Shown here in pieces: positions 1-64,000 of a stretch of DNA of 64,000 nt (the first letter of the stretch is position 1; the number at the start of each line of letters is the position of its first letter). The DNA lies in the NCBI RefSeq assembly GCF_003586285.1, contig NZ_QUBR01000001.1:558001-622000 (forward strand), read 5' to 3'. The notes beneath the pieces were generated by a model. It had not been told where the DNA came from, made no database searches, and was given only the letters and a program-made list of their open reading frames with translations. Position numbers and translations under genes: made by a program. The stretch comes from Aeromicrobium endophyticum (GTDB lineage Bacteria; Actinomycetota; Actinomycetes; Propionibacteriales; Nocardioidaceae).

Positions 1-1
1 C

Positions 2-694
2 ATGGAGGAGGTCTCGGGCGGGCGCATGCACTACATGTTCAACCGCGTCGGCGGCCTCAAGGAGGACGTCCCGGCCGGGTGGACCGGACGCACGGCAGCA
101 GCGATCGCGACCGTCCGCGCACGGCTCGGCGAGCTCGAGGACCTCATCCTCGGCAACGAGATCTTCCGCGCCCGCACCGTCGGCATCGGCGTGCTGTCGC
201 CCGAGCTGGTGCACGCCTACGGCGTCTCGGGGCCGATCGCGCGGGCGTCGGGCCTCGACATGGACCTGCGCCGCGACGAGCCCTACCTGGCCTACGGCGA
301 CCTGCAGGACGTCCTGCGCGTGCCGGTGCGCACCGAGGGCGACTGCCACGCGCGGTTCGCGGTGCTGCTCGAGCAGACCAAGGTGTCGCTCGACCTGGCC
401 GACGCCTGCCTGGCGCGGCTCGCCGAGCTCGAGCCGGGGCCCGTCAACGTCCGGCTGCCCAAGATCCTGAAGGCGCCCGAGGGCTCGACCTACGTCTGGA
501 CCGAGAACCCGCTGGGCCTCAACGGCTACTACCTGGTGTCGCGCGGCGAGAAGACGCCGTGGCGCCTCAAGCTGCGCACCGCGTCGTTCAACAACGTCGC
601 CGTGCTGCCCGAGATCGTGTCGGGCACGGTCGTCGCCGATCTCGTCGCGATCCTCGGCTCGATGTTCTTCGTCGTCGGCGACATCGACAAGTAG
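2..694 (+). CDS. nuoD: NADH-quinone oxidoreductase subunit D-like protein, C-terminal part (5' end outside window)
   Basis: This is the last 230 or so residues of a NuoD/49-kDa-type subunit, which in complex I forms the quinone-binding chamber together with NuoB. The piece opens with the family segment around [14 protein letters not shown] and ends with the conserved C-terminus: [20 protein letters not shown], then [10 protein letters not shown], then [20 protein letters not shown]. The usual family length is about 400 residues, so the start lies left of the window. The next gene is an unrelated hydrolase rather than nuoE/nuoF, so the gene is not inside a standard 14-gene nuo operon on this side. 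It may belong to a partial or stand-alone NuoBCD-like set. The family call is firm; the physiological complex is uncertain. Confidence 0.85.
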
Positions 695-722
695 CCGCCG
701 AGCCGCGGGCTAGGGTCGAGCC

Positions 723-2384
723 ATGGCTGACGAACGCATCCCCACGCCCGTCGACGAGCTGGCCGAGGAGTGGCTCGAGACGATGCTCGAGCTCTCCCCC
801 GAGCTGCACGTGCAGCTCGGACGGTCCGGACGCGAGTCCGACTACACCGACCTCTCCCCCGACGGCGTCGCCGCCCAGGCCGACGCCGCCCGCGCGATGC
901 TGGCCCGGGTGCGCGCCGCCCGCCCCGACGACCAGACCGACGTGGTCACGCAGGCCGAGATGGTGCGCACCCTCGAGCTCGAGCTCGAGCAGATCGAGGC
1001 GGGGTTCTGGCAGCGCGACCTCAACGTCATCGCCTCGCCCGCGCAGGGCCTGCGCGACGTCTTCGACCTCATGGAGACGTCGTCGGTCGAGGACTGGGAG
1101 CACGTCGCGCGCCGCCTGCACCACCTGCCCGCCGCGATGAGTGGCTACGTCGACTCGCTGCGCATCGGCATCGCCGCGGGCAACGCGCCCGCGATCCGTC
1201 AGGTGCGCGAGGTCGCCGCGCAGGCCCGCAAGCAGGCCGGCACCGACAGCTTCTTCGCCCAGCTGGCCGCACGAGCCGACGTCCCCGCCTCGCTGCAGGC
1301 CGACCTCGACGACGGCGCACGGGCGTCCTCCGAGGCCTACGGGCGCCTCGTGCGGTTCCTCGAGGACGACCTGGCGCCTCACGCGCCCGAGGCCGACGCG
1401 GTCGGGCGCGAGCACTACGCCCTGGCGTCGCGAGCGTTCGTGGGCGCCGAGATCGACCTCGACGAGACCTACGAGTGGGGCATCGCCGAGCTCGACCGCA
1501 TGGTGGCCGAGCAGGAGCAGATCGCCGACCAGATCCTGCCGGGGGCCGGTGTCGCCGAGGCCATCGCGCACCTCGACGGCGACCCCTCGAGCAAGCTGCA
1601 CGGCACCGACGCGCTGCAGGCGTGGATGCAGCAGACCAGCGACCGCGCGATCGTCGAGCTCGGCCGCACGCACTTCGACATCCCCGAGCCCATGCGCCGG
1701 CTCGAGTGCATGATCGCGCCCACGCAGGAGGGCGGCATCTACTACACCGCGCCCAGCGAGGACTTCGAGCGTGCGGGTCGCATGTGGTGGAGCGTGCCCG
1801 AGGGCATCACCGAGTTTGACACCTGGCGCGAGCTGACGACGGTCTACCACGAGGGCGTCCCCGGCCACCACCTCCAGCTGGGGCTCGCCACGTACAACAG
1901 CGCCCAGCTCAACGGCTGGCGACGACTCAACTGGAACTCCGGACATGGTGAGGGATGGGCGCTCTACGCCGAGCGCCTGATGGCCGACCTCGGCTACCTC
2001 GACGACCCGGCCGACCGGCTCGGGATGCTCGACGGGCAGCGCATGCGGGCGGCCCGCGTCGTGCTCGACATCGGCGTGCACCTGCGCAAGCCCAAGCCCG
2101 ACGGCAGCGGCACCTGGACGGGCGAGGACGCCTTCGGCTTCATGGCGCAGCACGTCAACATGAACGACTCGTTCGTGCGCTTCGAGGTCAACCGCTACCT
2201 CGGCTGGGCGGGCCAGGCGCCGTCGTACAAGGTGGGTCAGCGCATGTGGGAGCAGCTGCGCGACGACTGGGTCGCGGTCCACGCGGGCCGGCCCGGTGGG
2301 GCGGACCTCAAGGAGTTCCACCGCCAGGCCCTCTCCGTCGGGAGCATCGGCCTCGGAACCCTCCGCACGACCCTCCTCCCCTGA
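723..2384 (+). CDS. DUF885 family protein, putative metal-dependent hydrolase
   Basis: The 553-residue protein belongs to the DUF885 family, related to zinc peptidases and often predicted to be carboxypeptidase-like. The strongest motif is VYHEGVPGHHLQLG in the C-terminal half, an expanded HExxxHH metal site, followed by a conserved GEGWALYAERL segment. The N-terminus shows no signal peptide or membrane segment, so a cytoplasmic enzyme is expected. The ATG at 723 is preceded by an AGGGTCGAG purine stretch. It lies 28 nt after the NuoD-like gene and ends 10 nt before the convergent DUF3180 gene. The substrate is unknown. Confidence 0.85.
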   Translation: MADERIPTPVDELAEEWLETMLELSPELHVQLGRSGRESDYTDLSPDGVAAQADAARAMLARVRAARPDDQTDVVTQAEMVRTLELELEQIEAGFWQRDLNVIASPAQGLRDVFDLMETSSVEDWEHVARRLHHLPAAMSGYVDSLRIGIAAGNAPAIRQVREVAAQARKQAGTDSFFAQLAARADVPASLQADLDDGARASSEAYGRLVRFLEDDLAPHAPEADAVGREHYALASRAFVGAEIDLDETYEWGIAELDRMVAEQEQIADQILPGAGVAEAIAHLDGDPSSKLHGTDALQAWMQQTSDRAIVELGRTHFDIPEPMRRLECMIAPTQEGGIYYTAPSEDFERAGRMWWSVPEGITEFDTWRELTTVYHEGVPGHHLQLGLATYNSAQLNGWRRLNWNSGHGEGWALYAERLMADLGYLDDPADRLGMLDGQRMRAARVVLDIGVHLRKPKPDGSGTWTGEDAFGFMAQHVNMNDSFVRFEVNRYLGWAGQAPSYKVGQRMWEQLRDDWVAVHAGRPGGADLKEFHRQALSVGSIGLGTLRTTLLP

Positions 2385-2394
2385 GGCTGACACG

Positions 2395-2871
2395 TCAGGC
2401 GGGGGTGGGATCCGCTCGGTCGTCGTCGTCATCGTCGGGCAGCCGGCAGGCCCGCTCGAGCAGCAGCGCGGCGACCAGCAGCAGCAGGCTCGCGGCGGCA
2501 GCGGCCAGCCCGCGCACGAAGCGCTCGCGCCCGAGGGTCGCGTCGAGCGCGTCGTAGAAGGCCAGCGCGTAGCCGCCGTAGAAGCCTCCGACGAGTGCCC
2601 CCACGATCGCGCACGCCTTGGCCAGCGACAGCATCCGGATGCCGTGGTCGACCGGCATGCGCTCGTGACGGCGATGCAGCGTCTGCCACGTGCTGTAGGC
2701 GAACATCCCCACCACCACCGCACCCGCCAGGAGCACCAGCGGCGCCACCCACCCCAGCCGGGGCGGGTTGCCGTCGAGCCGCACGATCAGCGGCGGTGTC
2801 AGCCTGCCGCTGACGATCCCGACAGCGAGCAGGACGACGACCGACAACGCCGACGTCGGTTTGGCGGTCAC
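2395..2871 (-). CDS. DUF3180 family membrane protein
   Basis: This is a 158-residue integral membrane protein with four predicted helices, at roughly residues 8-25, 40-60, 83-105 and 118-138, and an acidic tail (PDDDDDDRADP). DUF3180 is an actinobacterial family of unknown function that typically sits just after folK, as here. The GTG start at 2871 overlaps the folK stop by 4 nt (GTGA), so it is probably co-translated as the last gene of the folate operon. No catalytic motif is visible. Confidence 0.85.
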   Translation of the reverse strand: MTAKPTSALSVVVLLAVGIVSGRLTPPLIVRLDGNPPRLGWVAPLVLLAGAVVVGMFAYSTWQTLHRRHERMPVDHGIRMLSLAKACAIVGALVGGFYGGYALAFYDALDATLGRERFVRGLAAAAASLLLLVAALLLERACRLPDDDDDDRADPTPA

Positions 2872-3431
2872 AGGATGATCTCGAGGTCCTCACGCTTGAC
2901 GATGCCGCTGGTGTCGATGTCACCGATCAGGTCGGCGACGAAGCCCTTGCCCGGGATCTCGCCCTCGGGGTCGATCTCGAGCCACGGGACGAGCACGAAG
3001 CCGCGCTCGTGCGCGCGGGGGTGGGGCAGCACCAGCTGCTCGTCCTCGGCGACGCGGTTGCCGACGACGATGACGTCGACGTCGAGCGTGCGGGGGGCTC
3101 CGGGCTCGGAACGCTCACGGCCGAAGGCGTCCTCGATCGCGAGTGCGCGGTCGAGCAGCGTGTGCACCGTCAGGGTGGTGTCGATCAGCACGACGGCGTT
3201 GAGGAACTTGCCCGAGCTCTCGGGTCCGCCGACCGGCTCGGTCTCGTAGACCGACGAGATCGCGACGACGGTGACCTCGGGAGTGTCTTCCAGCGCGGAG
3301 ACACCGCCCTGCAGCTTGTCGATGCGATCGCCCAAGTTCGATCCGATCGCCAGGACGGCCTGCCGGATCGGACGCATGCCGCCCGTCATCGTGTCGGCGT
3401 CGAGCACGTACGGGGTGGGCGCTTCGGTCAC
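2868..3431 (-). CDS. folK: 2-amino-4-hydroxy-6-hydroxymethyldihydropteridine pyrophosphokinase (HPPK)
   Basis: It transfers pyrophosphate from ATP to 6-hydroxymethyl-7,8-dihydropterin in folate synthesis. Family motifs visible are AIGSNLGDR near residue 28, the substrate loop ISSVYETEPVGG, and the catalytic GAPRTLDVDVIV block (RxLDxDI signature), followed by LPHPRAHERGFVLVPW. A 24-residue N-terminal extension precedes the usual start. The ATG at 3431 overlaps the folB stop (ATGA), supporting coupled translation in the order folB then folK. Confidence 0.95.
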   Translation of the reverse strand: MTEAPTPYVLDADTMTGGMRPIRQAVLAIGSNLGDRIDKLQGGVSALEDTPEVTVVAISSVYETEPVGGPESSGKFLNAVVLIDTTLTVHTLLDRALAIEDAFGRERSEPGAPRTLDVDVIVVGNRVAEDEQLVLPHPRAHERGFVLVPWLEIDPEGEIPGKGFVADLIGDIDTSGIVKREDLEIIL

Positions 3432-3805
3432 TGTCTGCTCCGCTCTATCGTGACGGCGACGTCGTGGAACGTCACCGCGATGGGCGCTTCGGGCTTGTGC
3501 ACCGTCACGCTAGCCCATCGGACCTGGTCTTCGGCCAGGCACAAGTCCACCATACGGAGCGCGACCGTCTCGATGAGGTCGACGGGATCGCTCACGATGG
3601 CATCGTGGATCTGCTGCGCCAGGACGCCGTAGTGCACGGTCTTGGTCAGATCGTGCTCGCGCGCCGCCGGGCCGAGGTCGAGACCCAGGCTCACGTCGAC
3701 GACGAATGTTTGCCCGTTCTTCTTCTCGTCGTCGAACACCCCGTGGTGCCCGTGCGCCGAGATGCCGATCAGGTCGATGCGGTCGAGGCCGTCGGGGATG
3801 GCCAT
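3428..3805 (-). CDS. folB: Dihydroneopterin aldolase
   Basis: This 125-residue protein has the FolB fold signature. DRIDLIGISAHGHHGVFDDEKKNGQTF contains the glutamate and lysine region used in catalysis, and VDLIETVALRMVDLCL and VTVHKPEAPI follow. It cleaves 7,8-dihydroneopterin to 6-hydroxymethyl-7,8-dihydropterin and glycolaldehyde, feeding FolK. Its ATG directly abuts the stop codon of the NTF2-like gene, and its stop overlaps folK, so it is an internal operon gene. Confidence 0.95.
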   Translation of the reverse strand: MAIPDGLDRIDLIGISAHGHHGVFDDEKKNGQTFVVDVSLGLDLGPAAREHDLTKTVHYGVLAQQIHDAIVSDPVDLIETVALRMVDLCLAEDQVRWASVTVHKPEAPIAVTFHDVAVTIERSRQ

Positions 3806-4234
3806 TCAGTCGTCCTCCAGCATCATCTCGGCGATCGGCGAGGCGTGGCGGGACCAGAACTTCCAGGATCCCCCGGCCTTGACCAGGATACTCGTGCACA
3901 CGGCGCGGCCTCCCGAGAAGCCCTCCGCTGCGGCGTCGAGGCCCTCGCCCGAGAGGATGTTCTCGGTGCAGACGACGACGGCCGTGTCGGGACCGTCGGC
4001 GCCGCGGGGCAGCGTCACGACGTCGACGTCGGTGAGGAAGAACTGGATGTAGCCGACGTTGGCCATCAGCACGGTCCACGACCGCAGCACCTGGGAGGTG
4101 CCCCGCAGAGGCACCGAGCCGGGGTGCACGCAGGAGGTGCCGGGGTCGTCGACCCACAGCGAGGCCATCAGGTCGACGTCGCCGGACTCGACCGCGTCGT
4201 AGAACAGGCGATGGGTGGTCAGCGGATCGGTCAT
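3806..4234 (-). CDS. SnoaL-like / nuclear transport factor 2 family protein in the folate operon
   Basis: The 142-residue protein has an NTF2-like fold. TTHRLFYDAVESGDVDLMASLWVDD starts the typical alpha helix and bent sheet, CVHPGS follows, and a WKFWSRHASP strand lies near the C-terminus. The chosen ATG at 4234 gives a 4-nt ATGA overlap with the folP stop; longer readings upstream only run antiparallel through folP. Proteins of this type are conserved between folP and folB in many actinobacteria, but no reaction is established. A role in the folate pathway is inferred from position only. Confidence 0.8.
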   Translation of the reverse strand: MTDPLTTHRLFYDAVESGDVDLMASLWVDDPGTSCVHPGSVPLRGTSQVLRSWTVLMANVGYIQFFLTDVDVVTLPRGADGPDTAVVVCTENILSGEGLDAAAEGFSGGRAVCTSILVKAGGSWKFWSRHASPIAEMMLEDD

Positions 4235-5079
4235 CGCTGCTCCCGGTGCAGCCGAGCCACGACCCGCACGGCGTCGGCGGACGAGCGGGCGTCGTGCACC
4301 CGGACGCACCAGGCGCCGGCCGTGGCGGCCAGGGTGGTGACCGCGGCGGTGGCGTCGTCGCGCTGGCCGGCGGGGCGGGGTCCGTCGTCGCCGGCGAGCA
4401 GCTCGCCGAGGAAGCCCTTGCGGCTGGCAGCCACCAGCAGCGGGTAGCCCAGGTCGACGAAGGCGTCGAGGTGGGCCAGCACGGTCCAGTTCTGCTCGCC
4501 GGTCTTGGAGAACCCCAGGCCGGGGTCGACGATGATGCGGTCGGCGGCGACACCAGCGGCCAGGGCCGCCTCGACCTGCACCCCGAGCTCGGCACGGATG
4601 TCGGCGACCAGGTCGTCGTAGTGGGTGTGCCTCTGCATCGAGGCCGAGTGCTCGCGCCAGTGCATCAGCACGATCGGTGAGCCCGTCTCGGCCGCCAGGG
4701 CCATCATCTCGGGATCGGCGCGGCCGCCCGAGACGTCGTTGACGATCGACGCCCCGGCCTCGAGCGCCCGCCGGGCCGTCGCGGCCCGCATCGTGTCGAC
4801 CGAGACGACGACTCCCTCGGCGGCGAGGCCCTCGATGACCGGGAGGACGCGGCGGGCCTCCTCGTCGGCGTCGATGCGCAGCGCGCCGGGACGGGTCGAC
4901 TCGCCGCCGACATCGACCAGGTCGGCGCCGTCGGAGGCCAGCGCGACCCCGTGCCGGACGGCCGTGGCGGCATCGAGCCACTGACCGCCGTCGGAGAACG
5001 AGTCGGGCGTGACGTTGACGACGCCCATGACGAGGCACCGGTCGGGCGCCCCGTCGGACAGCCGTGCCAGGTCGAGCAC
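4231..5079 (-). CDS. folP: Dihydropteroate synthase
   Basis: The 282-residue TIM-barrel enzyme joins p-aminobenzoate to dihydropterin pyrophosphate and is the sulfonamide target. It shows the FolP signatures MGVVNVTPDSFSDGG near residue 20, DVGGESTRPGA, IVNDVSGG, and DPGLGFSKT followed by LVAASRKGFLG. The start is GTG at 5079. The stop overlaps the next gene by ATGA. No loop insertion or missing residue is apparent. Confidence 0.96.
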   Translation of the reverse strand: MLDLARLSDGAPDRCLVMGVVNVTPDSFSDGGQWLDAATAVRHGVALASDGADLVDVGGESTRPGALRIDADEEARRVLPVIEGLAAEGVVVSVDTMRAATARRALEAGASIVNDVSGGRADPEMMALAAETGSPIVLMHWREHSASMQRHTHYDDLVADIRAELGVQVEAALAAGVAADRIIVDPGLGFSKTGEQNWTVLAHLDAFVDLGYPLLVAASRKGFLGELLAGDDGPRPAGQRDDATAAVTTLAATAGAWCVRVHDARSSADAVRVVARLHREQR

Positions 5080-5086
5080 CGCCGAC

Positions 5087-5649
5087 CTAGCGGGCCGTGA
5101 TGAGGCCCATGGCCTCGGCTCGCGTGGCAGGGTCGCGCAGCTGTCCTCGCACGGCGCTGGTGATGGTCTTGGCGCCGCCCTTGCGGACGCCCCTCATGGC
5201 CATGCAGAGGTGCTCGGCCTCGAGCACCACGATCACGCCCTTGGGCTTGAGGACCTCGACGAGCGACTCGGCGATCTGGGTCGTGAGCCGCTCCTGCACC
5301 TGCGGCCGACGGGCGTAGACGTCGACCAGGCGGGCCAGCTTGGACAAGCCGGTGACCCGTCCGCCCTCGGCCGGGATGTAACCCACGTGCGCGACGCCGA
5401 AGAAGGGCACGAGGTGGTGCTCGCACATCGACCACAGCTCGATGTCCTTGACCAGGACGAGCTCTTCGTGACCGACCGCGAACTCGATGTTGAGCACGTC
5501 GGCGGCCGACTGGTCGAGGCCCGCGAGCAGCTCGTCGTACGACTTGGCCACCCGCATGGGCGTGTCCTTCAGACCGTCGCGGTCGGGGTCCTCGCCCACC
5601 GCGATCAGCAGCTCGCGGATCGCCGCCTCGGCCCGGGGCCGATCGACCG

Positions 5650-5653
<4 letters not shown>
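5087..5653 (-). CDS. folE: GTP cyclohydrolase I
   Basis: This 188-residue protein opens the folate pathway by converting GTP to 7,8-dihydroneopterin triphosphate. Zinc ligands are visible in [10 protein letters not shown] (Cys and His) and in the later [12 protein letters not shown] (Cys). The GTP-binding stretch runs through [23 protein letters not shown]. The ATG at 5653 overlaps the ftsH stop by 4 nt. It is the first folate gene after ftsH, and 7 nt separate it from folP. Confidence 0.96.
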
Positions 5654-7647
<1,994 letters not shown>

Positions 7648-7696
7648 GTAGCGGCGTGGATCGGGTCCACTCCTCCTCGGGTGCTGGTCGGTAGTC

Positions 7697-7719
7697 GAAC
7701 GGTACACGGGGCACCGTTC
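7697..7719. promoter_or_regulatory. Inverted repeat upstream of ftsH
   Basis: GAACGGT and ACCGTTC form perfect 7-bp arms around a 9-nt spacer, 50-72 nt upstream of the ftsH ATG in the hpt-ftsH gap. It could be an operator or a hairpin in the ftsH leader. No matching regulator is encoded nearby, so the function is open. Confidence 0.45.
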
Positions 7720-7761
7720 TTCAGTTGAACGCGCGGGTCGTCCGCCATCGTTCCCGAGAAC

Positions 7762-7780
7762 AGTTCGCCAGGAGCGAACT
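7762..7780 (-). terminator. Stem-loop just after hpt
   Basis: AGTTCGC and GCGAACT form a perfect 7-bp stem with a 5-nt loop, 5 nt after the hpt stop codon on the minus strand. No T-run follows, so it would be a U-tract-less terminator or an mRNA end stabiliser. It separates the tilS-hpt unit from the ftsH promoter. Confidence 0.45.
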
Positions 7781-7785
7781 CAGGC

Positions 7786-8343
7786 CTACAAGTAGACGTG
7801 CGGCGAGAGGGTGCCGATGCAGCGCAGGTTGCGGTAGCGCTCGTTGAAGTCGAGGCCGTAGCCGACGACGAAGGCGTTGGGGATGTCGAATCCGACGTAC
7901 CTGACCTCGACGTCCATCTGCAGCGCGTCGGGCTTGCGCAGCAGCGTCGCGATCTCGACCGAGGCGGGGCCGCGCGAGCGCAGGTTGGTGATGAGCCACG
8001 ACAGCGTGAGGCCCGTGTCGATGATGTCCTCGACGATCAGCACGTGACGGCCGTTGAGGTCGGTGTCGAGATCCTTGAGGATGCGCACGACGCCGGACGA
8101 CTGCGTGCCCGACCCGTACGACGACACGGCCATCCAGTCCATCTCGACGTGCCGCTCGAGGCTGCGGGCGAGATCGGCCATGACCATCACGGCGCCCTTC
8201 AGCACGCCGACGAGCAGCAGGTCCTTGCCCTCGTAGTCGGCTTCGATCTGCCGGGCCAGCTCTTGCAGCCTGGTCGTGATCTGCTCCTCGGTGTAGAGGG
8301 TCTGGTCGAGCTCGAGGTCACCTTCGACATGGTTCTGGTCCAC
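7786..8343 (-). CDS. hpt: Hypoxanthine phosphoribosyltransferase
   Basis: This 185-residue purine salvage enzyme attaches PRPP-derived ribose phosphate to hypoxanthine or guanine. The PRPP loop VEDIIDTG is at 104-111. GVLKGAVMVMADL near 46-58 is the pyrophosphate loop, and the base-binding region RYVGFDIPNAFVVGYGLDFNE lies near the end. It starts with GTG at 8343, 4 nt after the tilS stop. The pairing tilS-hpt next to ftsH is widespread in Gram-positive bacteria. Confidence 0.95.
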   Translation of the reverse strand: MDQNHVEGDLELDQTLYTEEQITTRLQELARQIEADYEGKDLLLVGVLKGAVMVMADLARSLERHVEMDWMAVSSYGSGTQSSGVVRILKDLDTDLNGRHVLIVEDIIDTGLTLSWLITNLRSRGPASVEIATLLRKPDALQMDVEVRYVGFDIPNAFVVGYGLDFNERYRNLRCIGTLSPHVYL

Positions 8344-8347
8344 GGGT

Positions 8348-9313
8348 TCAGCCTCCCACAGGGGTGGCTGCGAACATCAGGGAAGTCCCACCTGACGTCC
8401 TGACACGGGTCACGCTCACCCGTCCGGGAAGCTCGATGCGCTGCTGGCCGTGCCAGTCGGTCACGAGACGGTCGAGCTCGGCCAGGTGGCTCGCCGCGAG
8501 CTCGGCGGCGCTGGCACCGGCGGCCAGGGCGAGCCGTCGCAGCACCCGCGACCTCAGCGCGGGCGGCAGCGCGGCGAGCGTCGGCACGTCGGACGGGTCG
8601 GAGACCTCGGCGGCCAGCTGGTCGAGCAGCGTCCCGTCGGCACGCACCTGGTCGGCGGTGCGCGCCAGTGCCTCGGCGACCCCGCCGCCCAGGACGTCCT
8701 CGAGCATCGGCATGACCTCGGCGCGCAGCCGTGAGCGGCGGAACGCGGGATCGCTGTTGTGGGGGTCGGTCCACCACGCCAGGCCCGAGGCCCGGCAGAT
8801 GCGCTCGGTGTCGGCCCGCCGCACGGTCAGCAGCGGGCGGCGCCAGAGCCCGTCGCGAGGCGCCATGCCGCTGATCGAGCGGGGGCCCGAGCCGCGCCCC
8901 AGCCCGAGCAGCACCGTCTCGGCCTGGTCGTCGAGGGTGTGGGCCAGCAGCACCGCGTCGGCTCCCGTCGAGGCGAGCACCGACAGGCGGGCGTCGCGGG
9001 CGGCTGCCTCGGGCCCGCCGGCTCGCCCCACGTCGACGCGCTCGACCACCGCCGGGACGCCCAGCGACCGCACCTGCCGGACGGCGACATCAGCGACGTC
9101 GGCCGAGCCGTGCTGCAGGCCGTGGTCGACCACGACGGCCGACAGGTCGTACCCGTCTCGCCGGGCCACGAAGGCCGTGACCGCGGCGAGCGCGAGCGAG
9201 TCGGCGCCGCCCGAGACACCCACGACGACCCGCGCCCCCGCCGACAGGTCGTCGAGAGCCGCCCGCACCAGGTTGCGTCCGGTCGCCACCGCAGGGTCGA
9301 GCGCGCCGCCCAT
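8348..9313 (-). CDS. tilS: tRNA(Ile)-lysidine synthetase
   Basis: It modifies the wobble cytidine of the CAU-anticodon tRNA-Ile to lysidine, changing both charging and decoding. The ATP-pyrophosphatase P-loop SGGADS is at 34-39, followed by VVVDHGLQHGSADVA and the family HTLDDQAETVLLGLGRGSG block. WRRPLL and NSDPAFRRSRLR complete the catalytic domain. At 321 residues it is the short actinobacterial form with a small C-terminal domain. It starts with ATG at 9313, 24 nt after the metalloprotease gene. Confidence 0.95.
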   Translation of the reverse strand: MGGALDPAVATGRNLVRAALDDLSAGARVVVGVSGGADSLALAAVTAFVARRDGYDLSAVVVDHGLQHGSADVADVAVRQVRSLGVPAVVERVDVGRAGGPEAAARDARLSVLASTGADAVLLAHTLDDQAETVLLGLGRGSGPRSISGMAPRDGLWRRPLLTVRRADTERICRASGLAWWTDPHNSDPAFRRSRLRAEVMPMLEDVLGGGVAEALARTADQVRADGTLLDQLAAEVSDPSDVPTLAALPPALRSRVLRRLALAAGASAAELAASHLAELDRLVTDWHGQQRIELPGRVSVTRVRTSGGTSLMFAATPVGG

Positions 9314-9337
9314 CTCGTCAGCCCCGTCCGCCTCGGC

Positions 9338-10384
9338 CTAGCCGTGCACGCGTGCGACCCACGACGCCGGGTCGAGGATCTCGGAGCGTCCCGGCAGGTT
9401 GGCCGGCTCGGCCCACACCTGGTTGAAGCCGTCGAGGCCGACCCGGTCGACGACCGTGCGGACGAACGTCGCGCCGTCGCGGTACTGCCGCATCTTGGCG
9501 TCGAGGCCGAGCAGGCGGCGCAGCAGGCGGTCGAGCGGGCTGGTGCCGGCGCGGCGCTGGGTGAACTTGCGCCGGATGTCGACGACGCTGGGGATGACCT
9601 CGGGCCCCACCCCGTCCATGACGACGTCGGCGTGCCCCTCGAGCAACGACATGATGCCCGTCAGCCGGTCCACGATCTCGCGCTGGCGGTCGTTCTGGAA
9701 GATCTCGCTCAGCGACGCGTCGGAGTCGCCCTTGAGGACGCGGACGACCTCGCCGACGCCGTCGGACATCATCGACGACAGCGCGGACGAGTCGACGTCG
9801 GTGGCCTCGATGAACTCGTCGAGGAGCGACTTGAGGTGGGTGCGCATCCACGGCACCGCCGTGAACTGGACGCGGTGGGTCTCTTCGTGGAGGCAGACCC
9901 ACAGGCGGAAGTCATGAGGATCCACCTCGAGCTTGCGCTCGACCTCGACGATGTTGGGGGCGACGAGCAGCAGACGTCCGCCCTCGCCCGCCGGACCGTC
10001 CCAGAACGGGTCGAACTGGCCGAGCACCTTCGACGACATGAACGACATCAGCCCGCCGACCTCGACCCCGCCGACCTTCGCGCCCATCGTCGCGGCCACG
10101 CCCGTGGGCGCCTTGCCGGCCGCGGCGAGCTTGGCCTCGATGGGGCGCATGATCAGCTGGAACGACTCGAGGTTGGCCTCGACCCATCGCGGGCGGTCGA
10201 CCACGAGCACGGGTGCCGTGGCGGACGTCGCGTGCAGACGGCTGAACTCACGCACGGGACCCTCCGACCGGGCGGCACCCTCGCGCAGCTCGGCGACGGC
10301 CTCGGCGATCTCGCCGGCCGACATCTCGGGGCCGGGGCGCGACAGCTTCGTCGCCGTCGTCAACGCGAGGTTCCAGTCGATCAT
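9338..10384 (-). CDS. Zinc-dependent metalloprotease, DUF2342 family
   Basis: The 348-residue protein belongs to the actinobacterial family annotated as zinc-dependent metalloprotease or coenzyme F420 biosynthesis-associated protein. The zincin motif HEETH is at 166-170 (LWVCLHEETHRVQF). A downstream SLLEGHADVVMDGVG supplies a likely third ligand, as in related families. There is no signal peptide. It lies between dacB and tilS, the standard order in these genomes. Its substrate is not known, and the F420 link is by family name only. Confidence 0.85.
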   Translation of the reverse strand: MIDWNLALTTATKLSRPGPEMSAGEIAEAVAELREGAARSEGPVREFSRLHATSATAPVLVVDRPRWVEANLESFQLIMRPIEAKLAAAGKAPTGVAATMGAKVGGVEVGGLMSFMSSKVLGQFDPFWDGPAGEGGRLLLVAPNIVEVERKLEVDPHDFRLWVCLHEETHRVQFTAVPWMRTHLKSLLDEFIEATDVDSSALSSMMSDGVGEVVRVLKGDSDASLSEIFQNDRQREIVDRLTGIMSLLEGHADVVMDGVGPEVIPSVVDIRRKFTQRRAGTSPLDRLLRRLLGLDAKMRQYRDGATFVRTVVDRVGLDGFNQVWAEPANLPGRSEILDPASWVARVHG

Positions 10385-10430
10385 GGAGCCACGCTACCTG
10401 TGGGCTCCCCGGCAAACGATGGCGTGCGTC

Positions 10431-10578
10431 CGCCAGGGAGGCCGCCTGCGGCCGACCGTGAGCGAAGCGAGGGGGACTGACGCAAGCCCTCAGGCTTGGT
10501 TAGCCTCGGGCTCCGCTCTCACGGGCCCCCACTCGCTGCGCTCGCGAGAGGTACCCCCAGCTCCGCTCCCTGGCGAAC
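10431..10578. repeat. Long intergenic inverted-ended repeat, copy A
   Basis: The 148-bp element fills most of the gap between dacB and the metalloprotease gene. It begins with CGCCAGGGAGGCCGCC, continues through GCGGCCGACCGTGAGCGAAG, and ends with CTCCGCTCCCTGGCGAAC, so the ends are inverted copies of each other. A close relative lies at 25970-26085 and a rearranged one at 17359-17513. It has no coding capacity worth calling. Confidence 0.75.
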
Positions 10579-10593
10579 GAGAACCCGCGTTCC

Positions 10594-12009
10594 TCAGCCG
10601 GGGGTCGAGCAGCGGCAGGTGGCGATCGCGGCGGTGACGGCGTCGAGAGCCGCCTGGGCCTGCAGCGGCTGGTCGCGGTCGGAGCGGTCGCTCATGACGG
10701 CGAACAGCACGGGGCTGCCGTCGGCGTCGACCGCGTACCCGGCGAGGGAGTGGATGCCCGTCAGCGTGCCGGTCTTGGCCCGCACCTCTCCCCTGGCGCC
10801 GGCCAGCCCCGAGAAGCGGTCGACCAGCGTCCCGGTGAACCCCGCGACCGGCAGGTCGGCGAGCAGCTCGGACGTCCGCGACGACCCGACCGACTTCTGC
10901 AGCGTCTGCACCAAGGTCGCGGGGCTGATGCGGTTGGCGCGCGACAGACCGCTGCCGTCGTTCAGCACGAGCCCGTCGGTGTCGATGCCGGCATCCTCCA
11001 GCGCCGCGACGACGGCTGCCGTGCCGCCGGCGAAGTCCGCCGATCCGCCGGCGGCCCGGGCGACGTGTCGCAGGACGACCTCGGCGGCCTCGTTGTCGCT
11101 GATCCGGACGAGCGTCTCGACGATCTGGGCGAGCGTCGCGCTGCGCACCTCGCCGACCACCGGGGCCCCGGCCTCGGCCGTCGCTGGCGAGGGATCGCCG
11201 GTGACCGTCACGCCCTGGTCGGCGAGCAGGCGTGCGAAGGTGCGGGCCGCGGCGTTCGGAGGATCGGCGGCGCGGACGCCGTCGCTGATGCCCTGGTCGA
11301 CCCACAGCGCACTGATGCGCGTGACGATGTTGGCTGTCACGTAGTCGGGCTCCCACTCGGGACTCGCATCGGCCCCCGTGAACAACGACGCGTCGTAGCG
11401 CAGCCTCACCGACGTGGTGCCCGACGCCTTGAGGCTCGCGGCGGTGCGCCGTGCCAGCGTCGTGAGATCGGCCTGGAACACCCGGTCACCGGCGCGCCGG
11501 GCGGGCTTGGTCGACAGGTAGGGGTCGCCGCCGCCGACCAGGACGAGGTCGTCGCCGGACCGGACGACCTTGGTCGCGAAGCGGGTCTGCGGGTCGATCG
11601 TCGAGAGCGCGGCGAAGCTCGTGAGCACCTTGGTGGTCGAGGCCGGCGCGTAGGTGCCGGGGCCGGAGCTGAACAGCGGGGTGCCGTCGGGCGCGACGGC
11701 GGCGAAGCCGACCCGGGGCCCGAGCACGGTGTCGTCGAGCGCGGGACGCACCACCGCCTCGAGCTTGCGCGGGTCGACCGTGCCCGAGACCGTCCCGTCG
11801 GGCGTGGACGCGGCAGGCGCTTCCCGCAGCTGGAGCCCCAGCGGGGGGACGACGTTGGACGGTCCGCAGTCTCCGTCGCACACGAACCGGTTGAGGTCGC
11901 CGCGCTGCCACAGCGTCGTCGCGAGCACCACGACCAGCACCAGCGTCAGGACCGGCACCGCGATCGCCACGAGACCGTCGGCGACCCTGCGTCCTCGCGT
12001 GGCTCTCAC
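10594..12009 (-). CDS. dacB: D-alanyl-D-alanine carboxypeptidase/endopeptidase, PBP4 (DacB) type
   Basis: This S13-family penicillin-binding protein trims peptidoglycan cross-links outside the membrane. From GTG 12009 (471 aa) a membrane anchor spans about 13-31. The active-site SxxK is STTK at 124-127, the second motif is SDN in VRISDNEAAEVVLRH, and the third is KTG in RAKTGTLTGIHSLAGY. A TATAGT hexamer lies 9-15 nt before the GTG, so the mRNA may be leaderless; a slightly longer reading upstream would run through this promoter. It is divergent from ppa. Confidence 0.9.
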   Translation of the reverse strand: MRATRGRRVADGLVAIAVPVLTLVLVVVLATTLWQRGDLNRFVCDGDCGPSNVVPPLGLQLREAPAASTPDGTVSGTVDPRKLEAVVRPALDDTVLGPRVGFAAVAPDGTPLFSSGPGTYAPASTTKVLTSFAALSTIDPQTRFATKVVRSGDDLVLVGGGDPYLSTKPARRAGDRVFQADLTTLARRTAASLKASGTTSVRLRYDASLFTGADASPEWEPDYVTANIVTRISALWVDQGISDGVRAADPPNAAARTFARLLADQGVTVTGDPSPATAEAGAPVVGEVRSATLAQIVETLVRISDNEAAEVVLRHVARAAGGSADFAGGTAAVVAALEDAGIDTDGLVLNDGSGLSRANRISPATLVQTLQKSVGSSRTSELLADLPVAGFTGTLVDRFSGLAGARGEVRAKTGTLTGIHSLAGYAVDADGSPVLFAVMSDRSDRDQPLQAQAALDAVTAAIATCRCSTPG

Positions 12010-12018
12010 ATGCGCCAG

Positions 12019-12024
12019 ACTATA
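12019..12024 (-). promoter_or_regulatory. Putative -10 element for dacB
   Basis: TATAGT reads on the minus strand 9 nt before the GTG start of dacB. This would place transcription initiation within a few nucleotides of the start codon. A convincing -35 is not evident. Confidence 0.45.
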
Positions 12025-12085
12025 GAGACCCCCGTCGTGCCACGTCCCGGTCCGACGCACCCATCCTCAACCGCCGGAGGCACCA

Positions 12086-12577
12086 GTGATTTTCGACGTC
12101 ACCGTGGAGATCCCCAAGGGCAGCCGCAACAAGTACGAGGTCGACCACGCGTCGCACCGCATCCGTCTTGATCGCACGCTGTTCACCGCAACGCAGTACC
12201 CCGCGGACTACGGTTTCATCGACGACACCCTGGGTCTCGACGAGGACCCGCTCGACGCCCTCGTGCTCCTGTCGGAGCCGACGTTCCCGGGCTGCGTCAT
12301 CTCGTGCCGCACGATCGGCATGTTCCGCATGACCGACGAGGCCGGCGGCGACGACAAGGTGCTGTGCGTCCCGGCCAAGGACCCGCGCCAGGAGCACCTC
12401 CGCGACATCCACCACGTGCCGGAGTTCGACCGGCTCGAGATCGAGCACTTCTTCACGGTCTACAAGGACCTCGAGCCCGGCAAGTCCGTCGAGGGCTCCA
12501 CGTGGACCGGACGCGTCGAGGCCGAGGCCGAGATCCAGGCCAGCTACGCGCGCTTCAAGGACAACGGCGGCTACTGA
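12086..12577 (+). CDS. ppa: Inorganic pyrophosphatase
   Basis: The 163-residue soluble family I enzyme hydrolyses pyrophosphate and pulls biosynthetic reactions forward. Metal-binding aspartates are visible in [11 protein letters not shown]. The surrounding family sequence includes [20 protein letters not shown] and [16 protein letters not shown]. The GTG start at 12086 is backed by GGAGG at 12076-12080. It is divergently transcribed from dacB. Confidence 0.96.
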
Positions 12578-12606
12578 TCCATCTCACGTAGGGGACGCAT
12601 CTCCCG

Positions 12607-13941
12607 GTGCCCTCGCTGTCGAAGCTCGTCGTCGCGGCCCTCGGTTCGCTGCTGCTGACCGTCGGCCTGATGTCGCCTGCCCAGGCGCGTCCGGGCCGCG
12701 TCTCGGTCCCGTACGTCACGGCCGCCTCGCCGCACACCCTGACCGTCACCTGGCCGGCCGTGAGCGGCGCCCGGCGCTACTCGGTCTACGTGGGGTCGAG
12801 CCCCTCGAAGGCGAGCCACACCACCAAGCGGGTGCACCGCTCGCACGGCCGGCGGACGTCGTTGAAGGTCAAGGAGCTGGGGTCTCACCGCCGCTACTGC
12901 TTCACCGTCAAGGCCGTCCGCGGCAGCAGCACCGGCAAGCGCTCGGCCCCCGTGTGCAGCTACACGCTGCGTCGCAGCGTCAGGGCGACCGGCCCCAAGG
13001 TCTCGGTCGCGACGTTCAACGTCTGCGCGGTGTCGGTCAACTGCAAGCGCTGGACCCGCAAGCGCGAGAACGCGATCGTCAAGCGCATCGTCGGTGCGAA
13101 GGCCGACGTCGTCGCCGTCCAGGAGGTCACGACGAAGGCCGACCGGCTGGCCGACCGCCTCGAGAAGTACGGGTACGTCCGCTACGCCGCACCCGAGCGC
13201 AAGGTCGACGAGGCGATCTACTACCGCGCCTCGGCGGCCGAGCTGGCGGTGGCCACCACGCCGGCCCAGCACTGCGAGGTCGAGCCGTACCGCGGGCCCG
13301 ACAGCACCGTGACCTGGCGGTTCCCCCGGCACTTCGACCAGGCGACGCAGCGCTGGTACGCCTACCAGACGAGCAGCTGGCTCACCGAGGAGCCGGTGTG
13401 CCGCGACCGCCAGCAGACGATCGAGCAGGAGGGCCGCATCGGCTCGGCCACGGGGGCGACCGGCGTGTGGGTCGCTCTGCGGCTGAAGGCCGACGGCAAG
13501 ACGTACGCCTTCGTGTCGGCCCACCTCTCGCACGGGCCGACCACGGCCGACGGCATCCTGCGCGGACGCGAGACCCGCCAGCTGATCCGCACGACCCGGC
13601 GGGCCGTCGAGGGCCTGCCGGTCATCTTCATGGGTGACTTCAACTCGTACCGCGGCGGCCCCAGCAACGACCCGCCGCGGCGGATCATGGCGGCACGCGG
13701 CTGGACCGACACCTTCGACGCGTCCGCGACCTACACGCGGCCCTACGTCAGCAGCTTCAACGGCTGGCAGCGCGACGTCGAGACGTTGAAGTACTGGGGC
13801 GGGCACATCGACCGCATCTTCATCCCCCAGCAGCTCGGCTCGACGTCGTGGCGGGTCGAGGCCAAGACGCGCCAGCGCCGCTACCTCGGCACCCAGGCAT
13901 CCGACCACAACCTCGTGCGGACGACGATCCTGCTGCCCTGA
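12607..13941 (+). CDS. Secreted endonuclease/exonuclease/phosphatase-family protein with an N-terminal Fn3 domain
   Basis: The 444-residue exported protein has a signal peptide at about 1-27, with cleavage near AQA-RPG. A fibronectin type III-like domain at roughly 35-118 includes VTWPAVSGARRYSVYVG. A DNase I-like catalytic domain follows: VATFNVCAV opens it, VVAVQEVT carries the metal-binding Glu, and GDFNSYRGG and ASDHNLV carry later catalytic residues. Such proteins may be nucleases or phosphodiesterases; the substrate cannot be told. The start is GTG at 12607, 29 nt after ppa. Confidence 0.85.
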   Translation: MPSLSKLVVAALGSLLLTVGLMSPAQARPGRVSVPYVTAASPHTLTVTWPAVSGARRYSVYVGSSPSKASHTTKRVHRSHGRRTSLKVKELGSHRRYCFTVKAVRGSSTGKRSAPVCSYTLRRSVRATGPKVSVATFNVCAVSVNCKRWTRKRENAIVKRIVGAKADVVAVQEVTTKADRLADRLEKYGYVRYAAPERKVDEAIYYRASAAELAVATTPAQHCEVEPYRGPDSTVTWRFPRHFDQATQRWYAYQTSSWLTEEPVCRDRQQTIEQEGRIGSATGATGVWVALRLKADGKTYAFVSAHLSHGPTTADGILRGRETRQLIRTTRRAVEGLPVIFMGDFNSYRGGPSNDPPRRIMAARGWTDTFDASATYTRPYVSSFNGWQRDVETLKYWGGHIDRIFIPQQLGSTSWRVEAKTRQRRYLGTQASDHNLVRTTILLP

Positions 13942-13989
13942 GACGCCGACGGATGTGCGGGCGACTATGACCTGGAGCACACTGGACGC

Positions 13990-15153
13990 ATGAGACGTCT
14001 CGTTCCCGCGATCGCCGCCGTCCTCGTGCTGCCGGCCTCCCTGCTCAGCGCCACGTCACCGGCGTCGGCGGGCGCCCAGCGGCCTGACCTGCGGGTCTCG
14101 GTCGTGCAGTCCGGGCTCGAGCACCCGTGGGACCTCGCCTTCCTGCCCGACCGGTCGATGCTCGTCACCGAGCGCTCCCGCATGCGGCTCACGCTGCGCC
14201 GTCCGGACGGCCGCACCCGGACGATCTTCACCGCTCCCGAGCACATGTGGTCGGGCGGCGAGACGGGTCTGATGTCGGTCGAGCCGGCCAAGGACTTCGC
14301 CACGAGCCGCGCGTTCATGACCTGCCACGGATACCGCAACGGCGGCGTGCAGGACGTCCGGGTCGTACGGTGGCGGCTCAACCGGGCCGCCACCAAGGCG
14401 ACCCGCGTGCGCACCCTCGTGACGGGCCTGCCGTCCACGAGCGGGCGGCACGGCGGCTGCGCCCTGGTCACCGGCTCGGGCGACCAGCTGTTCATCGGCA
14501 CGGGCGACGCGGCGGTCGGCGCCAACCCCCAGCGGCTGACGTCGGGCGGGGGCAAGGTGCTGCGGGTCGATGCCCGCACCGGCCGGGGCATCAAGACCAA
14601 TCCCTTCATCCGCAGCACCAACCGGATGAAGCAGCGGGTCTACACCTACGGCCACCGCAACGTGCAGGGCCTGGCCCGTCGCAGCGACGGCACGATCTGG
14701 TCGGTCGAGCAGGGCAGCTATCGCGACGACGAGGTCAACCGCCTGCGCAAGAAGGGCAACTACGGGTGGAACCCCGTGCCGCGCACGGCGGGAGACCCCG
14801 CTTACAACGAGGGCGCCGACTCCCCCATGACCGACCACCGGCTGCCCGGACGTCAGCGCTCGGCGGCGTGGCGGTCCGGCCCGCAGACGTTCGCCACCAG
14901 CGGCGGGACGTTCGTCTCCGGACGCTCGTGGAAGGGATGGCGCGGCGCGCTGGCCGTCTCGTCGCTCAAGGACTCGTCGCTGCGGCTGCTGCGGTTCGAC
15001 CGTCGAGGCTCGCTGCGCGAGACCTGGAAGCCCTCGGCCCTCGACGGCACCTACGGACGTCTGCGGGCGGCGGTGCGTGGGCCCGACGGCGCGCTGTACC
15101 TGACCACGTCCAACGGAGCGGACGACAAGATCCTGCGCGTCACGGCACGCTGA
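13990..15153 (+). CDS. Secreted PQQ-dependent sugar dehydrogenase family protein (soluble glucose/sorbosone type)
   Basis: The 387-residue protein has a signal peptide ending near SPASAG, then a six-bladed beta-propeller of the soluble aldose dehydrogenase type. The first blade carries GLEHPWDLAFLPDRSMLVTER. HGGCALVTGSGDQLFIGTGDA, YTYGHRNVQGLARRSDGTIW and NYGWNPV mark cofactor and sugar-site blades. It probably oxidises sugars outside the membrane using PQQ. No PQQ biosynthesis gene is in the window. It lies 48 nt after the nuclease-like gene and is convergent with the next TetR gene. Confidence 0.85.
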   Translation: MRRLVPAIAAVLVLPASLLSATSPASAGAQRPDLRVSVVQSGLEHPWDLAFLPDRSMLVTERSRMRLTLRRPDGRTRTIFTAPEHMWSGGETGLMSVEPAKDFATSRAFMTCHGYRNGGVQDVRVVRWRLNRAATKATRVRTLVTGLPSTSGRHGGCALVTGSGDQLFIGTGDAAVGANPQRLTSGGGKVLRVDARTGRGIKTNPFIRSTNRMKQRVYTYGHRNVQGLARRSDGTIWSVEQGSYRDDEVNRLRKKGNYGWNPVPRTAGDPAYNEGADSPMTDHRLPGRQRSAAWRSGPQTFATSGGTFVSGRSWKGWRGALAVSSLKDSSLRLLRFDRRGSLRETWKPSALDGTYGRLRAAVRGPDGALYLTTSNGADDKILRVTAR

Positions 15154-15168
15154 GGCGGTCCGACCGGC

Positions 15169-15777
15169 TCAGCCCTGCGAGCCGCGCAGCAGCGCGCGCA
15201 TCGTGTCGGCGAAGACCCGGACGTCGATCGTGTGGTCGAGCGAGCGGAGCGTGCCGAGTCCGATGCCGAGGCTCAGCAACGTCGTGGCCGCCTGGTCGGC
15301 GTCGATGACGTCCTCGAGCCCTGCCTCGGCGGTCACCTGACGCACCAGCTGCGCGATGGCCGCCCGGATCTCGCGGTGCCGCTTGACCAGCTCGGTCGCG
15401 ACGTAGGGGCTCTGCCGGGCGATCGCGCCGAACTCGACCTCGAGGGCCGTCCAGCGCGGCTGACCGAGCCCCTCGCGGGCCCAGGCCGCGAAGGCCTCGA
15501 TGCGTCCGTCGAGGTCGGTGTCGCGGCTGAACGCCTCGACGACGCCGGCGATCTGCTCCTCGTGGATGCTGTCGAGCACCGCCATGCAGAGCTGCTCCTT
15601 GCCGGAGAAGTTGGAGTAGACGGCGCCCTTGGAGAATCCGGCCCGCACCGCCACCTTGTCGAGCGAGGTCGCGGCGTAGCCGTCGGCCAGGAACATCTCG
15701 CGAGCCACTGCGATGAGGCTCTCGCGCGTCTGCGCCTGGCGCTCCGCCCGGGTCGTCCGCCCTCCGTCGACCGTCAC
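15169..15777 (-). CDS. TetR/AcrR family regulator of the adjacent monooxygenase
   Basis: The 202-residue repressor has an N-terminal helix-turn-helix: TRESLIAVAREMFLADGYAA, then TSLDKVAVRAGFSKGAVYSNF. GTG at 15777 was chosen because GGAGGAGG lies just upstream at 15781-15790; longer readings would start inside the shared promoter. It is divergent from the monooxygenase gene. The intergenic palindrome at 15831-15853 is a natural operator candidate for both genes. The ligand is unknown, possibly a ketone or hydrophobic substrate of the enzyme. Confidence 0.85.
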   Translation of the reverse strand: MTVDGGRTTRAERQAQTRESLIAVAREMFLADGYAATSLDKVAVRAGFSKGAVYSNFSGKEQLCMAVLDSIHEEQIAGVVEAFSRDTDLDGRIEAFAAWAREGLGQPRWTALEVEFGAIARQSPYVATELVKRHREIRAAIAQLVRQVTAEAGLEDVIDADQAATTLLSLGIGLGTLRSLDHTIDVRVFADTMRALLRGSQG

Positions 15778-15830
15778 CGTTGCTCCTCCTCCGCAGGACC
15801 GGGAGTGGCCCGGCACACCTTTGCATCGTA

Positions 15831-15853
15831 CTCAGATACCGATAGTATCCGAG
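15831..15853. promoter_or_regulatory. Operator-like palindrome between TetR and monooxygenase genes
   Basis: GATAC and GTATC flank a 5-nt centre, with CTC and GAG outside them, giving a dyad of about 23 bp immediately before the monooxygenase GTG. It overlaps any promoter that could serve that gene. The position suits repression by the divergent TetR protein. Confidence 0.55.
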
Positions 15854-15855
15854 CC

Positions 15856-17322
15856 GTGATCACCAAGGACATCATCGTCATCGGTACAGGATTCTCCGGC
15901 ATGGGGATGGCCATGAAGCTTCGGGCCGCCGGGCGCGACGACTTCGTGGTGCTCGAGAAGGCCCAGGACGTCGGCGGCACGTGGCGCGACAACACCTATC
16001 CCGGGTGCGAGTGCGACATCCCCAGCCACATGTACTCGTTCTCGTACGAGCTCAACGCCGACTGGAGCAAGAGCTTCTCGGCGCAGCCCGAGATCTACGA
16101 CTACATGCGCGGCGTCGCCGACGAGCAGGGCATCCGTCCGTACATCCACTTCGGCGTCGAGGTCACGGGCGCGTCGTGGGACGAGAGCCGTCAGCGCTGG
16201 ACCGTCCGCACCGCCAGCGGCGACGACTACGAGGCGCGCTTCGTCGTGGCCGGCGTCGGCGGCCTGCACATCCCCAACGTCCCCGAGATCACGGGAGCCG
16301 AGACCTTCGCGGGGCCGCGCTTCCACTCCGCCCAGTGGGACCACTCGGTCGACCTGACCGGCAAGAAGGTCGTCGTCATCGGCACGGGTGCCAGCGCGAT
16401 CCAGTTCATCCCGATCATCGCCCAGGACGTCGCGCAGCTCACGGTCTTCCAGCGCACGCCCCCGTGGGTGCTGCCCAAGAAGGACAAGCCGACGCCCGAG
16501 TGGCGCAAGAAGGCCTTCGCGCGGGTGCCGGGCGCCCAGCGGGCCTACCGCAACGCGCTCTACTGGGGGCTCGAGGCACGAGCGATCGCCTTTAACGGCC
16601 ACCTCAACGTGCTGCCGTTCGCCGAGAAGATCGTCAACCGGTACCTCGAGAAGGCCATCCCCGACCCCGAGCTGCGGGCCAAGCTGACGCCCGACTACCG
16701 CCTCGGGTGCAAGCGGGTGCTGCAGTCGAACACGTACTACCCGACCTTCCTGCGCGACAACGTCGAGCTCAGCACCGACGGCGTCCGCGAGATCACCGCC
16801 GACGGCGTGATCGACGGCAACGGCGTCACCCACGAGGCCGACGTCATCATCTACGGCACGGGCTTCCACGTCATCGACGCCTTCGACTACCTCGACATCA
16901 AGGGACGCGGCGGGGTCGACCTGGCGTCGCAGTTCCGCGAGGGCGGCGTCGAGACGTACATGGGGATGATGGTCAACGGCTTCCCGAACCTGGCGTTCAT
17001 GCTCGGCCCCAACACCGCGCTGGGCCACAACTCGGTCGTGTTCATGATCGAGCAGCAGACCAAGTTCGTCATCCGGCTGCTCGACGAGATGGACGGTCTC
17101 GGTGCCGCCGCGGCCGAGCCCACGCTGCAGGCGCAGACCGCCTTCAACGCCGAGATCCAGCGCCTGGTCGAGAAGGGCATCTGGACCCAGGGCGGCTGCA
17201 CGAGCTGGTACCTCGACAGCCACGGCAAGAACCGGACCATCTGGCCCAAGTTCACGTTCCAGTACTGGTGGGAGACCCGCAAGGTCAACCAGCCCGACTT
17301 CACCTGGGAGCAGGCCGCGTAG
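15856..17322 (+). CDS. Flavin-containing Baeyer-Villiger-type monooxygenase
   Basis: The 488-residue FAD/NADPH enzyme inserts oxygen into ketones or hydroxylates related substrates. The N-terminal dinucleotide motif is IVIGTGFSGMGMA. The class fingerprint FxGxxxHxxxW appears as FAGPRFHSAQWD, and the second Rossmann motif is VVVIGTGASAIQF. DNTYPGCECDIPSHMYSFSY is typical of the subgroup. The start is GTG at 15856, directly after the operator palindrome. Expression is probably controlled by the divergent TetR. Confidence 0.9.
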   Translation: MITKDIIVIGTGFSGMGMAMKLRAAGRDDFVVLEKAQDVGGTWRDNTYPGCECDIPSHMYSFSYELNADWSKSFSAQPEIYDYMRGVADEQGIRPYIHFGVEVTGASWDESRQRWTVRTASGDDYEARFVVAGVGGLHIPNVPEITGAETFAGPRFHSAQWDHSVDLTGKKVVVIGTGASAIQFIPIIAQDVAQLTVFQRTPPWVLPKKDKPTPEWRKKAFARVPGAQRAYRNALYWGLEARAIAFNGHLNVLPFAEKIVNRYLEKAIPDPELRAKLTPDYRLGCKRVLQSNTYYPTFLRDNVELSTDGVREITADGVIDGNGVTHEADVIIYGTGFHVIDAFDYLDIKGRGGVDLASQFREGGVETYMGMMVNGFPNLAFMLGPNTALGHNSVVFMIEQQTKFVIRLLDEMDGLGAAAAEPTLQAQTAFNAEIQRLVEKGIWTQGGCTSWYLDSHGKNRTIWPKFTFQYWWETRKVNQPDFTWEQAA

Positions 17323-17358
17323 ACCGAGGGCGCTCCGCGCCCGAGCGTCGGAGCGCGC

Positions 17359-17513
17359 TAGGGAGCGGAGCGACCGTGAGCGTGACACGGCGAAGCCGTC
17401 AGCTGCGAAGCGTGGTGAGGGCCAGGACCCACCCGACCCATGGTGCCCGCCACTGTCGCCTCGCTCCGCTCACGCTCGGCCGCAAGCGGCCTCGCTGGCG
17501 ACCGCTCGCTAGC
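17359..17513. repeat. Intergenic repeat, copy C (rearranged relative)
   Basis: The gap between the convergent monooxygenase and helicase genes contains CTAGGGAGCGGAGCGACCGTGAGCG. Further on come CTCGCTCCGCTCACGCTCGGCC, CGCAAGCGGCCTCGCTGGCG and CTCGCTAGCG. These blocks match those of the repeats at 10431-10578 and 25970-26085 but in a different order. It extends a few bases into the helicase 3' end. Confidence 0.6.
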
Positions 17514-20055
17514 GGGGGCCGACCGACATGACGGTCACGACGGCCTCGCCTGCTTCGTCGCTTGCGGCGAGGTCGACCGTCGCGCTGATGCCCCAGTCGC
17601 GGTCGCCCTCGGGGTCGTCGAAGACCTGGCGGACGGTCCACGTCGCCGGGCCCTCCTCGACCATGAACAGCTCGGGCCCGCGCGAGCCCGGGCCGGTGCC
17701 GATGTTCGTCGCGAAGCCGGTGACCGCCGGGTACTCCTCGCGGTAGGCCGCCATCGCGTCCATCCACGCCTGCTCGTCCCACTCCGACTGCGGCTCGAGC
17801 GCCGCCAGCTCGCTCCACCGTCCGAACGCGGCCAGCTCGACGCGGCGGAACATCGCGTTGCGCACGAGCACCCGGAACGCCCGCGCATTGCCCGTGACGG
17901 GACGTGGCTTCTCGCTGGCCATCGCCTGGGGTCGCACCTCGAGCGGGTCGGTGCCCGGCGCGATCAGCTCCTCCCACTCGTCGAGCAGCGACGAGTCGGT
18001 CTGCCGCACGAGCTCGCCGAGCCACTCGGTGAGGTCCTCGAGCTCCTCGTCGCGTGCCGAGACGGGCACCGTGCGGCCCAACGTCTTGTAGACGTCCGAC
18101 AGGTAGCGCAGCACCAAGCCCTCGGAGCGGGCCAGCTGGTAGTCGCCGATCAGCTCGGAGAACGTCATCGCGCGCTCCCACATCTCGCGCACGACCGACT
18201 TGGGACGCAGCTCGTGGTCGGCGACCCACGGATGGCCGCCCCGGTACGTCTCGTACGCCGCGGTGAGCAGCTCCTCGAGCGGCTTGGGGTGCGTGATGTC
18301 CTCGATCAGCTCCATGCGCTCGTCGTACTCGATGCCGTCCATCTTCATCTCGTTGATCGCCTCGCCGCGGGCACGGTGCCGCTGGGCGTTGACGATCGGC
18401 CGCGGGTCGTCGAGGGTCGCCTCGATGACCGAGACGACGTCGAGCGCGTAGGTCGGCGCCTCGCGGTCGAGCAGGTCGAGCGCGGCGACGGCGAACGGCG
18501 ACAGCGGCTGGTTGAGCGCGAAGTTGGCCTGCAGGTCGATCGTCAGCCGCAGCGTGCGTCCCTCGGCGTCGGGCGGGTCGATGCGCTCGACGACCTCGCC
18601 GGCGAGCAGCGCCTCGATGATCTCGTCGACCTGCGCGAGCATGCGGTCCTGTGCGTCCTCGGTCTCGCCGCTCTCGCGCAGGAGCCGCTCGAGGGACGCC
18701 CGGGCGTCGCCGGGGCGCGAGATGACGTCGAGCACCATCGCGTGGCTGACCCGCATGCGCGAGACCAGCGGCTCGGGCGTGCCGGTCGAGAGCTTCTCGA
18801 ACGTGCCCTGACCCCACGACACGAAGCCCTCCTGCGGCTTCTTGCGGTTGATGCGCTTGAGCTTCTTGGGATCGTCGCCGGCCTTGCGGACGAGCCGGGC
18901 GTTCTCGATCTCGTGCTCGGGCGCCTCGACCACGACATGACCGATCGTGTCGTAGCCCGCACGCCCCGCGCGTCCGGCGATCTGCTGGAACTCGCGCACC
19001 TGCAGCTGACGCTGCCGGGTGCCGTCGTACTTCGACAACCCGCTGAACAGCACCGTGCGGATCGGGACGTTGATGCCGACACCGAGCGTGTCGGTGCCGC
19101 ACACGACCTTGAGCAGGCCCTGCTGCGTGAGGGTCTCGACGAGCCGGCGGTAGCGCGGCAGCATCCCGGCGTGGTGCACCCCGACGCCCATCCGGATGAG
19201 CCGCGAGAGCGTCTTGCCGAACGCCGACGAGAACCGGAAGTCGCCGAGCGCCTCGGCGATCGTGTCGCGCTCCTCGCGCGTCGCGACCTTGATGCTGGTC
19301 AGCGCCTGCGCCCGCTCGAGGGCCGACACCTGCGTGAAGTGGACGACGTAGACCGGTGTCTGACCGGTCTCGATGAGCTGCTCGAGCGTCTCCTGCACCG
19401 GGGTCGCGACATATTCGCTGACCAGCGGGACGGGACGCTCGGTGGACGAGACGACGACCGTCTCGCGTCCGGTGCGCCGCGACAGGTCGGCCTCGAGCCG
19501 TGTCGTGTCGCCCAGCGTCGCCGACATGAGCAGGAACTGGGCGTGCGGCAGCTCGATCAGCGGCACCTGCCACGCCCAGCCGCGGTCGGGGTCGGCGTAG
19601 AAGTGGAACTCGTCCATGACGACGAGCCCGATGTCGGCCTCGGCCCCCTCGCGCAGGGCCATGTTGGCCAGGATCTCGGCCGTCGCCGCAATGATCGGCG
19701 CATCGGCGTTGACCGCGGCGTCGCCCGTGACCATGCCGACGTTCTCGGCACCGAAGATCTCGCAGAGGTCGAAGAACTTCTCGCTGACGAGCGCCTTGAT
19801 GGGCGCGGTGTAGACGCTGCACTCCCCGCGGGCCAGGGCCGCGGCCATCGCACCGGTCGCGACGAGGCTCTTGCCCGAGCCGGTCGGCGTCGCGAGCACG
19901 ACGTTGGATCCCGCGACGCACTCGAGGATCGCCTCGTCCTGCGCGGGGTACATCGTCAGCCCGCGCGAGTCGACCCACTCGGTGATCGCGCCGTAGACGG
20001 CGTCCTCGTCGTACGCCGCTCCGGTCTTGGGCAGCAGGTCGATGAGGCGGGGCAC
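17509..20055 (-). CDS. DEAD/DEAH-box helicase with C-terminal DUF3516
   Basis: This is an 848-residue superfamily 2 helicase. Walker A ATPTGSGKS is at 55-63 and motif II is DEFH at 148-151 (VVMDEFHFY). Motif III is SATLG, motif V is VCGTDTLGVGINVP, and motif VI is QQIAGRAGRAGYD. The last 350 or so residues correspond to DUF3516. The family resembles Ski2-like RNA helicases, and an RNA processing role is likely but not demonstrated. The start is GTG at 20055 (VPRLIDLLPK), since no in-frame ATG fits. It lies 29 nt downstream of the TetR gene on the same strand. Confidence 0.88.
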   Translation of the reverse strand: MPRLIDLLPKTGAAYDEDAVYGAITEWVDSRGLTMYPAQDEAILECVAGSNVVLATPTGSGKSLVATGAMAAALARGECSVYTAPIKALVSEKFFDLCEIFGAENVGMVTGDAAVNADAPIIAATAEILANMALREGAEADIGLVVMDEFHFYADPDRGWAWQVPLIELPHAQFLLMSATLGDTTRLEADLSRRTGRETVVVSSTERPVPLVSEYVATPVQETLEQLIETGQTPVYVVHFTQVSALERAQALTSIKVATREERDTIAEALGDFRFSSAFGKTLSRLIRMGVGVHHAGMLPRYRRLVETLTQQGLLKVVCGTDTLGVGINVPIRTVLFSGLSKYDGTRQRQLQVREFQQIAGRAGRAGYDTIGHVVVEAPEHEIENARLVRKAGDDPKKLKRINRKKPQEGFVSWGQGTFEKLSTGTPEPLVSRMRVSHAMVLDVISRPGDARASLERLLRESGETEDAQDRMLAQVDEIIEALLAGEVVERIDPPDAEGRTLRLTIDLQANFALNQPLSPFAVAALDLLDREAPTYALDVVSVIEATLDDPRPIVNAQRHRARGEAINEMKMDGIEYDERMELIEDITHPKPLEELLTAAYETYRGGHPWVADHELRPKSVVREMWERAMTFSELIGDYQLARSEGLVLRYLSDVYKTLGRTVPVSARDEELEDLTEWLGELVRQTDSSLLDEWEELIAPGTDPLEVRPQAMASEKPRPVTGNARAFRVLVRNAMFRRVELAAFGRWSELAALEPQSEWDEQAWMDAMAAYREEYPAVTGFATNIGTGPGSRGPELFMVEEGPATWTVRQVFDDPEGDRDWGISATVDLAASDEAGEAVVTVMSVGPR

Positions 20056-20084
20056 CGGACCATTGTCGCGCGTGCGGACGAGCG

Positions 20085-20762
20085 TCAGGCCCCCGCCTGC
20101 TGGCGGAGCCCGGCCAGCAGCATGTCGAGACCCGACCGGAAGACGTCCACGTCGTCGTGGCGCTCGAACTCGTCGACGATCTGGTGGATGAACGGGAACT
20201 CGTCGGCGTCGAAGGCACGCCACCCGTCGGCGAACGCCTTCATGAACTCGGCCGGCTCGAGGCCGCTCTCGAAGAACTCCCGCGGAGGCGGCTGCGCCAT
20301 GTCGACCGCGACGCCGACGACGTAGCTGATGATCGACGAGACCGCGTGGAACCTCTGCTTCGGGCTGAGGTCGAGCGTCATCAGCTGCTGGCCCAGCCGC
20401 TCGAAGATCCTGATCGAGTTGGTCTGGACGCTGGTGTTGCGCATCAGGTAGTTGCCGAGCCACGGCCGGCGCACCATCTCCTCGAACATCGCCAGGGAGA
20501 CGGCCCGGACGTTGCCGATCGGGTCGGGACCGTCGACGAGCGCGTCCGTCTCGGCCAGGACACGGCCCATGACCTCGTCGGTGGCGCGGTCGAGCAGCTC
20601 CTCCCTGCTGGAGACGTACCAGTAGATGCTGCCCACGCCGCCGCCCAGACGCGTGGCGAGGGCGCGGAACGTCAGCGCTCCCTCACCCGACTCGTCGAGC
20701 AGGTCGATCGTGGCCTCGACGACGTTCTCGAGCGAGTGCGAGACGCGTTTGCGGGGGGCCAT
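20085..20762 (-). CDS. TetR family regulator of the divergent MFS pump
   Basis: The 225-residue regulator carries the helix-turn-helix ENVVEATIDLLDESGEGALTFRALATRLGGGVGSIYWYVSSREEL near its start and a tetracycline-repressor-like C-terminal ligand domain. ATG 20762 (MAPRKRV) has an SD-like GGATGG 5 nt upstream; an alternative ATG is at 20771. It is divergent from the MFS gene across a gap holding three copies of a 15-bp palindrome. Confidence 0.85.
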   Translation of the reverse strand: MAPRKRVSHSLENVVEATIDLLDESGEGALTFRALATRLGGGVGSIYWYVSSREELLDRATDEVMGRVLAETDALVDGPDPIGNVRAVSLAMFEEMVRRPWLGNYLMRNTSVQTNSIRIFERLGQQLMTLDLSPKQRFHAVSSIISYVVGVAVDMAQPPPREFFESGLEPAEFMKAFADGWRAFDADEFPFIHQIVDEFERHDDVDVFRSGLDMLLAGLRQQAGA

Positions 20763-20793
20763 GAGCACCATCCAATCACGACGTTGCGGATTA

Positions 20794-20846
20794 TCGAACA
20801 GTGTTCTATTGTTTCGAACGACGTTCGAGAGTCGAACATCGTTCGA
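20794..20846. promoter_or_regulatory. Three 15-bp operator-like palindromes between TetR and MFS genes
   Basis: TCGAAC-3 nt-GTTCGA sites lie at 20814-20828 and 20832-20846. A degenerate copy, TCGAAC-AGT-GTTCTA, is at 20794-20808. Their start-to-start spacing is 20 and 18 bp, about two helical turns, which would allow three repressor dimers on one face of the DNA. The spacer is 3 nt, so these are not the 16-bp actinobacterial LexA box. Confidence 0.65.
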
Positions 20847-20862
20847 TGAAGGAGGTGTCGCG

Positions 20863-22341
20863 ATGAGTGACACGACCGCAGCCACACCCGCACCCGGCGG
20901 GAGCGCCCCGCCCTCGGCCGGCTACCCCTCGCTGCGCGCCGCAGCCTTCCCCCTGGCCGCGCTCTGCCTGGCCTTCTTCGTCGAGATGGTCGACAACACC
21001 CTGCTCTCGATCGCGCTGCCGACCATCGCGCGCGACCTCGGCAGCGGCACGACCGCGCTGCAGTGGGTGACCGGCGCCTACTCCCTGACGTTCGGCGGCC
21101 TGCTGCTCACGGCGGGCTCCGCGGCCGACCGGCTCGGACGTCGCCGGGTGCTGCTGACCGGCCTGACCGCGTTCGGCATCATCAGCCTCGGCGCCATCGT
21201 GGTCTCGTCGACCGGCGAGCTCATCGCCCTGCGCGCCGTGCTCGGGCTGGCCGCGGCCATGATGGCGCCCGTCACGATGTCGCTGGTCTTCCGCCTGTTC
21301 GACGACGAGGCCCTGCGCATGCGTGCCATCACGGTCGTGATGATCGTCGGCATGTCGGGCTTCGTGCTCGGCCCCCTGCTCGGCGGCACGGCGCTGGCAC
21401 ACGTCGGGTGGGAGTGGCTGCTGATCGTCAACGCGCCCATCGCCGCGATCGCGATCATCGGCGTGCGGCTCGGCGTGCCGCCCGACCGCCCGGAGGACCT
21501 GACCGACGACGCCCCCGACCTTCCGGGCGCCGTGCTGAGCATCGCCGCGATCGGCCTGGCCTGCTACACCCTGACCAGTGGCGTCGACCACGGCTGGCTG
21601 GCTGCCTCCACGATCGCCTCCGCCCTCGGTGCCGTCGCAGCGGCCATCTCGTTCGTGCGGCACGAGCGACGCTCCGCCGCCCCGATGCTCGACCTGGGAC
21701 TGTTCTCGAACGGCCCCGTGCGCGGTGCTGCGATCGCGCAGATCGGCACGTCGATCGCGATGGCCGGCGTGCTGTTCGGGCTGATCCTGCACTTCCAGTA
21801 CGCCTACGGATGGAGCCCCGTCCGGGCCGGTCTGGCCAATCTGCCGCTGATCGTCACGATGATCGCGGCGACCCCGTTCTCGGAGTGGCTCGCCCGGCGG
21901 TACGGCCACCGCATCGCCTGCCTGGTCGGCGCGGTGCTGCTCGGCGGATCGCTCGGCGGGATGGCCTGGGGCGTCGAGCACGGCTACCTCGCGATCGCCG
22001 CGGCCATGGTCGTGATGACGGTCGGGCTGCGCACCGTCATGACGATCTGTGCCATCGCCCTGGTCAGCGCCATGCCGGCCAACCGCACGACGATCGGCGC
22101 CGCGCTCAACGACACCGCCCAGGAGGTGGGCACCAGCATCGGCACCGCGATCATCGGCACGCTCATCGCGGTGCTCGTGTCGTCGCACCTGCCTGCTGGC
22201 ACGTGGAGCACCGACATGGTCGACTCGTACTTCCACGGCGAGCGCATCGCCTACGCGGCGCTCGCGGTGGTCGTGGGACTCGTCGCCGCAGCCGGCGCGC
22301 TCATGCTGACCGACTCACGGGTCGCCGACGAGCCGCACTGA
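20863..22341 (+). CDS. MFS transporter, DHA2 (14-helix, EmrB/QacA) drug efflux type
   Basis: This 492-residue permease has about 14 membrane helices. Motif A appears as GSAADRLGRRRVLLTG. DNTLLSIALPTIARDLG in helix 1, with an acidic residue, is typical of the DHA2 family, and the motif C-like GFVLGPLLGGTAL is also present. GGAGGT at 20850-20855 supports ATG 20863. It probably exports a hydrophobic or cationic compound by proton antiport and is controlled by the divergent TetR. Confidence 0.88.
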   Translation: MSDTTAATPAPGGSAPPSAGYPSLRAAAFPLAALCLAFFVEMVDNTLLSIALPTIARDLGSGTTALQWVTGAYSLTFGGLLLTAGSAADRLGRRRVLLTGLTAFGIISLGAIVVSSTGELIALRAVLGLAAAMMAPVTMSLVFRLFDDEALRMRAITVVMIVGMSGFVLGPLLGGTALAHVGWEWLLIVNAPIAAIAIIGVRLGVPPDRPEDLTDDAPDLPGAVLSIAAIGLACYTLTSGVDHGWLAASTIASALGAVAAAISFVRHERRSAAPMLDLGLFSNGPVRGAAIAQIGTSIAMAGVLFGLILHFQYAYGWSPVRAGLANLPLIVTMIAATPFSEWLARRYGHRIACLVGAVLLGGSLGGMAWGVEHGYLAIAAAMVVMTVGLRTVMTICAIALVSAMPANRTTIGAALNDTAQEVGTSIGTAIIGTLIAVLVSSHLPAGTWSTDMVDSYFHGERIAYAALAVVVGLVAAAGALMLTDSRVADEPH

Positions 22342-22353
22342 CCGTCGAGAAGG

Positions 22354-22369
22354 CTAAGCAAGCGCTTAG
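22354..22369. promoter_or_regulatory. 16-bp palindrome upstream of the quinone oxidoreductase gene
   Basis: CTAAGC-AAGC-GCTTAG is a perfect 6-4-6 inverted repeat 21 nt before the ATG at 22391. It resembles TetR-family operators seen before actinobacterial oxidoreductase and acyl-CoA genes. The regulator is not adjacent. Confidence 0.5.
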
Positions 22370-22390
22370 GGATGCGCTATCGTCGGCGAC

Positions 22391-23350
22391 ATGAAGGCGA
22401 TACAGATCACGTCCCTCGACGGTCCCGAAGCGCTCGAGCTGCTCGACGTCCCCGAGCCCGTGGCCGGAGAGGGTCAGGTGCTGATCCGCGTGCGCGCGGC
22501 GGGCGTCGCGTTCCCCGAGGTGCTGCAGTCGCGCGGCCTCTACCAGATGAAGCCCGAGCTGCCGTTCACGCCGGGCGCCGAGATCGCGGGCGAGGTCGTG
22601 ACCGCCCCCGAGGGATCGGGCTTCGCGCCCGGCGACCGCGTCGCGGCCCTGTGCCTGCTGGGCGGCTTCGCCGAGCTCGCCGTGGCACCCGTCGGCGAGA
22701 CCTTCGCCCTCCCCGACGCCGTCAGCTACGAGCAGGGCGCGTCGATCATCTTCAACTACGGCACCGCCTACTTCGCGCTCGTTGAGCGCGGCGGTCTGCA
22801 GCCCGGCGAGTCGGTGCTGGTACAGGGCGCCGCGGGCGGCATCGGCACGGCGGCGATCCAGGTGGCCAAGGCCTTCGGCGCGGGGCGCGTCGTGGCCGTG
22901 GCGTCGACGCCCGAGAAGGGAGCCGTGGCGCTCGAGGCCGGGGCCGACGAGTTCGTGCTGGCCGACGGCTTCAAGGACGCCGTCGTCGCCGGCGGCAAGG
23001 TCGACATCGTGGTCGACCCCGTGGGCGGCGACCGCTTCACCGACTCGCTGCGGTGCCTCGCCGACGACGGTCGGCTGCTCGTGATCGGCTTCACGGCCGG
23101 TGACATCCCGACCGTCAAGGTCAACCGCCTGCTGCTCAACAACGTGTCGGTCGTGGGCGTCGGATGGGGCGCCTACGTGCTCCAGCGTCCGGGGCACATC
23201 GCCGGCGAGTGGGCCGCAATGGAGCCGCACCTGGCCAGCGGGGCGCTCTCGCCGGTCGTCGGCCCGACGTTCCCGCTCGCCGAGGCGTCCGCCGCCCTGC
23301 TCACCCTCGACGAGCGTCGCGCGACCGGCAAGGTGCTGCTGACGCCCTAG
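22391..23350 (+). CDS. NADPH:quinone oxidoreductase family protein (MDR superfamily)
   Basis: The 319-residue zinc-free medium-chain dehydrogenase/reductase is related to QorA. The N-terminal GroES-like domain includes AGVAFPEVLQSRGLYQMKPELPF. The nucleotide-binding motif is VLVQGAAGGIGTAAIQVAKAFGA. The conserved VDIVVDPVGGDRF segment follows. No catalytic zinc ligands are seen. Regulation may act at the palindrome just upstream. Confidence 0.88.
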   Translation: MKAIQITSLDGPEALELLDVPEPVAGEGQVLIRVRAAGVAFPEVLQSRGLYQMKPELPFTPGAEIAGEVVTAPEGSGFAPGDRVAALCLLGGFAELAVAPVGETFALPDAVSYEQGASIIFNYGTAYFALVERGGLQPGESVLVQGAAGGIGTAAIQVAKAFGAGRVVAVASTPEKGAVALEAGADEFVLADGFKDAVVAGGKVDIVVDPVGGDRFTDSLRCLADDGRLLVIGFTAGDIPTVKVNRLLLNNVSVVGVGWGAYVLQRPGHIAGEWAAMEPHLASGALSPVVGPTFPLAEASAALLTLDERRATGKVLLTP

Positions 23351-23370
23351 CGCGATCTCGTCCCGAGCGG

Positions 23371-23420
23371 CGGTGGATGATCCACCGAATGGCGCCGAAA
23401 TCCGCGCTATTCGGTGGAAG
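23371..23420. repeat. Dispersed 50-bp intergenic repeat, copy 1
   Basis: The block contains GGTGGATGATCCACCGAATG and, further on, CTATTCGGTGGAAG. Read on the other strand it matches 31309-31356 over most of its length (CTCCACCGAATA, GCG-ATTTC, CGG, GGTGG, CATCCACC). The element contains internal TCCACCGAAT / ATTCGGTGGA palindromic arms. Confidence 0.6.
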
Positions 23421-23467
23421 ACGCACCGCTCCGGGCGTTCGGTGGAGAACTCACCGCTCCTGCGGCG

Positions 23468-23977
23468 TCACTCCAGCGCGGCTCGGGTGATGAAGGCGAG
23501 CTGGGCGGTCTTGTCGGGCAGCTGGACGACGTCGCCGCGCTGCAGGCCGATCCGCTCGGCCCGCGCGATCGAGGCCGCGTTGCGGACGTCGGGCTCGGCC
23601 ACGATGCGCCGCACCGCGGGATCGGCCAGCACGACGCCGAGCAGGTACATCGCCAGCCGCCCGGTGAACCCCGGCTCGGGCACGTCCGCTGGGGCCACGA
23701 ACAGGTGGCAGCCGACGTCGCCCTCCTGCACGTCGTACGTCTCGCCCACCGGGTCGTGCGCCGGCTGGTACGTCTGGAAGATCGCGACCGGCAGGTCGTC
23801 GCGATGCACGAGGTAGGCGTGGTGGGTCGTCAGCCCGTCGAGGAACGTGTAGACCTCGCCGACCTCGTCGCGGGTGTACGTCGTCATGCCCCAGAACTCG
23901 GCCCTCGGCTCCGTCACCCACGCGTGCAGCAGGTCGAGGTCCGCGACCGGGTCGACGGGGCGGTGCGTGAAGGTCAT
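23468..23977 (-). CDS. GNAT acyltransferase, siderophore (DesC/RhbD-like), probable DesH-type
   Basis: The 169-residue acyltransferase is clearly paralogous to the N-terminal domain of the DesC-DesD fusion at 26090-28432. Shared landmarks are LHAWVTEPRAEFWGM, the GDVGCHLFVAP strand, and AEPDVRNAASIARAERIG. Family members acylate N-hydroxydiamines during hydroxamate siderophore synthesis. ATG 23977 overlaps the penicillin acylase stop (ATGA), and AGGAGA precedes it. A second acyltransferase next to a penicillin acylase suggests a different acyl donor, for example an aromatic one; this is inference. Confidence 0.8.
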   Translation of the reverse strand: MTFTHRPVDPVADLDLLHAWVTEPRAEFWGMTTYTRDEVGEVYTFLDGLTTHHAYLVHRDDLPVAIFQTYQPAHDPVGETYDVQEGDVGCHLFVAPADVPEPGFTGRLAMYLLGVVLADPAVRRIVAEPDVRNAASIARAERIGLQRGDVVQLPDKTAQLAFITRAALE

Positions 23978-25953
23978 GCGGTCTCCTGGGCAGGGTCGTC
24001 TCGGGCCGGGTCGTCTCGGGCCGGCACGGGCACGAGTCGCCCGGCGACCCAGTGCTCGAGCTGGTCGTGGTGGTGCGGGTCCGACGGGTCCTCGGACGTC
24101 CCGAGCGGGACGATCCACCGACTGGCGTCGCGGTCGGCGAGGTCCCACACGTAGCGCGCGACAGGCCCTCGCAGAACGCTATCGGTGACGCCCGGGACGC
24201 TCGACGTCGACAGGACGCACTCGGTGTCGCCCGACATCGCCACCGCGGGGACACCCGCCGGAGCCCAGACGTGCGTCGAACCCCACGAGTCGGGGACGCC
24301 TGAAAGGGCCACCTCGTCGAGGGCATCACCCGCGAGCGCCGCCAGGTCGATGCCCCACGGCGTGGGGGTGCGGCCCAGCAGGCGGTCGAGCTCCTGCCCG
24401 AGGCGGCCGGTCAGGTCGACCCACGGGTCGAACAACGCCGGGTACGGCGACGGCTCCCTGAGGGCGGCGAACGCCGGCTGGTCGGCGAGCCGCCGCACCA
24501 GAGCCCCACGGACGGCCGCGAACGCAGCAGCGCCCGGGCTGCCCGCCTCCATGCGCACGTCCCACGCGAGGACGTCCGCTCGCAACCGCTGCGCTGCCTC
24601 ACCGAGGCCGTCGACGCGCTCGAGCAGCGCTCGCAACGGCGTCGCCGGGGCCAGCTCGGTGTCGACGTGGAACGCTGCCGCATCGTCGGCCGTCAGGTCG
24701 TCACGGCCGTCCAGCAGCGCCCGCAGACGCTCGGCCCGGTGGGGCGGGGCGAACTCGTGGCCGATGGCGTCGCTCTCGGGCCCGCGGCGCTCGTTGGCCG
24801 TCACCAGCACCTCGCCGGGCCCGACCTCGGTGGACGGCAGCGGGTCGACCCAGCCCGTCCAGGCGTGCTGCTCGTCCCGCCGAGGGACGCGTCCGGCGAC
24901 ACGGTAGAGCGCCCGGCCCGTGCGGTCGGCCGTCACGACGTTGTTGACCGGGAGGACCCACCGGTCGAGGGCACGGTCGACGTCGTCGACGGACGTCGCG
25001 CGCAGCAGCGGGATGATCGCCCCGAACCCGAGGTCGCGGCCGACGCGGGCCGTCGTGCGCAGGCTGAGGCCTTCGCCCTGGTCGGGCCCGCCGATCACCA
25101 CCGGGCCCTGCCGCGTCACGACGATCTCGACCGCCAGCGGATCGGCTCCGCGGACGTCGATCGACTCCGTCCGGACGTCGGCGGCGTACCAGCCCTCGGC
25201 CCCGCGGGCCTCGACCCCGTCGCCGGTGCGCCGCAGCTGCTCGACGAACAGGTCCTCGTAGTCGGCCATCGCGTTGGTGATGGCCCATGCGACGTCGCCC
25301 GCGTGCGCGAAGTGCTGGACGCCCGGCACCCCCGGGAACGCCAGGCCCACCACGTCGACGTCCGGGCAGACCAGCCGCACCTGCTGGTAGACGCCCGGCG
25401 ACTCCAGCACGCGGTGCGGGTCGCCGGCGATCAGCGGGCTGCCGCTCGCGGTGCGTCCCCCGCCCGCGACCCACGCGTTGCTGCCCGACAGCGCCGGGCC
25501 CTCGCCGCCGATCAGGTCGAGCGCGTCGTCGCCCAGCGCCGCGACGACCCGCGCGCGCCAGAGCTTGGTCGGGAAGGCGCCGAACAGCACGTGCTGCACC
25601 AGGAAGATGCCCATCGGGGTCCACGGTGCCCACGTGCCGGGCTGGCGCTGGTGGTGGGCGAGCCCCGCCTCGACACCTGCGACGTAGGCCGCACAGAACC
25701 GCTGCGTCGCGGTGTCGGTGCGCCCGAAGCACTCGCGCGCCGTCTCGGCCAGCAGCGAGCGCCGCGCGAAGGCGTCCCAGTCGGCCCCCGCGATGCCGCG
25801 CACCTCGGCGGTCCTCCCCTCGGCGTGCAGCCGGTCCAGCTCGATCTGCCCGCCGCGGTCGGCGGCCGTGGCCCGTCCCTGCTCGAAGGCCAGGTCGTCG
25901 ATCGACGTGCCACGGATCGTCGGCACCCCGAAGGCGTCCCGCGAGACGGTCAC
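23974..25953 (-). CDS. Penicillin acylase family protein in the siderophore locus (DesG-like)
   Basis: The 659-residue protein is of the N-terminal nucleophile hydrolase class. Family precursors cleave themselves at a serine, here the GSNAW motif with Ser158, separating an alpha part (1-157) from the beta part. The N-terminus DAFGVPTIRGTSIDDLAFEQG and later PVNNVVTADRTG are typical. No signal peptide is visible, unlike periplasmic penicillin G acylases, so it probably acts in the cytoplasm. It overlaps the extra acyltransferase gene and lies after the des genes across a repeat. As I recall, desG (penicillin amidase) and desH (acyltransferase) accompany some Streptomyces desferrioxamine clusters that make aryl-capped ferrioxamines. 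GTG start at 25953. Confidence 0.82.
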   Translation of the reverse strand: MTVSRDAFGVPTIRGTSIDDLAFEQGRATAADRGGQIELDRLHAEGRTAEVRGIAGADWDAFARRSLLAETARECFGRTDTATQRFCAAYVAGVEAGLAHHQRQPGTWAPWTPMGIFLVQHVLFGAFPTKLWRARVVAALGDDALDLIGGEGPALSGSNAWVAGGGRTASGSPLIAGDPHRVLESPGVYQQVRLVCPDVDVVGLAFPGVPGVQHFAHAGDVAWAITNAMADYEDLFVEQLRRTGDGVEARGAEGWYAADVRTESIDVRGADPLAVEIVVTRQGPVVIGGPDQGEGLSLRTTARVGRDLGFGAIIPLLRATSVDDVDRALDRWVLPVNNVVTADRTGRALYRVAGRVPRRDEQHAWTGWVDPLPSTEVGPGEVLVTANERRGPESDAIGHEFAPPHRAERLRALLDGRDDLTADDAAAFHVDTELAPATPLRALLERVDGLGEAAQRLRADVLAWDVRMEAGSPGAAAFAAVRGALVRRLADQPAFAALREPSPYPALFDPWVDLTGRLGQELDRLLGRTPTPWGIDLAALAGDALDEVALSGVPDSWGSTHVWAPAGVPAVAMSGDTECVLSTSSVPGVTDSVLRGPVARYVWDLADRDASRWIVPLGTSEDPSDPHHHDQLEHWVAGRLVPVPARDDPARDDPAQETA

Positions 25954-25969
25954 AGCGCCAGACCCCGGT

Positions 25970-26085
25970 CGCCAGGGAGGCCGCCCGCGGCCGACCGTGA
26001 GCGGAGCGAGGCGATGTGACGCAGGTCTGATCGCAAGAGTTCGCCTCGGGCTCCGCCCTCACGGTCGCTCCGCTCCCTGGCGAAC
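25970..26085. repeat. Long intergenic inverted-ended repeat, copy B
   Basis: The 116-bp element starts with CGCCAGGGAGGCCGCC and ends with CGCTCCCTGGCGAAC, matching copy A at 10431-10578 at both ends and in the internal GCGGCCGACCGTGAGCGGAG and GCCTCGGGCTCCGC blocks. It lies between desCD and the penicillin acylase gene and could act as a hairpin that reduces read-through. Confidence 0.75.
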
Positions 26086-26089
26086 GTCA

Positions 26090-28432
26090 TCACGGTCGGA
26101 ACCGCGCGATCGGGTTGACCAGCGTGCCGGCGAAGAGCAGCGAGTCGGCCTGGTCGGCGAGGTTGACCATCTGACGAGTGTCGCGCAGCTGGAGCCGGTT
26201 GAGGCACGAGTGCGCGAACTCCGGCGCGAACAGGTCGATGCGCTCGAACGCCTCGGCCAGCTCGGGGTGGTCGGCCTGGTGCTCGCGGATCGTCGCGGCG
26301 ACGAGCGACCAGAAGTCGTCGGTGGACATCAGCCCGTCCTCGGCGAGGATCGCGGCCAGGAAGCGCAGGAAGCCGTCGAAGACGTCGGTCAGCACCGAGA
26401 GCGCCTTGACCTCGGCCGGGACGTCCGCACGGATGCGTTCGACGTTCGCGGGCAGCTCGAGGTCGCCCATCACGGCGACCTCCTCGCCGATGTCCTTCAT
26501 CAGCACCCGCGTCGGCACGTGCCCGTCGAGCACCATGATGAGGTTCTCGCCGTGCGGCATGAAGGCCAGCTCGTAGCGGTGCAGGCAGTGCACGACGGGC
26601 CGGACGTACGCGCGCAGGTAGCGCCGCACCCACGCGTGGGGGTCGAGTCCCGACGCCCGGATCAGGGCGACGGCGTACGACGCGCCGTCGCGGTCGCGGT
26701 GCAGCAGCGAGGCCATCGTGGCGAGTCGTTCCTCGCCGGCGAGCCGCTGCTCGGGGCTCTCGCGCCAGAGCGCGGCGAGCATCTTGGTGTACGCGGACGG
26801 GGTGCCGAGGCGGTGGTACGCGTCGCCGGTGTAGCCGATCGCCGCGCGCTCGCGCAGCACGCCGAACCCCGTGGCACCGAGCTCGTCGTCGGAGTCGACC
26901 AGGCCGGCCACCCAGTCGTTGATCGCCGGGGTCGCACGCATGTAGCGGGGCGACAGGCCGCGCATGAAGCCCATGTTCTGGATCGACAGCGCCGTCTTGA
27001 CGTAGTGGCGCTCTCGGCGGGACGTGTTGAAGTACGTGCGGATCGACTGCTGCGCCTGGTACTCGTCGTCGCCGTGGCCCAGCAGCACGAGGTCGCCGCG
27101 GCCGAGGTCGGCCGCGAAGGTGATCGCGATCTTGTGCTCCCACTGCCACGGGTGCACCGGGATCATCAGGTAGTCGGACGGGTCGAGGCCGCGCTCGCGC
27201 AGGCGCGCGGCGAAGCGCCGGCGCGTGGCGGCGTCGAGCTCGTCGGCGTAGAACGAGTCCTCGCGCATCCCCTCCCCCAACGACAGGTGCGCCAGGCCAC
27301 GGCGCGCCGCGACCCACACGAGCGCGAAGCGCGAGCCCGTCTCCGGCGCGTACGCCTCGTAGTCGGTGAGCGAGAAGCCGATGCGGCCGTTGTTGGCGAC
27401 GAAGGCCGGATGCCCCTCGGTCATCGCGGCCTCGACGGCCTGGAAGTCGGCGCCGACGAGGTCGCGCGACGTGACCGTGCTGTGCACGTGCTTCCAGGCC
27501 GATCCGGCCAGCGTGCTGCTGATCTCCTCGAGGTACGTGGGCAGCAGCTCGTCGGGGATGCCCAACGCCTCGGCGTGCTCGGCGACGAACGCGAGGGCGT
27601 CGACCTCCGCGGCCTCGCCGTCCACCGTGCGCCGGATCGTCCACGGACCGACGACCCAGTGGTCGAGGTCGTACCGGTGGGCGTGGAAGACGTAGTGCGA
27701 GCGGCCGTCGGGCGAGACGAGCTCGTGGTCGGCGCCCAGCGGACGCGGATCGATCAGCCGCTCGTGGGCGAACTCGCCGATCGCCTTGGCCACCAGCAGG
27801 TGGTGGGCCCGGCGCATCGGCTCGTCCGTCAGGTGGTCGGCGGCCACGGCCGTGCCGCGCCGTCCCCCGGCCAGGGCACTGGCCTCGAAGGCCTCCCGCG
27901 TGCAGATGCTCAGGGCGGCGACCTTGTCGGACAGCGCCACCTGACCCAGAATTTCGAAGCCGGCTGCGGCGTTGAGCGCGGCGATGCGGTCGTTGCGGAC
28001 GTCGGGCTCGACCACGACGCGCTGGCGGCGCGGGTCGTCGAGGCACAGCTCCATGACGGTGCGGAACACCGCCGAGGTGAACCCGCTGCGCGGACGGTCG
28101 GTGGGCGCGACGAGCACGTGCATACCGATGTCGCCGAGCCGCCAGTCGTAGCGGCCGGCCAGCTCGCTGTGCTCGGGGTCGTAGGTCTCGGCGAGGAAGG
28201 CGGGGGTGCCGTCGACCCGCCCTAGCCAGGCGTCGTGGTGCGGGTCGGCGACGATCGCGGCGTACGCGTCCCACACGTCCTGCGAGCTGGCGTGCTGCAT
28301 GCCCCAGAACACCGAGCGCGGGTGCGTGACCCAGGCATGCAGCACGTCGCCGTCGCGGTCGACGTCGACGGGCTCGATCGTGATGCGGCCGATCTCGGTC
28401 TGGCGCGACAGCAGCACGTCCGCGGCGGTCAT
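26090..28432 (-). CDS. desD: Fused siderophore acyltransferase and NIS synthetase (DesC-DesD)
   Basis: This is a 780-residue two-domain protein. Residues 1 to about 185 form a GNAT domain (LHAWVTHPRSVFWGM, GDIGMHVLVAP, VEPDVRNDRIAALN) that acylates N-hydroxycadaverine-type substrates. The remainder is an IucA/IucC NIS synthetase (PRPLGADHELVSPDGRSHYVF, GHPAFVANNGRIGFS, IPVHPWQWEHKI, VKTALSIQNMGFMRGLSPRY) that joins and cyclises the hydroxamate units with ATP. In the classical desferrioxamine cluster these are separate desC and desD. ATG 28432 overlaps the desB stop (ATGA). It is the last gene of the desABCD unit. Confidence 0.92.
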   Translation of the reverse strand: MTAADVLLSRQTEIGRITIEPVDVDRDGDVLHAWVTHPRSVFWGMQHASSQDVWDAYAAIVADPHHDAWLGRVDGTPAFLAETYDPEHSELAGRYDWRLGDIGMHVLVAPTDRPRSGFTSAVFRTVMELCLDDPRRQRVVVEPDVRNDRIAALNAAAGFEILGQVALSDKVAALSICTREAFEASALAGGRRGTAVAADHLTDEPMRRAHHLLVAKAIGEFAHERLIDPRPLGADHELVSPDGRSHYVFHAHRYDLDHWVVGPWTIRRTVDGEAAEVDALAFVAEHAEALGIPDELLPTYLEEISSTLAGSAWKHVHSTVTSRDLVGADFQAVEAAMTEGHPAFVANNGRIGFSLTDYEAYAPETGSRFALVWVAARRGLAHLSLGEGMREDSFYADELDAATRRRFAARLRERGLDPSDYLMIPVHPWQWEHKIAITFAADLGRGDLVLLGHGDDEYQAQQSIRTYFNTSRRERHYVKTALSIQNMGFMRGLSPRYMRATPAINDWVAGLVDSDDELGATGFGVLRERAAIGYTGDAYHRLGTPSAYTKMLAALWRESPEQRLAGEERLATMASLLHRDRDGASYAVALIRASGLDPHAWVRRYLRAYVRPVVHCLHRYELAFMPHGENLIMVLDGHVPTRVLMKDIGEEVAVMGDLELPANVERIRADVPAEVKALSVLTDVFDGFLRFLAAILAEDGLMSTDDFWSLVAATIREHQADHPELAEAFERIDLFAPEFAHSCLNRLQLRDTRQMVNLADQADSLLFAGTLVNPIARFRP

Positions 28433-29739
28433 CGGCCGACCTCCGCCGGGTGGCGGGCCAGGTCGAGCGGCACCCCGAACTCCTGGAACGCGATGTGCTG
28501 CTCGACGGGGTAGACCTCGCGGCCGGTCATGCCGCGGATGATGATCGAGTTGCGGTAGGCCCCCATGCCGAGGTCGGGCGCGATGAGGCCGTGGGTGTGC
28601 TCCTCGGCGTTCTGCACGTAGATCTCCTGGTCGTCGTGGTCGATCGTGTAGTCGGCAGCGACGTCGTAGCGTCCCTGCTCGTCGAAGCGGATGCGAGCGG
28701 CGATGCCCGTGACGAACGCCGGCACCTGCGAGCGGTAGCCGGTCGCCAGCACGAGACCCTCGGTCTGCAGGTCGAGCGGCTCGTCGAGCTCGGTGTGCCG
28801 CATGCCGAGCGAGTAGCGTCCACGACCCGCGTCCCACGACGCGTCGACCAGCTCGGTGTTGGTCAGCAGCCGCGTGGGGACGTCGCCGTGCACGCGCTTG
28901 CGGTAGAGCGTGTCGAAGATGGCGTCGACCAGGTCGCGGCTGATGCCCTTGTAGAGCGCCCGCTGCTCGCGCAGCAGCTCGTCGCGGGTCGCCGCCGGGA
29001 GCCCCTGGAAGTGGCGCGTGTACTCCGGCGACGTCATCTCGAGCGTCAGCTTGGTGTACTCCATCGGGAAGAACCGGGGCGAGCGCGTGGCCCACACCAG
29101 CTCGTAGTCGTGCGAGTCGATGTCCTCGAGCAGGTCGAGGTAGACCTCGGCCGCGCTCTGCCCGCTGCCGATGACCGTGATCGACCTGCGGCGCTGCAGC
29201 TCGTCCTTGTGCGTCAGGTAGTCGGCCGAGTGGATGACCGGTCCGTCGAGCCCGCTGACCGCCGACGGCACGTGCGGACGCGTGCCCGTCCCCAGCACCA
29301 GGCGCTCGGCCCGGTAGGTCTCGGTGCTGCCGTCGCGGCGCCGGGCCGTCAGCACGTACGCTTCGCCGTCGTGCTCGACGCGGTCGACGTGACGTCCGAA
29401 GCGGACGCCCTCGACCTGCGAGGCGGCCCACCGGCAGTAGGCGTCGTACTCGGCGCGCAGCGGGTAGAAGCTCTCGCGGATGTAGAACGGGTAGAGCCGC
29501 CCGGTCTGCTTGAGGTAGCTGAGGAACGAGTAGCGGGACGTCGGGTCGGCCATCGTCACGAGGTCGGCCATGAACGGCACCTGCAGCGTGGCGTCCTGCA
29601 GCATCATGCCCGGGTGCCAGCTGAACTCCTCGCGCGACTCGAGGAAGACGCCGTCGAACCCGTCGACGGGCTCGGCGAGGCAGGCCAGCCCCAGGTTGAA
29701 CGGGCCGAGGCCGATCGCGGCGAAGTCGTGCGTGCGCAT
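28429..29739 (-). CDS. desB: L-lysine/diamine N6-hydroxylase of siderophore synthesis
   Basis: This 436-residue FAD- and NADPH-dependent N-monooxygenase probably hydroxylates cadaverine or a related diamine. The FAD motif is IGLGPFNLGLA at about 8-18. The substrate region is SWHPGMMLQDATLQVPF. The NADPH motif VIGSGQSAAEVYLDLL is near the middle, and the C-terminal ATGYRSQVP matches the ATGY motif of the family. Its ATG at 29739 shares one base with the DesA stop (TGATG), and its stop overlaps desCD. Confidence 0.93.
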   Translation of the reverse strand: MRTHDFAAIGLGPFNLGLACLAEPVDGFDGVFLESREEFSWHPGMMLQDATLQVPFMADLVTMADPTSRYSFLSYLKQTGRLYPFYIRESFYPLRAEYDAYCRWAASQVEGVRFGRHVDRVEHDGEAYVLTARRRDGSTETYRAERLVLGTGTRPHVPSAVSGLDGPVIHSADYLTHKDELQRRRSITVIGSGQSAAEVYLDLLEDIDSHDYELVWATRSPRFFPMEYTKLTLEMTSPEYTRHFQGLPAATRDELLREQRALYKGISRDLVDAIFDTLYRKRVHGDVPTRLLTNTELVDASWDAGRGRYSLGMRHTELDEPLDLQTEGLVLATGYRSQVPAFVTGIAARIRFDEQGRYDVAADYTIDHDDQEIYVQNAEEHTHGLIAPDLGMGAYRNSIIIRGMTGREVYPVEQHIAFQEFGVPLDLARHPAEVGR

Positions 29740-31175
29740 CAGCGCACCTCCTGCACGTCGTGGTCGTCGAGCAGGTGGTGTCCGGTCTCGGTGACGAGGG
29801 CGAGGACGGCGTGCAGGTCGTCGAGCGTCGTGTCGGGGTTGAGCATCGTGAGCTTGAGCCACGCGCGGCCGTCCGAGCGCGTGCCGGCGATGACGGCCGA
29901 GCCGCTGCCGGCGATCGTCTGGCGGATGCCGGGGTTGACCGCGTCGGCGTCGTCCTCGGACATCCCGTCGGGGCGGAACCGGAACACCAGGGTGCTGAGC
30001 GTCGGCTCCGTGACGACCTCGAGGTCGGGGTGCTCGACCATCAGGCGATGGCCCGCCGACGCGAGGTCGACGACGGCGTCGACGTAGTCGCCGATCGCGT
30101 CGGCGCCCATCGCCCGCAGCGTCATCCAGAGCTTGAGCGCGTCGAACCTGCGCGTCGTCTGCATGCTCTTGTCGACCTGGTTGGGATGAGCGGACGACCG
30201 TGGGTTGAGGTAGTCGGCGTGGTACGTGACGTGCCGCAGCGCGTCGCGCTGGCGGAACACGACGGCGCTCGAGCTGACGGGCTGGAAGAACGTCTTGTGG
30301 AAGTCGATCGTCACGGAGTCGGCCCGCTCGATGCCGTCGAGCAGGTCGCGCCGGCGCCTCGACACGAGCAGCCCGCCGCCGTAGGCCGCGTCGACGTGCA
30401 TCCACACGCCGTGCTGGGCGCAGACGTCGGCGACCTCGGCGAGCGGGTCGATGCTGCCGTAGTCGGTGGTGCCGGCCGTCGCCACGACCGCCATCGGGAT
30501 GTGGCCGGCCGCGCGGGCGCTCCAGACGGCGCGGTCGAGGGCGACGGGGTCCATGCGACGGCGCCGATCGGTCGGGATCGTGACGACGGCATCGGGTCCG
30601 AGCCCCAGGATGTTGGCCGACTTCTGCACGCTGAAGTGGCTGTCGCGCGAGGCGAAGATCCGGAAGCGCGAGGCCGTGCCGGCCAGGTAGGCGTGGCCGC
30701 GGGCCACGAGCAGCGCCTGCAGGTTGGACTGCGTGCCACCGCTCGTGAACACGCCGTCGGAGTCCGGGCCGAGGCCGATGCGGTCGGCGGTCCAGCGGAT
30801 CAGGCGGCGCTCGATGTGCGTCCCGCCGCCGCTCTGGTCCCACGTGTCGAGCGAGGAGTTGACGGACGAGACCAGCACCTCGGCCACCAGCGCCGGGACC
30901 ACGACGGGGCAGTTGAGGTGGGCGAGGTAGCGCGGCTCGTGGAACCAGACCGCGTCGTCGAGGTAGACCGAGCGCACCTCGGCGAGCACGTCAGCCATGT
31001 CGTCGAGCGGACGGTCGAGGTCGACGTCGTCGACCTTCGCCGCGACTGTGGCCACGTCCGCACCGGTCCACGGCCCCCGCACGCCCGCGACGTGCTCGGC
31101 CACCGCCGCGACGCCGCGATGCATCTCGTCTTGGTAGCGTCCGATGTTGGTGGCGTTGAACAGGTGTTGACGCAC
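29739..31175 (-). CDS. desA: PLP-dependent lysine/amino acid decarboxylase of siderophore synthesis
   Basis: The 478-residue group II decarboxylase probably converts lysine to cadaverine. GVFTSGGTQSNLQALL forms the phosphate-binding region. HVDAAYGGG holds the Asp that contacts the pyridine nitrogen. The PLP lysine is Lys294 in TIDFHKTFFQPVSSS. The start is GTG at 31175 with GGGGAG upstream. It is the first gene of the operon, with an iron box 20-38 nt before its start, so it is expected to be off when iron is plentiful. Confidence 0.93.
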   Translation of the reverse strand: MRQHLFNATNIGRYQDEMHRGVAAVAEHVAGVRGPWTGADVATVAAKVDDVDLDRPLDDMADVLAEVRSVYLDDAVWFHEPRYLAHLNCPVVVPALVAEVLVSSVNSSLDTWDQSGGGTHIERRLIRWTADRIGLGPDSDGVFTSGGTQSNLQALLVARGHAYLAGTASRFRIFASRDSHFSVQKSANILGLGPDAVVTIPTDRRRRMDPVALDRAVWSARAAGHIPMAVVATAGTTDYGSIDPLAEVADVCAQHGVWMHVDAAYGGGLLVSRRRRDLLDGIERADSVTIDFHKTFFQPVSSSAVVFRQRDALRHVTYHADYLNPRSSAHPNQVDKSMQTTRRFDALKLWMTLRAMGADAIGDYVDAVVDLASAGHRLMVEHPDLEVVTEPTLSTLVFRFRPDGMSEDDADAVNPGIRQTIAGSGSAVIAGTRSDGRAWLKLTMLNPDTTLDDLHAVLALVTETGHHLLDDHDVQEVR

Positions 31176-31194
31176 GATGACTCCCCGAGTTCGA

Positions 31195-31213
31195 TTAGGA
31201 CAGCCTTACCTAA
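31195..31213 (-). promoter_or_regulatory. IdeR/DmdR-type iron box upstream of desA
   Basis: On the minus strand the 19-mer TTAGGTAAGGCTGTCCTAA fits the actinobacterial iron box consensus (TTAGGTTAGGCTAACCTAA type) with good dyad symmetry. It sits 20 nt before the desA start, overlapping the expected promoter. The regulator itself is not in the window. Confidence 0.8.
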
Positions 31214-31308
31214 CCTGACACTTGGGCCGGAGAGCAACCTCCTGCGACATCCCTCACACCGGCCCGCGCCCGACCTCACGCCGCCTCGCCCCGACCGAGC
31301 GGTGCGTG

Positions 31309-31356
31309 CTCCACCGAATACAGCGATTTCTCGGCTCATACGGTGGCGCATCCACC
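31309..31356. repeat. Dispersed 50-bp intergenic repeat, copy 2
   Basis: The block runs from GCTCCACCGAATAC through CGATTTC and CGGCTCATACGGTGG to CATCCACC. It is a diverged inverted copy of 23371-23420. It lies in the 225-bp gap between desA and the DUF2461 gene, beyond the iron box. Confidence 0.55.
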
Positions 31357-31400
31357 GCCCTGGAGGGTGGGGTGCAATCGGCAGTCGTAGGCTCGTCACG

Positions 31401-32036
31401 ATGCACGAGTTCTCCGGATTCCCCGAGGCCGCCCTCGACTTCTACGACGACCTCGAGATGGACAACACCAAGACCTTCTGGGAGGCCCACCGCGAGGTCT
31501 ACGCGACGGCCGTCGCGGCACCCATGAAGGCGCTGACGGCGGCGCTGGCCGACGAGTTCGGCGATGCCAAGATCTTCCGCCCGTACCGCGACGTGCGGTT
31601 CGCGAAGGACAAGACGCCCTACAAGACGCACCAGGGCGCCTTCGTCGCCAAGGGGCCGTCGACGGGCTACTACGTGCAAGTCGGCGCCCCCGGCGTGCGG
31701 GTCGGGGTGGGCTACTACGAGGCGTCGGGTCCGCGGCTCGCGAGCATCCGCGAGGCGATCGTCGAGCAGCGACGGGGAGCCGAGCTCGAGGACATCCTGG
31801 CCACCCTGACGTCATCCGGGTGGGAGCTCGGCGGCGACCGGCTCAAGACGTCGCCCCGCGGCTACGACGCCGACCACCCGCGCATCGAGCTGCTGCGCCA
31901 CAAGTCGATGACGTTGGGCAAGGCCTACGGCTTCGAGCCGGTCATCCACACCCCCGAGCTGGTCGAGCAGGTGCGCGCGGACTGGCGGGCGGCGACACCT
32001 TTCGTCGAGTGGGTCCAGCGCCACGCACGGGCCTAG
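31401..32036 (+). CDS. DUF2461 / TIGR02453 family protein
   Basis: This 211-residue protein carries the family pattern GFPEAALDFYDDLEMDNTKTFW, FRPYRDVRFAKDKTPYKTHQGAF and GYYVQVG. The function of the family is not known; some members occur with toxins or metabolic genes. There is no signal peptide. Its stop codon overlaps the stop of the convergent TetR gene by 4 nt. Confidence 0.85.
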   Translation: MHEFSGFPEAALDFYDDLEMDNTKTFWEAHREVYATAVAAPMKALTAALADEFGDAKIFRPYRDVRFAKDKTPYKTHQGAFVAKGPSTGYYVQVGAPGVRVGVGYYEASGPRLASIREAIVEQRRGAELEDILATLTSSGWELGGDRLKTSPRGYDADHPRIELLRHKSMTLGKAYGFEPVIHTPELVEQVRADWRAATPFVEWVQRHARA

Positions 32037-32605
32037 GCCGGCTCCGGCCAGCTGCGGAGCAGGGCGTCGAGCGCGTCCAGCACGCGCGTCCACGTCACGT
32101 CGGTGTCGGGCGCGCTGTGGCTGAACCCGCCACCCAGCTCGAGCGTCACGTAGCCGTGGATGGTGCTGCCCAGCAGCCGGACGGCATGGGGCTGCTCGTC
32201 ACCCTCGACGTCGTAGCCCCGAAGGATGGCGCGCGCGACGGCGGCGTGCCGGGCGCCGTCGCTGCGGGCGGCGGTCTCGGCGTCGAGGCGCAGCTGGCTT
32301 GCGGCATAGCGACCTGGATGCGCGCGGGCGTACGTGCGGTAGACGTCGGCGTAGGCGCCGAGCGCGTCGCGTCCGGCCCGTCCGACTACCGCCTCGGTGA
32401 CCAGCTCGGCCATCTCGTGCAGCGCGAGCAGCGCGATGCGCAGGCGCAGGTCGTGCGATCCGGAGACGTGCGAGTACAGGCTCGCGGTCTTGACCCCGAA
32501 CCCGCGGGCGACCTCCGAGACCCTTACCTGGTCGAGCCCCACCTCGTCGGCCAGATCGGCGGCGGCCGCGGTCACTCGCTCGGGCGAGAGTCCTGCTCGT
32601 GCCAC
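32033..32605 (-). CDS. TetR family regulator
   Basis: The 190-residue protein has its helix-turn-helix in residues about 8-50 (SPERVTAAAADLADEVGLDQ, then VRVSEVARGFGVKTASLYSHV). The C-terminal half resembles the TetR_C subgroup with HAVRLLGSTIHGYVTLELGG. The start is GTG at 32605. It is divergent from the FBP-domain gene, with a large dyad at 32620-32655 between them. Confidence 0.85.
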   Translation of the reverse strand: MARAGLSPERVTAAAADLADEVGLDQVRVSEVARGFGVKTASLYSHVSGSHDLRLRIALLALHEMAELVTEAVVGRAGRDALGAYADVYRTYARAHPGRYAASQLRLDAETAARSDGARHAAVARAILRGYDVEGDEQPHAVRLLGSTIHGYVTLELGGGFSHSAPDTDVTWTRVLDALDALLRSWPEPA

Positions 32606-32619
32606 GATGTCGCCCGCTT

Positions 32620-32655
32620 CCTATAGATGAGGTCACTTTGCCTAAAGTCTATAGG
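32620..32655. promoter_or_regulatory. Nested palindrome between TetR and FBP-domain genes
   Basis: Outer arms CCTATAGA (32620-32627) and TCTATAGG (32648-32655) are perfect inverted copies. Inside them ACTTT-GCCT-AAAGT (32635-32648) forms a second dyad. This suits binding by the adjacent TetR protein and control of both divergent genes. Confidence 0.6.
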
Positions 32656-32680
32656 TTTGAGCAGTTGAGAGAGGCGCGAC

Positions 32681-33172
32681 ATGCAGATTCCGGAGCAGGC
32701 CGCCGTACGGCGTGCCTTCGTCAACACGTCGCGCAGCCGAGCGGCATCCATGAGCCTGCCCGCCGCCTGGCCTCCCCCGCGGTCGGACGATCGCGACTTC
32801 CTCGGCTGGGTCGACCCGAGGGCCCCGCGCCGCGCCTACCTAGTGGTCGAAGGCGACGAGCTCGTGGCGATCGAGCTGCGGCTGCCCAGCGCGCCAGGCG
32901 GCCGCACCCGCAAGACGATGTGCGACCTGTGCCACAGCGTCGACGCGCCCGACGGCGCAGCCCTCGTCGTGGCGACGAGGGCTGGCGCGCGCGGACGTGC
33001 GGGCGACTCCGTCGGCCTCTGCCTCTGCACCGACTTCGACTGCTCCCTGCGCGTGCGCGAACCGCTCAAGGAGCACCAGGTGTCGGTGTCAGGCAGACCC
33101 GACGACCGCCAGGAGCAGCTCGTCGAGCGCCTGCGCGACTTCGTCACGCGCGTCCTGAGCCCTAGAGGTTGA
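32681..33172 (+). CDS. FBP-domain (treble-clef zinc finger) protein
   Basis: The 163-residue protein has a C-terminal zinc-binding domain of the type found at the end of fibronectin-binding elongation factor G-binding proteins. CDLC and CLCTDFDC supply the four cysteines. The N-terminal half is short and Arg/Pro-rich. A ribosome or EF-G related role is suggested by the family but not shown here. The last 11 nt overlap the convergent aldo/keto reductase gene. Confidence 0.75.
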   Translation: MQIPEQAAVRRAFVNTSRSRAASMSLPAAWPPPRSDDRDFLGWVDPRAPRRAYLVVEGDELVAIELRLPSAPGGRTRKTMCDLCHSVDAPDGAALVVATRAGARGRAGDSVGLCLCTDFDCSLRVREPLKEHQVSVSGRPDDRQEQLVERLRDFVTRVLSPRG

Positions 33173-34148
33173 CGCCCTTCATGCCCGCCTCCGGGTAGCG
33201 CTCACCGGACGCGACGCCGACCGGAGCCACCTCGTCGAGGGCTGCGAGGTCGTCGGCGGTCAGCTCGATGTCGGCGGCCGCGACATTCTCCTCGAGGTAG
33301 GTGCGGCGCTTGGTGCCGGGGATCGCGACGACGCCCTCCTGGTGCAGCACCCACGCGAGGGCGAGCTGGCCAGGCGTGACGCCCTTGGCCTCGGCGATCG
33401 AGCGGATGCCCTGCACGACGGCGAGATTGGCCTCGAGGTTGTCGTCGGCCCACCGCGGGTTGCTGCGGCGGAAGTCGTCGGCGTCGAGCTGGTCGGCCGA
33501 CGCGATCGCGCCGGTCAGCAGCCCACGACCGAGCGGCGAGTAGGCGACGAAGGCGATACCGAGCTCACGGGTCGTGTCGAGCACGCCGTTGACCTCGGGA
33601 GTGCGCTCGAACAGCGAGTACTCGGTCTGCACCGCGCTGAGCGGGTGCGTCGCGTGGGCCCGACGGATGGTCTCGGGAGCGGCCTCGGAGATGCCGAGGT
33701 ACTTGACCTTGCCCTCCGTGACGAACTCGCCCATCGCGCCGAACGTCTCCTCGATCGGGACGTTCGGGTCGACGCGGTGGATGTAGTACAGGTCGATCGT
33801 GTCGCGGCCGAGGTGGCGCAGCGACCGCTCGAGCGCCGTGCGCAGGTAGGCCGGCGAGCCGTTGGGCCCGCGCCGCTCGCCGTCGTCGGTGATCTCGACG
33901 CCGGTCTTGGTCGCGATGGCGTACTCGTCGCTGCGGCTGCCGATCGTCCGGCCGATCAGCTGCTCGTTGAGGAACGGGCCGTACATCTCGGCGGTGTCGA
34001 TCAGGCTGACGCCCAGGTCGAGCGCGCGGTGCAGCGTCGCGGCCGACTCCTCGTCGTCGCGCTCGCCGTAGAACGCCGACATCCCCATCGCGCCGAGTCC
34101 CTCGACGCCGGCCTCGAGGCCCTGGCTTCCCCATGCTGTGGTCTTCAT
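33162..34148 (-). CDS. Aldo/keto reductase
   Basis: This is a 328-residue NADPH-dependent TIM-barrel reductase. The catalytic Asp/Tyr segment is SLIDTAEMYGPFLNEQLIG. RHLGRDTIDLYYIHRVDP contains the catalytic His. IPGTKRRTYLEENVAAADIEL is the cofactor-binding end. It resembles the AKR13/YajO-like subgroup. It follows the MerR gene with an ATGA overlap and is presumably induced with it. Confidence 0.93.
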   Translation of the reverse strand: MKTTAWGSQGLEAGVEGLGAMGMSAFYGERDDEESAATLHRALDLGVSLIDTAEMYGPFLNEQLIGRTIGSRSDEYAIATKTGVEITDDGERRGPNGSPAYLRTALERSLRHLGRDTIDLYYIHRVDPNVPIEETFGAMGEFVTEGKVKYLGISEAAPETIRRAHATHPLSAVQTEYSLFERTPEVNGVLDTTRELGIAFVAYSPLGRGLLTGAIASADQLDADDFRRSNPRWADDNLEANLAVVQGIRSIAEAKGVTPGQLALAWVLHQEGVVAIPGTKRRTYLEENVAAADIELTADDLAALDEVAPVGVASGERYPEAGMKGVNL

Positions 34149-34534
34149 CGACCCATCACCTTCTCGTTGTAGTAGTCGATCTTGCGATTGATCGCCTCGA
34201 GGTGCGTCTGCACCTCGGCGAGCTCTTCGATGACGTGACGCCGATGGGCCTCGAGGATCGCGAGCCGGTCGGCCTCGCTGCCGTCGACGCGGTAGAGCTC
34301 GACGAACTTCTTGATGTCGCGGATGGGCATGCCCGTGCGCCGCAGCATCACGAGCGTGCCGAGCCAGGCGACGTTCTGCTCGGTGTAGCGGCGCTGCCCC
34401 GACGAGGACCGTTCGGGACGGTGGAGGGTCAGGCCCTCCTTCTCGTAGTAGCGCAGCGTGTCGACGCTCAGCCCGCTCGCCTCGGCGGCAGCGCTGATCG
34501 TCATGCCCTCAGAGGGCGCTTCGGTCACTGTCAT
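34145..34534 (-). CDS. MerR family transcriptional regulator
   Basis: The 129-residue activator begins its winged helix-turn-helix at TISAAAEASGLSVDTLRYYEKEGL and ends with a coiled coil (HVIEELAEVQTHLEAINRKIDYYN). It has no cysteine metal-binding loop, so it is probably not a metal sensor and belongs with the drug/stress or aldo/keto reductase-linked group. Its promoter at 34541-34571 has the 19-bp spacer typical of MerR targets, so it likely activates itself and the reductase. Confidence 0.9.
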   Translation of the reverse strand: MTVTEAPSEGMTISAAAEASGLSVDTLRYYEKEGLTLHRPERSSSGQRRYTEQNVAWLGTLVMLRRTGMPIRDIKKFVELYRVDGSEADRLAILEAHRRHVIEELAEVQTHLEAINRKIDYYNEKVMGR

Positions 34535-34540
34535 GACTCC

Positions 34541-34571
34541 AGCATGACCCTTGGAGCGCGCTCCAGGTCAA
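34541..34571 (-). promoter_or_regulatory. MerR-type promoter with 19-bp spacer and central palindrome
   Basis: On the minus strand a -35 TTGACC (34566-34571) and a -10 CATGCT (34541-34546) are 19 bp apart. The spacer contains the perfect 12-bp palindrome GGAGCGCGCTCC (34553-34564). This is the textbook arrangement for MerR-family activation by DNA distortion. Confidence 0.75.
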
Positions 34572-34593
34572 GCCGAAGCAGACCGAGGCCGGA

Positions 34594-35220
34594 TCAGGCC
34601 CAGAGGGTCTCGCCGAACTTGAACCAGATGGCCGACGCAATCACGACGTACCAGAGCAGGACGATCATGAGCGTCCAGTTCGAGACGAAACGGGTGATCG
34701 CGGCCTGGGGCACGAAGCGGCGCAGGTTGGCGGCGGTGACGTTGACGAAGATCGGGATCATGACGGTCCACACGACCATGCAGTAGGGGCAGAGCTTCCC
34801 GATGTCGTAGATGCTCTGGTACTGCAACCAGGTGACGAAGCCGATGCCGAACAGCACGCCGACCTGCAGACCCGCCCAGATGAAGCGCGGCAGCTCGACC
34901 TTGGCGATCACGAGCACGCCGAGCATCAGCACACCCGCGAAGCCCGCGATGCCGATGAACGAGTTCGGGAAGCCGAACGCCTCGGACTCCGACGATGCAA
35001 TGACCGACGAGCAGCTCACGAAGGCGCTGAGGTCGCATCCCAGGTTCTTCTGCGTGCCGTCGATCTGTGCCTGCAGCAGACCGACCTTGTCGGCCGACAG
35101 CACGAACGCCGCGAACATGCCGATGGCGCCGCCGACGGCCATGACCCAGCCGACGGTGGTCTCCCACGGCGAGGACGCGATGACGTCCGGATCGTGATCG
35201 GTCTCGAGGCTGGTCGGCAT
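34594..35220 (-). CDS. Vitamin K epoxide reductase (VKOR) family membrane protein
   Basis: The 208-residue membrane protein has about five helices. In actinobacteria VKOR reoxidises a DsbA-like protein during extracytoplasmic disulfide formation. The loop cysteine pair is in CDLSAFVSCSSV and the active CxxC is CPYC in IGKLCPYCMVVW. No DsbA partner lies next to it. The start is ATG at 35220. Confidence 0.9.
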   Translation of the reverse strand: MPTSLETDHDPDVIASSPWETTVGWVMAVGGAIGMFAAFVLSADKVGLLQAQIDGTQKNLGCDLSAFVSCSSVIASSESEAFGFPNSFIGIAGFAGVLMLGVLVIAKVELPRFIWAGLQVGVLFGIGFVTWLQYQSIYDIGKLCPYCMVVWTVMIPIFVNVTAANLRRFVPQAAITRFVSNWTLMIVLLWYVVIASAIWFKFGETLWA

Positions 35221-35285
35221 GGCTGAACCCTAGCAAGGCGGCGGAACCACCCGGGGTGCCTTGGCGCGGCTGTCACGATCGAGCC

Positions 35286-35765
35286 ATGGCTGACCGCATC
35301 GAGACCGACCGCTTCATCCCTGCCCCGCCGGCCGACGTCTTCGCGGTGCTGACCGACCCGCAGGGACACGTGGCGATCGATGCGACCGGGATGCTGCAGG
35401 ACGCCGACGGCGATCGCGTGACGGCGGCCGGCGACACGTTCGTCGTCCACATGGACCGCGAGTCGTTGAACGACATCCCCGACTACGGCAAGTACGACGT
35501 CACGGTGACGATCCGCGACTTCGAGCCCGACCGGCTGATCTCGTGGACGATCCTCGGACGGGTGAGGCCGGGCATGGGCCACGTCTACGGCTACCGGCTC
35601 GAGCCCGTCGACGGTGGCACGCGGGTGACGTCGTTCTACGACTGGTCCGACATCACCGAGCGGGCGCGCGCGAGCGGCGTCTTCCCGGTGGTGTCGGAGA
35701 CGGCGCTCAGCGGCACGCTGGGCATCCTCGACCGGACGGTCAGGCGAGGTTACCCGCGGGGGTGA
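35286..35765 (+). CDS. SRPBCC family protein (polyketide cyclase/dehydrase type)
   Basis: The 159-residue START-like fold protein opens with RIETDRFIPAPPADVFAVLTDP and contains FEPDRLISWTILG and GTRVTSFYDWSDI. Members bind hydrophobic ligands in a deep pocket. The ligand is unknown. It ends 3 nt before the convergent binding-protein gene. Confidence 0.82.
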   Translation: MADRIETDRFIPAPPADVFAVLTDPQGHVAIDATGMLQDADGDRVTAAGDTFVVHMDRESLNDIPDYGKYDVTVTIRDFEPDRLISWTILGRVRPGMGHVYGYRLEPVDGGTRVTSFYDWSDITERARASGVFPVVSETALSGTLGILDRTVRRGYPRG

Positions 35766-35768
35766 CCG

Positions 35769-36779
35769 TCAGGAGTCGACGCCCTCGATGGCCTCGGCCA
35801 GCTCGCGGATCTGCTTCGCGTAGCTCGCGTAGTTGAGCGTGGCGTCCGTCGTCCAGCCCACGATCCGCCCGTCCCGCGCGGCGTCGATCGACGACCAGGT
35901 CGGGTAGTCCGAGCGGATCTTGTCGAGGCTGTACGCGTACGGCCGTTGGTCGAGCAGGATCAGGTCGGGATCGAAGTCTCCGGCGTTCTCCCAGCTGACG
36001 GGCGCGAAGGAGCCCGATCCGGGGGTGCGGGCGACGTCGGACTCGATGAAGGTCAGCCCCCAGTCCTGGTAGTCGCGCAGCTCGGGGAACTCGTCCGTGA
36101 TGGCCACGAAGAACTCGGCCGCGGGCGAGACGGCCAGCACTGTGACGTCGGGCTTTGCGGCGATCGCGGCCTTGAGGTCGGCGACCGCCTTGTCGAAGTC
36201 GGCGCGGTCCGCGTCGATCTGGGCTCCCTCCACGTCGGCTCCGAGCAGCTGGGCGAGCTTGCGGTACTCGATGAGCGACTCCGATGCCGTGCCCGTGGCA
36301 GAGACGGCAGCCATCGGTGCGACCTTCTGCAGGTCGGTGACGACCTTGGCGTCCTTGGCACCCAGGCCGCCGAGGAAGTCGCCGGGGTAGGCGCCGGTGA
36401 TGATCAGGTCGGGCTTGAGCCCCACGACCTTTTCGACGTCGACCTTTCCGTAGGCCTGGCCGACGCTCTCGGCGCCCTTCAGGTCAAGACCCTCGAGGGT
36501 GAAGCTGTCCTTCAGCGGACCGGCTCCCCACACCCCGACCGGGTGGATGCCGTACGGGATGAGGCCGGCGGCGGCCTGCTCGCTGGCGACGATGCGCTGC
36601 GGGACCTCGTCCAGCTTGACGGTCTCGCCGCGACCGTCGGTGTAGCTGAAGGCCGCGGAGCCCGACGCGGCGTCACGACTCCTGTCGTCAGAGGCGCTCG
36701 ACCCACACGCCGACAACGCGATCATGAGCAGGCCCGTGGCGACGGCGGGCAGGGCAAGACGGCGGGAGCGCAGGGACAC
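35769..36779 (-). CDS. Iron-siderophore ABC transporter substrate-binding lipoprotein
   Basis: The 336-residue FecB/FepB-like protein has a lipoprotein signal (lipobox ending ALSAC at about 21-25) and two lobes. Features include VPQRIVASEQAAAGLIPYGI, KVVGLKPDLIITGAYP, and FDPDLILLDQRPY. It probably captures the ferric hydroxamate made by the des locus. The permease and ATPase genes are not adjacent. The GTG start at 36779 follows a promoter overlapped by an iron box, so iron control is expected. Confidence 0.9.
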   Translation of the reverse strand: MSLRSRRLALPAVATGLLMIALSACGSSASDDRSRDAASGSAAFSYTDGRGETVKLDEVPQRIVASEQAAAGLIPYGIHPVGVWGAGPLKDSFTLEGLDLKGAESVGQAYGKVDVEKVVGLKPDLIITGAYPGDFLGGLGAKDAKVVTDLQKVAPMAAVSATGTASESLIEYRKLAQLLGADVEGAQIDADRADFDKAVADLKAAIAAKPDVTVLAVSPAAEFFVAITDEFPELRDYQDWGLTFIESDVARTPGSGSFAPVSWENAGDFDPDLILLDQRPYAYSLDKIRSDYPTWSSIDAARDGRIVGWTTDATLNYASYAKQIRELAEAIEGVDS

Positions 36780-36811
36780 GGGGGGCCTTTCGACGGGGGG
36801 AGGTCTCGGCC

Positions 36812-36840
36812 AGATTAGGTAAGCCTAGGCTGTTGTACAA
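36812..36840 (-). promoter_or_regulatory. Promoter with overlapping iron box for the siderophore-binding protein
   Basis: Minus-strand -35 TTGTAC (36835-36840) and -10 TAATCT (36812-36817) are separated by exactly 17 bp. The plus-strand 19-mer TTAGGTAAGCCTAGGCTGT (36815-36833) covers the spacer and -10. Its left half matches the iron box consensus well and its right half less well. Confidence 0.7.
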
Positions 36841-36852
36841 TCCAGATGACAT

Positions 36853-36886
36853 GACGCCAGTGCATCTGCACTGACACCTTGGCGTC
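36853..36886. promoter_or_regulatory. Nested dyad between binding-protein and AraC genes
   Basis: CAGTGCA-TC-TGCACTG (36858-36873) is a perfect 7-2-7 palindrome. GACGCC (36853-36858) and GGCGTC (36881-36886) form outer arms. It lies 28-61 nt before the AraC start and could be an operator shared by both divergent genes. Confidence 0.55.
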
Positions 36887-36913
36887 CACTCAGCGACACC
36901 TGAAGGCGGCAAC

Positions 36914-37684
36914 GTGCCCGATCGGCTCGACGATGTCGCCCAGCTGACACCGTCAGAATTTTGGGCGGTCCACTCCCTTGTCGCCGCGGAGTCGTGGTTC
37001 GAGCCACACACGCACGCCGAGGACCACCTCGCCTGGATGCGCCAGGGCACGGGTGAGATCACGGTCGCCGGGGTCCGCTGGAACCTTCACGCCGGCGCGA
37101 TGGTGTGGGTGCCGGCCGGCGTCGTGCACGACGTCGCACTGCGGGCCGGCGCCGACCTGCTGAGCCTCTACGCGAACGTCGATCTTCGGCCGGCCGATCC
37201 GTCGTGGTCGCGGGCCAGGGTGCTGCGCACCGATCGTCTGTTGAGTGCTCTCGTCGAGCACCTCGCCGACGACGCCCCTCACCCTGGCCGCCGCCACCTG
37301 TGCTGGACCCTCTACGTCGATCTCATGGCCGACGCCACCGACCTCTTCGACTCGATGACGTTGCCGACCGATCCGCATGCTCGATCCGTGGCCGAGCAGA
37401 TCCTGCGCGCCCCGGGTGACCCGCGAGGCATCGAGGCGTGGGCGTCGGGCGCGGGTGTCAGCGCGCGCACGCTGATGCGGGCGTTCGTCCGCGACACGGG
37501 GTGCACGTTCGGGCGGTGGCGCACCCTGGCGCGGTTGAACGCAGGCGCGGCGCTGATCGTCGCCGGGGAGCCGGTTCATCTGGTCGCCGAAGCCGTCGGC
37601 TATCGGACGTCCAGCGGTTTCATCGCCTCGTTCAGGGCAGAGTTCGGCACGACGCCCGAGAGGTACCGTCGCCGGTTGAGGTGA
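36914..37684 (+). CDS. AraC family regulator with N-terminal cupin
   Basis: The 256-residue protein has a cupin-type sensor (PHTHAEDHLAWMRQGTGEITVAG, GAMVWVPAGVVHDV) and a C-terminal pair of helix-turn-helix motifs ending in VGYRTSSGFIASFRAEFGTTPERYRRR. It starts with GTG at 36914. Being divergent from the siderophore-binding protein gene, it may sense a siderophore or metal and regulate uptake; this is inferred from context. Confidence 0.88.
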   Translation: MPDRLDDVAQLTPSEFWAVHSLVAAESWFEPHTHAEDHLAWMRQGTGEITVAGVRWNLHAGAMVWVPAGVVHDVALRAGADLLSLYANVDLRPADPSWSRARVLRTDRLLSALVEHLADDAPHPGRRHLCWTLYVDLMADATDLFDSMTLPTDPHARSVAEQILRAPGDPRGIEAWASGAGVSARTLMRAFVRDTGCTFGRWRTLARLNAGAALIVAGEPVHLVAEAVGYRTSSGFIASFRAEFGTTPERYRRRLR

Positions 37685-38815
37685 TCATGCTGCCGGGCTC
37701 TCCGGCTGGAGTCTGGTGGTCCAGTGCAGCAGGCCGTGGCCTTTGTAGCCGTGGTGTCTTCGACAGAGCGGCCCGAGGTTATCTCCCGTGGTCGGACCTT
37801 CGGGGAACGGGATGCGGTGGTCGTAGTCGCAGAACTTCGCCGGCACCATGCACCCGGGGCTCTGGCACGTCCCGTGGAGGAACTGCAACGCGATCTTGAG
37901 GATGTCGGGGGCCACTCGGCCGATGTACTCGTGCGCCAAGACGTCGTCGGTGATCGGGTCGACCACGATGCGGTGCCAGAAACTGTTGCCGGAGCCGACA
38001 ACGGCGGCGATCCACGCGGCCGGGACGCCCCAGCGACCGTCGGCCGACTCGGCGAAGCCGGGGACGAACCCGGCCAGCACGTCGGCGCCGACGGTGACGG
38101 CGATGTTCGCGTCGATGGCTGACGATGCAGCATCCGACTCGGTGCACCACGCGACCAGCAGGTCGGCCTCGCGCTGCGCAAGTGTCCGCTCGTCCTCGGG
38201 ATCGGTGATGCCGCGGGCGGCCTTGCGGTAGCGGTCTTCGATGGCGGCGAGCTCGTGCGACGGCAGGTAGGCGTTGAGCCATCCCATCGAGTCGTCGCCG
38301 TGCGTGACTGACACGTGCCGCTTCTTGCGCTCGTCGTCGGCACGTTCGACTGCCAGGTCGGCCTCGACCCGGCGGACGAACGCCTTCAACCACGCGCGAA
38401 GCTCGGCGACCGTGTGGGTCTCGGCGTAGCCGACGACTCGTCGGTCGAGACGGTGCACCGATTCGGCCCGCTTGAGCTGGTCGATCGTGCTGCCGATCTC
38501 GCGCACCCGCGCCAGGTCGATCCGTCCGTCGAGGAACGCGCCCCACGTCGTCGGCGACTGGTCGCGGACCGTGCCGGCGAACGACAGTCGGTACTGCACC
38601 TGCCCCTCGCTCGTGGCGGAGGCCCCAGCGATCGTCAACGCGACGGACCCGCGCTCGTTGTGCTTCTTCATCGGCGACTCGTCCGACGCGGCGATCCGCT
38701 CCAGCTCGGCATCGCGATAGTCGAGCATCGCCACGACCTCCCGCGTCTCAGCACGCGCCCGCTCCCGCACGAGGTCAGTCAAGACCTCGGTCGCGACAGC
38801 TGAAGTGGTGGCCAT
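37685..38815 (-). CDS. HNH endonuclease signature protein with DUF222 (13E12-repeat type)
   Basis: The 376-residue protein has an N-terminal DUF222 region and a C-terminal HNH nuclease motif. CQSPGC, then [31 protein letters not shown], gives the zinc cysteines and catalytic His residues. Many copies of this family exist per actinobacterial genome and are linked to mobile DNA; their role is not established. It abuts the AraC gene convergently and is divergent from the reverse transcriptase pair. Confidence 0.9.
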
Positions 38816-39173
38816 ACATCCAACCTAGACACCACCACCGACACCCTTTTCCGCCGCAACGAGAGAGTGTGCACAAACGTGAAAGTCGTTCTCCTGGCAC
38901 TCTTGCCCCCTCCGCAGCCCTATCCCCGCGATCGGCTGCACCGTGCCAGCAGTGCATCAGCAACTGGCATTTACCTTGGCGGACGCCCACGGACGCGCCA
39001 CGGCGTGAGCCAATCGGCGGCGGGGCCAACGTCGTTCGACTGGCTGTCCCTCAATTCCGATATCTCCAGGACTGCGCTCAACGTGAACCCTACGGGCGGT
39101 AGGTTGTGGGGATTTAACGTGTCCCGAGCCACCACTCATTGAACGCTACGTCTACCGAAAGAGTCCCGGTCTT
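38816..39173. other. 358-bp gap between the HNH gene and the reverse transcriptase pair
   Basis: I see no credible protein gene. The first 50 bp would hold the HNH promoter. From about 38914 to 39013 there are three consecutive stem-loops (separate entry), and a small one, CCTAC-GGGCG-GTAGG, is at 39089-39103. GC content begins to fall from about 39030. No clear -35/-10 pair for the RT operon was identified. Confidence 0.6.
38914..39013 (+). ncRNA. Candidate structured RNA upstream of the RT pair
   Basis: Three stem-loops follow each other: GCAGCC/GGCTGC (38914-38939), TGCCAG/CTGGCA (38944-38969), and a longer one. In the last, TTGGC and ACGCC (38976-38987) pair with GGCGT and GCCAA (39002-39013) across a GG/GA internal loop. 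Each apical loop is 14 nt. Short stems in GC-rich DNA arise easily by chance; only the last one is striking on its own. It lacks ACACAC. It is offered as one of two candidate sites for the RNA partner of the RTs. Confidence 0.35.
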
Positions 39174-40517
39174 ATGGATCAGAGCTTGTCGTATGACAAC
39201 TTTCGTCGCATCTGGGATCTTCGGACTCGCCGTGGTGAAGACCTTCTGGGTTTCTTCCCGGAAGTAGCCAGCCTCACACAACAAATACGTCTCCACCAAG
39301 TTGCGTCTGGATCCGCGACGATCGCTGGAGGGCCGCGTCCCGCCAGTACAGCAACGGCAGACGCGATCCGCGAATTGCGTAAGCAAAGACGCTCCGAACT
39401 GAAGGCTCGGCTTCTCGACCTAAGTGTCAAGGTCAGCGCCCAGATCGACGACGGCTCATTCGAATACCGGCTTCGAACTGGCGCACTAGTCCGAGGGCGT
39501 CAGACCTATCAGATTGACCTTAGCGACCCCGCAATCTATTTCACCAGCCGACAGGTTGAGTGGAACATTCGAAGAGCGTTTAATGTGCGGCCGGCGAACA
39601 GGAACTTAATCGTCGAGCAGATCGTCCGAACCCTCCAGGACGGCACGCCAAAATTAATTGGCCGAACGGATTTGCGACAATTCTACGAGAGCATCCAGCA
39701 TCAGGCGCTTATTCAGTTCTTGACAAATTCCGGCCGTCTCTCGGCGACGACTCGACGACTGGTCCGACAACTCTTGGATGAATACTCGGCTGCAACAGGC
39801 AAGACTGCCGGTCTACCTCGAGGACTGGCCCTGTCGGCAACTCTCGCCGAAGCGTTCCTCACCCCTCTGGATCGGGACCTGGCAAAAATGGGCGGGGTGT
39901 TGCTCTACGCCCGCTACGTAGATGACATTCTGCTGATATTCGTAAACGACTCATTCAATCCGAGCCTTGAGTCTCGAAAGAAGGGCGTCCGAGACGCAGT
40001 GAAGCGCGCAGGACTCGTTATGAATGCCGGAAAAACGAATTACCTATCCACCTCCGGACCTCCCGGCGCATCACAACGCCTGACCTTCTTGGGCTACCAA
40101 ATCGAGTTTGAACCCGGCTGTACAACGGTCGACATCTCAAAGAAACGAGCAAAACGGTACCGTGAAAAGATTGATGCTTCGCTTGCAACCTTTGAGAGCA
40201 ACGCCAAGGATCCACGAGCACTCCCAGCGCTTCACGAACGCCTCAAGTTCTTGACTGGAAATACACGGCTTGTGAACAATAAGCGCCAAGCGCTCATAGG
40301 AAGCCATTTTTCGAATCCACTAATCACGGCGGCGACGCCGGCATTCGTACGGCTCGACAAGCATCTTCGCAAGGGCGTAAATAACCTCACGCTTGACCAA
40401 ACTGCCAAAGCTGCTCTCGGAACATTCACATTTGCGGACGGGATTGAAAACCGCAGATACCACAATTTTTCTCCTAGACAACTTCAAGGGATTGTGACGG
40501 TGTGGCGGAATGCCTAG
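39174..40517 (+). CDS. drt3a: Defense-associated reverse transcriptase, first RT of a DRT type 3-like pair (UG3-like)
   Basis: This 447-residue reverse transcriptase domain protein carries the motif A Asp at D166 in LIGRTDLRQFYESI. Motif B is GLPRGLALSATLAEAF (about 213-228) and the catalytic YVDD is at 248-251 in LLYARYVDDILLIF. Motif D/E follows at NAGKTNY and RLTFLGYQIE (303-311). There is no group II intron maturase, HNH or retron effector domain. AT-rich codons and lower GC set it apart from its neighbours. The downstream RT gene starts inside its last codons. Two adjacent RTs with these features match antiphage DRT type 3, where this protein extends DNA on an RNA template. The UG subgroup was assigned from memory of family features, not a search. 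ATG 39174 has a weak SD (GAAAGAG). Confidence 0.82.
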   Translation: MDQSLSYDNFRRIWDLRTRRGEDLLGFFPEVASLTQQIRLHQVASGSATIAGGPRPASTATADAIRELRKQRRSELKARLLDLSVKVSAQIDDGSFEYRLRTGALVRGRQTYQIDLSDPAIYFTSRQVEWNIRRAFNVRPANRNLIVEQIVRTLQDGTPKLIGRTDLRQFYESIQHQALIQFLTNSGRLSATTRRLVRQLLDEYSAATGKTAGLPRGLALSATLAEAFLTPLDRDLAKMGGVLLYARYVDDILLIFVNDSFNPSLESRKKGVRDAVKRAGLVMNAGKTNYLSTSGPPGASQRLTFLGYQIEFEPGCTTVDISKKRAKRYREKIDASLATFESNAKDPRALPALHERLKFLTGNTRLVNNKRQALIGSHFSNPLITAATPAFVRLDKHLRKGVNNLTLDQTAKAALGTFTFADGIENRRYHNFSPRQLQGIVTVWRNA

Positions 40518-42597
40518 AAAACATCGCGTGGACGTAAAGCATACGCCTGCCCGGGTCGTGGTCTCCGAGATTCTTCCTTACGAAGTCCCTGTGGGATTCG
40601 ACAACCTCGGACTCTATAAATTCCTTATCGCCGCAAAGATGCAACGCCACGAGTCACGCGTCCATTTCAGCGGGACACATCCAGAGATGGCCGTCGTGCT
40701 CAAAATCATCTTCGGGTCTGATACCGACGTCCAGCCACTGCCTGGCGGTGGCTACTCGATTCCAACCAAAAGCGTTGAGGCATCGACTGTCCCATTTCAG
40801 TTCTTGGTAAGACACAAGGCGAACCAGTCACGGGCTCTGTCCATCGCTCATCCTGCGTCGCAAATCGGTCTGGTCGACTTCTATGACCAGTTCCGAAGCC
40901 TCCTTCTCCTGCACACCAGCACGAGCCCCTTCTCGATCCGTCACCCAAGTCGAATCGCGCGTTATACAACATTCAACGACAGCGTTTTCTCTGAATTGAA
41001 GTCGGCGCCTGGAGGGTCCGTCGAGGCCGAAGATCGGGAGTATGCCCGTTTACGTTCGTACTTTGTGTATCGGCGCTTCGACAACGTTTACAAATTCTAC
41101 GAATCGCCCGAGTATCGACGCCATGAGAAGAAATTTGGCCACCTGTTGCGACTAGATGTGACAAAGTGTTTTGATAGCGTCTACACGCATTCGATAGCTT
41201 GGGCAGTCTTCGGAAAAAACTCTTCGAAACTGGGACTTCGTCAGCATCCGCCGAAGGGCACCCCGCGCTCATTCGCAGACGAATTTGATACCCGGATTCG
41301 CGCGATGAACGATAACGAGACGCATGGCATTCTGATCGGTCCAGAAGTCTCACGGATCTTCGCTGAGATTATTCTTCAGCGAGTCGATTCTGATGTCGAA
41401 GAGTCCTTGCGCGCTGACGGGATTCTTCAGGGTCGGGACTACGAGATCTTGCGTTACGTGGATGACTATTTCGTGTTCATGCGCGATACCGACCAACGGG
41501 ATCACATCGTCAGAACACTTGAGGACTGTCTTCGCCCATTTCGATTCCACCTCAACTCAGCAAAAGAAGAAATCAACACCACGCCTTTCATCTCGGCCTT
41601 ATCAGTCGCCAAAGGTCGGCTTTGGTCAGATCTAGAGGATCGACTGTGCTTGCACGTCGACGTGGTGCACGGCTCATCCATTGAAGGATACGTAGACTTC
41701 CGATCCTCAGCTAACAGTATGATTTCCGCCTACAAAACCACGCTTCGTGAGACGGATCTCAATCCGCTAGATCTAGTCAATTCGTGTTTGGCGCTGATCG
41801 AGACCCGGCTGGAGTTCGAGATTGAGAAGTTTCTGAACGTCGACAGTCAACGACTGAAAGTGCCAACGCCTGCGGACCGGGAACGGTGCGCGTTTTATAA
41901 CCGTCGAAACTTTATGGCGGCACTGCATGCGGCCGTTGAATTCGCGTTCTACGTCTATGGCGGGTCGCCCCGCGTGGGCCCCGCGATCAAATTGGCACGA
42001 CTCGTCTCGCTTTGCCGAAAGGCGGCCAAGACGACCGAATGCTCATTAGATGATCGTGGCCGGCTCGACGACCTAATATCCACCGAACTAACGATTCAGC
42101 TAAACCGAAATCCGCTGACCCAGGAAGCATCAGTTGAAAGCCTTTATCTGCTAACACTACTCGCAGAACTTGGCGACGAGTACGCAATTAGCCTCCCATC
42201 ACTGTGCGACTTCGCAGGAATCTCAGCGGTCGGCAGCCACTTTCATTTGCCTGATTGGTACAACGTGCTAATCGTAAGCGACCTACTTCGGTTCGTGACC
42301 GGCAATTCCCAATACATGCCGATACTTCGCGCGATTGAAGCTTGGATCGTTGCACGTTGCATTGACCTGGAATCCCGTGGACGACGAGAAGCAGAGCAGC
42401 CCTTGCTGGTTCTGAACGTGCTAGCCGCGCCAGCCATCTCGGCAGATACGAAGTACCAAATTTTGAGACTGTATGGAGTCAAGAGCCGAGCAGAAGCTTT
42501 GCTAGTTAGCCAGAGCCAGGATCGATGGTTCACCAACTGGAACATAGAAGACCTTCATGCAGAACTCCTGTACAAGCGGGTGCAAGAGGTATACTGA
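40510..42597 (+). CDS. drt3b: Defense-associated reverse transcriptase, second RT of a DRT type 3-like pair (UG8-like)
   Basis: The 695-residue protein's RT core spans roughly 205-365. Motif A is LLRLDVTKCFDSVYTHSI with D216, motif B is GILIGPEVSRIFAEIIL (273-289), and YVDD is at 316-319 in ILRYVDDYFVFMRD. The FDSVYTHS and GPEVSRI patterns are characteristic of defense RTs related to AbiA/AbiK and the UG groups. About 200 residues precede the core and 330 follow, with no other domain that I recognise. ATG 40510 lies 8 nt inside the first RT gene (ATGCCTAG), indicating coupled translation. In DRT3 this partner is reported to synthesise the complementary dinucleotide-repeat strand without a nucleic acid template. 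Confidence 0.82.
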   Translation: MPRKHRVDVKHTPARVVVSEILPYEVPVGFDNLGLYKFLIAAKMQRHESRVHFSGTHPEMAVVLKIIFGSDTDVQPLPGGGYSIPTKSVEASTVPFQFLVRHKANQSRALSIAHPASQIGLVDFYDQFRSLLLLHTSTSPFSIRHPSRIARYTTFNDSVFSELKSAPGGSVEAEDREYARLRSYFVYRRFDNVYKFYESPEYRRHEKKFGHLLRLDVTKCFDSVYTHSIAWAVFGKNSSKLGLRQHPPKGTPRSFADEFDTRIRAMNDNETHGILIGPEVSRIFAEIILQRVDSDVEESLRADGILQGRDYEILRYVDDYFVFMRDTDQRDHIVRTLEDCLRPFRFHLNSAKEEINTTPFISALSVAKGRLWSDLEDRLCLHVDVVHGSSIEGYVDFRSSANSMISAYKTTLRETDLNPLDLVNSCLALIETRLEFEIEKFLNVDSQRLKVPTPADRERCAFYNRRNFMAALHAAVEFAFYVYGGSPRVGPAIKLARLVSLCRKAAKTTECSLDDRGRLDDLISTELTIQLNRNPLTQEASVESLYLLTLLAELGDEYAISLPSLCDFAGISAVGSHFHLPDWYNVLIVSDLLRFVTGNSQYMPILRAIEAWIVARCIDLESRGRREAEQPLLVLNVLAAPAISADTKYQILRLYGVKSRAEALLVSQSQDRWFTNWNIEDLHAELLYKRVQEVY

Positions 42598-42678
42598 GCA
42601 GGCGCCTCGCACGGCGGTTTACCGTCACACACCAGCGCAGGGGTGGTAATCGAGTACCCCACCCCACCTAATTTTTAG
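42598..42678 (+). ncRNA. Candidate DRT3 RNA: hairpin, ACACAC, terminator-like hairpin
   Basis: Right after the second RT stop comes a small hairpin (CGG-TTTA-CCG, 42615-42624), then single-stranded-looking TCACACACCAGCGCA with ACACAC at 42627-42632. A strong GC hairpin at 42640-42665 follows, then TTTTT at 42672-42676. ACACAC occurs nowhere else in the two non-coding flanks of the RT pair. The DRT3 RNA is reported to template poly(GT) from an ACACAC motif, which makes this the better of the two candidate sites. A hexamer in 240 bp is expected by chance about 6% of the time, so expression data are needed. Confidence 0.45.
42640..42676 (+). terminator. Rho-independent terminator-like hairpin after the RT pair
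   Basis: GGGGTGG (42640-42646) pairs with CCACCCC (42659-42665), and GGTA/TACC can pair within the loop. AATTTTTA follows 5 nt later. It would end the RT mRNA or form the 3' end of the candidate RNA. Confidence 0.65.
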
Positions 42679-42838
42679 TCGCGGTGAGACCGTCTATCTC
42701 CGGCACAGTTCTGGTTCAACCAGCGGCGCCGACCAGAGCACGTGTGGATTGTTGATCCCCGTACGACTGGATAAGCCGCACCGATAGAGCGACGGTCCGG
42801 CCGCGAGCTATGGTCACCTGCGGCGAGGGCCGACAGAT
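42679..42838. other. Non-coding stretch between RT terminator and cobF stop
   Basis: No gene is supported. It contains the perfect short palindrome CTGGTTCAACCAG (42711-42723) followed by CGGCGCCG (42724-42731). The first looks superficially like a tRNA T-arm but has only a 5-nt loop when paired, so it is not one. GC content returns to the chromosomal level here. Confidence 0.5.
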
Positions 42839-43591
42839 TTAGGAACGCTGACGCAACAGATACACGTCCATGATCCAGCCGACCTTGGTCTTGACGTCGA
42901 TGCGGGCGGTCAGCACGTCGACCGCGACCTCGACGACCGGGCCGCTGACCAGGCGCTCGTCGGCGGTGCCGAGGTTGGCGCCCCACCAAATGTCCCACGT
43001 CTCGAAGCCCTCGAGATCGATCGTCGAGTTGAGCATGACGAGGATGTTGTCGGCGCCGGACTCCTTGGCCTCGTGCAGGCGCCGGCCCGTTGTCACCAGG
43101 ATCGGCTGACCGATGTCGTGCAGCACGATGCGGTGGCGCGCGGCGAGCATCTGCAGGCTCGAGATGCCCGGGATGACGTCCCACTCGGCCTCGACCTTGC
43201 GGCGCGCGAGCACCTTCTCGACGATGCGAATCGTGGAGTCGAAGAACGCGGGATCGCCCCACACCAGGAAGCCGACGTCGCCCTCGTGCTCGAGCAGCAC
43301 CTGCTCGTAGGCCGCGGCCCGCGCGTCGTGCCAGTCGACGACGGCCTGGTCGTAGTCGTCGGGCGAGCGGTCGCGCTCGGGGTCGCGCACCGCGATGACC
43401 GGCGGGACGACGTCGAGGTGCCGGGCCAGCAGCGCCTCGCGAGCCGCCAGCAACGGGTCGTCGGCCCCATCCTTGCGCGGCTTGTCGGCCGTGACGAAGA
43501 AGTCGACCGAGCGCAGCGCCCGGACGGCCTCGATCGTCACCTGGTCGGGGTGACCGGCCCCGATGCCGATGACGCGGATACGGCGGGTCAT
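42839..43591 (-). CDS. cobF: Precorrin-6A synthase (deacetylating)
   Basis: The 250-residue SAM-dependent methyltransferase of the corrin-modifying (SUMT-like) family methylates precorrin-5 at C-1 with loss of acetate, a step specific to the oxygen-dependent cobalamin route. Markers are VIGIGAGHPDQVTIEAVRAL, the LVWGDPAFFDSTIRIVE block and PGISSLQMLAARHRIVLHDIG. ATG 43591 overlaps the cobN stop (ATGA), so it is the distal gene of the cobN-cobF operon. Confidence 0.93.
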   Translation of the reverse strand: MTRRIRVIGIGAGHPDQVTIEAVRALRSVDFFVTADKPRKDGADDPLLAAREALLARHLDVVPPVIAVRDPERDRSPDDYDQAVVDWHDARAAAYEQVLLEHEGDVGFLVWGDPAFFDSTIRIVEKVLARRKVEAEWDVIPGISSLQMLAARHRIVLHDIGQPILVTTGRRLHEAKESGADNILVMLNSTIDLEGFETWDIWWGANLGTADERLVSGPVVEVAVDVLTARIDVKTKVGWIMDVYLLRQRS

Positions 43592-46500
43592 GCCTGACGG
43601 TCCTCCAGGTCTCCCTCGATGTCGAGGTACACCTGCTGCATCCGTGCGAGCACGTCGGCGTCGGGCTCGGCCCACAGGTCGCGGTCGACGGCCTCGTTGA
43701 GCCGCTCGATGATGCCGCGCAGCGCCCAGGGGTTCGACTTCTTCATGAACTCCTGGTTGGTCTCGTCGAGCACGTACTCGTTGGCGAGCGTCTCGTACAT
43801 CCAGTCGTGGACGACGCCGGTCGTGGCGTCGAAGCCGAACAGGTAGTCGACAGTCGCGGCCAGCTCGAACGCGCCCTTGTAGCCGTGCCGCTGCATCGCG
43901 CCGATCCAGCGCGGGTTGACGACGCGGGCGCGGAACACCCGGGTCGTCTCCTCCTGAAGCGTGCGGGTGCGGACGGCATCGGGCGAGGTCGAGTCGCCGA
44001 CGTACGCCTTGGGGTCCTGGCCCGTCAGCGCGCGCACCGTCGCGACCATGCCGCCGTGGTACTGGAAGTAGTCGTCGGAGTCGGCGATGTCGTGCTCGCG
44101 GGTGTCGATGTTCTTGGCCGCGACCGCGATGCGCCTGTAGTTGGCGCGCATGTCGTCGGCCGCCGGGGCGCCGTCGAGGTCGCGTCCGTAGGCGAAGCCG
44201 CCCCACGCCGTGTAGACCTCGGCGAGGTCGTCGTCGTTCTTCCAGTTGCCGGCCTCGATGACCTGCAGGATGCCCGCGCCGTACGAGCCCGGCTTCGAGC
44301 CGTAGATGCGGGTGGTGGACCGGCGCGCGTCGCCGTGCTCGGCCAGGTCGGCCTGCGCGTGGGCCCGGACGAAGTTCTGGTCGAGGGGCTCGTCGAGCTC
44401 GGCGACCTGACGGATCGCGTCGTCGAGGATCGCGATGACGTGCGGGAACGCGTCACGGAAGAAGCCCGAGATGCGCACCGTGACGTCGATGCGAGGGCGT
44501 CCCAGCTCGTCGAGCGGCACGACGCGCAGGTCGTTGACGCGGCGCGAGGCCGGGTCCCACTGCGGCTCGACGCCGATCAGCGCGAGCACCTCGGCGATGT
44601 CGTCGCCGGACGTGCGCATCGCGGACGTGCCCCACACCGACAGGCCCACCGATCGCGGGTACTCCCCCGTGTCGTTCAGGTGGCGCTCGATCAGCGAGTC
44701 GGCCATCGAGCGTCCGGTCTCCCACGCGAGCCGCGACGGGACGGCCTTGGGGTCGACGGTGTAGAAGTTGCGACCCGTCGGCAGGACGTTGACCAGCCCG
44801 CGCAGCGGCGAGCCCGACGGCCCGGCGGGGATGAACCCCCCGTCGAGCGCGTGCAGCACGTGGTCGAGCTCGTCGGTGGTCTTGGCCAGCCGCGGGACGA
44901 CCTCGGTGGCGGCGAACTCGAGCACCTGGACGACCTCGGGCACGTCGGTGAGGGCCGCAGCCGCGGAGGGCGACCAGTCGGCGTCCTCCATGGCGAGGAC
45001 GAGCGAGCGAGCCTGCTCCTCGATCTGGTCGATCGCGCCGATGTGGCCGTCGCCCTCCTTGAGACCCAGCGCGGATCGCAGGCCGGGGACGGCACCGGTC
45101 TCGCCGCCCCAGATCTGGCTGGCGCGCAGGATCGACAGCACGAGGTTGACCCGTGCCTCTCCCGCCGGCGCCTGGCCCAGCACGTGCAGGCCGTCGCGGA
45201 TCTGCGCGTCCTTGATCTCGCACAGCCAGCCGTCGACGTTGAAGATGAAGTCGTCGAAGTCGTCCTCGTCGGGGATGTCGTCGAGGCCCAGGTCGCGGTG
45301 CATCTCGGCCGCCCGCATGTGCGTCCAGATCTGCGAGCGGATGGCCGGCAGCTTGGCCGGGTCCATCGCGGCGATGTTGGCGTACTCGTCGAGCAGCTGC
45401 TCGAGCTTGGCGATGTCGCCGTAGCTCTCGGCACGCGCCATCGGCGGGATGAGGTGGTCGACGATCGTGGCGTGGGCGCGGCGCTTGGCCTGCGCACCCT
45501 CGCCCGGGTCGTTGACGAGGAACGGGTAGATCAGCGGCAGGTTGCCGATCGCGGCGTCGGTGCCGCACGCGGCCGACAGCGCGGCGTTCTTGCCCGGCAG
45601 CCACTCCATCGAGCCGTGCTTGCCGAGGTGCACGACGGCGTGAGCGCCGAACGCCTCCTCGACCCAGCGGTAGGCGGCCAGGTAGTGGTGCGAGGGCGCC
45701 ATGTCGGGGTCGTGGTAGATCGCGACGGGGTTCTCGCCGTAGCCGCGGGGCGGCTGGATCATCAGGATGACGTTGCCGGCGCGGATCGTCGCCAGCACGA
45801 TCTCCTGCTCGTCGTTGACGAACAGCTTGCCCGGCGCAGGGCCCCAGGCCTCGAGCATCGCGCCGCGCAGGTCGGGGTGGAAGTTCTCGAACCAGCCGGC
45901 GTACTGCGCGGCGGGGATGCGCACGTGGCTCTCGGTGAGCTGCACCTGCGTCAGCCACTCCTCGTCCTGACCGCCGGCCGCGATGAGCGCGTGGATCAGC
46001 GCGTCGCCGGCCTCGGTGAGGTCGTCCATCTCGAGGCCCGGGATCTCTCCCGGCGCGCCGAGGTCGTAGCCGGCGTCGCGCATCTCGCGCAGCAGGCGGA
46101 TGGTCGAGGCGGGGGTGTCGAGTCCGACGGCGTTGCCGACGCGACTGTGCTTGGTCGGGTAGGCCGACAGCATCAGCACGATCTTCTTGTCGGCGGCCGG
46201 CAGGTGCCGCAGTCGGGCGTGGGCGATCGCGATGCCGGCGACGCGGGCGCTGCGCTCGTCGTGGGCGACGTAGCGGGGCAGGCCGTCCTCGTCGATCTCC
46301 TTGAACGAGAACGGCGCGGTGATGATGCGACCGTCGAACTCGGGGATGGCGATCTGGTTGGCCGAGTCGAGCGGGGTGACGCCGTCGTCGGACGCCTCCC
46401 AGTCCTCGCGGCTCGACGTCAGGCACAGACCCTGCAGGATCGGGATGTCGAGCGCCTTCATGCGCGCGACGTCCCACGACTCGTCGTCGCCACCGGCGCT

Positions 46501-47190
46501 GACGGTGCCCGGCTTGGTGCCGCCGGCCGCGAGCACCGTGACGATCAGGGCGTCGAGATTGGCGAGCTCGGCGAACAGCTCGTCGGGGGCGGCGCGCAGC
46601 GACGAGCTGAAGATCGGGACGCCGACGGCCTCGCCGGTCGCGTCGATCGAGTTGGCCAGCGAGTGCGCGAAGCCGCTGTTGCCGGACGCTTCGTGCGCCC
46701 GGTAGTAGAGCACGCCGATGCGGGGCTTCGCGACCGACGTTTCGACAGGCTCGACGGGCAAGCGGGCCGCCAGGCCCCACTCCGGGAGGACGGCCGGCGG
46801 CTCGAAGCCCTCGCCGGTCAGCAGGACGGTGTCGGAGAGGAAGGCGTGCAGCTGCTTGAGGTTCTCGGGCCCGCCCTCGGCGAGGTAGACGTGCGCGTCG
46901 GCCGCGACGCCGATCGGGACGGTCGACTGCTCCATCAGCTCGGCGCTGGGCGTCTGCTCGCCGCCGAGGACGACGATCGGCTTGCCGATGTCGCGGATGC
47001 GCCAGAAGCCCGAGCACAGGTCCTGCGGCGAGCCGAGGATGCGGGCGACGATCAGGTCGGCCTTCTCGAGCGCCTCGGCCATCTCGGTGTGGTTGGGGCG
47101 GGACGGGTTGGCGTACAGGTACTCGGCCCCCGACGCCCTCGCCGAGAGCAGGTCGGTGTCGGACGTGGACAGCAGCGCGATGCGCGTCAT
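43588..47190 (-). CDS. cobN: Cobaltochelatase subunit CobN
   Basis: The 1200-residue large subunit, of the usual family length, inserts cobalt into hydrogenobyrinate a,c-diamide with CobS/CobT-type AAA partners, which are not in this window. Family stretches include VVHLGKHGSMEWLPGKNAALSAACG, NLPLIYPFLVNDPGEGAQAKRRAHATI and RIYGSKPGSYGAGI. ATG 47190 (MTRIALLSTSD) follows GAGGAGGAAC; longer readings run through the riboswitch. Around residue 145 the sequence LPVEPVETS comes from a dispersed nucleotide repeat. A cobalamin riboswitch lies 40 nt upstream. Confidence 0.94.
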   Translation of the reverse strand: MTRIALLSTSDTDLLSARASGAEYLYANPSRPNHTEMAEALEKADLIVARILGSPQDLCSGFWRIRDIGKPIVVLGGEQTPSAELMEQSTVPIGVAADAHVYLAEGGPENLKQLHAFLSDTVLLTGEGFEPPAVLPEWGLAARLPVEPVETSVAKPRIGVLYYRAHEASGNSGFAHSLANSIDATGEAVGVPIFSSSLRAAPDELFAELANLDALIVTVLAAGGTKPGTVSAGGDDESWDVARMKALDIPILQGLCLTSSREDWEASDDGVTPLDSANQIAIPEFDGRIITAPFSFKEIDEDGLPRYVAHDERSARVAGIAIAHARLRHLPAADKKIVLMLSAYPTKHSRVGNAVGLDTPASTIRLLREMRDAGYDLGAPGEIPGLEMDDLTEAGDALIHALIAAGGQDEEWLTQVQLTESHVRIPAAQYAGWFENFHPDLRGAMLEAWGPAPGKLFVNDEQEIVLATIRAGNVILMIQPPRGYGENPVAIYHDPDMAPSHHYLAAYRWVEEAFGAHAVVHLGKHGSMEWLPGKNAALSAACGTDAAIGNLPLIYPFLVNDPGEGAQAKRRAHATIVDHLIPPMARAESYGDIAKLEQLLDEYANIAAMDPAKLPAIRSQIWTHMRAAEMHRDLGLDDIPDEDDFDDFIFNVDGWLCEIKDAQIRDGLHVLGQAPAGEARVNLVLSILRASQIWGGETGAVPGLRSALGLKEGDGHIGAIDQIEEQARSLVLAMEDADWSPSAAAALTDVPEVVQVLEFAATEVVPRLAKTTDELDHVLHALDGGFIPAGPSGSPLRGLVNVLPTGRNFYTVDPKAVPSRLAWETGRSMADSLIERHLNDTGEYPRSVGLSVWGTSAMRTSGDDIAEVLALIGVEPQWDPASRRVNDLRVVPLDELGRPRIDVTVRISGFFRDAFPHVIAILDDAIRQVAELDEPLDQNFVRAHAQADLAEHGDARRSTTRIYGSKPGSYGAGILQVIEAGNWKNDDDLAEVYTAWGGFAYGRDLDGAPAADDMRANYRRIAVAAKNIDTREHDIADSDDYFQYHGGMVATVRALTGQDPKAYVGDSTSPDAVRTRTLQEETTRVFRARVVNPRWIGAMQRHGYKGAFELAATVDYLFGFDATTGVVHDWMYETLANEYVLDETNQEFMKKSNPWALRGIIERLNEAVDRDLWAEPDADVLARMQQVYLDIEGDLEDRQA
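46741..46752. repeat. Dispersed 12-nt repeat inside cobN
   Basis: TTCGACAGGCTC, the complement of GAGCCTGTCGAA, is read in frame as part of PVEPVET. The same 12-mer occurs at 56560-56571, inverted at 56582-56593, and at 63881-63892. Confidence 0.7.
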
Positions 47191-47229
47191 GTTCCTCCTC
47201 GGGGTTCTCGCCCCGTCTGGTGGGTTGCT

Positions 47230-47313
47230 CCACGCAGTGTCTGGCTGGGCCCTCTCGCGAGGGCACACAGTGGCGGAACCGCTCCGGACTCGCACCGGAT
47301 TCCTGCGTCGTGG
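47230..47313 (-). promoter_or_regulatory. Cobalamin riboswitch (compact form) upstream of cobN
   Basis: On the minus strand the core reads GGAATCCGGTGCGAGTCCGG, then AGCGGTTCCGCCACTGTG, an extra stem around CCCTCGCGAGAGGG, and AGCCAGACACTGCG. CCACGACGCAG at the 5' end pairs with CTGCGTGG at the 3' end as P1. The GCCACTG B12 box and CCAGACAC are diagnostic. The element begins right after the MFS stop and would shut off cobN-cobF when cobalamin is abundant. Confidence 0.88.
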
Positions 47314-47326
47314 AAGTGCCGTCAGC

Positions 47327-48763
47327 CTACCGGGCCGGAGCTTGGGCCGTGGACCGCTCGGGGCGCGGCAGCAGCAAGGACAGCACGGCTGCCAGCACCG
47401 TGAACCCCGTGGCCCACCAGAAAGCCCGGTCGAACGCGCCTGCGAGATCGCCGGTCGAGGCTGCTCCGGTCGTGCCGGCCGCCAGGATCACCGCCAGCAC
47501 CGCGACGCCGAACGAGCCGCCGACCTGCTGACCGACGCGGGTCACGATGCTCGCATCGGGCATCTCGTGCCGCTGCAGCCCGACGTAGGCGCCGGTCATC
47601 AGGGGGATCATGACGGCCCCGAGCCCCAGGCCGCGCACCACGAGCGTCGCGCCGAGCCACCACTCGTTCGTGTGCTCGGTGGAGAACGCGAACGGAACCG
47701 TGCCGATCGCCATGAGCGCGAAGCCGCCGACCGCGACCCAGCGCCCGCCGACCGAGTCCGTCAGACGTCCGGCCAGCCCCCGCGAGGCCAGCGCCCCCAC
47801 ACCCTGCGGGATCAGCATCAGCCCGGCGCCGAGCGCGTCCTGGCCACGCACCTCCTGCCAGTACAGCGGCAGGAGCAGCATCGAGCCGTACAGCGCGATA
47901 CCGGTCAGGAACAGCAGCAGCGACGACATCGTCAGCGCCCGGTGGCGGAACAGGCGGACGTCGATCAACGCCTCGTCACCACGTCGAAGCCCCCAGACCG
48001 CGAACGCCGCGACCAGGACGAGCCCGCCGATCACGGGCACCAGCACCTGCGCCTGGCCGAAGCCGCCCGCGTCGGCGACCCGGCTGAGCCCGAAGATCAC
48101 GGCGACGACACCCGGGGAGACCAGCGCGAGCCCGACGACGTCCAGCGACACCCGCCGACCGCGCTCCCCCGCCGGCAGCATGCGCCATGCGAGCAGCAGC
48201 CCGATCGCGCCGAGCGGGACGTTCACGAGGAACAGCCACTGCCACGACAGGTCGTTGAGGATCAGCCCGCCGAGGACGGGACCGAGGATCGGTCCGAGGG
48301 CCGCCGGCAGGCTGACTGCCGCCATGATCCGGCCGAGGTTCTTGCCGTGCGCGGCCTGCATCACCAGCGTCGACATCAGCGGCATCATGATGCCGCCGCC
48401 GAGCCCCTGCAGGGCTCGGAAGGCGATGAGGCTGGGTGCATCCCACGCGACGGCGCACAGGGCCGAGGCACCGATGAACACCGTCAGCGCAGCGAGCCAC
48501 AGACGCTTGCCGCCGACGCGGCTCTGAGCCCATCCCGCCAGCGGGATCGAGACGAACATCGCGAGCAGGTACGCGGTGCTGACCCACTGGATCGTGTCGA
48601 TCGAGGTGTCGAGCGAGCTCGCCAGGTCGCGCAGCCCGACGCTGACGATGGTGGTGTCGAGGATGACGGTCAGCCCGCCCACGACGATCGCCAGCGCGAT
48701 GCGCTTGGTCTCTGGATCGATCGGTTCGGCGGGCGGCTTCGCCGTCGCGGTTCGAGTGCTCAT
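47327..48763 (-). CDS. MFS transporter, DHA2 (EmrB/QacA) drug efflux type
   Basis: This 478-residue permease has about 14 helices. DTTIVSVGLRDLASSLDTS is in helix 1, a motif A-like AGWAQSRVGGKRLWL follows, and GPILGPVLGGLI is motif C. The second ATG (MSTRTATAKPP, 48763) was preferred over 48775 because GAGGACG lies correctly before it. The 18-bp dyad at 48778-48795 then sits just upstream. It is divergent from the TetR gene. The 3' end abuts the cobN riboswitch. Confidence 0.88.
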   Translation of the reverse strand: MSTRTATAKPPAEPIDPETKRIALAIVVGGLTVILDTTIVSVGLRDLASSLDTSIDTIQWVSTAYLLAMFVSIPLAGWAQSRVGGKRLWLAALTVFIGASALCAVAWDAPSLIAFRALQGLGGGIMMPLMSTLVMQAAHGKNLGRIMAAVSLPAALGPILGPVLGGLILNDLSWQWLFLVNVPLGAIGLLLAWRMLPAGERGRRVSLDVVGLALVSPGVVAVIFGLSRVADAGGFGQAQVLVPVIGGLVLVAAFAVWGLRRGDEALIDVRLFRHRALTMSSLLLFLTGIALYGSMLLLPLYWQEVRGQDALGAGLMLIPQGVGALASRGLAGRLTDSVGGRWVAVGGFALMAIGTVPFAFSTEHTNEWWLGATLVVRGLGLGAVMIPLMTGAYVGLQRHEMPDASIVTRVGQQVGGSFGVAVLAVILAAGTTGAASTGDLAGAFDRAFWWATGFTVLAAVLSLLLPRPERSTAQAPAR

Positions 48764-48777
48764 GAGCGTCCTCATTT

Positions 48778-48795
48778 AGAAACGGATTGGTTTCT
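48778..48795. promoter_or_regulatory. TetR operator-like dyad between MFS and TetR genes
   Basis: AGAAAC-GGATTG-GTTTCT is a perfect 6-6-6 inverted repeat in the 65-bp divergent gap. It is well placed to block transcription of the pump gene and autoregulate the repressor. Confidence 0.65.
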
Positions 48796-48828
48796 TAGCA
48801 CGATAGGACGATCAGATAAGATACGCAA

Positions 48829-49422
48829 ATGGATCTTGAGCAGCCGGCCAGACGACGTCGTGGCGCGGAGCTGGAGAACGCCCTGCTGGACGCCGCGTGG
48901 GAGCAGCTGACCCAGGGCGGTTACGCCGCGTTCACGATCGACGCAGTCGCCGAGCGGGCCGGCACCAGCAAGCCCGTCGTCTACCGTCGGTGGGCCGACA
49001 AGCACGAGCTGCTGCGCGCGGCCGTGCGTCACGTCTCCGACCGGACCATCCGCCCGGCCCCCGACACCGGCAGCCTGCGGGGCGACCTGATCGAACAGCT
49101 CGTGTACGCCTCCCGTCACCGCCTCAACCTCGCGGCGATGCTGATGGTGCACCTGGGTGGCTACTTCGAGGAGTCGGGCACCTCCCCGGCCGACCTGCGC
49201 GAGCTGCTGCTCGGCGGATCGCGCAGCAGGACGGAGGAGGCCGTCGAGCGAGCCGTCGCCCGCGGCGAGGTCGACCCGGACCGCTTGACCCCGCGCATCA
49301 TCGACCTGCCGTTCGCGCTGTTCCGGCACGAGGCGATGATGACGCTCAAGCCGGTGCCGGAAGAGGTCGCGGCCGAGATCGTCGACACGATCTTCCTGCC
49401 CCTCGTCCGGCCGCTGCCGTGA
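48829..49422 (+). CDS. TetR/AcrR family regulator of the divergent MFS pump
   Basis: The 197-residue protein has the helix-turn-helix LENALLDAAWEQLTQGGYAA followed by FTIDAVAERAGTSKPVVYRRWADKHELL. The C-terminal half is of the TetR_C_16-like type. ATG 48829 follows GATAAGATACGCAA without a strong SD. It is convergent with the binding-protein gene, with 22 nt between them. Confidence 0.88.
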   Translation: MDLEQPARRRRGAELENALLDAAWEQLTQGGYAAFTIDAVAERAGTSKPVVYRRWADKHELLRAAVRHVSDRTIRPAPDTGSLRGDLIEQLVYASRHRLNLAAMLMVHLGGYFEESGTSPADLRELLLGGSRSRTEEAVERAVARGEVDPDRLTPRIIDLPFALFRHEAMMTLKPVPEEVAAEIVDTIFLPLVRPLP

Positions 49423-49444
49423 CGGAGGGCGACGAGACGGGTCG

Positions 49445-50449
49445 CTAGGAGCCGAGACCCAGCTCGCGCAGCCCGTCGGCGACCTTCTCGATGCCGTCGA
49501 CGTTGCGGATCGACGGATCCATCGTCGTGCCGGGCAGGATGATGTATCGCTTGTTCTTGACGGCCGTCAGCTCGCGCGTGGCCGGGTTCGACTCGAGGAA
49601 CGCGATCTTGGCCGCCGCGGTGTCGCCCTCCGAGCCGCGGGTGAGATCGGCCAGCACGAGGACGTCGGGGTCGCTGTCGACGAGCGACTCCCAGCTCACC
49701 TCGGGCCACAGCTGGTCGAGGTCGTCGAAGACGTTCGTGGTGCCGACGGCGCGCGTCATGATGCCGGGCGCACCGCAGCAGCCGGCGAAGTAGGGCGTCT
49801 TGGTCGACGAGTACCACCACGCCATCGTCACGCCGTCGGCGTCGAGCCCATCGGCTGCCGTGGAGGCGCGCTTCTTGAGGTCCGAGACCAGCGCCTCGCC
49901 GCGCGGCTCGACGCCGAACAGCGTCGAGACGTCGCCGATCTCGGCGTAGAGGTCGTCGAGGGTCAGCCGCTTCGTCTGCTCGGCGTCCTGACCCGCGCAC
50001 TCGCTCGGCGACTGGTAGACGTCGATGCCGAGCTCGGCGAACTTCTTGCGGTCGGCGATGCCCTCGTCGGTGAAGGTGAAGTCGAACGTCGCGTAGACGA
50101 GGTCGGGCTCGGTCGCGAGGACGCTCTCGAACGACGGGAACTCTTCGGAGAACAGGTTGAGGCCCTTCAGGTCCTTCTCGAGGCCGGGCAGCACGTTCGT
50201 GTCGCCGAGGCCTGCTCCGACGATGCGGTCGGCGAGGCCGAGGGTCAGCAGCAGCTCGGTGGCCGGCTGGTTGACCGACACGGCGCGCTGCGCGGGACGG
50301 TCGAGGGCGACCGTGCGTCCGCAGTTGGTGACGCTGACGGCCGAGCCGGACGCGTCGGGGTCGTCCGACGAGGCGCCGCACGCGGCGGTCACGAGCAGGA
50401 CGCCCGCGAGGAGCGCAGGCAGGGGCGAGGTGCGACGAAGCGATGACAT
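49445..50449 (-). CDS. Riboswitch-controlled ABC transporter substrate-binding lipoprotein (BtuF/FecB-like)
   Basis: The 334-residue lipoprotein (lipobox VTAAC near residue 24) has the two-lobed periplasmic-binding fold: GRTVALDRPAQRAVSVNQPATELLLTLGL, ATEPDLVYATFDF and DVLVLADLTRG. The family includes iron-siderophore and vitamin B12 binders. A full cobalamin riboswitch directly upstream argues for corrinoid or cobalt-related uptake. No permease or ATPase gene follows, so it must rely on components encoded elsewhere. Confidence 0.88.
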   Translation of the reverse strand: MSSLRRTSPLPALLAGVLLVTAACGASSDDPDASGSAVSVTNCGRTVALDRPAQRAVSVNQPATELLLTLGLADRIVGAGLGDTNVLPGLEKDLKGLNLFSEEFPSFESVLATEPDLVYATFDFTFTDEGIADRKKFAELGIDVYQSPSECAGQDAEQTKRLTLDDLYAEIGDVSTLFGVEPRGEALVSDLKKRASTAADGLDADGVTMAWWYSSTKTPYFAGCCGAPGIMTRAVGTTNVFDDLDQLWPEVSWESLVDSDPDVLVLADLTRGSEGDTAAAKIAFLESNPATRELTAVKNKRYIILPGTTMDPSIRNVDGIEKVADGLRELGLGS

Positions 50450-50511
50450 GAGGTCCCTCTCGGGGTCCGGAGGCCTGTTCGCGAGGCCTGGTGGCGGGTG
50501 ACGTCGACCGG

Positions 50512-50684
50512 TCGGTCTGCGGCCAGCAGGTCTTCGGACTCGGGATCAACCAGGCGGCGCGCCTTCCCAGACCTTCCGGTCCAGTGGCCTCGTGCTCCGC
50601 CCGTCACCCTCACCGCTGCGCGTCAGTCCCGGACTCTCACCGGGTTCCCTGGCTCATCACTGAGTTGACTGGCACCCGGAACCT
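50512..50684 (-). promoter_or_regulatory. Cobalamin riboswitch (full-length form)
   Basis: On the minus strand the order is GGTGCCAGTC, then GGGAACCCGGTGAGAGTCCG, GACTGACGCGCAGCGGTGAG, GCCACTGGACCGG, AAGGTCTGGGAAGG, and AGTCCGAAGACCTGCTGGCC. These are the conserved boxes of the classical cobalamin riboswitch, including the B12 box region and the 3' AGTCCGAAGACC segment. It lies 63 nt before the start of the binding-protein gene and is longer than the compact element before cobN. Confidence 0.92.
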
Positions 50685-50861
50685 AGCAGCGGCGAGTCGC
50701 CGGCATCCACATGGTGCTGGTCACACCTGCCTCGCCACCCGACCGCTCGTCCGTCCCGACCGACCGCTCGTCGTGCGCGGGTGGCGACGCGCGTCACACC
50801 TGTGATCTGGTGAGAGACGGTCCGATCCGGCGGACCACGATCGACACCTCGGGGGCACATC
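50685..50861. other. Gap between riboswitch and cstA
   Basis: It holds the promoters for the minus-strand riboswitch RNA and for cstA. A perfect 12-bp palindrome TCACACCTGTGA lies at 50794-50805, and the half TCACACCTG recurs near 50720. The arms are reversed relative to a CRP/GlxR site. No gene is seen. Confidence 0.45.
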
Positions 50862-53036
50862 ATGAGCATCACGTCGGCGGCACCGCGCGGCCGCATCAGG
50901 AGCATCGCGATCTGGACGGTCGTCGCCGTGGTCGGCGCGACGTGCTGGGCCGTGCTCGCCCTGTCGCGCGGAGAGAACGTCTCGGCTCTGTGGATCCTGT
51001 TCGCGGCGCTGTCGTCGTACGCGATCGCCTACCGCTTCTACTCGCGCTTCATCGCCACGAAGGTGCTCGAGCTCGACGACACCCGGGCGACGCCGGCCGA
51101 GCGTCTCGAGAACGGCGTCGACTACGAGGTGACCGACCGGCGGGTGCTGTTCGGCCACCACTTCGCGGCGATCGCCGGGGCCGGCCCGCTCGTCGGGCCC
51201 GTGCTGGCCGCGCAGATGGGCTACCTGCCCGGCACGATCTGGATCATCGTCGGCGTCATCCTGGCCGGGGCCGTGCAGGACATGGTGGTGCTGTTCATGT
51301 CGATGCGCCGCGACGGCAAGAGCCTCGGCCAGATGGTGCGCGAGGAGATCGGCGTCGTCGGCGGCACCGCGGCCCTCATCGCCGTCTTCGCGATCATGAT
51401 CATCATCCTGGCGGTGCTGTCGCTGGTCGTGGTCAACGCGCTGGCCGAGTCGGCGTGGGGCGTGTTCTCGATCGGCCTGACGATCCCGATCGCGCTGTTC
51501 ATGGGGTTCTACCTGCGCTACCTGCGGCCCGGACGCGTGCTCGAGACGACCGCGATCGGCGTCGTCGCCCTGCTGCTGGCGATCATCGGCGGCGGCTACG
51601 TCGAACAGCTGGGCCTCGAGGAGGCGCTGACGATCTCGAAGGAGCACCTCGTCATCGCCCTGGTCGTCTACGGCTTCGTCGCCTCGATCCTGCCGGTCTG
51701 GATGCTGCTGACCCCCCGTGACTACCTCTCGACGTTCATGAAGGTCGGCGTCATCGTGCTGCTGGCCGTCGGGCTCGTCGTGGCCGCCCCGGTGCTGCAG
51801 GCCGACGCCGTCACGTCGTTCGCGACCGACGGCGACGGGCCGGTGTTCGCCGGCAAGATCTTCCCGTTCGTCTTCATCACGATCGCCTGCGGCGCCCTGT
51901 CGGGCTTCCACGCGCTGATCGCCTCGGGCACGACGCCCAAGATGATCAGCAAGGAGAGCCACGTCCGCATGATCGGCTACGGCGGCATGCTGATGGAGTC
52001 GTTCGTCGCGATCAGCGCCCTGATCGCCGCCGTCGTCATCGACCAGGGGCTGTACTTCTCGATGAACGCCCCGGCCGCCATGACCGGCGGGACGGCCGAG
52101 GGCGCGGCCCAGTTCGTCGGCACGCTCGGCTACACCATCACGCCGGACCAGCTCAACGCAGCAGCCGCCGCGATCGAGGAGCAGACCCTCGTCTCGCGCA
52201 CCGGTGGCGCACCGACCTTGGCGTTCGGCCTCTCGCAGGTCTTCCACGAGGCGTTCGGCGGCAACCTGCAGGCGTTCTGGTACCACTTCGCGATCATGTT
52301 CGAGGCCCTGTTCATCCTCACGGCCGTCGACGCCGGCACCCGCGTCGGGCGCTTCATGCTGCAGGACACGATCGGCAACGTCTGGAAGCGCTACGGCGAC
52401 GTCTCGTGGCGTCCCGCCGCCTGGTCGGCCAGCGCGATCACGGTGGGCGCATGGGGCTACATGCTCTACATCGGCGTGACCGATCCGCTGGGCGGCATCA
52501 ACCAGCTCTTCCCGCTGTTCGGCATCGCCAACCAGCTGCTCGCCGCGATCGCCCTGACGTTGTGCGTCACGCTGCTGATCAAGCACGGCAAGCTGCGCTA
52601 CGCGTGGGTGCCCGGCATCCCGCTGGCGTGGGACCTCGTCGTCACGATGACCGCGAGCTGGCAGAAGATCTTCTCCGACAACCCGGCACTCGGTTACTTC
52701 GCGCAGGCGTCGCGCTACCGCGATGCCCGCGACGCCGGTGAGCTGCTGGCCCCGGCCGCCGACCGGGACCAGATGAACCAGGTCATCACCAACTCCACGA
52801 CCAACGGCGTGCTGCAGTCGGCGTTCGCGGTGCTGGTGATCATCGTGGTCGCCAACGCCGTCGTCATCTGGGTGCGGGCGATCCGCGCCGGCTCCCTGCC
52901 CACCACCGAGGTGCCGCACACACCGTCCGAGATCGTGGCGCCCGCCGACTTCATCGCGACCGCCGACGAGAAGCGGGCCGTCGAGGAGTGGGAGGCCGAG
53001 CACCGCGACCGCCGGCCGGCGAGGAGCGGACGATGA
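50862..53036 (+). CDS. cstA: Carbon starvation protein A (peptide/pyruvate permease)
   Basis: The 724-residue integral membrane protein has about 16 helices. The CstA signature appears as FGHHFAAIAGAGPLVGPVLAAQMGYLPG. Later LTPRDYLSTFMKVG, CGALSGFHALIASGTTPK and FGIANQLLAAIAL are also typical. Family members import pyruvate or peptides under carbon limitation. The stop overlaps the small ybdD-like gene (ATGA), the classical pairing. Confidence 0.95.
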   Translation: MSITSAAPRGRIRSIAIWTVVAVVGATCWAVLALSRGENVSALWILFAALSSYAIAYRFYSRFIATKVLELDDTRATPAERLENGVDYEVTDRRVLFGHHFAAIAGAGPLVGPVLAAQMGYLPGTIWIIVGVILAGAVQDMVVLFMSMRRDGKSLGQMVREEIGVVGGTAALIAVFAIMIIILAVLSLVVVNALAESAWGVFSIGLTIPIALFMGFYLRYLRPGRVLETTAIGVVALLLAIIGGGYVEQLGLEEALTISKEHLVIALVVYGFVASILPVWMLLTPRDYLSTFMKVGVIVLLAVGLVVAAPVLQADAVTSFATDGDGPVFAGKIFPFVFITIACGALSGFHALIASGTTPKMISKESHVRMIGYGGMLMESFVAISALIAAVVIDQGLYFSMNAPAAMTGGTAEGAAQFVGTLGYTITPDQLNAAAAAIEEQTLVSRTGGAPTLAFGLSQVFHEAFGGNLQAFWYHFAIMFEALFILTAVDAGTRVGRFMLQDTIGNVWKRYGDVSWRPAAWSASAITVGAWGYMLYIGVTDPLGGINQLFPLFGIANQLLAAIALTLCVTLLIKHGKLRYAWVPGIPLAWDLVVTMTASWQKIFSDNPALGYFAQASRYRDARDAGELLAPAADRDQMNQVITNSTTNGVLQSAFAVLVIIVVANAVVIWVRAIRAGSLPTTEVPHTPSEIVAPADFIATADEKRAVEEWEAEHRDRRPARSGR

Positions 53037-53218
53037 GCGCGCTCGCGCGGGGCTGGCAGGGCCTGCGGTGGTACCTGCGGACGTTCAGCGGCGAGTCCCG
53101 CTGGGACGACTACCTGGCCGCGTGTGCGCGCGACGGCGTCACGCCCGCGAGCCGCAGGGAGTTCGAGCGTCATCGCGCCGACCAGGTGGAGCACGCCCCG
53201 ATGGCCCGCTGCTGCTGA
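53033..53218 (+). CDS. YbdD/YjiX family small protein (DUF466)
   Basis: The 61-residue protein follows the family pattern GWQGLRWYLRTFSGESRWDDYLAAC and ends near RREFERHRADQVEHAPMARCC. Such proteins accompany CstA/BtsT permeases and are needed for their activity in some bacteria. ATG 53033 overlaps the cstA stop by 4 nt. Confidence 0.92.
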   Translation: MSALARGWQGLRWYLRTFSGESRWDDYLAACARDGVTPASRREFERHRADQVEHAPMARCC

Positions 53219-53322
53219 CGAGACAGGGGTTGCGGTGATCCGTGGTCGACGCAACCATGGGCGGACGACCTCGCCTGATCGACCCATCGTTCGACTCACC
53301 GTTCGGCCCTAGGGGGACCACC

Positions 53323-53787
53323 ATGCACGTCGTCATCGCCACCGACGGATCGAAGCAGTCGCTCAACGCCGCCCAGTACCTGCGCTCGTTCGCCGATCCG
53401 GAGTCGGTCACCTCGGTCAGCGTGCTGGCGGTCATCAGCCCGCTCGCAGCCGTGCCGTTCGCCACCGAGAGCGACAGCGGGCACAAGGACATCGAGGAGC
53501 TCTCCTTCCGCACCGCCGCCCAGGCGGCCACCGCCCAGGTGGCCGAGGTACTGGACGGCTGGGGCCCCAAGGTCACGCAGCAGATCCGCAGCGGATCGCC
53601 GGCCTCCGAGATCGTCAAGGCCGCCAAGGCCAAGGACGCCGGCCTGATCGTCGTGGCGAGCCAGAGCTCGCGGGCCTCAGCCGTCCTCATGGGATCGGTT
53701 GCCCACCGCGTGCTCAACAGCGCGACCTGCCCGGTGCTGGTCGTCCGCCCCGGCGCCAAGCCGAAGAAGGCCGCCCGCAAGAAGTAA
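53323..53787 (+). CDS. Universal stress protein family protein
   Basis: The 154-residue UspA-like protein begins MHVVIATDGSKQSLNAAQYL and contains the nucleotide-binding stretch ending GSVAHRVLNSATCPVLVVRPG (GxxxxxxxxNxxxPVxVV type). The C-terminus is lysine-rich (PKKAARKK). ATG 53323 with AGGGGG upstream is preferred over a start 81 nt earlier, which would add an atypical leader. Confidence 0.9.
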   Translation: MHVVIATDGSKQSLNAAQYLRSFADPESVTSVSVLAVISPLAAVPFATESDSGHKDIEELSFRTAAQAATAQVAEVLDGWGPKVTQQIRSGSPASEIVKAAKAKDAGLIVVASQSSRASAVLMGSVAHRVLNSATCPVLVVRPGAKPKKAARKK

Positions 53788-53854
53788 GCCCGTCCGATCG
53801 GCCACCCTCGACGTCCGGTGGGACGATGGCGGCACCACCACCTGAGGAGTCCCG

Positions 53855-54250
53855 TTGAGCTGGATCGGTCCCGCTGCCAAGAAGGCGGTCAAGTACGGCC
53901 CGCAGGCCAAGGTCGCCTGGGACAAGGCCGGGCGGCCGGCCGCCGAGATCGCCGCCAAGAAGGCGCAGACGCAGCTGCAGCGCCGCAAGGCGTTCGCGAA
54001 GGCTGCGACCGTCGTCGAGGGCTCGGTCGTCCGCCTCATCCATGCCGGCGAGCCCGTCCACGTCGTGCTGGCCCACGGCGAGCCCGTCGAGGCCTACCCA
54101 CCGGTCGACGTCGAGCTGCCCGTGCTGCTCAAGGACGCCGACCTCAGTGCCGCCGTGACGTCCGAGGAGCACGAGGCCAAGCGGGTCAAGGCCCGCGTCG
54201 CGCGCGCCCGGGGTCGACTGACGTCGTCCGATGAGGCGACAGGCGACTGA
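53855..54250 (+). CDS. Conserved hypothetical protein, Lys/Ala-rich
   Basis: I do not recognise a family. The 131-residue protein has a basic helix-forming N-terminal third (KKAVKYGPQAKVAWDKAG, AAKKAQTQLQRRKAFAK). A middle segment resembles a small beta domain (GSVVRLIHAGEPVHVVLAHGEPVEAYPPVDVEL), and the tail is charged. There is no signal peptide or membrane segment. It starts with TTG at 53855 behind GAGGAG. It lies between the stress protein and the cobG-like gene. Confidence 0.65.
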   Translation: MSWIGPAAKKAVKYGPQAKVAWDKAGRPAAEIAAKKAQTQLQRRKAFAKAATVVEGSVVRLIHAGEPVHVVLAHGEPVEAYPPVDVELPVLLKDADLSAAVTSEEHEAKRVKARVARARGRLTSSDEATGD

Positions 54251-54284
54251 CGCACCCGTCGCCGCCGCGTGAAATCATGACCGG

Positions 54285-55163
54285 ATGACCTCGCGCACCC
54301 ACGCCGACCGCTGCCCCGGGGTGCTGCGCCCGTGGATCGCCGACGACGGCGCGATCGTCCGGCTGCGGCTCGTGGGCGGCGCCCTGCCCACCACGGCTCT
54401 GTCGCGCCTGGTCGAGATCGCCGAGCAGCACGCCGACGGCACCGTGCTGCTGACCAAGCGCACCAACCTGCAGCTGCGAGGCATCCCGCACCACGACGGC
54501 TGCGTCCCGGCCGACCTCGTCGAGGCGCTCGGCGAGGCGGGCTTCCTGCCCTCGCCCAGCCACGAGCTGGTGCGCAACATCATGGTGTCGCCGTTGACCG
54601 GTCGCGCCGGAGGCCTGGCCGACCTGCGCCCGACGGCCCGCCTGCTCGACCGGTTGATGTGCGCCGAGCCCGAGCTGTCGCGGCTCGCCGGCCGCTTCCT
54701 GTTCGTGCTCGACGACGGCCGGGGCGACGTCGGCCACCGCAGCCTCGACCTCGGTGCGACGGCGGTCGACGCGGGGCACGTCCAGCTGCGCATCGGCGCC
54801 ACGCTGTGGGGGCCCGTCGTCCCGCTCGACGACGCCGCACCGGCCCTCGTAGACCTCGCCCTGGCCTTCGTCGCGTCGGCCGGATCGGGAGACACCGCGG
54901 CGTGGCACGTCGACGAGCTGCCGCGACACGGCGCCGAGCTCGTGGCGAGGCCGTTCGCCCGCGACGCACGCACCCACGTCCGCTCGCTCCCCCTGCCGCA
55001 CGGCATGATCGCGCAGGAGGACGGCACCGAGGCCATCCACCTGGACGTCCCCGACGGCCTGCTGACCCGCGACCTCGTCGACGCCATGGCCCTGCACTGG
55101 GCCGACGAGGTCGTCGTGACCCCGTGGCGCAGCATCATCATCCCCGACCTGGAGACCGAGTGA
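54285..55163 (+). CDS. cobG: Short CobG-like (precorrin-3B synthase / nitrite-sulfite reductase ferredoxin-like) protein
   Basis: The 292-residue protein shows the ferredoxin-like half-domain of the sulfite/nitrite reductase family: CPGVLRPWIADDGAIVRLRLVGG, then TVLLTKRTNLQLRGIP, then NIMVSPLTGRAGG. CobG inserts oxygen to form precorrin-3B in the aerobic cobalamin route, using siroheme and a [4Fe-4S] cluster. Here only three cysteines exist (positions 10, 73, 128), and the C-x5-C...C-x3-C cluster pattern is missing. Well-known CobG proteins are also longer, roughly 360-460 residues. It overlaps cobH by GTGA, and the order cobG-cobH-cobIJ supports a cobalamin role. Activity as a classical CobG is uncertain. 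Confidence 0.75.
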   Translation: MTSRTHADRCPGVLRPWIADDGAIVRLRLVGGALPTTALSRLVEIAEQHADGTVLLTKRTNLQLRGIPHHDGCVPADLVEALGEAGFLPSPSHELVRNIMVSPLTGRAGGLADLRPTARLLDRLMCAEPELSRLAGRFLFVLDDGRGDVGHRSLDLGATAVDAGHVQLRIGATLWGPVVPLDDAAPALVDLALAFVASAGSGDTAAWHVDELPRHGAELVARPFARDARTHVRSLPLPHGMIAQEDGTEAIHLDVPDGLLTRDLVDAMALHWADEVVVTPWRSIIIPDLETE

Positions 55164-55825
55164 CCCTCACACGACCCTCGCGCCACTTCGACTACGTCGA
55201 CGACGGCGGCGCCATCTACGTCGACTCCTTCGCCACGATCCGCGCCGAGGCCGATCTGTCGCACCTGCCGGCCGATGCCGAGAAGGTGGCAGTGCGGATG
55301 GTCCACGCGTGCGGCCAGGTCGACCTGACCTCCGACCTGGTGATCCACGACCACCTCGTCACCGCCGCCCGCGGCGCCCTGCAGTCGGGCGCCCCGATCA
55401 TCACCGACGCCACGATGGTCGCGTCCGGCGTCACCCGCGCCCGCCTGCCCAAGGACAACGACGTCATGTGCTTCCTGCGCGACGAGCGCGTGCCCGGGCT
55501 GGCCGCGGCGTGGAGCACGACCCGCTCCGCCGCCGCCGTCTCGCTGTGGGAGGAGCACCTGGAGGGTGCCGTCGTCGCGTTCGGCAACGCGCCCACCGCG
55601 CTGTTCCACCTGCTCGAGATGCTGCTCGACGGCGCTCCCCGGCCCGCCGCGATCATCGGCACGCCGGTTGGCTTCATCGGCGCCGCGGAGTCGAAGGACG
55701 CGCTCGCGGCCCTCGTCGAGGTCGACAGCCGGCTCGACCTCCCGTTCCTGACGGTGCGCGGACGACGCGGCGGATCGGCGATGGCCGCCTCGGCGATCAA
55801 CGCCCTCGCGCAGGAGAAGGAGTGA
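55160..55825 (+). CDS. cobH: Precorrin-8X methylmutase
   Basis: The 221-residue enzyme moves the C-11 methyl group to C-12, giving hydrogenobyrinate. Signature stretches are AVRMVHACGQVDLTSDLVIH with the catalytic His, then GAPIITDATMVASG, AFGNAPTALFHLLEML and GTPVGFIGAAESKDAL. GTG 55160 overlaps the cobG stop, and its own stop overlaps cobIJ by GTGA, so the three are translationally coupled. Confidence 0.95.
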   Translation: MTLTRPSRHFDYVDDGGAIYVDSFATIRAEADLSHLPADAEKVAVRMVHACGQVDLTSDLVIHDHLVTAARGALQSGAPIITDATMVASGVTRARLPKDNDVMCFLRDERVPGLAAAWSTTRSAAAVSLWEEHLEGAVVAFGNAPTALFHLLEMLLDGAPRPAAIIGTPVGFIGAAESKDALAALVEVDSRLDLPFLTVRGRRGGSAMAASAINALAQEKE

Positions 55826-57336
55826 GCGCCGGACGTCTCTGGGGCGTCGGGCTCGGGCCCGGCGATCCCGAGCTGATCACGCTGAAGGCCGCCCGGCTGA
55901 TCGAGTCGGCCGACGTCATCGCCTACCACCAGGGCGTCGGCAAGCAGTCGAACGCCCGCCGCATCGCCGTCGGGCTGTTCCCCGCCGACGTCGTCGAGGA
56001 GGTACTGCAGTACCCCGTCACGACCGGCACCACCGATCACCCCGGCGGCTACGCGGGTGCGATGGCCGAGTTCTACGAGGAGTGCGCCACGCGGCTGGGC
56101 GACCATCTCGAGGCGGGTCGCGACGTCGTCATCCTGGCCGAGGGCGATCCGCTGTTCTACGGCTCGTACATGTACATGCACGACCGTCTCGCCGACCGGT
56201 TCGAGACCGAGGTCGTGCCCGGTGTGCCGGCCTTCGCCGCCGCGACCGCGGCAGTCGCGTCGCCGCTCGTGCGGCTGACCGACGTCCTGACGATCCTGCC
56301 GGGCACGCTGCCCGAGCCCGAGCTCGCGCGCCGCCTGGCCGACACCGACGGCGCCATCATCATGAAGCTGGGTCGCACGTTCCCGGCCGTCGTCTCGGCC
56401 CTGCGCCAGGCCGGCCGCCTCGACGGCGCGCTCTACGTCGAGCGCGCCTCGATGCCCGAGCAGCGGTGGATGCCGGTCGCCGACGTCGACCCGACCTCGG
56501 TGCCGTACTTCTCGCTCATCGTCGTCCCCGGCGACACCAAGCCCCGCCGAGCGCTCCCTGAGCCTGTCGAAGGGACGTCCTTTCGACAGGCTCGAGGAGC
56601 AACCGCCGCGGAGGTGCTCGTCGTCGGGCTCGGCCCCGGGCCCGACCGGTGGATCACCCCCGAGGTCGCCGAGGCGCTCGCCGAGGTCGAGCACGTCATC
56701 GGCTACGCCCCCTACGTCGACCGCGTGCCGCAGCGCGAGGGCCTCACCCGTCACGCCTCGGGCAACACCGTCGAGGTCGATCGCGCCCGCGCGGCCCTCG
56801 ACCTGGCGCTGGACGGCCAGCGCGTCGCAGTCGTCTCCGGCGGCGACTCCGGCATCTTCGGCATGGCCGCGGCCGTCTTCGAGGCCGCCGAGGACCCCGC
56901 GTACGCAGGGGTGCCGATCCGCGTGCTGCCGGGCCTGTCGGCCGTGCAGGTCGTCGCGGCCCGCGCCGGCGCCCCGATAGGCGGCGACTTCGCCGTCATG
57001 AGCCTGTCCGACCGGCTCAAGCCCTGGGAGCTCATCGAGACGCGACTGCGTGCGGTCGCCCAGGCCGACCTCGTCCTGGCGGTCTACAACCCGCGGTCCC
57101 GCTCACGCACCACGCAGGTGGCCGACATGCAGCGCGTGCTGCTCGAGCACCGTGCTGCCGAGACCGTCGTCGTCGTCGGGCGCGACGTCGGGCGCGCCGA
57201 GGAGTCGCTGGTCGTCACGACGCTGGGCGACCTCGACCCCGAGTCGATCGACATGAAGTGCCTGCTCATCGTGGGCGCCAGCGGCACGCGGACGACCCCG
57301 GCCGGTCAGGCCTGGACGCCGCGCTTCGTCGACTGA
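55822..57336 (+). CDS. cobIJ: Fused precorrin-2 C20-methyltransferase / precorrin-3B C17-methyltransferase (CobI-CobJ)
   Basis: The 504-residue protein has two SAM-dependent tetrapyrrole methylase domains. CobI spans about 5-240 (GVGLGPGDPELITLKA at 8-23, ILAEGDPLFYGS). CobJ spans about 263-504 (VLVVGLGPGPDRWITPEV, VVSGGDSGIFGMA, YNPRSRSRTTQV). The fusion is common in actinobacteria. The linker at about 241-262 is encoded by an inverted pair of a 12-nt dispersed repeat and reads PEPVEGT then RQARGAT. The next gene is convergent with a 6-nt gap. Confidence 0.94.
   Translation: MSAGRLWGVGLGPGDPELITLKAARLIESADVIAYHQGVGKQSNARRIAVGLFPADVVEEVLQYPVTTGTTDHPGGYAGAMAEFYEECATRLGDHLEAGRDVVILAEGDPLFYGSYMYMHDRLADRFETEVVPGVPAFAAATAAVASPLVRLTDVLTILPGTLPEPELARRLADTDGAIIMKLGRTFPAVVSALRQAGRLDGALYVERASMPEQRWMPVADVDPTSVPYFSLIVVPGDTKPRRALPEPVEGTSFRQARGATAAEVLVVGLGPGPDRWITPEVAEALAEVEHVIGYAPYVDRVPQREGLTRHASGNTVEVDRARAALDLALDGQRVAVVSGGDSGIFGMAAAVFEAAEDPAYAGVPIRVLPGLSAVQVVAARAGAPIGGDFAVMSLSDRLKPWELIETRLRAVAQADLVLAVYNPRSRSRTTQVADMQRVLLEHRAAETVVVVGRDVGRAEESLVVTTLGDLDPESIDMKCLLIVGASGTRTTPAGQAWTPRFVD
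56560..56593. repeat. Inverted pair of the 12-nt dispersed repeat inside cobIJ
   Basis: GAGCCTGTCGAA (56560-56571) and TTCGACAGGCTC (56582-56593) form a perfect 12-bp inverted repeat with a 10-nt centre. It lies exactly in the linker between the two enzyme domains and keeps the reading frame open. Confidence 0.8.
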
Positions 57337-57342
57337 GGATCG

Positions 57343-58095
57343 TCAGCGCCGGCGCACGAGACGCCTGAACCGGCGCGCGATGCCCCACAGCGTCACCTTC
57401 CACATCGCCTCGGCGACGATGCCCCTGCTCATCTTGGACTCGCCGCGCTCGCGCTCGCGGAAGGTGATCGGGTGCTCGACGATCGAGCCGCCCGCGTCGA
57501 GGACCCTCAACGTCATGTCGACCTGGAAGCAGTAGCCCTTGGAGTCGATCGACCCCAGGTCGATGCGGCGCAGGACGTCTGCGCGGTACACCCGGAACCC
57601 AGCCGTGGCGTCCTTGACGTGGATGCCGAGAGCCAGCCGCGCGTAGGCGTTGCCGCCCCGGCTGAGCAGCTGCCGGCTGAGCGGCCAGTCGACGACCGCT
57701 CCACCGCTCACCCAGCGCGAGCCGATGACCAGCGCGCCCTCGGGGCCGAGGCGTTGCACCATGCCCGGCAGCGACTCGGGGGCGTGGGAGCCGTCGGCGT
57801 CCATCTCGACCAGCAGCTCGAAGCCACGCTCGAGCCCCCAGCCGAAGCCCAGGATGTAGGCCGAGCCCAGCCCGAGCTTGCCGGTGCGGTGCAGCACGTC
57901 GACGCGATCGTTGCTCGCGGCGATCGTCTCAACCAGGTCGCCCGTGCCGTCGGGGCTGCCGTCGTCGACAACCAGCACGTGGTGCCGCTCGGAGGCCGCC
58001 AGCGTCCGGTCGATGATCGACACGATGTTGTCGCGCTCGTCGTACGTGGGGACGATGACGAGGACGCGACCGTCCGCGTCGATCGCGTCGCTCAT
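57343..58095 (-). CDS. Polyprenol monophosphomannose synthase (glycosyltransferase family 2)
   Basis: The 250-residue GT2 enzyme is of the dolichol-phosphate mannose synthase type and supplies membrane-linked mannose for glycolipids and glycoproteins. LVIVPTYDERDNI opens the fold, HVLVVDDGSPDGTG follows, MDADGSH is the DxD metal motif, and VSGGAVVDWPLSRQLLSRGGNAYAR and ITFRERERGESKMS are family-specific. There is no fused acyltransferase domain as in some Ppm1 proteins. It lies 7 nt after the MDR gene on the same strand. Confidence 0.9.
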   Translation of the reverse strand: MSDAIDADGRVLVIVPTYDERDNIVSIIDRTLAASERHHVLVVDDGSPDGTGDLVETIAASNDRVDVLHRTGKLGLGSAYILGFGWGLERGFELLVEMDADGSHAPESLPGMVQRLGPEGALVIGSRWVSGGAVVDWPLSRQLLSRGGNAYARLALGIHVKDATAGFRVYRADVLRRIDLGSIDSKGYCFQVDMTLRVLDAGGSIVEHPITFRERERGESKMSRGIVAEAMWKVTLWGIARRFRRLVRRR

Positions 58096-58102
58096 CGGGG
58101 CC

Positions 58103-59140
58103 TCAGAGGGTGGGGTCGTCGCCGACCCTCACCAGCAGCTTGCCGAAGCTCTTGCCCTTCAGCAGGCCGAAGAAGGCCTCCGGGGCGTTCTCGAGCCCCT
58201 CGACGACGTCCTCCTTGTACTGCAACGACCCGTCGGCGATCCACTGCGCGACGTCGCGCTGGAAGTCCTTGTAGTGCGTCTTGACGAACTCGGTCTGGAT
58301 GAATCCGCGCACCGTCAGGCTCTTGGTCAAGATGGTCTGCATCAGGCGCGACGAGCGGTCGGGCCCCGGCGGCAGCTCGGTGTCGTTGTAGTGCGCGACG
58401 AGTCCGCACACCGGCACGCGGGCGTAGGTGTTGAGGCGCGGCAGCACGGCGTCCCAGACGTGGCCACCGACGTTCTCGAAGTAGACGTCGATGCCGTCCG
58501 GCACGACGGCGGCGAGATCGTCCTTGAAGGTGGGTGAGCGGTGGTCGAGGGCCTCGTCGAAGCCGATCTCGCGCAGGAACGCGACCTTGTCGGGACCACC
58601 GGCGATGCCGATGGCGCGGGCGCCCTTGAGACGGGCGATCTGGCCGACCGCCGAGCCGACGGGCCCGGCCGCGGCGGCCACGACGACGGTCTCGCCGGGC
58701 TGCGGGCGGCCGATCTCGAGCAGGCCGGCGTAGGCCGTGAAGCCCGGCATGCCCAGCACGCCGACGGCGGTGGAGAGGGGTGCTCGGGAGGGGTCGAGCT
58801 TGCGCACCTGGCCGGCGGAATGGACGCTGTGCGACTGCCAGCCGCCGTAGGCCAGGACGAAGTCGCCCGGCGCGAGCGAGGGATCGCGCGACTCGACGAC
58901 CTCGGAGACCGTGCCGCCCTCCATGACCGCGCCGACCTCGACCGGGGCCGCGTACGACTTGGCGGCGCTCATGCGTCCGCGCATGTAGGGGTCGAGCGAC
59001 AGGTAGATCGTGCGCAGCAGCACCTCGCCCTCCGCGGGCTCGGGCAGCGGCCCGGTCTGCACCTCGAAGTTCTCGGACGTGGGCTCGCCGTGGGGGCGCG
59101 AGGCGAGCAGGATGCGGGTGGCGTGCGTCGTGTCTGTCAT
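58103..59140 (-). CDS. NADP-dependent oxidoreductase, MDR/leukotriene B4 12-hydroxydehydrogenase-like
   Basis: The 345-residue zinc-free reductase has the motif YLSLDPYMRGRM near residue 46. The nucleotide-binding segment is VVVAAAAGPVGSAVGQIARLKGA. GIDVYFENVGGHVWDAVLPRL is typical of alkenal/prostaglandin reductases such as CurA-type enzymes. It likely reduces alpha,beta-unsaturated carbonyls. The mannose synthase gene follows closely. Confidence 0.9.
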   Translation of the reverse strand: MTDTTHATRILLASRPHGEPTSENFEVQTGPLPEPAEGEVLLRTIYLSLDPYMRGRMSAAKSYAAPVEVGAVMEGGTVSEVVESRDPSLAPGDFVLAYGGWQSHSVHSAGQVRKLDPSRAPLSTAVGVLGMPGFTAYAGLLEIGRPQPGETVVVAAAAGPVGSAVGQIARLKGARAIGIAGGPDKVAFLREIGFDEALDHRSPTFKDDLAAVVPDGIDVYFENVGGHVWDAVLPRLNTYARVPVCGLVAHYNDTELPPGPDRSSRLMQTILTKSLTVRGFIQTEFVKTHYKDFQRDVAQWIADGSLQYKEDVVEGLENAPEAFFGLLKGKSFGKLLVRVGDDPTL

Positions 59141-59196
59141 CGTGTCCGACCCTACCCACCCGCGACCACGGCGACTCCACGGGCGAGACTGGGGCC

Positions 59197-60033
59197 ATGA
59201 CGCAGAGCAGGGCGTTCTGGCGCTCGGTCGAGGCCATCCACGACGTCGTCTACTTCCGGCCGGACGCCAAGGCGCGGTACGAGGCGATCGGGCTCAAGGG
59301 TTACTGGATGGGCTACGTCGCGTCCCGCTCGGCCGCCGCCGGCACACCGTCGGCGAACCTCGTCACGGCCATGTTCCACGGATTCGCCCCGTCGCCGATC
59401 GGCCGCGCCGTACCGGACGCGTGGGCGCTCGCGTCGCGCGACGACGTCCTCGACACCCGCCTGGCGCTGGCTCGCGACGCCCTCGCGCCCGCCGCGACCG
59501 ACCTCGACGTCGCGCAGGTGGCGCGAGAGCTGACCCAGGTGGTCGCCGGCCTCGACCTGGCCGGCAAGCCGCTCGCGGCAGCACACGCCGACCTGCCCGC
59601 CCCCGCCGACGACCTCGGACGCCTGTGGCACGCGGCGACGATCATCCGCGAGTACCGCGGCGACTGCCACGTCGCGGTGCTGACGGCCGCAGGCCTCGAC
59701 GGGGCCGCCGCCAACGCCCTCGCCGTTGCGACCGGCCTGGCACCCGCCGAGCAGCGCACGTTCCGCGGCTGGACCGACGACGAGTGGGACCGCGCCCTGG
59801 GCCGGCTCGGCACCCGCGGCTGGGTCGACGCGTCCGGGACGGCCACCGACACCGGTCGGGCGGCCCGGGCGCAGATCGAGGACACCACCGACCGCGTCTG
59901 CGCCGCCGGCCTCGACCAGCGGGCGACGGGCCGCGCGATCACCGTCGAGGCATCCGTCGTCGGCCTCGCTCGGGCCCTCGAGCACACCGGGGCGATCTCG
60001 TACCCCAACCCGACCGCGGTCCCCCGCCCCTGA
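59197..60033 (+). CDS. SCO6745 family protein, first of a tandem pair
   Basis: The 278-residue protein has the family pattern FWRSVEAIHDVVYFRPDAKARYEAIGLKGYWMGYVASRSA, then LGRLWHAATIIREYRGDCHVAVL and FRGWTDDEWDRALGRLGTRGW. The last part resembles a winged-helix segment of the MarR type. The function is unknown; salicylate-regulator-like (SalK) proteins belong to the same family. The protein at 60071-60886 is a clear paralogue. Confidence 0.82.
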   Translation: MTQSRAFWRSVEAIHDVVYFRPDAKARYEAIGLKGYWMGYVASRSAAAGTPSANLVTAMFHGFAPSPIGRAVPDAWALASRDDVLDTRLALARDALAPAATDLDVAQVARELTQVVAGLDLAGKPLAAAHADLPAPADDLGRLWHAATIIREYRGDCHVAVLTAAGLDGAAANALAVATGLAPAEQRTFRGWTDDEWDRALGRLGTRGWVDASGTATDTGRAARAQIEDTTDRVCAAGLDQRATGRAITVEASVVGLARALEHTGAISYPNPTAVPRP

Positions 60034-60070
60034 GCCGGAACAGGCGCACGGGGGCAGGCACACTGGGGCC

Positions 60071-60886
60071 GTGACCCTCCGCAGAAGCTTCTGGCACGCC
60101 GTCGAGACCATCCACCACGTCGTCTACTTCAGCCCCGGCGCGAAGGGCGCGTTCGAGGCGGTCGGGCTCAAGGGCACCTGGATGGGCTACTTCGCATCCC
60201 GCGCCGTCGCCTTGGGCACGCCCCCGCCCGAGGTCGTCGTCGCGACGTTCCACGGCTTCGCGCCGCGCATGGTGCACCGCGCCCTGCCGGCGGCCTGGCA
60301 GCTCGCCTCGCGCGACGACATCCTGACCGCCCGCTACGCGCTGGCTCGCGAGACGATCGCGCCGGGCTTCGCGGACGTCGACGTGTCGGTACTCGCGGCG
60401 GGCCTGCAGGCCGGCCTGCCGGGTCTCGACCTGGCCGGGCGTCCACTGGCCGCCGGCCACGTCGCCCTGCCGGTGCCGGGAGACGACCTCGGCGCGGTCT
60501 GGCACGCGGCCTCGGCGCTGCGCGAGTACCGCGGCGACTCGCACCTGGCCGTGCTGACCGCCGCCGGCATCGACGGCGTCGCCGCCAACGTCCTGGCGGT
60601 CGCGGCGGGCATGGCGATGGATGGGCAGCAGCAGCTGCGCGGCTGGACCGACGACGAGTGGTCGGCCGGGGCCGAGAGGCTGCGCTCGCGGGGCTGGATC
60701 GGCGCCGACGACGCGATCACCGAGGCCGGCATCATCGCCCGAACCCAGATCGAGACCGACACCGACCGCGCGACCGCCGCGGGCATCAGCGCCGAGGCCA
60801 CCTCGCACCTGGCATCGGTGGCCCACCTGGCCGTGACGGCGTCCAAGCAGATCGTCGCGGCAGGCATCGACCCCACCGGTCACTGA
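60071..60886 (+). CDS. SCO6745 family protein, second of a tandem pair
   Basis: The 271-residue paralogue of the preceding gene shares AVETIHHVVYFSPGAKGAFEAVGLKGTWMGYFASR, DDLGAVWHAASALREYRGDSHLAVLTAAGIDG and LRGWTDDEWSAGAERLRSRGW. It starts with GTG at 60071, 37 nt after the first copy. The C-terminal ends differ. The pair is followed by a tandem stem-loop repeat. Confidence 0.82.
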   Translation: MTLRRSFWHAVETIHHVVYFSPGAKGAFEAVGLKGTWMGYFASRAVALGTPPPEVVVATFHGFAPRMVHRALPAAWQLASRDDILTARYALARETIAPGFADVDVSVLAAGLQAGLPGLDLAGRPLAAGHVALPVPGDDLGAVWHAASALREYRGDSHLAVLTAAGIDGVAANVLAVAAGMAMDGQQQLRGWTDDEWSAGAERLRSRGWIGADDAITEAGIIARTQIETDTDRATAAGISAEATSHLASVAHLAVTASKQIVAAGIDPTGH

Positions 60887-60906
60887 GCCGTCGCTCGGCG
60901 GCTTCC

Positions 60907-60954
60907 GGACGTCATCACATCAGTACCTAGGTCGCGACCGACGTGATGACGTCC
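60907..60954. repeat. Stem-loop repeat unit 1
   Basis: GGACGTCATCAC (60907-60918) and GTGATGACGTCC (60943-60954) form a perfect 12-bp stem. The loop contains the 10-bp palindrome GGTCGCGACC (60930-60939). It lies between convergent genes and could act as a bidirectional terminator. Confidence 0.75.
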
Positions 60955-60966
60955 CGACAGTCCTCT

Positions 60967-61018
60967 GGGGACGTCATCACATCAGTACCTGCGATGCAGC
61001 ATCCGTGATGACATCCCC
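60967..61018. repeat. Stem-loop repeat unit 2
   Basis: GGGGACGTCATCAC (60967-60980) and GTGATGACATCCCC (61005-61018) form a 14-bp stem with a single mismatch. The left arm and the adjoining ATCAGTACCT are identical to those of unit 1, 62 bp away, so the element is a tandem direct repeat of a palindrome. It ends 12 nt before the stop of the minus-strand gene. Confidence 0.75.
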
Positions 61019-61030
61019 GCGGGGGTGGGG

Positions 61031-64000
61031 TCAGCGGCCCGTCCAGACGGGCTCGCGTCCCTCCGCGAAGGCTGCGACGCCCTCGCGGGAGTCGTCGGAC
61101 AGGATCACCGGCGAGGCCATGACGCTCTGGCGCTCGAAGGCCTCGTCCGGGCTCCAGCCCGGCGCTTCGTCGACGATCTGCTTGCCGACCGCGACGCTGA
61201 GCGGGGCGTTGGCCGCGATCTGGTGCGCGAGACCCAGGGCGACCTCGAGGGCCGTGCCCGGTGCGACGACGCGGTTGACCAGGCCCAGCTCGGCCAGGCG
61301 CCCGGCCGACATCGGTTCGCCCAGCAGCGTCAGCTCCATCGCGATGTTGCGGGGCAGCCGGTCGCGCAGCCGCGCCACACCGCCCGCCGCCGCGATCAGG
61401 CCGCGGCGCACCTCGGGGATGCCCAGCACGGCGTCGTCGGCTGCGACGACCAGGTCGGCGGCCAGGGCGAGCTCGCACCCGCCGGCGAGCGCGCTGCCCT
61501 CGATCGCGACGATCAGCGGCTTGGTCGGCGGCTGGCCCGTCAGGCCGAGCGGCCCCCTCCGCTCGGTCACGGGGAGCTCTCCACGGGCGGCGGCCTTGAG
61601 GTCCATGCCGGCACAGAACGTTCCCCCGGCGCCCGTCAGCACGATCGCGCGGATCGTCACGTCGGCCTCGGCGTCGTCGATCGCCTGCTCGAGCGCGGTG
61701 GCGGTGCGGACGTCGATCGCGTTGCGCACCTCGGGCCGGTCGAGCGTCACGACGGCGACGGCACCCTCACGCTCGACCACGACCGAGGGACGCGGAGGGT
61801 CGGGCAGCGCGCGGACGTCGTCGTCCAGCACCTCGACGGCGCCGCCGACCAGACGCACCGTGCGCCCGACCGGGTCACCCTCCAGCACGAGCGCGAGGAC
61901 GTCAGCGTCATCGGTACGCACCAGCACGCGGTCGCCGTCCGAGGTCAGCGTGCTGAGGATCGCCGCCTCCGGGGCGCCGTCGCGGCCGTACGGGACCGTC
62001 GTCGCCTCCACCACGACGTCGCCCTCGTACCGGCGCAGCACCCGGCGCGCCGGCGGCCGCTCCACCATCGGACGCAGGTGGGCGAAGGCCGTGTCGGGCG
62101 GCGTGGCCGAGTAGAGCCCCACCGCGTGCTTGGTGGCGTACCACCCGAGCGACGTCGACAGGCCCGTGCTCATCGGGTCGTCGCGCAGGATCGGCACCAT
62201 CGTGGCGATCGCGTGGCTGCCGTAGCCGTTGCCGGGCCCGCCGGCGAACGTCAGCCCGCCCGTGACCGACAGCGGACGGCCCGGGTCGTCGACGGGCAGG
62301 TCGAGCGCGTCCGCCGCGATCTGCACCGCGGCCGGGAAGCACGAGTAGAGATCCACGTGGCGCACGTCGTCGATCGTCAGCCCGGCGTGGTCGAGCGCGG
62401 CCCGCCCCGCGGCGCGGATCGCCGGCGACCGCGAGAAGTCGGCACGCTGCGAGACGAACCACTCGTCGCTGGCCGACGCACCAGCCAGCACGAAGACCCA
62501 CTTCTCCTGCGGGATGCCCGCCGCGTGTGCGGCGGCAACGCTCGTCACGATCAGCCCCGACGCCAGGTCGACCTGCAGGTTGGCGCACATCAGCTTGGTG
62601 TACGGCTCGCTGATCGCGCGGTTGCCAGGCGTCGGCGTCGCCAGCTCGTCCGGGTCGACGGCGGTCGGGCTCCACGCGAACGGGTTGGCCGCGGCGATGC
62701 GCGAGAACCCCGACCACAGGCGCGCGATCGCTGCCCGGTGCGTCGCGACGTCGTGGCCGAGGCGCCGCCGCACCGCCGACTCCATCAGCGAGTACATGAA
62801 CACGGGGGCGCCGAGCCCGACGGCGGTCTCGGCCTCGTGGTTGGCGACGCGGTCGACGCCGACGACCCGGTCGGGCGCCGCGTCGGCGTCCTGCTCGGGC
62901 CACTGCGGCGTCCGTCCGTCCTTCTGCAGCGCCGCCAGCGTGGAGCCCGCCTCGGCACCGGCGACCAGCACGATGCGCGAGCGTCCGCTGACGATCGCGG
63001 CTGCGGCCTCGTTGACCAGCAGCTGCGAGCCGTCGCCGCCGTAAGGGGTCGACTGCACGCGCTCGCCCGGCGTCGCGCCCACCGCCTCGGCCACGAGGGC
63101 CGCCTGGTCGCGGTACGTCCACGACGCGCTCGGGACGGCGTAGACGGCATCGGCCGCCTGCAGCAGGGCCTCTCCCGGTCCGGCGTCGTCGGCAGCCGAC
63201 CGGAGGGCCCGCGCCGCCAGTGCGACTGGGTCGCAGTCGGGGTCGGCCACGTGCTGGACGACCTGACCGACGCCCACGACGACCGGGGTGGTCGGGTCGA
63301 GCACCACGCCGGTCGCCTCGTGCCGCACGGGCTCGTCGCGCACCGTCCAGCCAGGCCGCGAGCCGCCACTTGCCAGACCTGCGAGGCGGGCCACCGACGC
63401 GGCGAGCGCGGCGTCGATGCTGCGCACGACCGTGGTGCCGATGGGGCCCCGCAGCGGGGGGCCGTCCATGCCGACGTCGACCCGCACGACCGAGCCCGAT
63501 CCGTCGGGGGCGACGGTGCACCACAGGCCCAGCACGATGCCCATCGGCCCGGTGCCGCGCAGCGACAGGCCCGTGCGGGTGACGGTCTCGACGGTCCAGC
63601 GCACCTCGGCCGGGATGTCCATCAGCAGGATCTGCTGCGCGAAGGTGCTGCCGGGCCGCAGGACTCCGGGTGGGTCACCTCGCCAGGCCGAGTGCAGCGA
63701 GAACCAGTCGGGGGCGCGCGAGAAGTCGACCAGGGCCGCGACCAGCTCGGTCGCCGGTGTCGGCGACGACGCCACCGCGACGCTGCGACGCCCGTAGTCG
63801 TCCAGCCCCTCGGGTGCGACGATCTCCACCGACGCCACGACGTCGGAGCCGTCCCGCCCCGTGCCGGCGCCCCGCCCCTTGAGCCTGTCGAAAGGCAGAG
63901 TCCCCAACAACGCCTTGCGCGTCTCGGGGTTGCGGGCCATCCCGGCCAAGGCGGACGCCGTCCCGGTGACCTGCTGGGCGCGGCGGCGGACGGACTTCTT
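61031..64000 (-). CDS. Multi-domain SRPBCC - thiolase-like - enoyl-CoA hydratase/isomerase protein (5' end probably outside window)
   Basis: One continuous frame runs to the right edge without a stop; a start at 63940 would give about 969 residues. After an N-terminal stretch, about residues 40-200 resemble an SRPBCC lipid-binding fold (DFSRAPDWFSLHSAWRGD). About 220-600 is thiolase-like (VVVGVGQVVQHVADPD, STPYGGDGSQLLVNEAAAAI, FPAAVQIAADAL, GGPGNGYGSHAIATMV). About 740-969 is a crotonase (VTLDRPEVRNAIDVRTATALE, GAGGTFCAGMDLKAAA, IEGSALAGGCELALAADLV). No thiolase nucleophilic cysteine is visible in the expected segment. It may modify or bind acyl-CoA or sterol-type substrates. Confidence 0.78.
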   Translation of the reverse strand, partial: KKSVRRRAQQVTGTASALAGMARNPETRKALLGTLPFDRLKGRGAGTGRDGSDVVASVEIVAPEGLDDYGRRSVAVASSPTPATELVAALVDFSRAPDWFSLHSAWRGDPPGVLRPGSTFAQQILLMDIPAEVRWTVETVTRTGLSLRGTGPMGIVLGLWCTVAPDGSGSVVRVDVGMDGPPLRGPIGTTVVRSIDAALAASVARLAGLASGGSRPGWTVRDEPVRHEATGVVLDPTTPVVVGVGQVVQHVADPDCDPVALAARALRSAADDAGPGEALLQAADAVYAVPSASWTYRDQAALVAEAVGATPGERVQSTPYGGDGSQLLVNEAAAAIVSGRSRIVLVAGAEAGSTLAALQKDGRTPQWPEQDADAAPDRVVGVDRVANHEAETAVGLGAPVFMYSLMESAVRRRLGHDVATHRAAIARLWSGFSRIAAANPFAWSPTAVDPDELATPTPGNRAISEPYTKLMCANLQVDLASGLIVTSVAAAHAAGIPQEKWVFVLAGASASDEWFVSQRADFSRSPAIRAAGRAALDHAGLTIDDVRHVDLYSCFPAAVQIAADALDLPVDDPGRPLSVTGGLTFAGGPGNGYGSHAIATMVPILRDDPMSTGLSTSLGWYATKHAVGLYSATPPDTAFAHLRPMVERPPARRVLRRYEGDVVVEATTVPYGRDGAPEAAILSTLTSDGDRVLVRTDDADVLALVLEGDPVGRTVRLVGGAVEVLDDDVRALPDPPRPSVVVEREGAVAVVTLDRPEVRNAIDVRTATALEQAIDDAEADVTIRAIVLTGAGGTFCAGMDLKAAARGELPVTERRGPLGLTGQPPTKPLIVAIEGSALAGGCELALAADLVVAADDAVLGIPEVRRGLIAAAGGVARLRDRLPRNIAMELTLLGEPMSAGRLAELGLVNRVVAPGTALEVALGLAHQIAANAPLSVAVGKQIVDEAPGWSPDEAFERQSVMASPVILSDDSREGVAAFAEGREPVWTGR
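63881..63892. repeat. Dispersed 12-nt repeat in the multi-domain gene
   Basis: GAGCCTGTCGAA is read on the minus strand as part of LPFDRLKGRG near the N-terminus of the protein. It is the same element as in cobN and cobIJ, in a different frame. Confidence 0.7.

Follow-up and report, generated by a model that had tools for sequence, protein, structure and literature searches.

In the E. coli DRT3 system (Wang et al. 2026, PMC13174585; PDB 26CZ), Drt3a makes RNA-templated poly(dTdG) on the ACACAC loop of a non-coding RNA (ncRNA) downstream of DRT3b, Drt3b makes untemplated poly(dCdA), and mutation of the ACACAC loop abolishes defence. Residues E22, R241, R71 and Y666 of the E. coli Drt3b were assigned to base gating, product contact and priming (PMC13174585). 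A template boundary, shown or proposed, is provided by stem-loop 4 beside the E. coli template and by SL5 in DRT10 (PMC12632851). The DRT10 ncRNA shares with the RNA treated here a tandem-repeat product through realignment and differs in its other RT family, a variable template and a 137-nt RNA upstream of a SLATT gene, without a second RT.

In the window analysed, the whole 64,000-nt stretch from Aeromicrobium endophyticum, two RT genes lie adjacent on the forward strand with an overlap of 8 nt, so that a UG3 and a UG8 enzyme stand side by side as in DRT3. The first, drt3a (39174..40517), encodes a class 2 (UG3) reverse transcriptase of 447 aa with a YVDD motif, for which the Drt3a profile was the best PADLOC match (9.5e-94) and which matched Drt3a of PDB 9z6y (1.2e-26). 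The second, drt3b (40510..42597), encodes a class 1 (UG8) reverse transcriptase of 695 aa, with the Drt3b profile as best PADLOC match (6.4e-162) and a match to PDB 26cz (1.9e-64). Residues E25, R108, R282 and Y695 of this Drt3b correspond to E22, R71, R241 and Y666 of the E. coli protein. Judged by profiles, structure matches and residues, the gene pair is Drt3a plus Drt3b of a DRT3 anti-phage system, and phage defence by the locus would be expected from this membership. The gate, contact and priming residues of Drt3b are conserved in 105–108 of 108 homologues and the catalytic residues are likewise kept; poly(AC) synthesis by Drt3b is therefore to be expected. Drt3a would be expected to use the RNA template. 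The Drt3a/Drt3b complex of PDB 9z6y and 9z6z matches both proteins of the study pair, in a comparison that covered the proteins. These two entries are presumably from Deng et al. 2026, going by the review PMC13314766.

Just upstream of the system lies a DUF222 gene (37685-38815, reverse strand), probably of the HNH type and 13E12-repeat-like. In a congeneric genome (L158, G129:C1:632800-642800), a DRT3 system is found on the same cobF side in the opposite orientation; in comparison with the study locus (39174-42676), the flanking genes are 89-96% identical, Drt3a 41% and Drt3b 50%. The cobF-side site looks like a hotspot at which DRT3 was acquired independently in the two genomes.

The 3' untranslated region of the operon holds an element of ~79 nt (42598..42676, forward strand), delimited with inferred ends on the basis of a conserved block after the stop codon and a hold-out covariance model. 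We consider it very probable, from comparative evidence, that this element is a compact, pseudoknotted template RNA belonging to the DRT3 defence system. Its closing stem P1 is predicted from GCGC at 42602..42605 and GCGC at 42635..42638, and hairpin P2, GGCGG-UUUA-CCGUC at 42613..42626 (arms 42613-42617/42622-42626), abuts the 5' end of the template; both stems rest on the fold and on covariation in relatives. Between P2 and P1 lies the 8-nt single-stranded segment ACACACCA with the template ACACAC (42627..42632), which begins 29 nt downstream of the drt3b stop codon ending at 42597. CUCG (42606..42609), immediately 3' of the first P1 arm, is predicted to pair with CGAG (42651..42654) inside the 12-nt loop of a terminator-like hairpin, GGGGUGG/CCACCCC at 42640..42665 (arms 42640-42646/42659-42665). 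A short T-run at 42672..42676, 6 nt past the stem, is the probable transcript end. Like the E. coli system (PMC13174585), the locus thus has the order drt3a-drt3b-ncRNA, a single-stranded ACACAC in a loop adjoining a hairpin, and the priming and base-gating RT residues. The 79 nt hold only P1, P2 and the terminator hairpin, without the extra stem-loops known from E. coli, and no match was obtained among 4227 Rfam families at E up to 10.

In the fold of this locus, ACACAC is unpaired between a 5-bp and a 7-bp hairpin. The original prediction had described two hairpins, an unpaired ACACAC and a T-run; both hairpins (P2 and the terminator-like one) and the unpaired motif were recovered and the T-run is real, although it is absent from the output of a strict terminator scan, whereas the closing stem P1 and the pseudoknot had been missed. 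The motif, said there to be unique in the non-coding flanks, occurs as a single copy between 38000 and 44000 and in three copies in the whole 64 kb; GTGTGT does not occur between 38000 and 44000. The use of ACACAC as a DRT3 template, stated there as background, agrees with the published ncRNA downstream of DRT3b and its poly(dTdG) product (PMC13174585).

Taken alone, the locus could be read as the intrinsic terminator of the RT operon with a chance ACACAC. It has a strong hairpin followed by a T-run, the chance of any ACACAC in the 300 nt downstream is p ~0.08 and hence not beyond chance at this locus, and the fold is just moderately better than shuffles (z-score -1.97; 9/200 shuffles equally good). 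Among 102 related loci from six phyla, however, 100 had ACACAC in the 300 nt that follow drt3b, where 6.5 would be expected from base composition; the 102 include some close relatives, which lowers the effective number, yet kinship cannot account for so large an excess. The meaning of the motif here derives from this conservation across relatives and not from the single locus, and a chance motif is refuted by it. Since compensatory changes moreover mark two stems and a pseudoknot upstream of and into the terminator loop, a terminator without further function is hardly credible, and the template reading is retained. The relatives were collected by genome, plasmid and viral searches, which yielded 482 loci overall; viral contigs gave no match with the protein of this locus alone and 32 loci when searched with an alignment. 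The two exceptions among the 102, from bee-gut Orbaceae (L054 and L063), carry CACACA at the same position. An actinobacterial locus (L136) likewise has CACACA only. In these three, the template is cut to two and a half repeats with its structural position unchanged.

In the compact RNAs, only a few nt separate the stop codon from P1, whose 3' arm stands right behind the template. P2 abuts the template 5' end, and in 63 of 78 loci the single-stranded segment between P2 and P1 has a length of 8 or 9 nt. Covariation analysis of P1 and P2 revealed 87.9% of cells to be paired and 78 double-change cells, compared with 28.7 in shuffles, while pairing in slid controls was 19-41%. A covariance model built from 42 relatives, with the study locus and its congener left out, had its best match in the 64 kb at 42599-42641 (E 0.015). 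Over the 4-Mb genome the study locus came top with 20 bits (E ~1; runner-up 17.8 bits), the modest score being due to the shortness of the model. Six loci (L074, L075, L080, L082, L090 and L093) have very short RNAs with P1, template and pseudoknot, in which the script did not find a P2 hairpin.

Comparison with the congener bears on where the RNA starts. In the last 40 codons of drt3b, wobble positions are 42% identical, whereas the ~40 nt after the stop codon are nearly identical (local score 89; shuffles 34 ± 5.5, maximum 51), and nothing above background was found beyond this block (41 against a shuffle maximum of 51). The RNA core would therefore start after the stop codon. The original prediction, a possible template RNA that was either compact or the 3' end of a longer one, is borne out by the conserved ACACAC, the covarying stems and the hold-out model, with the compact form favoured over the longer one by the wobble positions and the post-stop block. 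Conservation of ACACAC and its flanking stems after RT pairs, which it had named as a check, was strongly confirmed, as the motif is near-universal, P1 and P2 covary and the hold-out model ranks the locus first genome-wide.

A 3' part of a longer functional RNA, reaching into drt3b or carrying further stem-loops as in E. coli DRT3, has to be weighed against this. In E. coli-type systems, ACACAC lies 92-222 nt beyond the stop codon and extra stem-loops are present, and the RNA ends given for the study locus are predicted ones. On the other hand, the outermost stem P1 starts 4 nt after the stop, the upstream wobble positions are not conserved, and the long RNAs belong to one separate clade without the study locus, which renders a longer RNA unlikely here. 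In the Drt3b tree, 13 long-RNA systems form this clade (support 100). The E. coli system of PDB 26CZ is among them; its RNA is longer than the ~79 nt found here and carries ACACAC 92-129 nt beyond the stop codon. Given FastTree support values and long branches, the deep forks should be read with caution. Outside this clade, compact RNAs occur in Actinobacteria, Pseudomonadota, Bacteroidota, Nitrospirota, Acidobacteriota and Margulisiibacteriota, and a compact-type system is also present in E. coli (L126). Extra stem-loops are a trait of the long clade and not of the whole DRT3 family, most relatives being compact.

Analysis of the strand directly 3' of P1 revealed pairing of at least 5 bp with a downstream strand in 74 of 77 non-actinobacterial compact loci, through 54 different helices. 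An alignment of 25 sequences, made without fitting to this pairing, had 98% of its cells paired and changes on both sides in five of six pairs; 43 double-change cells were counted against 12.8 in shuffles, and slid controls gave 27-48%. When own and swapped partner strands were permuted, 0/20000 permutations were at least as good outside Actinobacteria and 7/20000 in seven actinobacterial loci. In 50 of 53 loci, the terminal hairpin carries the downstream strand in its loop; a T-rich tail, with at least 5 T among the 12 nt that follow the stem, was seen in 31 of 53. The seven actinobacterial RNAs have the same loop pairing with one hairpin fewer, and double changes were seen in four of four pairs, two alignment rows being out of register. 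At the study locus, CUCG/CGAG faces CCCG/CGGG in the congener, a difference of one compensatory pair; these strands can pair over 4 bp only, and the assignment here rests on homology. A competing 5-bp pairing past the T-run, CUCGC/GUGAG at 42684-42688 (+45, the spacing of the proteobacterial RNAs), was rejected on two grounds: actinobacterial loci do not exceed chance at that distance (16054/20000 permutations equalled or beat them), and the proteobacterial strand is likewise in the terminator loop, which is nearer at the study locus.

DRT3 RNA as a kind has been known since 2026; the literature examined describes neither the compact architecture nor the terminator-loop pseudoknot. The latter is without mention in PMC13174585, and none of the papers examined combines Drt3b and a pseudoknot, although the structure paper of Deng et al. 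may show one. Hypotheses for its role are template presentation and the coupling of folding to termination. A further reading, which is unlikely, counts the terminator hairpin as belonging to the working fold: with the hairpin loop locking the template core, the RNA would be active only once transcription has ended there. If it were true, host or phage transcription factors could switch DRT3 through RNA folding, candidates being GreA, whose need in E. coli DRT3 is unexplained, and phage antiterminators. The DRT3 RNA would then be a minimal bacterial analogue of the template-boundary-pseudoknot core of telomerase RNA, which likewise unites a short repeat template, a boundary element and a pseudoknot in one RNA; the likeness is an analogy, with no homology shown. 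In the literature examined, mechanistic DRT3 work concerns the E. coli system with its long RNA. A natural 79-nt RNA with the core P1, pseudoknot, P2 and template would be a very small RNA for reconstitution and points to the essential parts. The pseudoknot predicts a specific tertiary contact that is testable via compensatory mutations, and the fold supplies a sequence-structure rule for RNA annotation in compact-type DRT3 of Actinobacteria, Bacteroidota and Pseudomonadota.

No promoter of its own was seen for the RNA at the locus, and release from the operon message would therefore be the simplest route. This, together with the location in the 3' UTR, would also suit an element for cis-regulation or RNA stability, sensing or binding the RT without being a template; but the single-stranded ACACAC is flush against a hairpin and nearly invariant, and it fits the poly(dTdG) product and the tested E. 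coli template (PMC13174585), which makes such an element very improbable. As the template of Drt3a, the RNA would form the 3' end of the drt3a-drt3b transcript and stop at or just after the hairpin 42640-42665. P1, the pseudoknot and P2 would hold ACACACCA single-stranded, as covariation in relatives shows. Drt3a would bind the RNA and copy ACACAC into GTGTGT, with P2 halting the copying at the template 5' edge; P2 is the likely template boundary, since it occupies the position of stem-loop 4 and SL5. By analogy with E. coli and DRT10, the product may slip back along the AC repeat by one or two units and be re-extended to poly(GT), the Drt3a product that the E. coli work leads us to infer for this RNA. 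Without a template, Drt3b would synthesise the complementary poly(AC) strand, its final tyrosine serving as primer and E25 and R282 as base gates according to residue conservation. The strands would then anneal to dsDNA, and the system would arrest phage-infected cells, as is known for E. coli only.

In the long class, P1 was weak over 19 loci (649/20000 permutations) and is not claimed for them, although visual inspection shows a clear stem of 10 bp in E. coli and of 9 bp in Enterobacter. In E. coli F404 (L125), the 10-bp closing stem GUUAAAAGGU/GCCUUUUAAC encloses the template of the long RNA, and UGCG beside this stem could pair with CGCA in the terminator loop, a pairing that is not significant over the whole long class.
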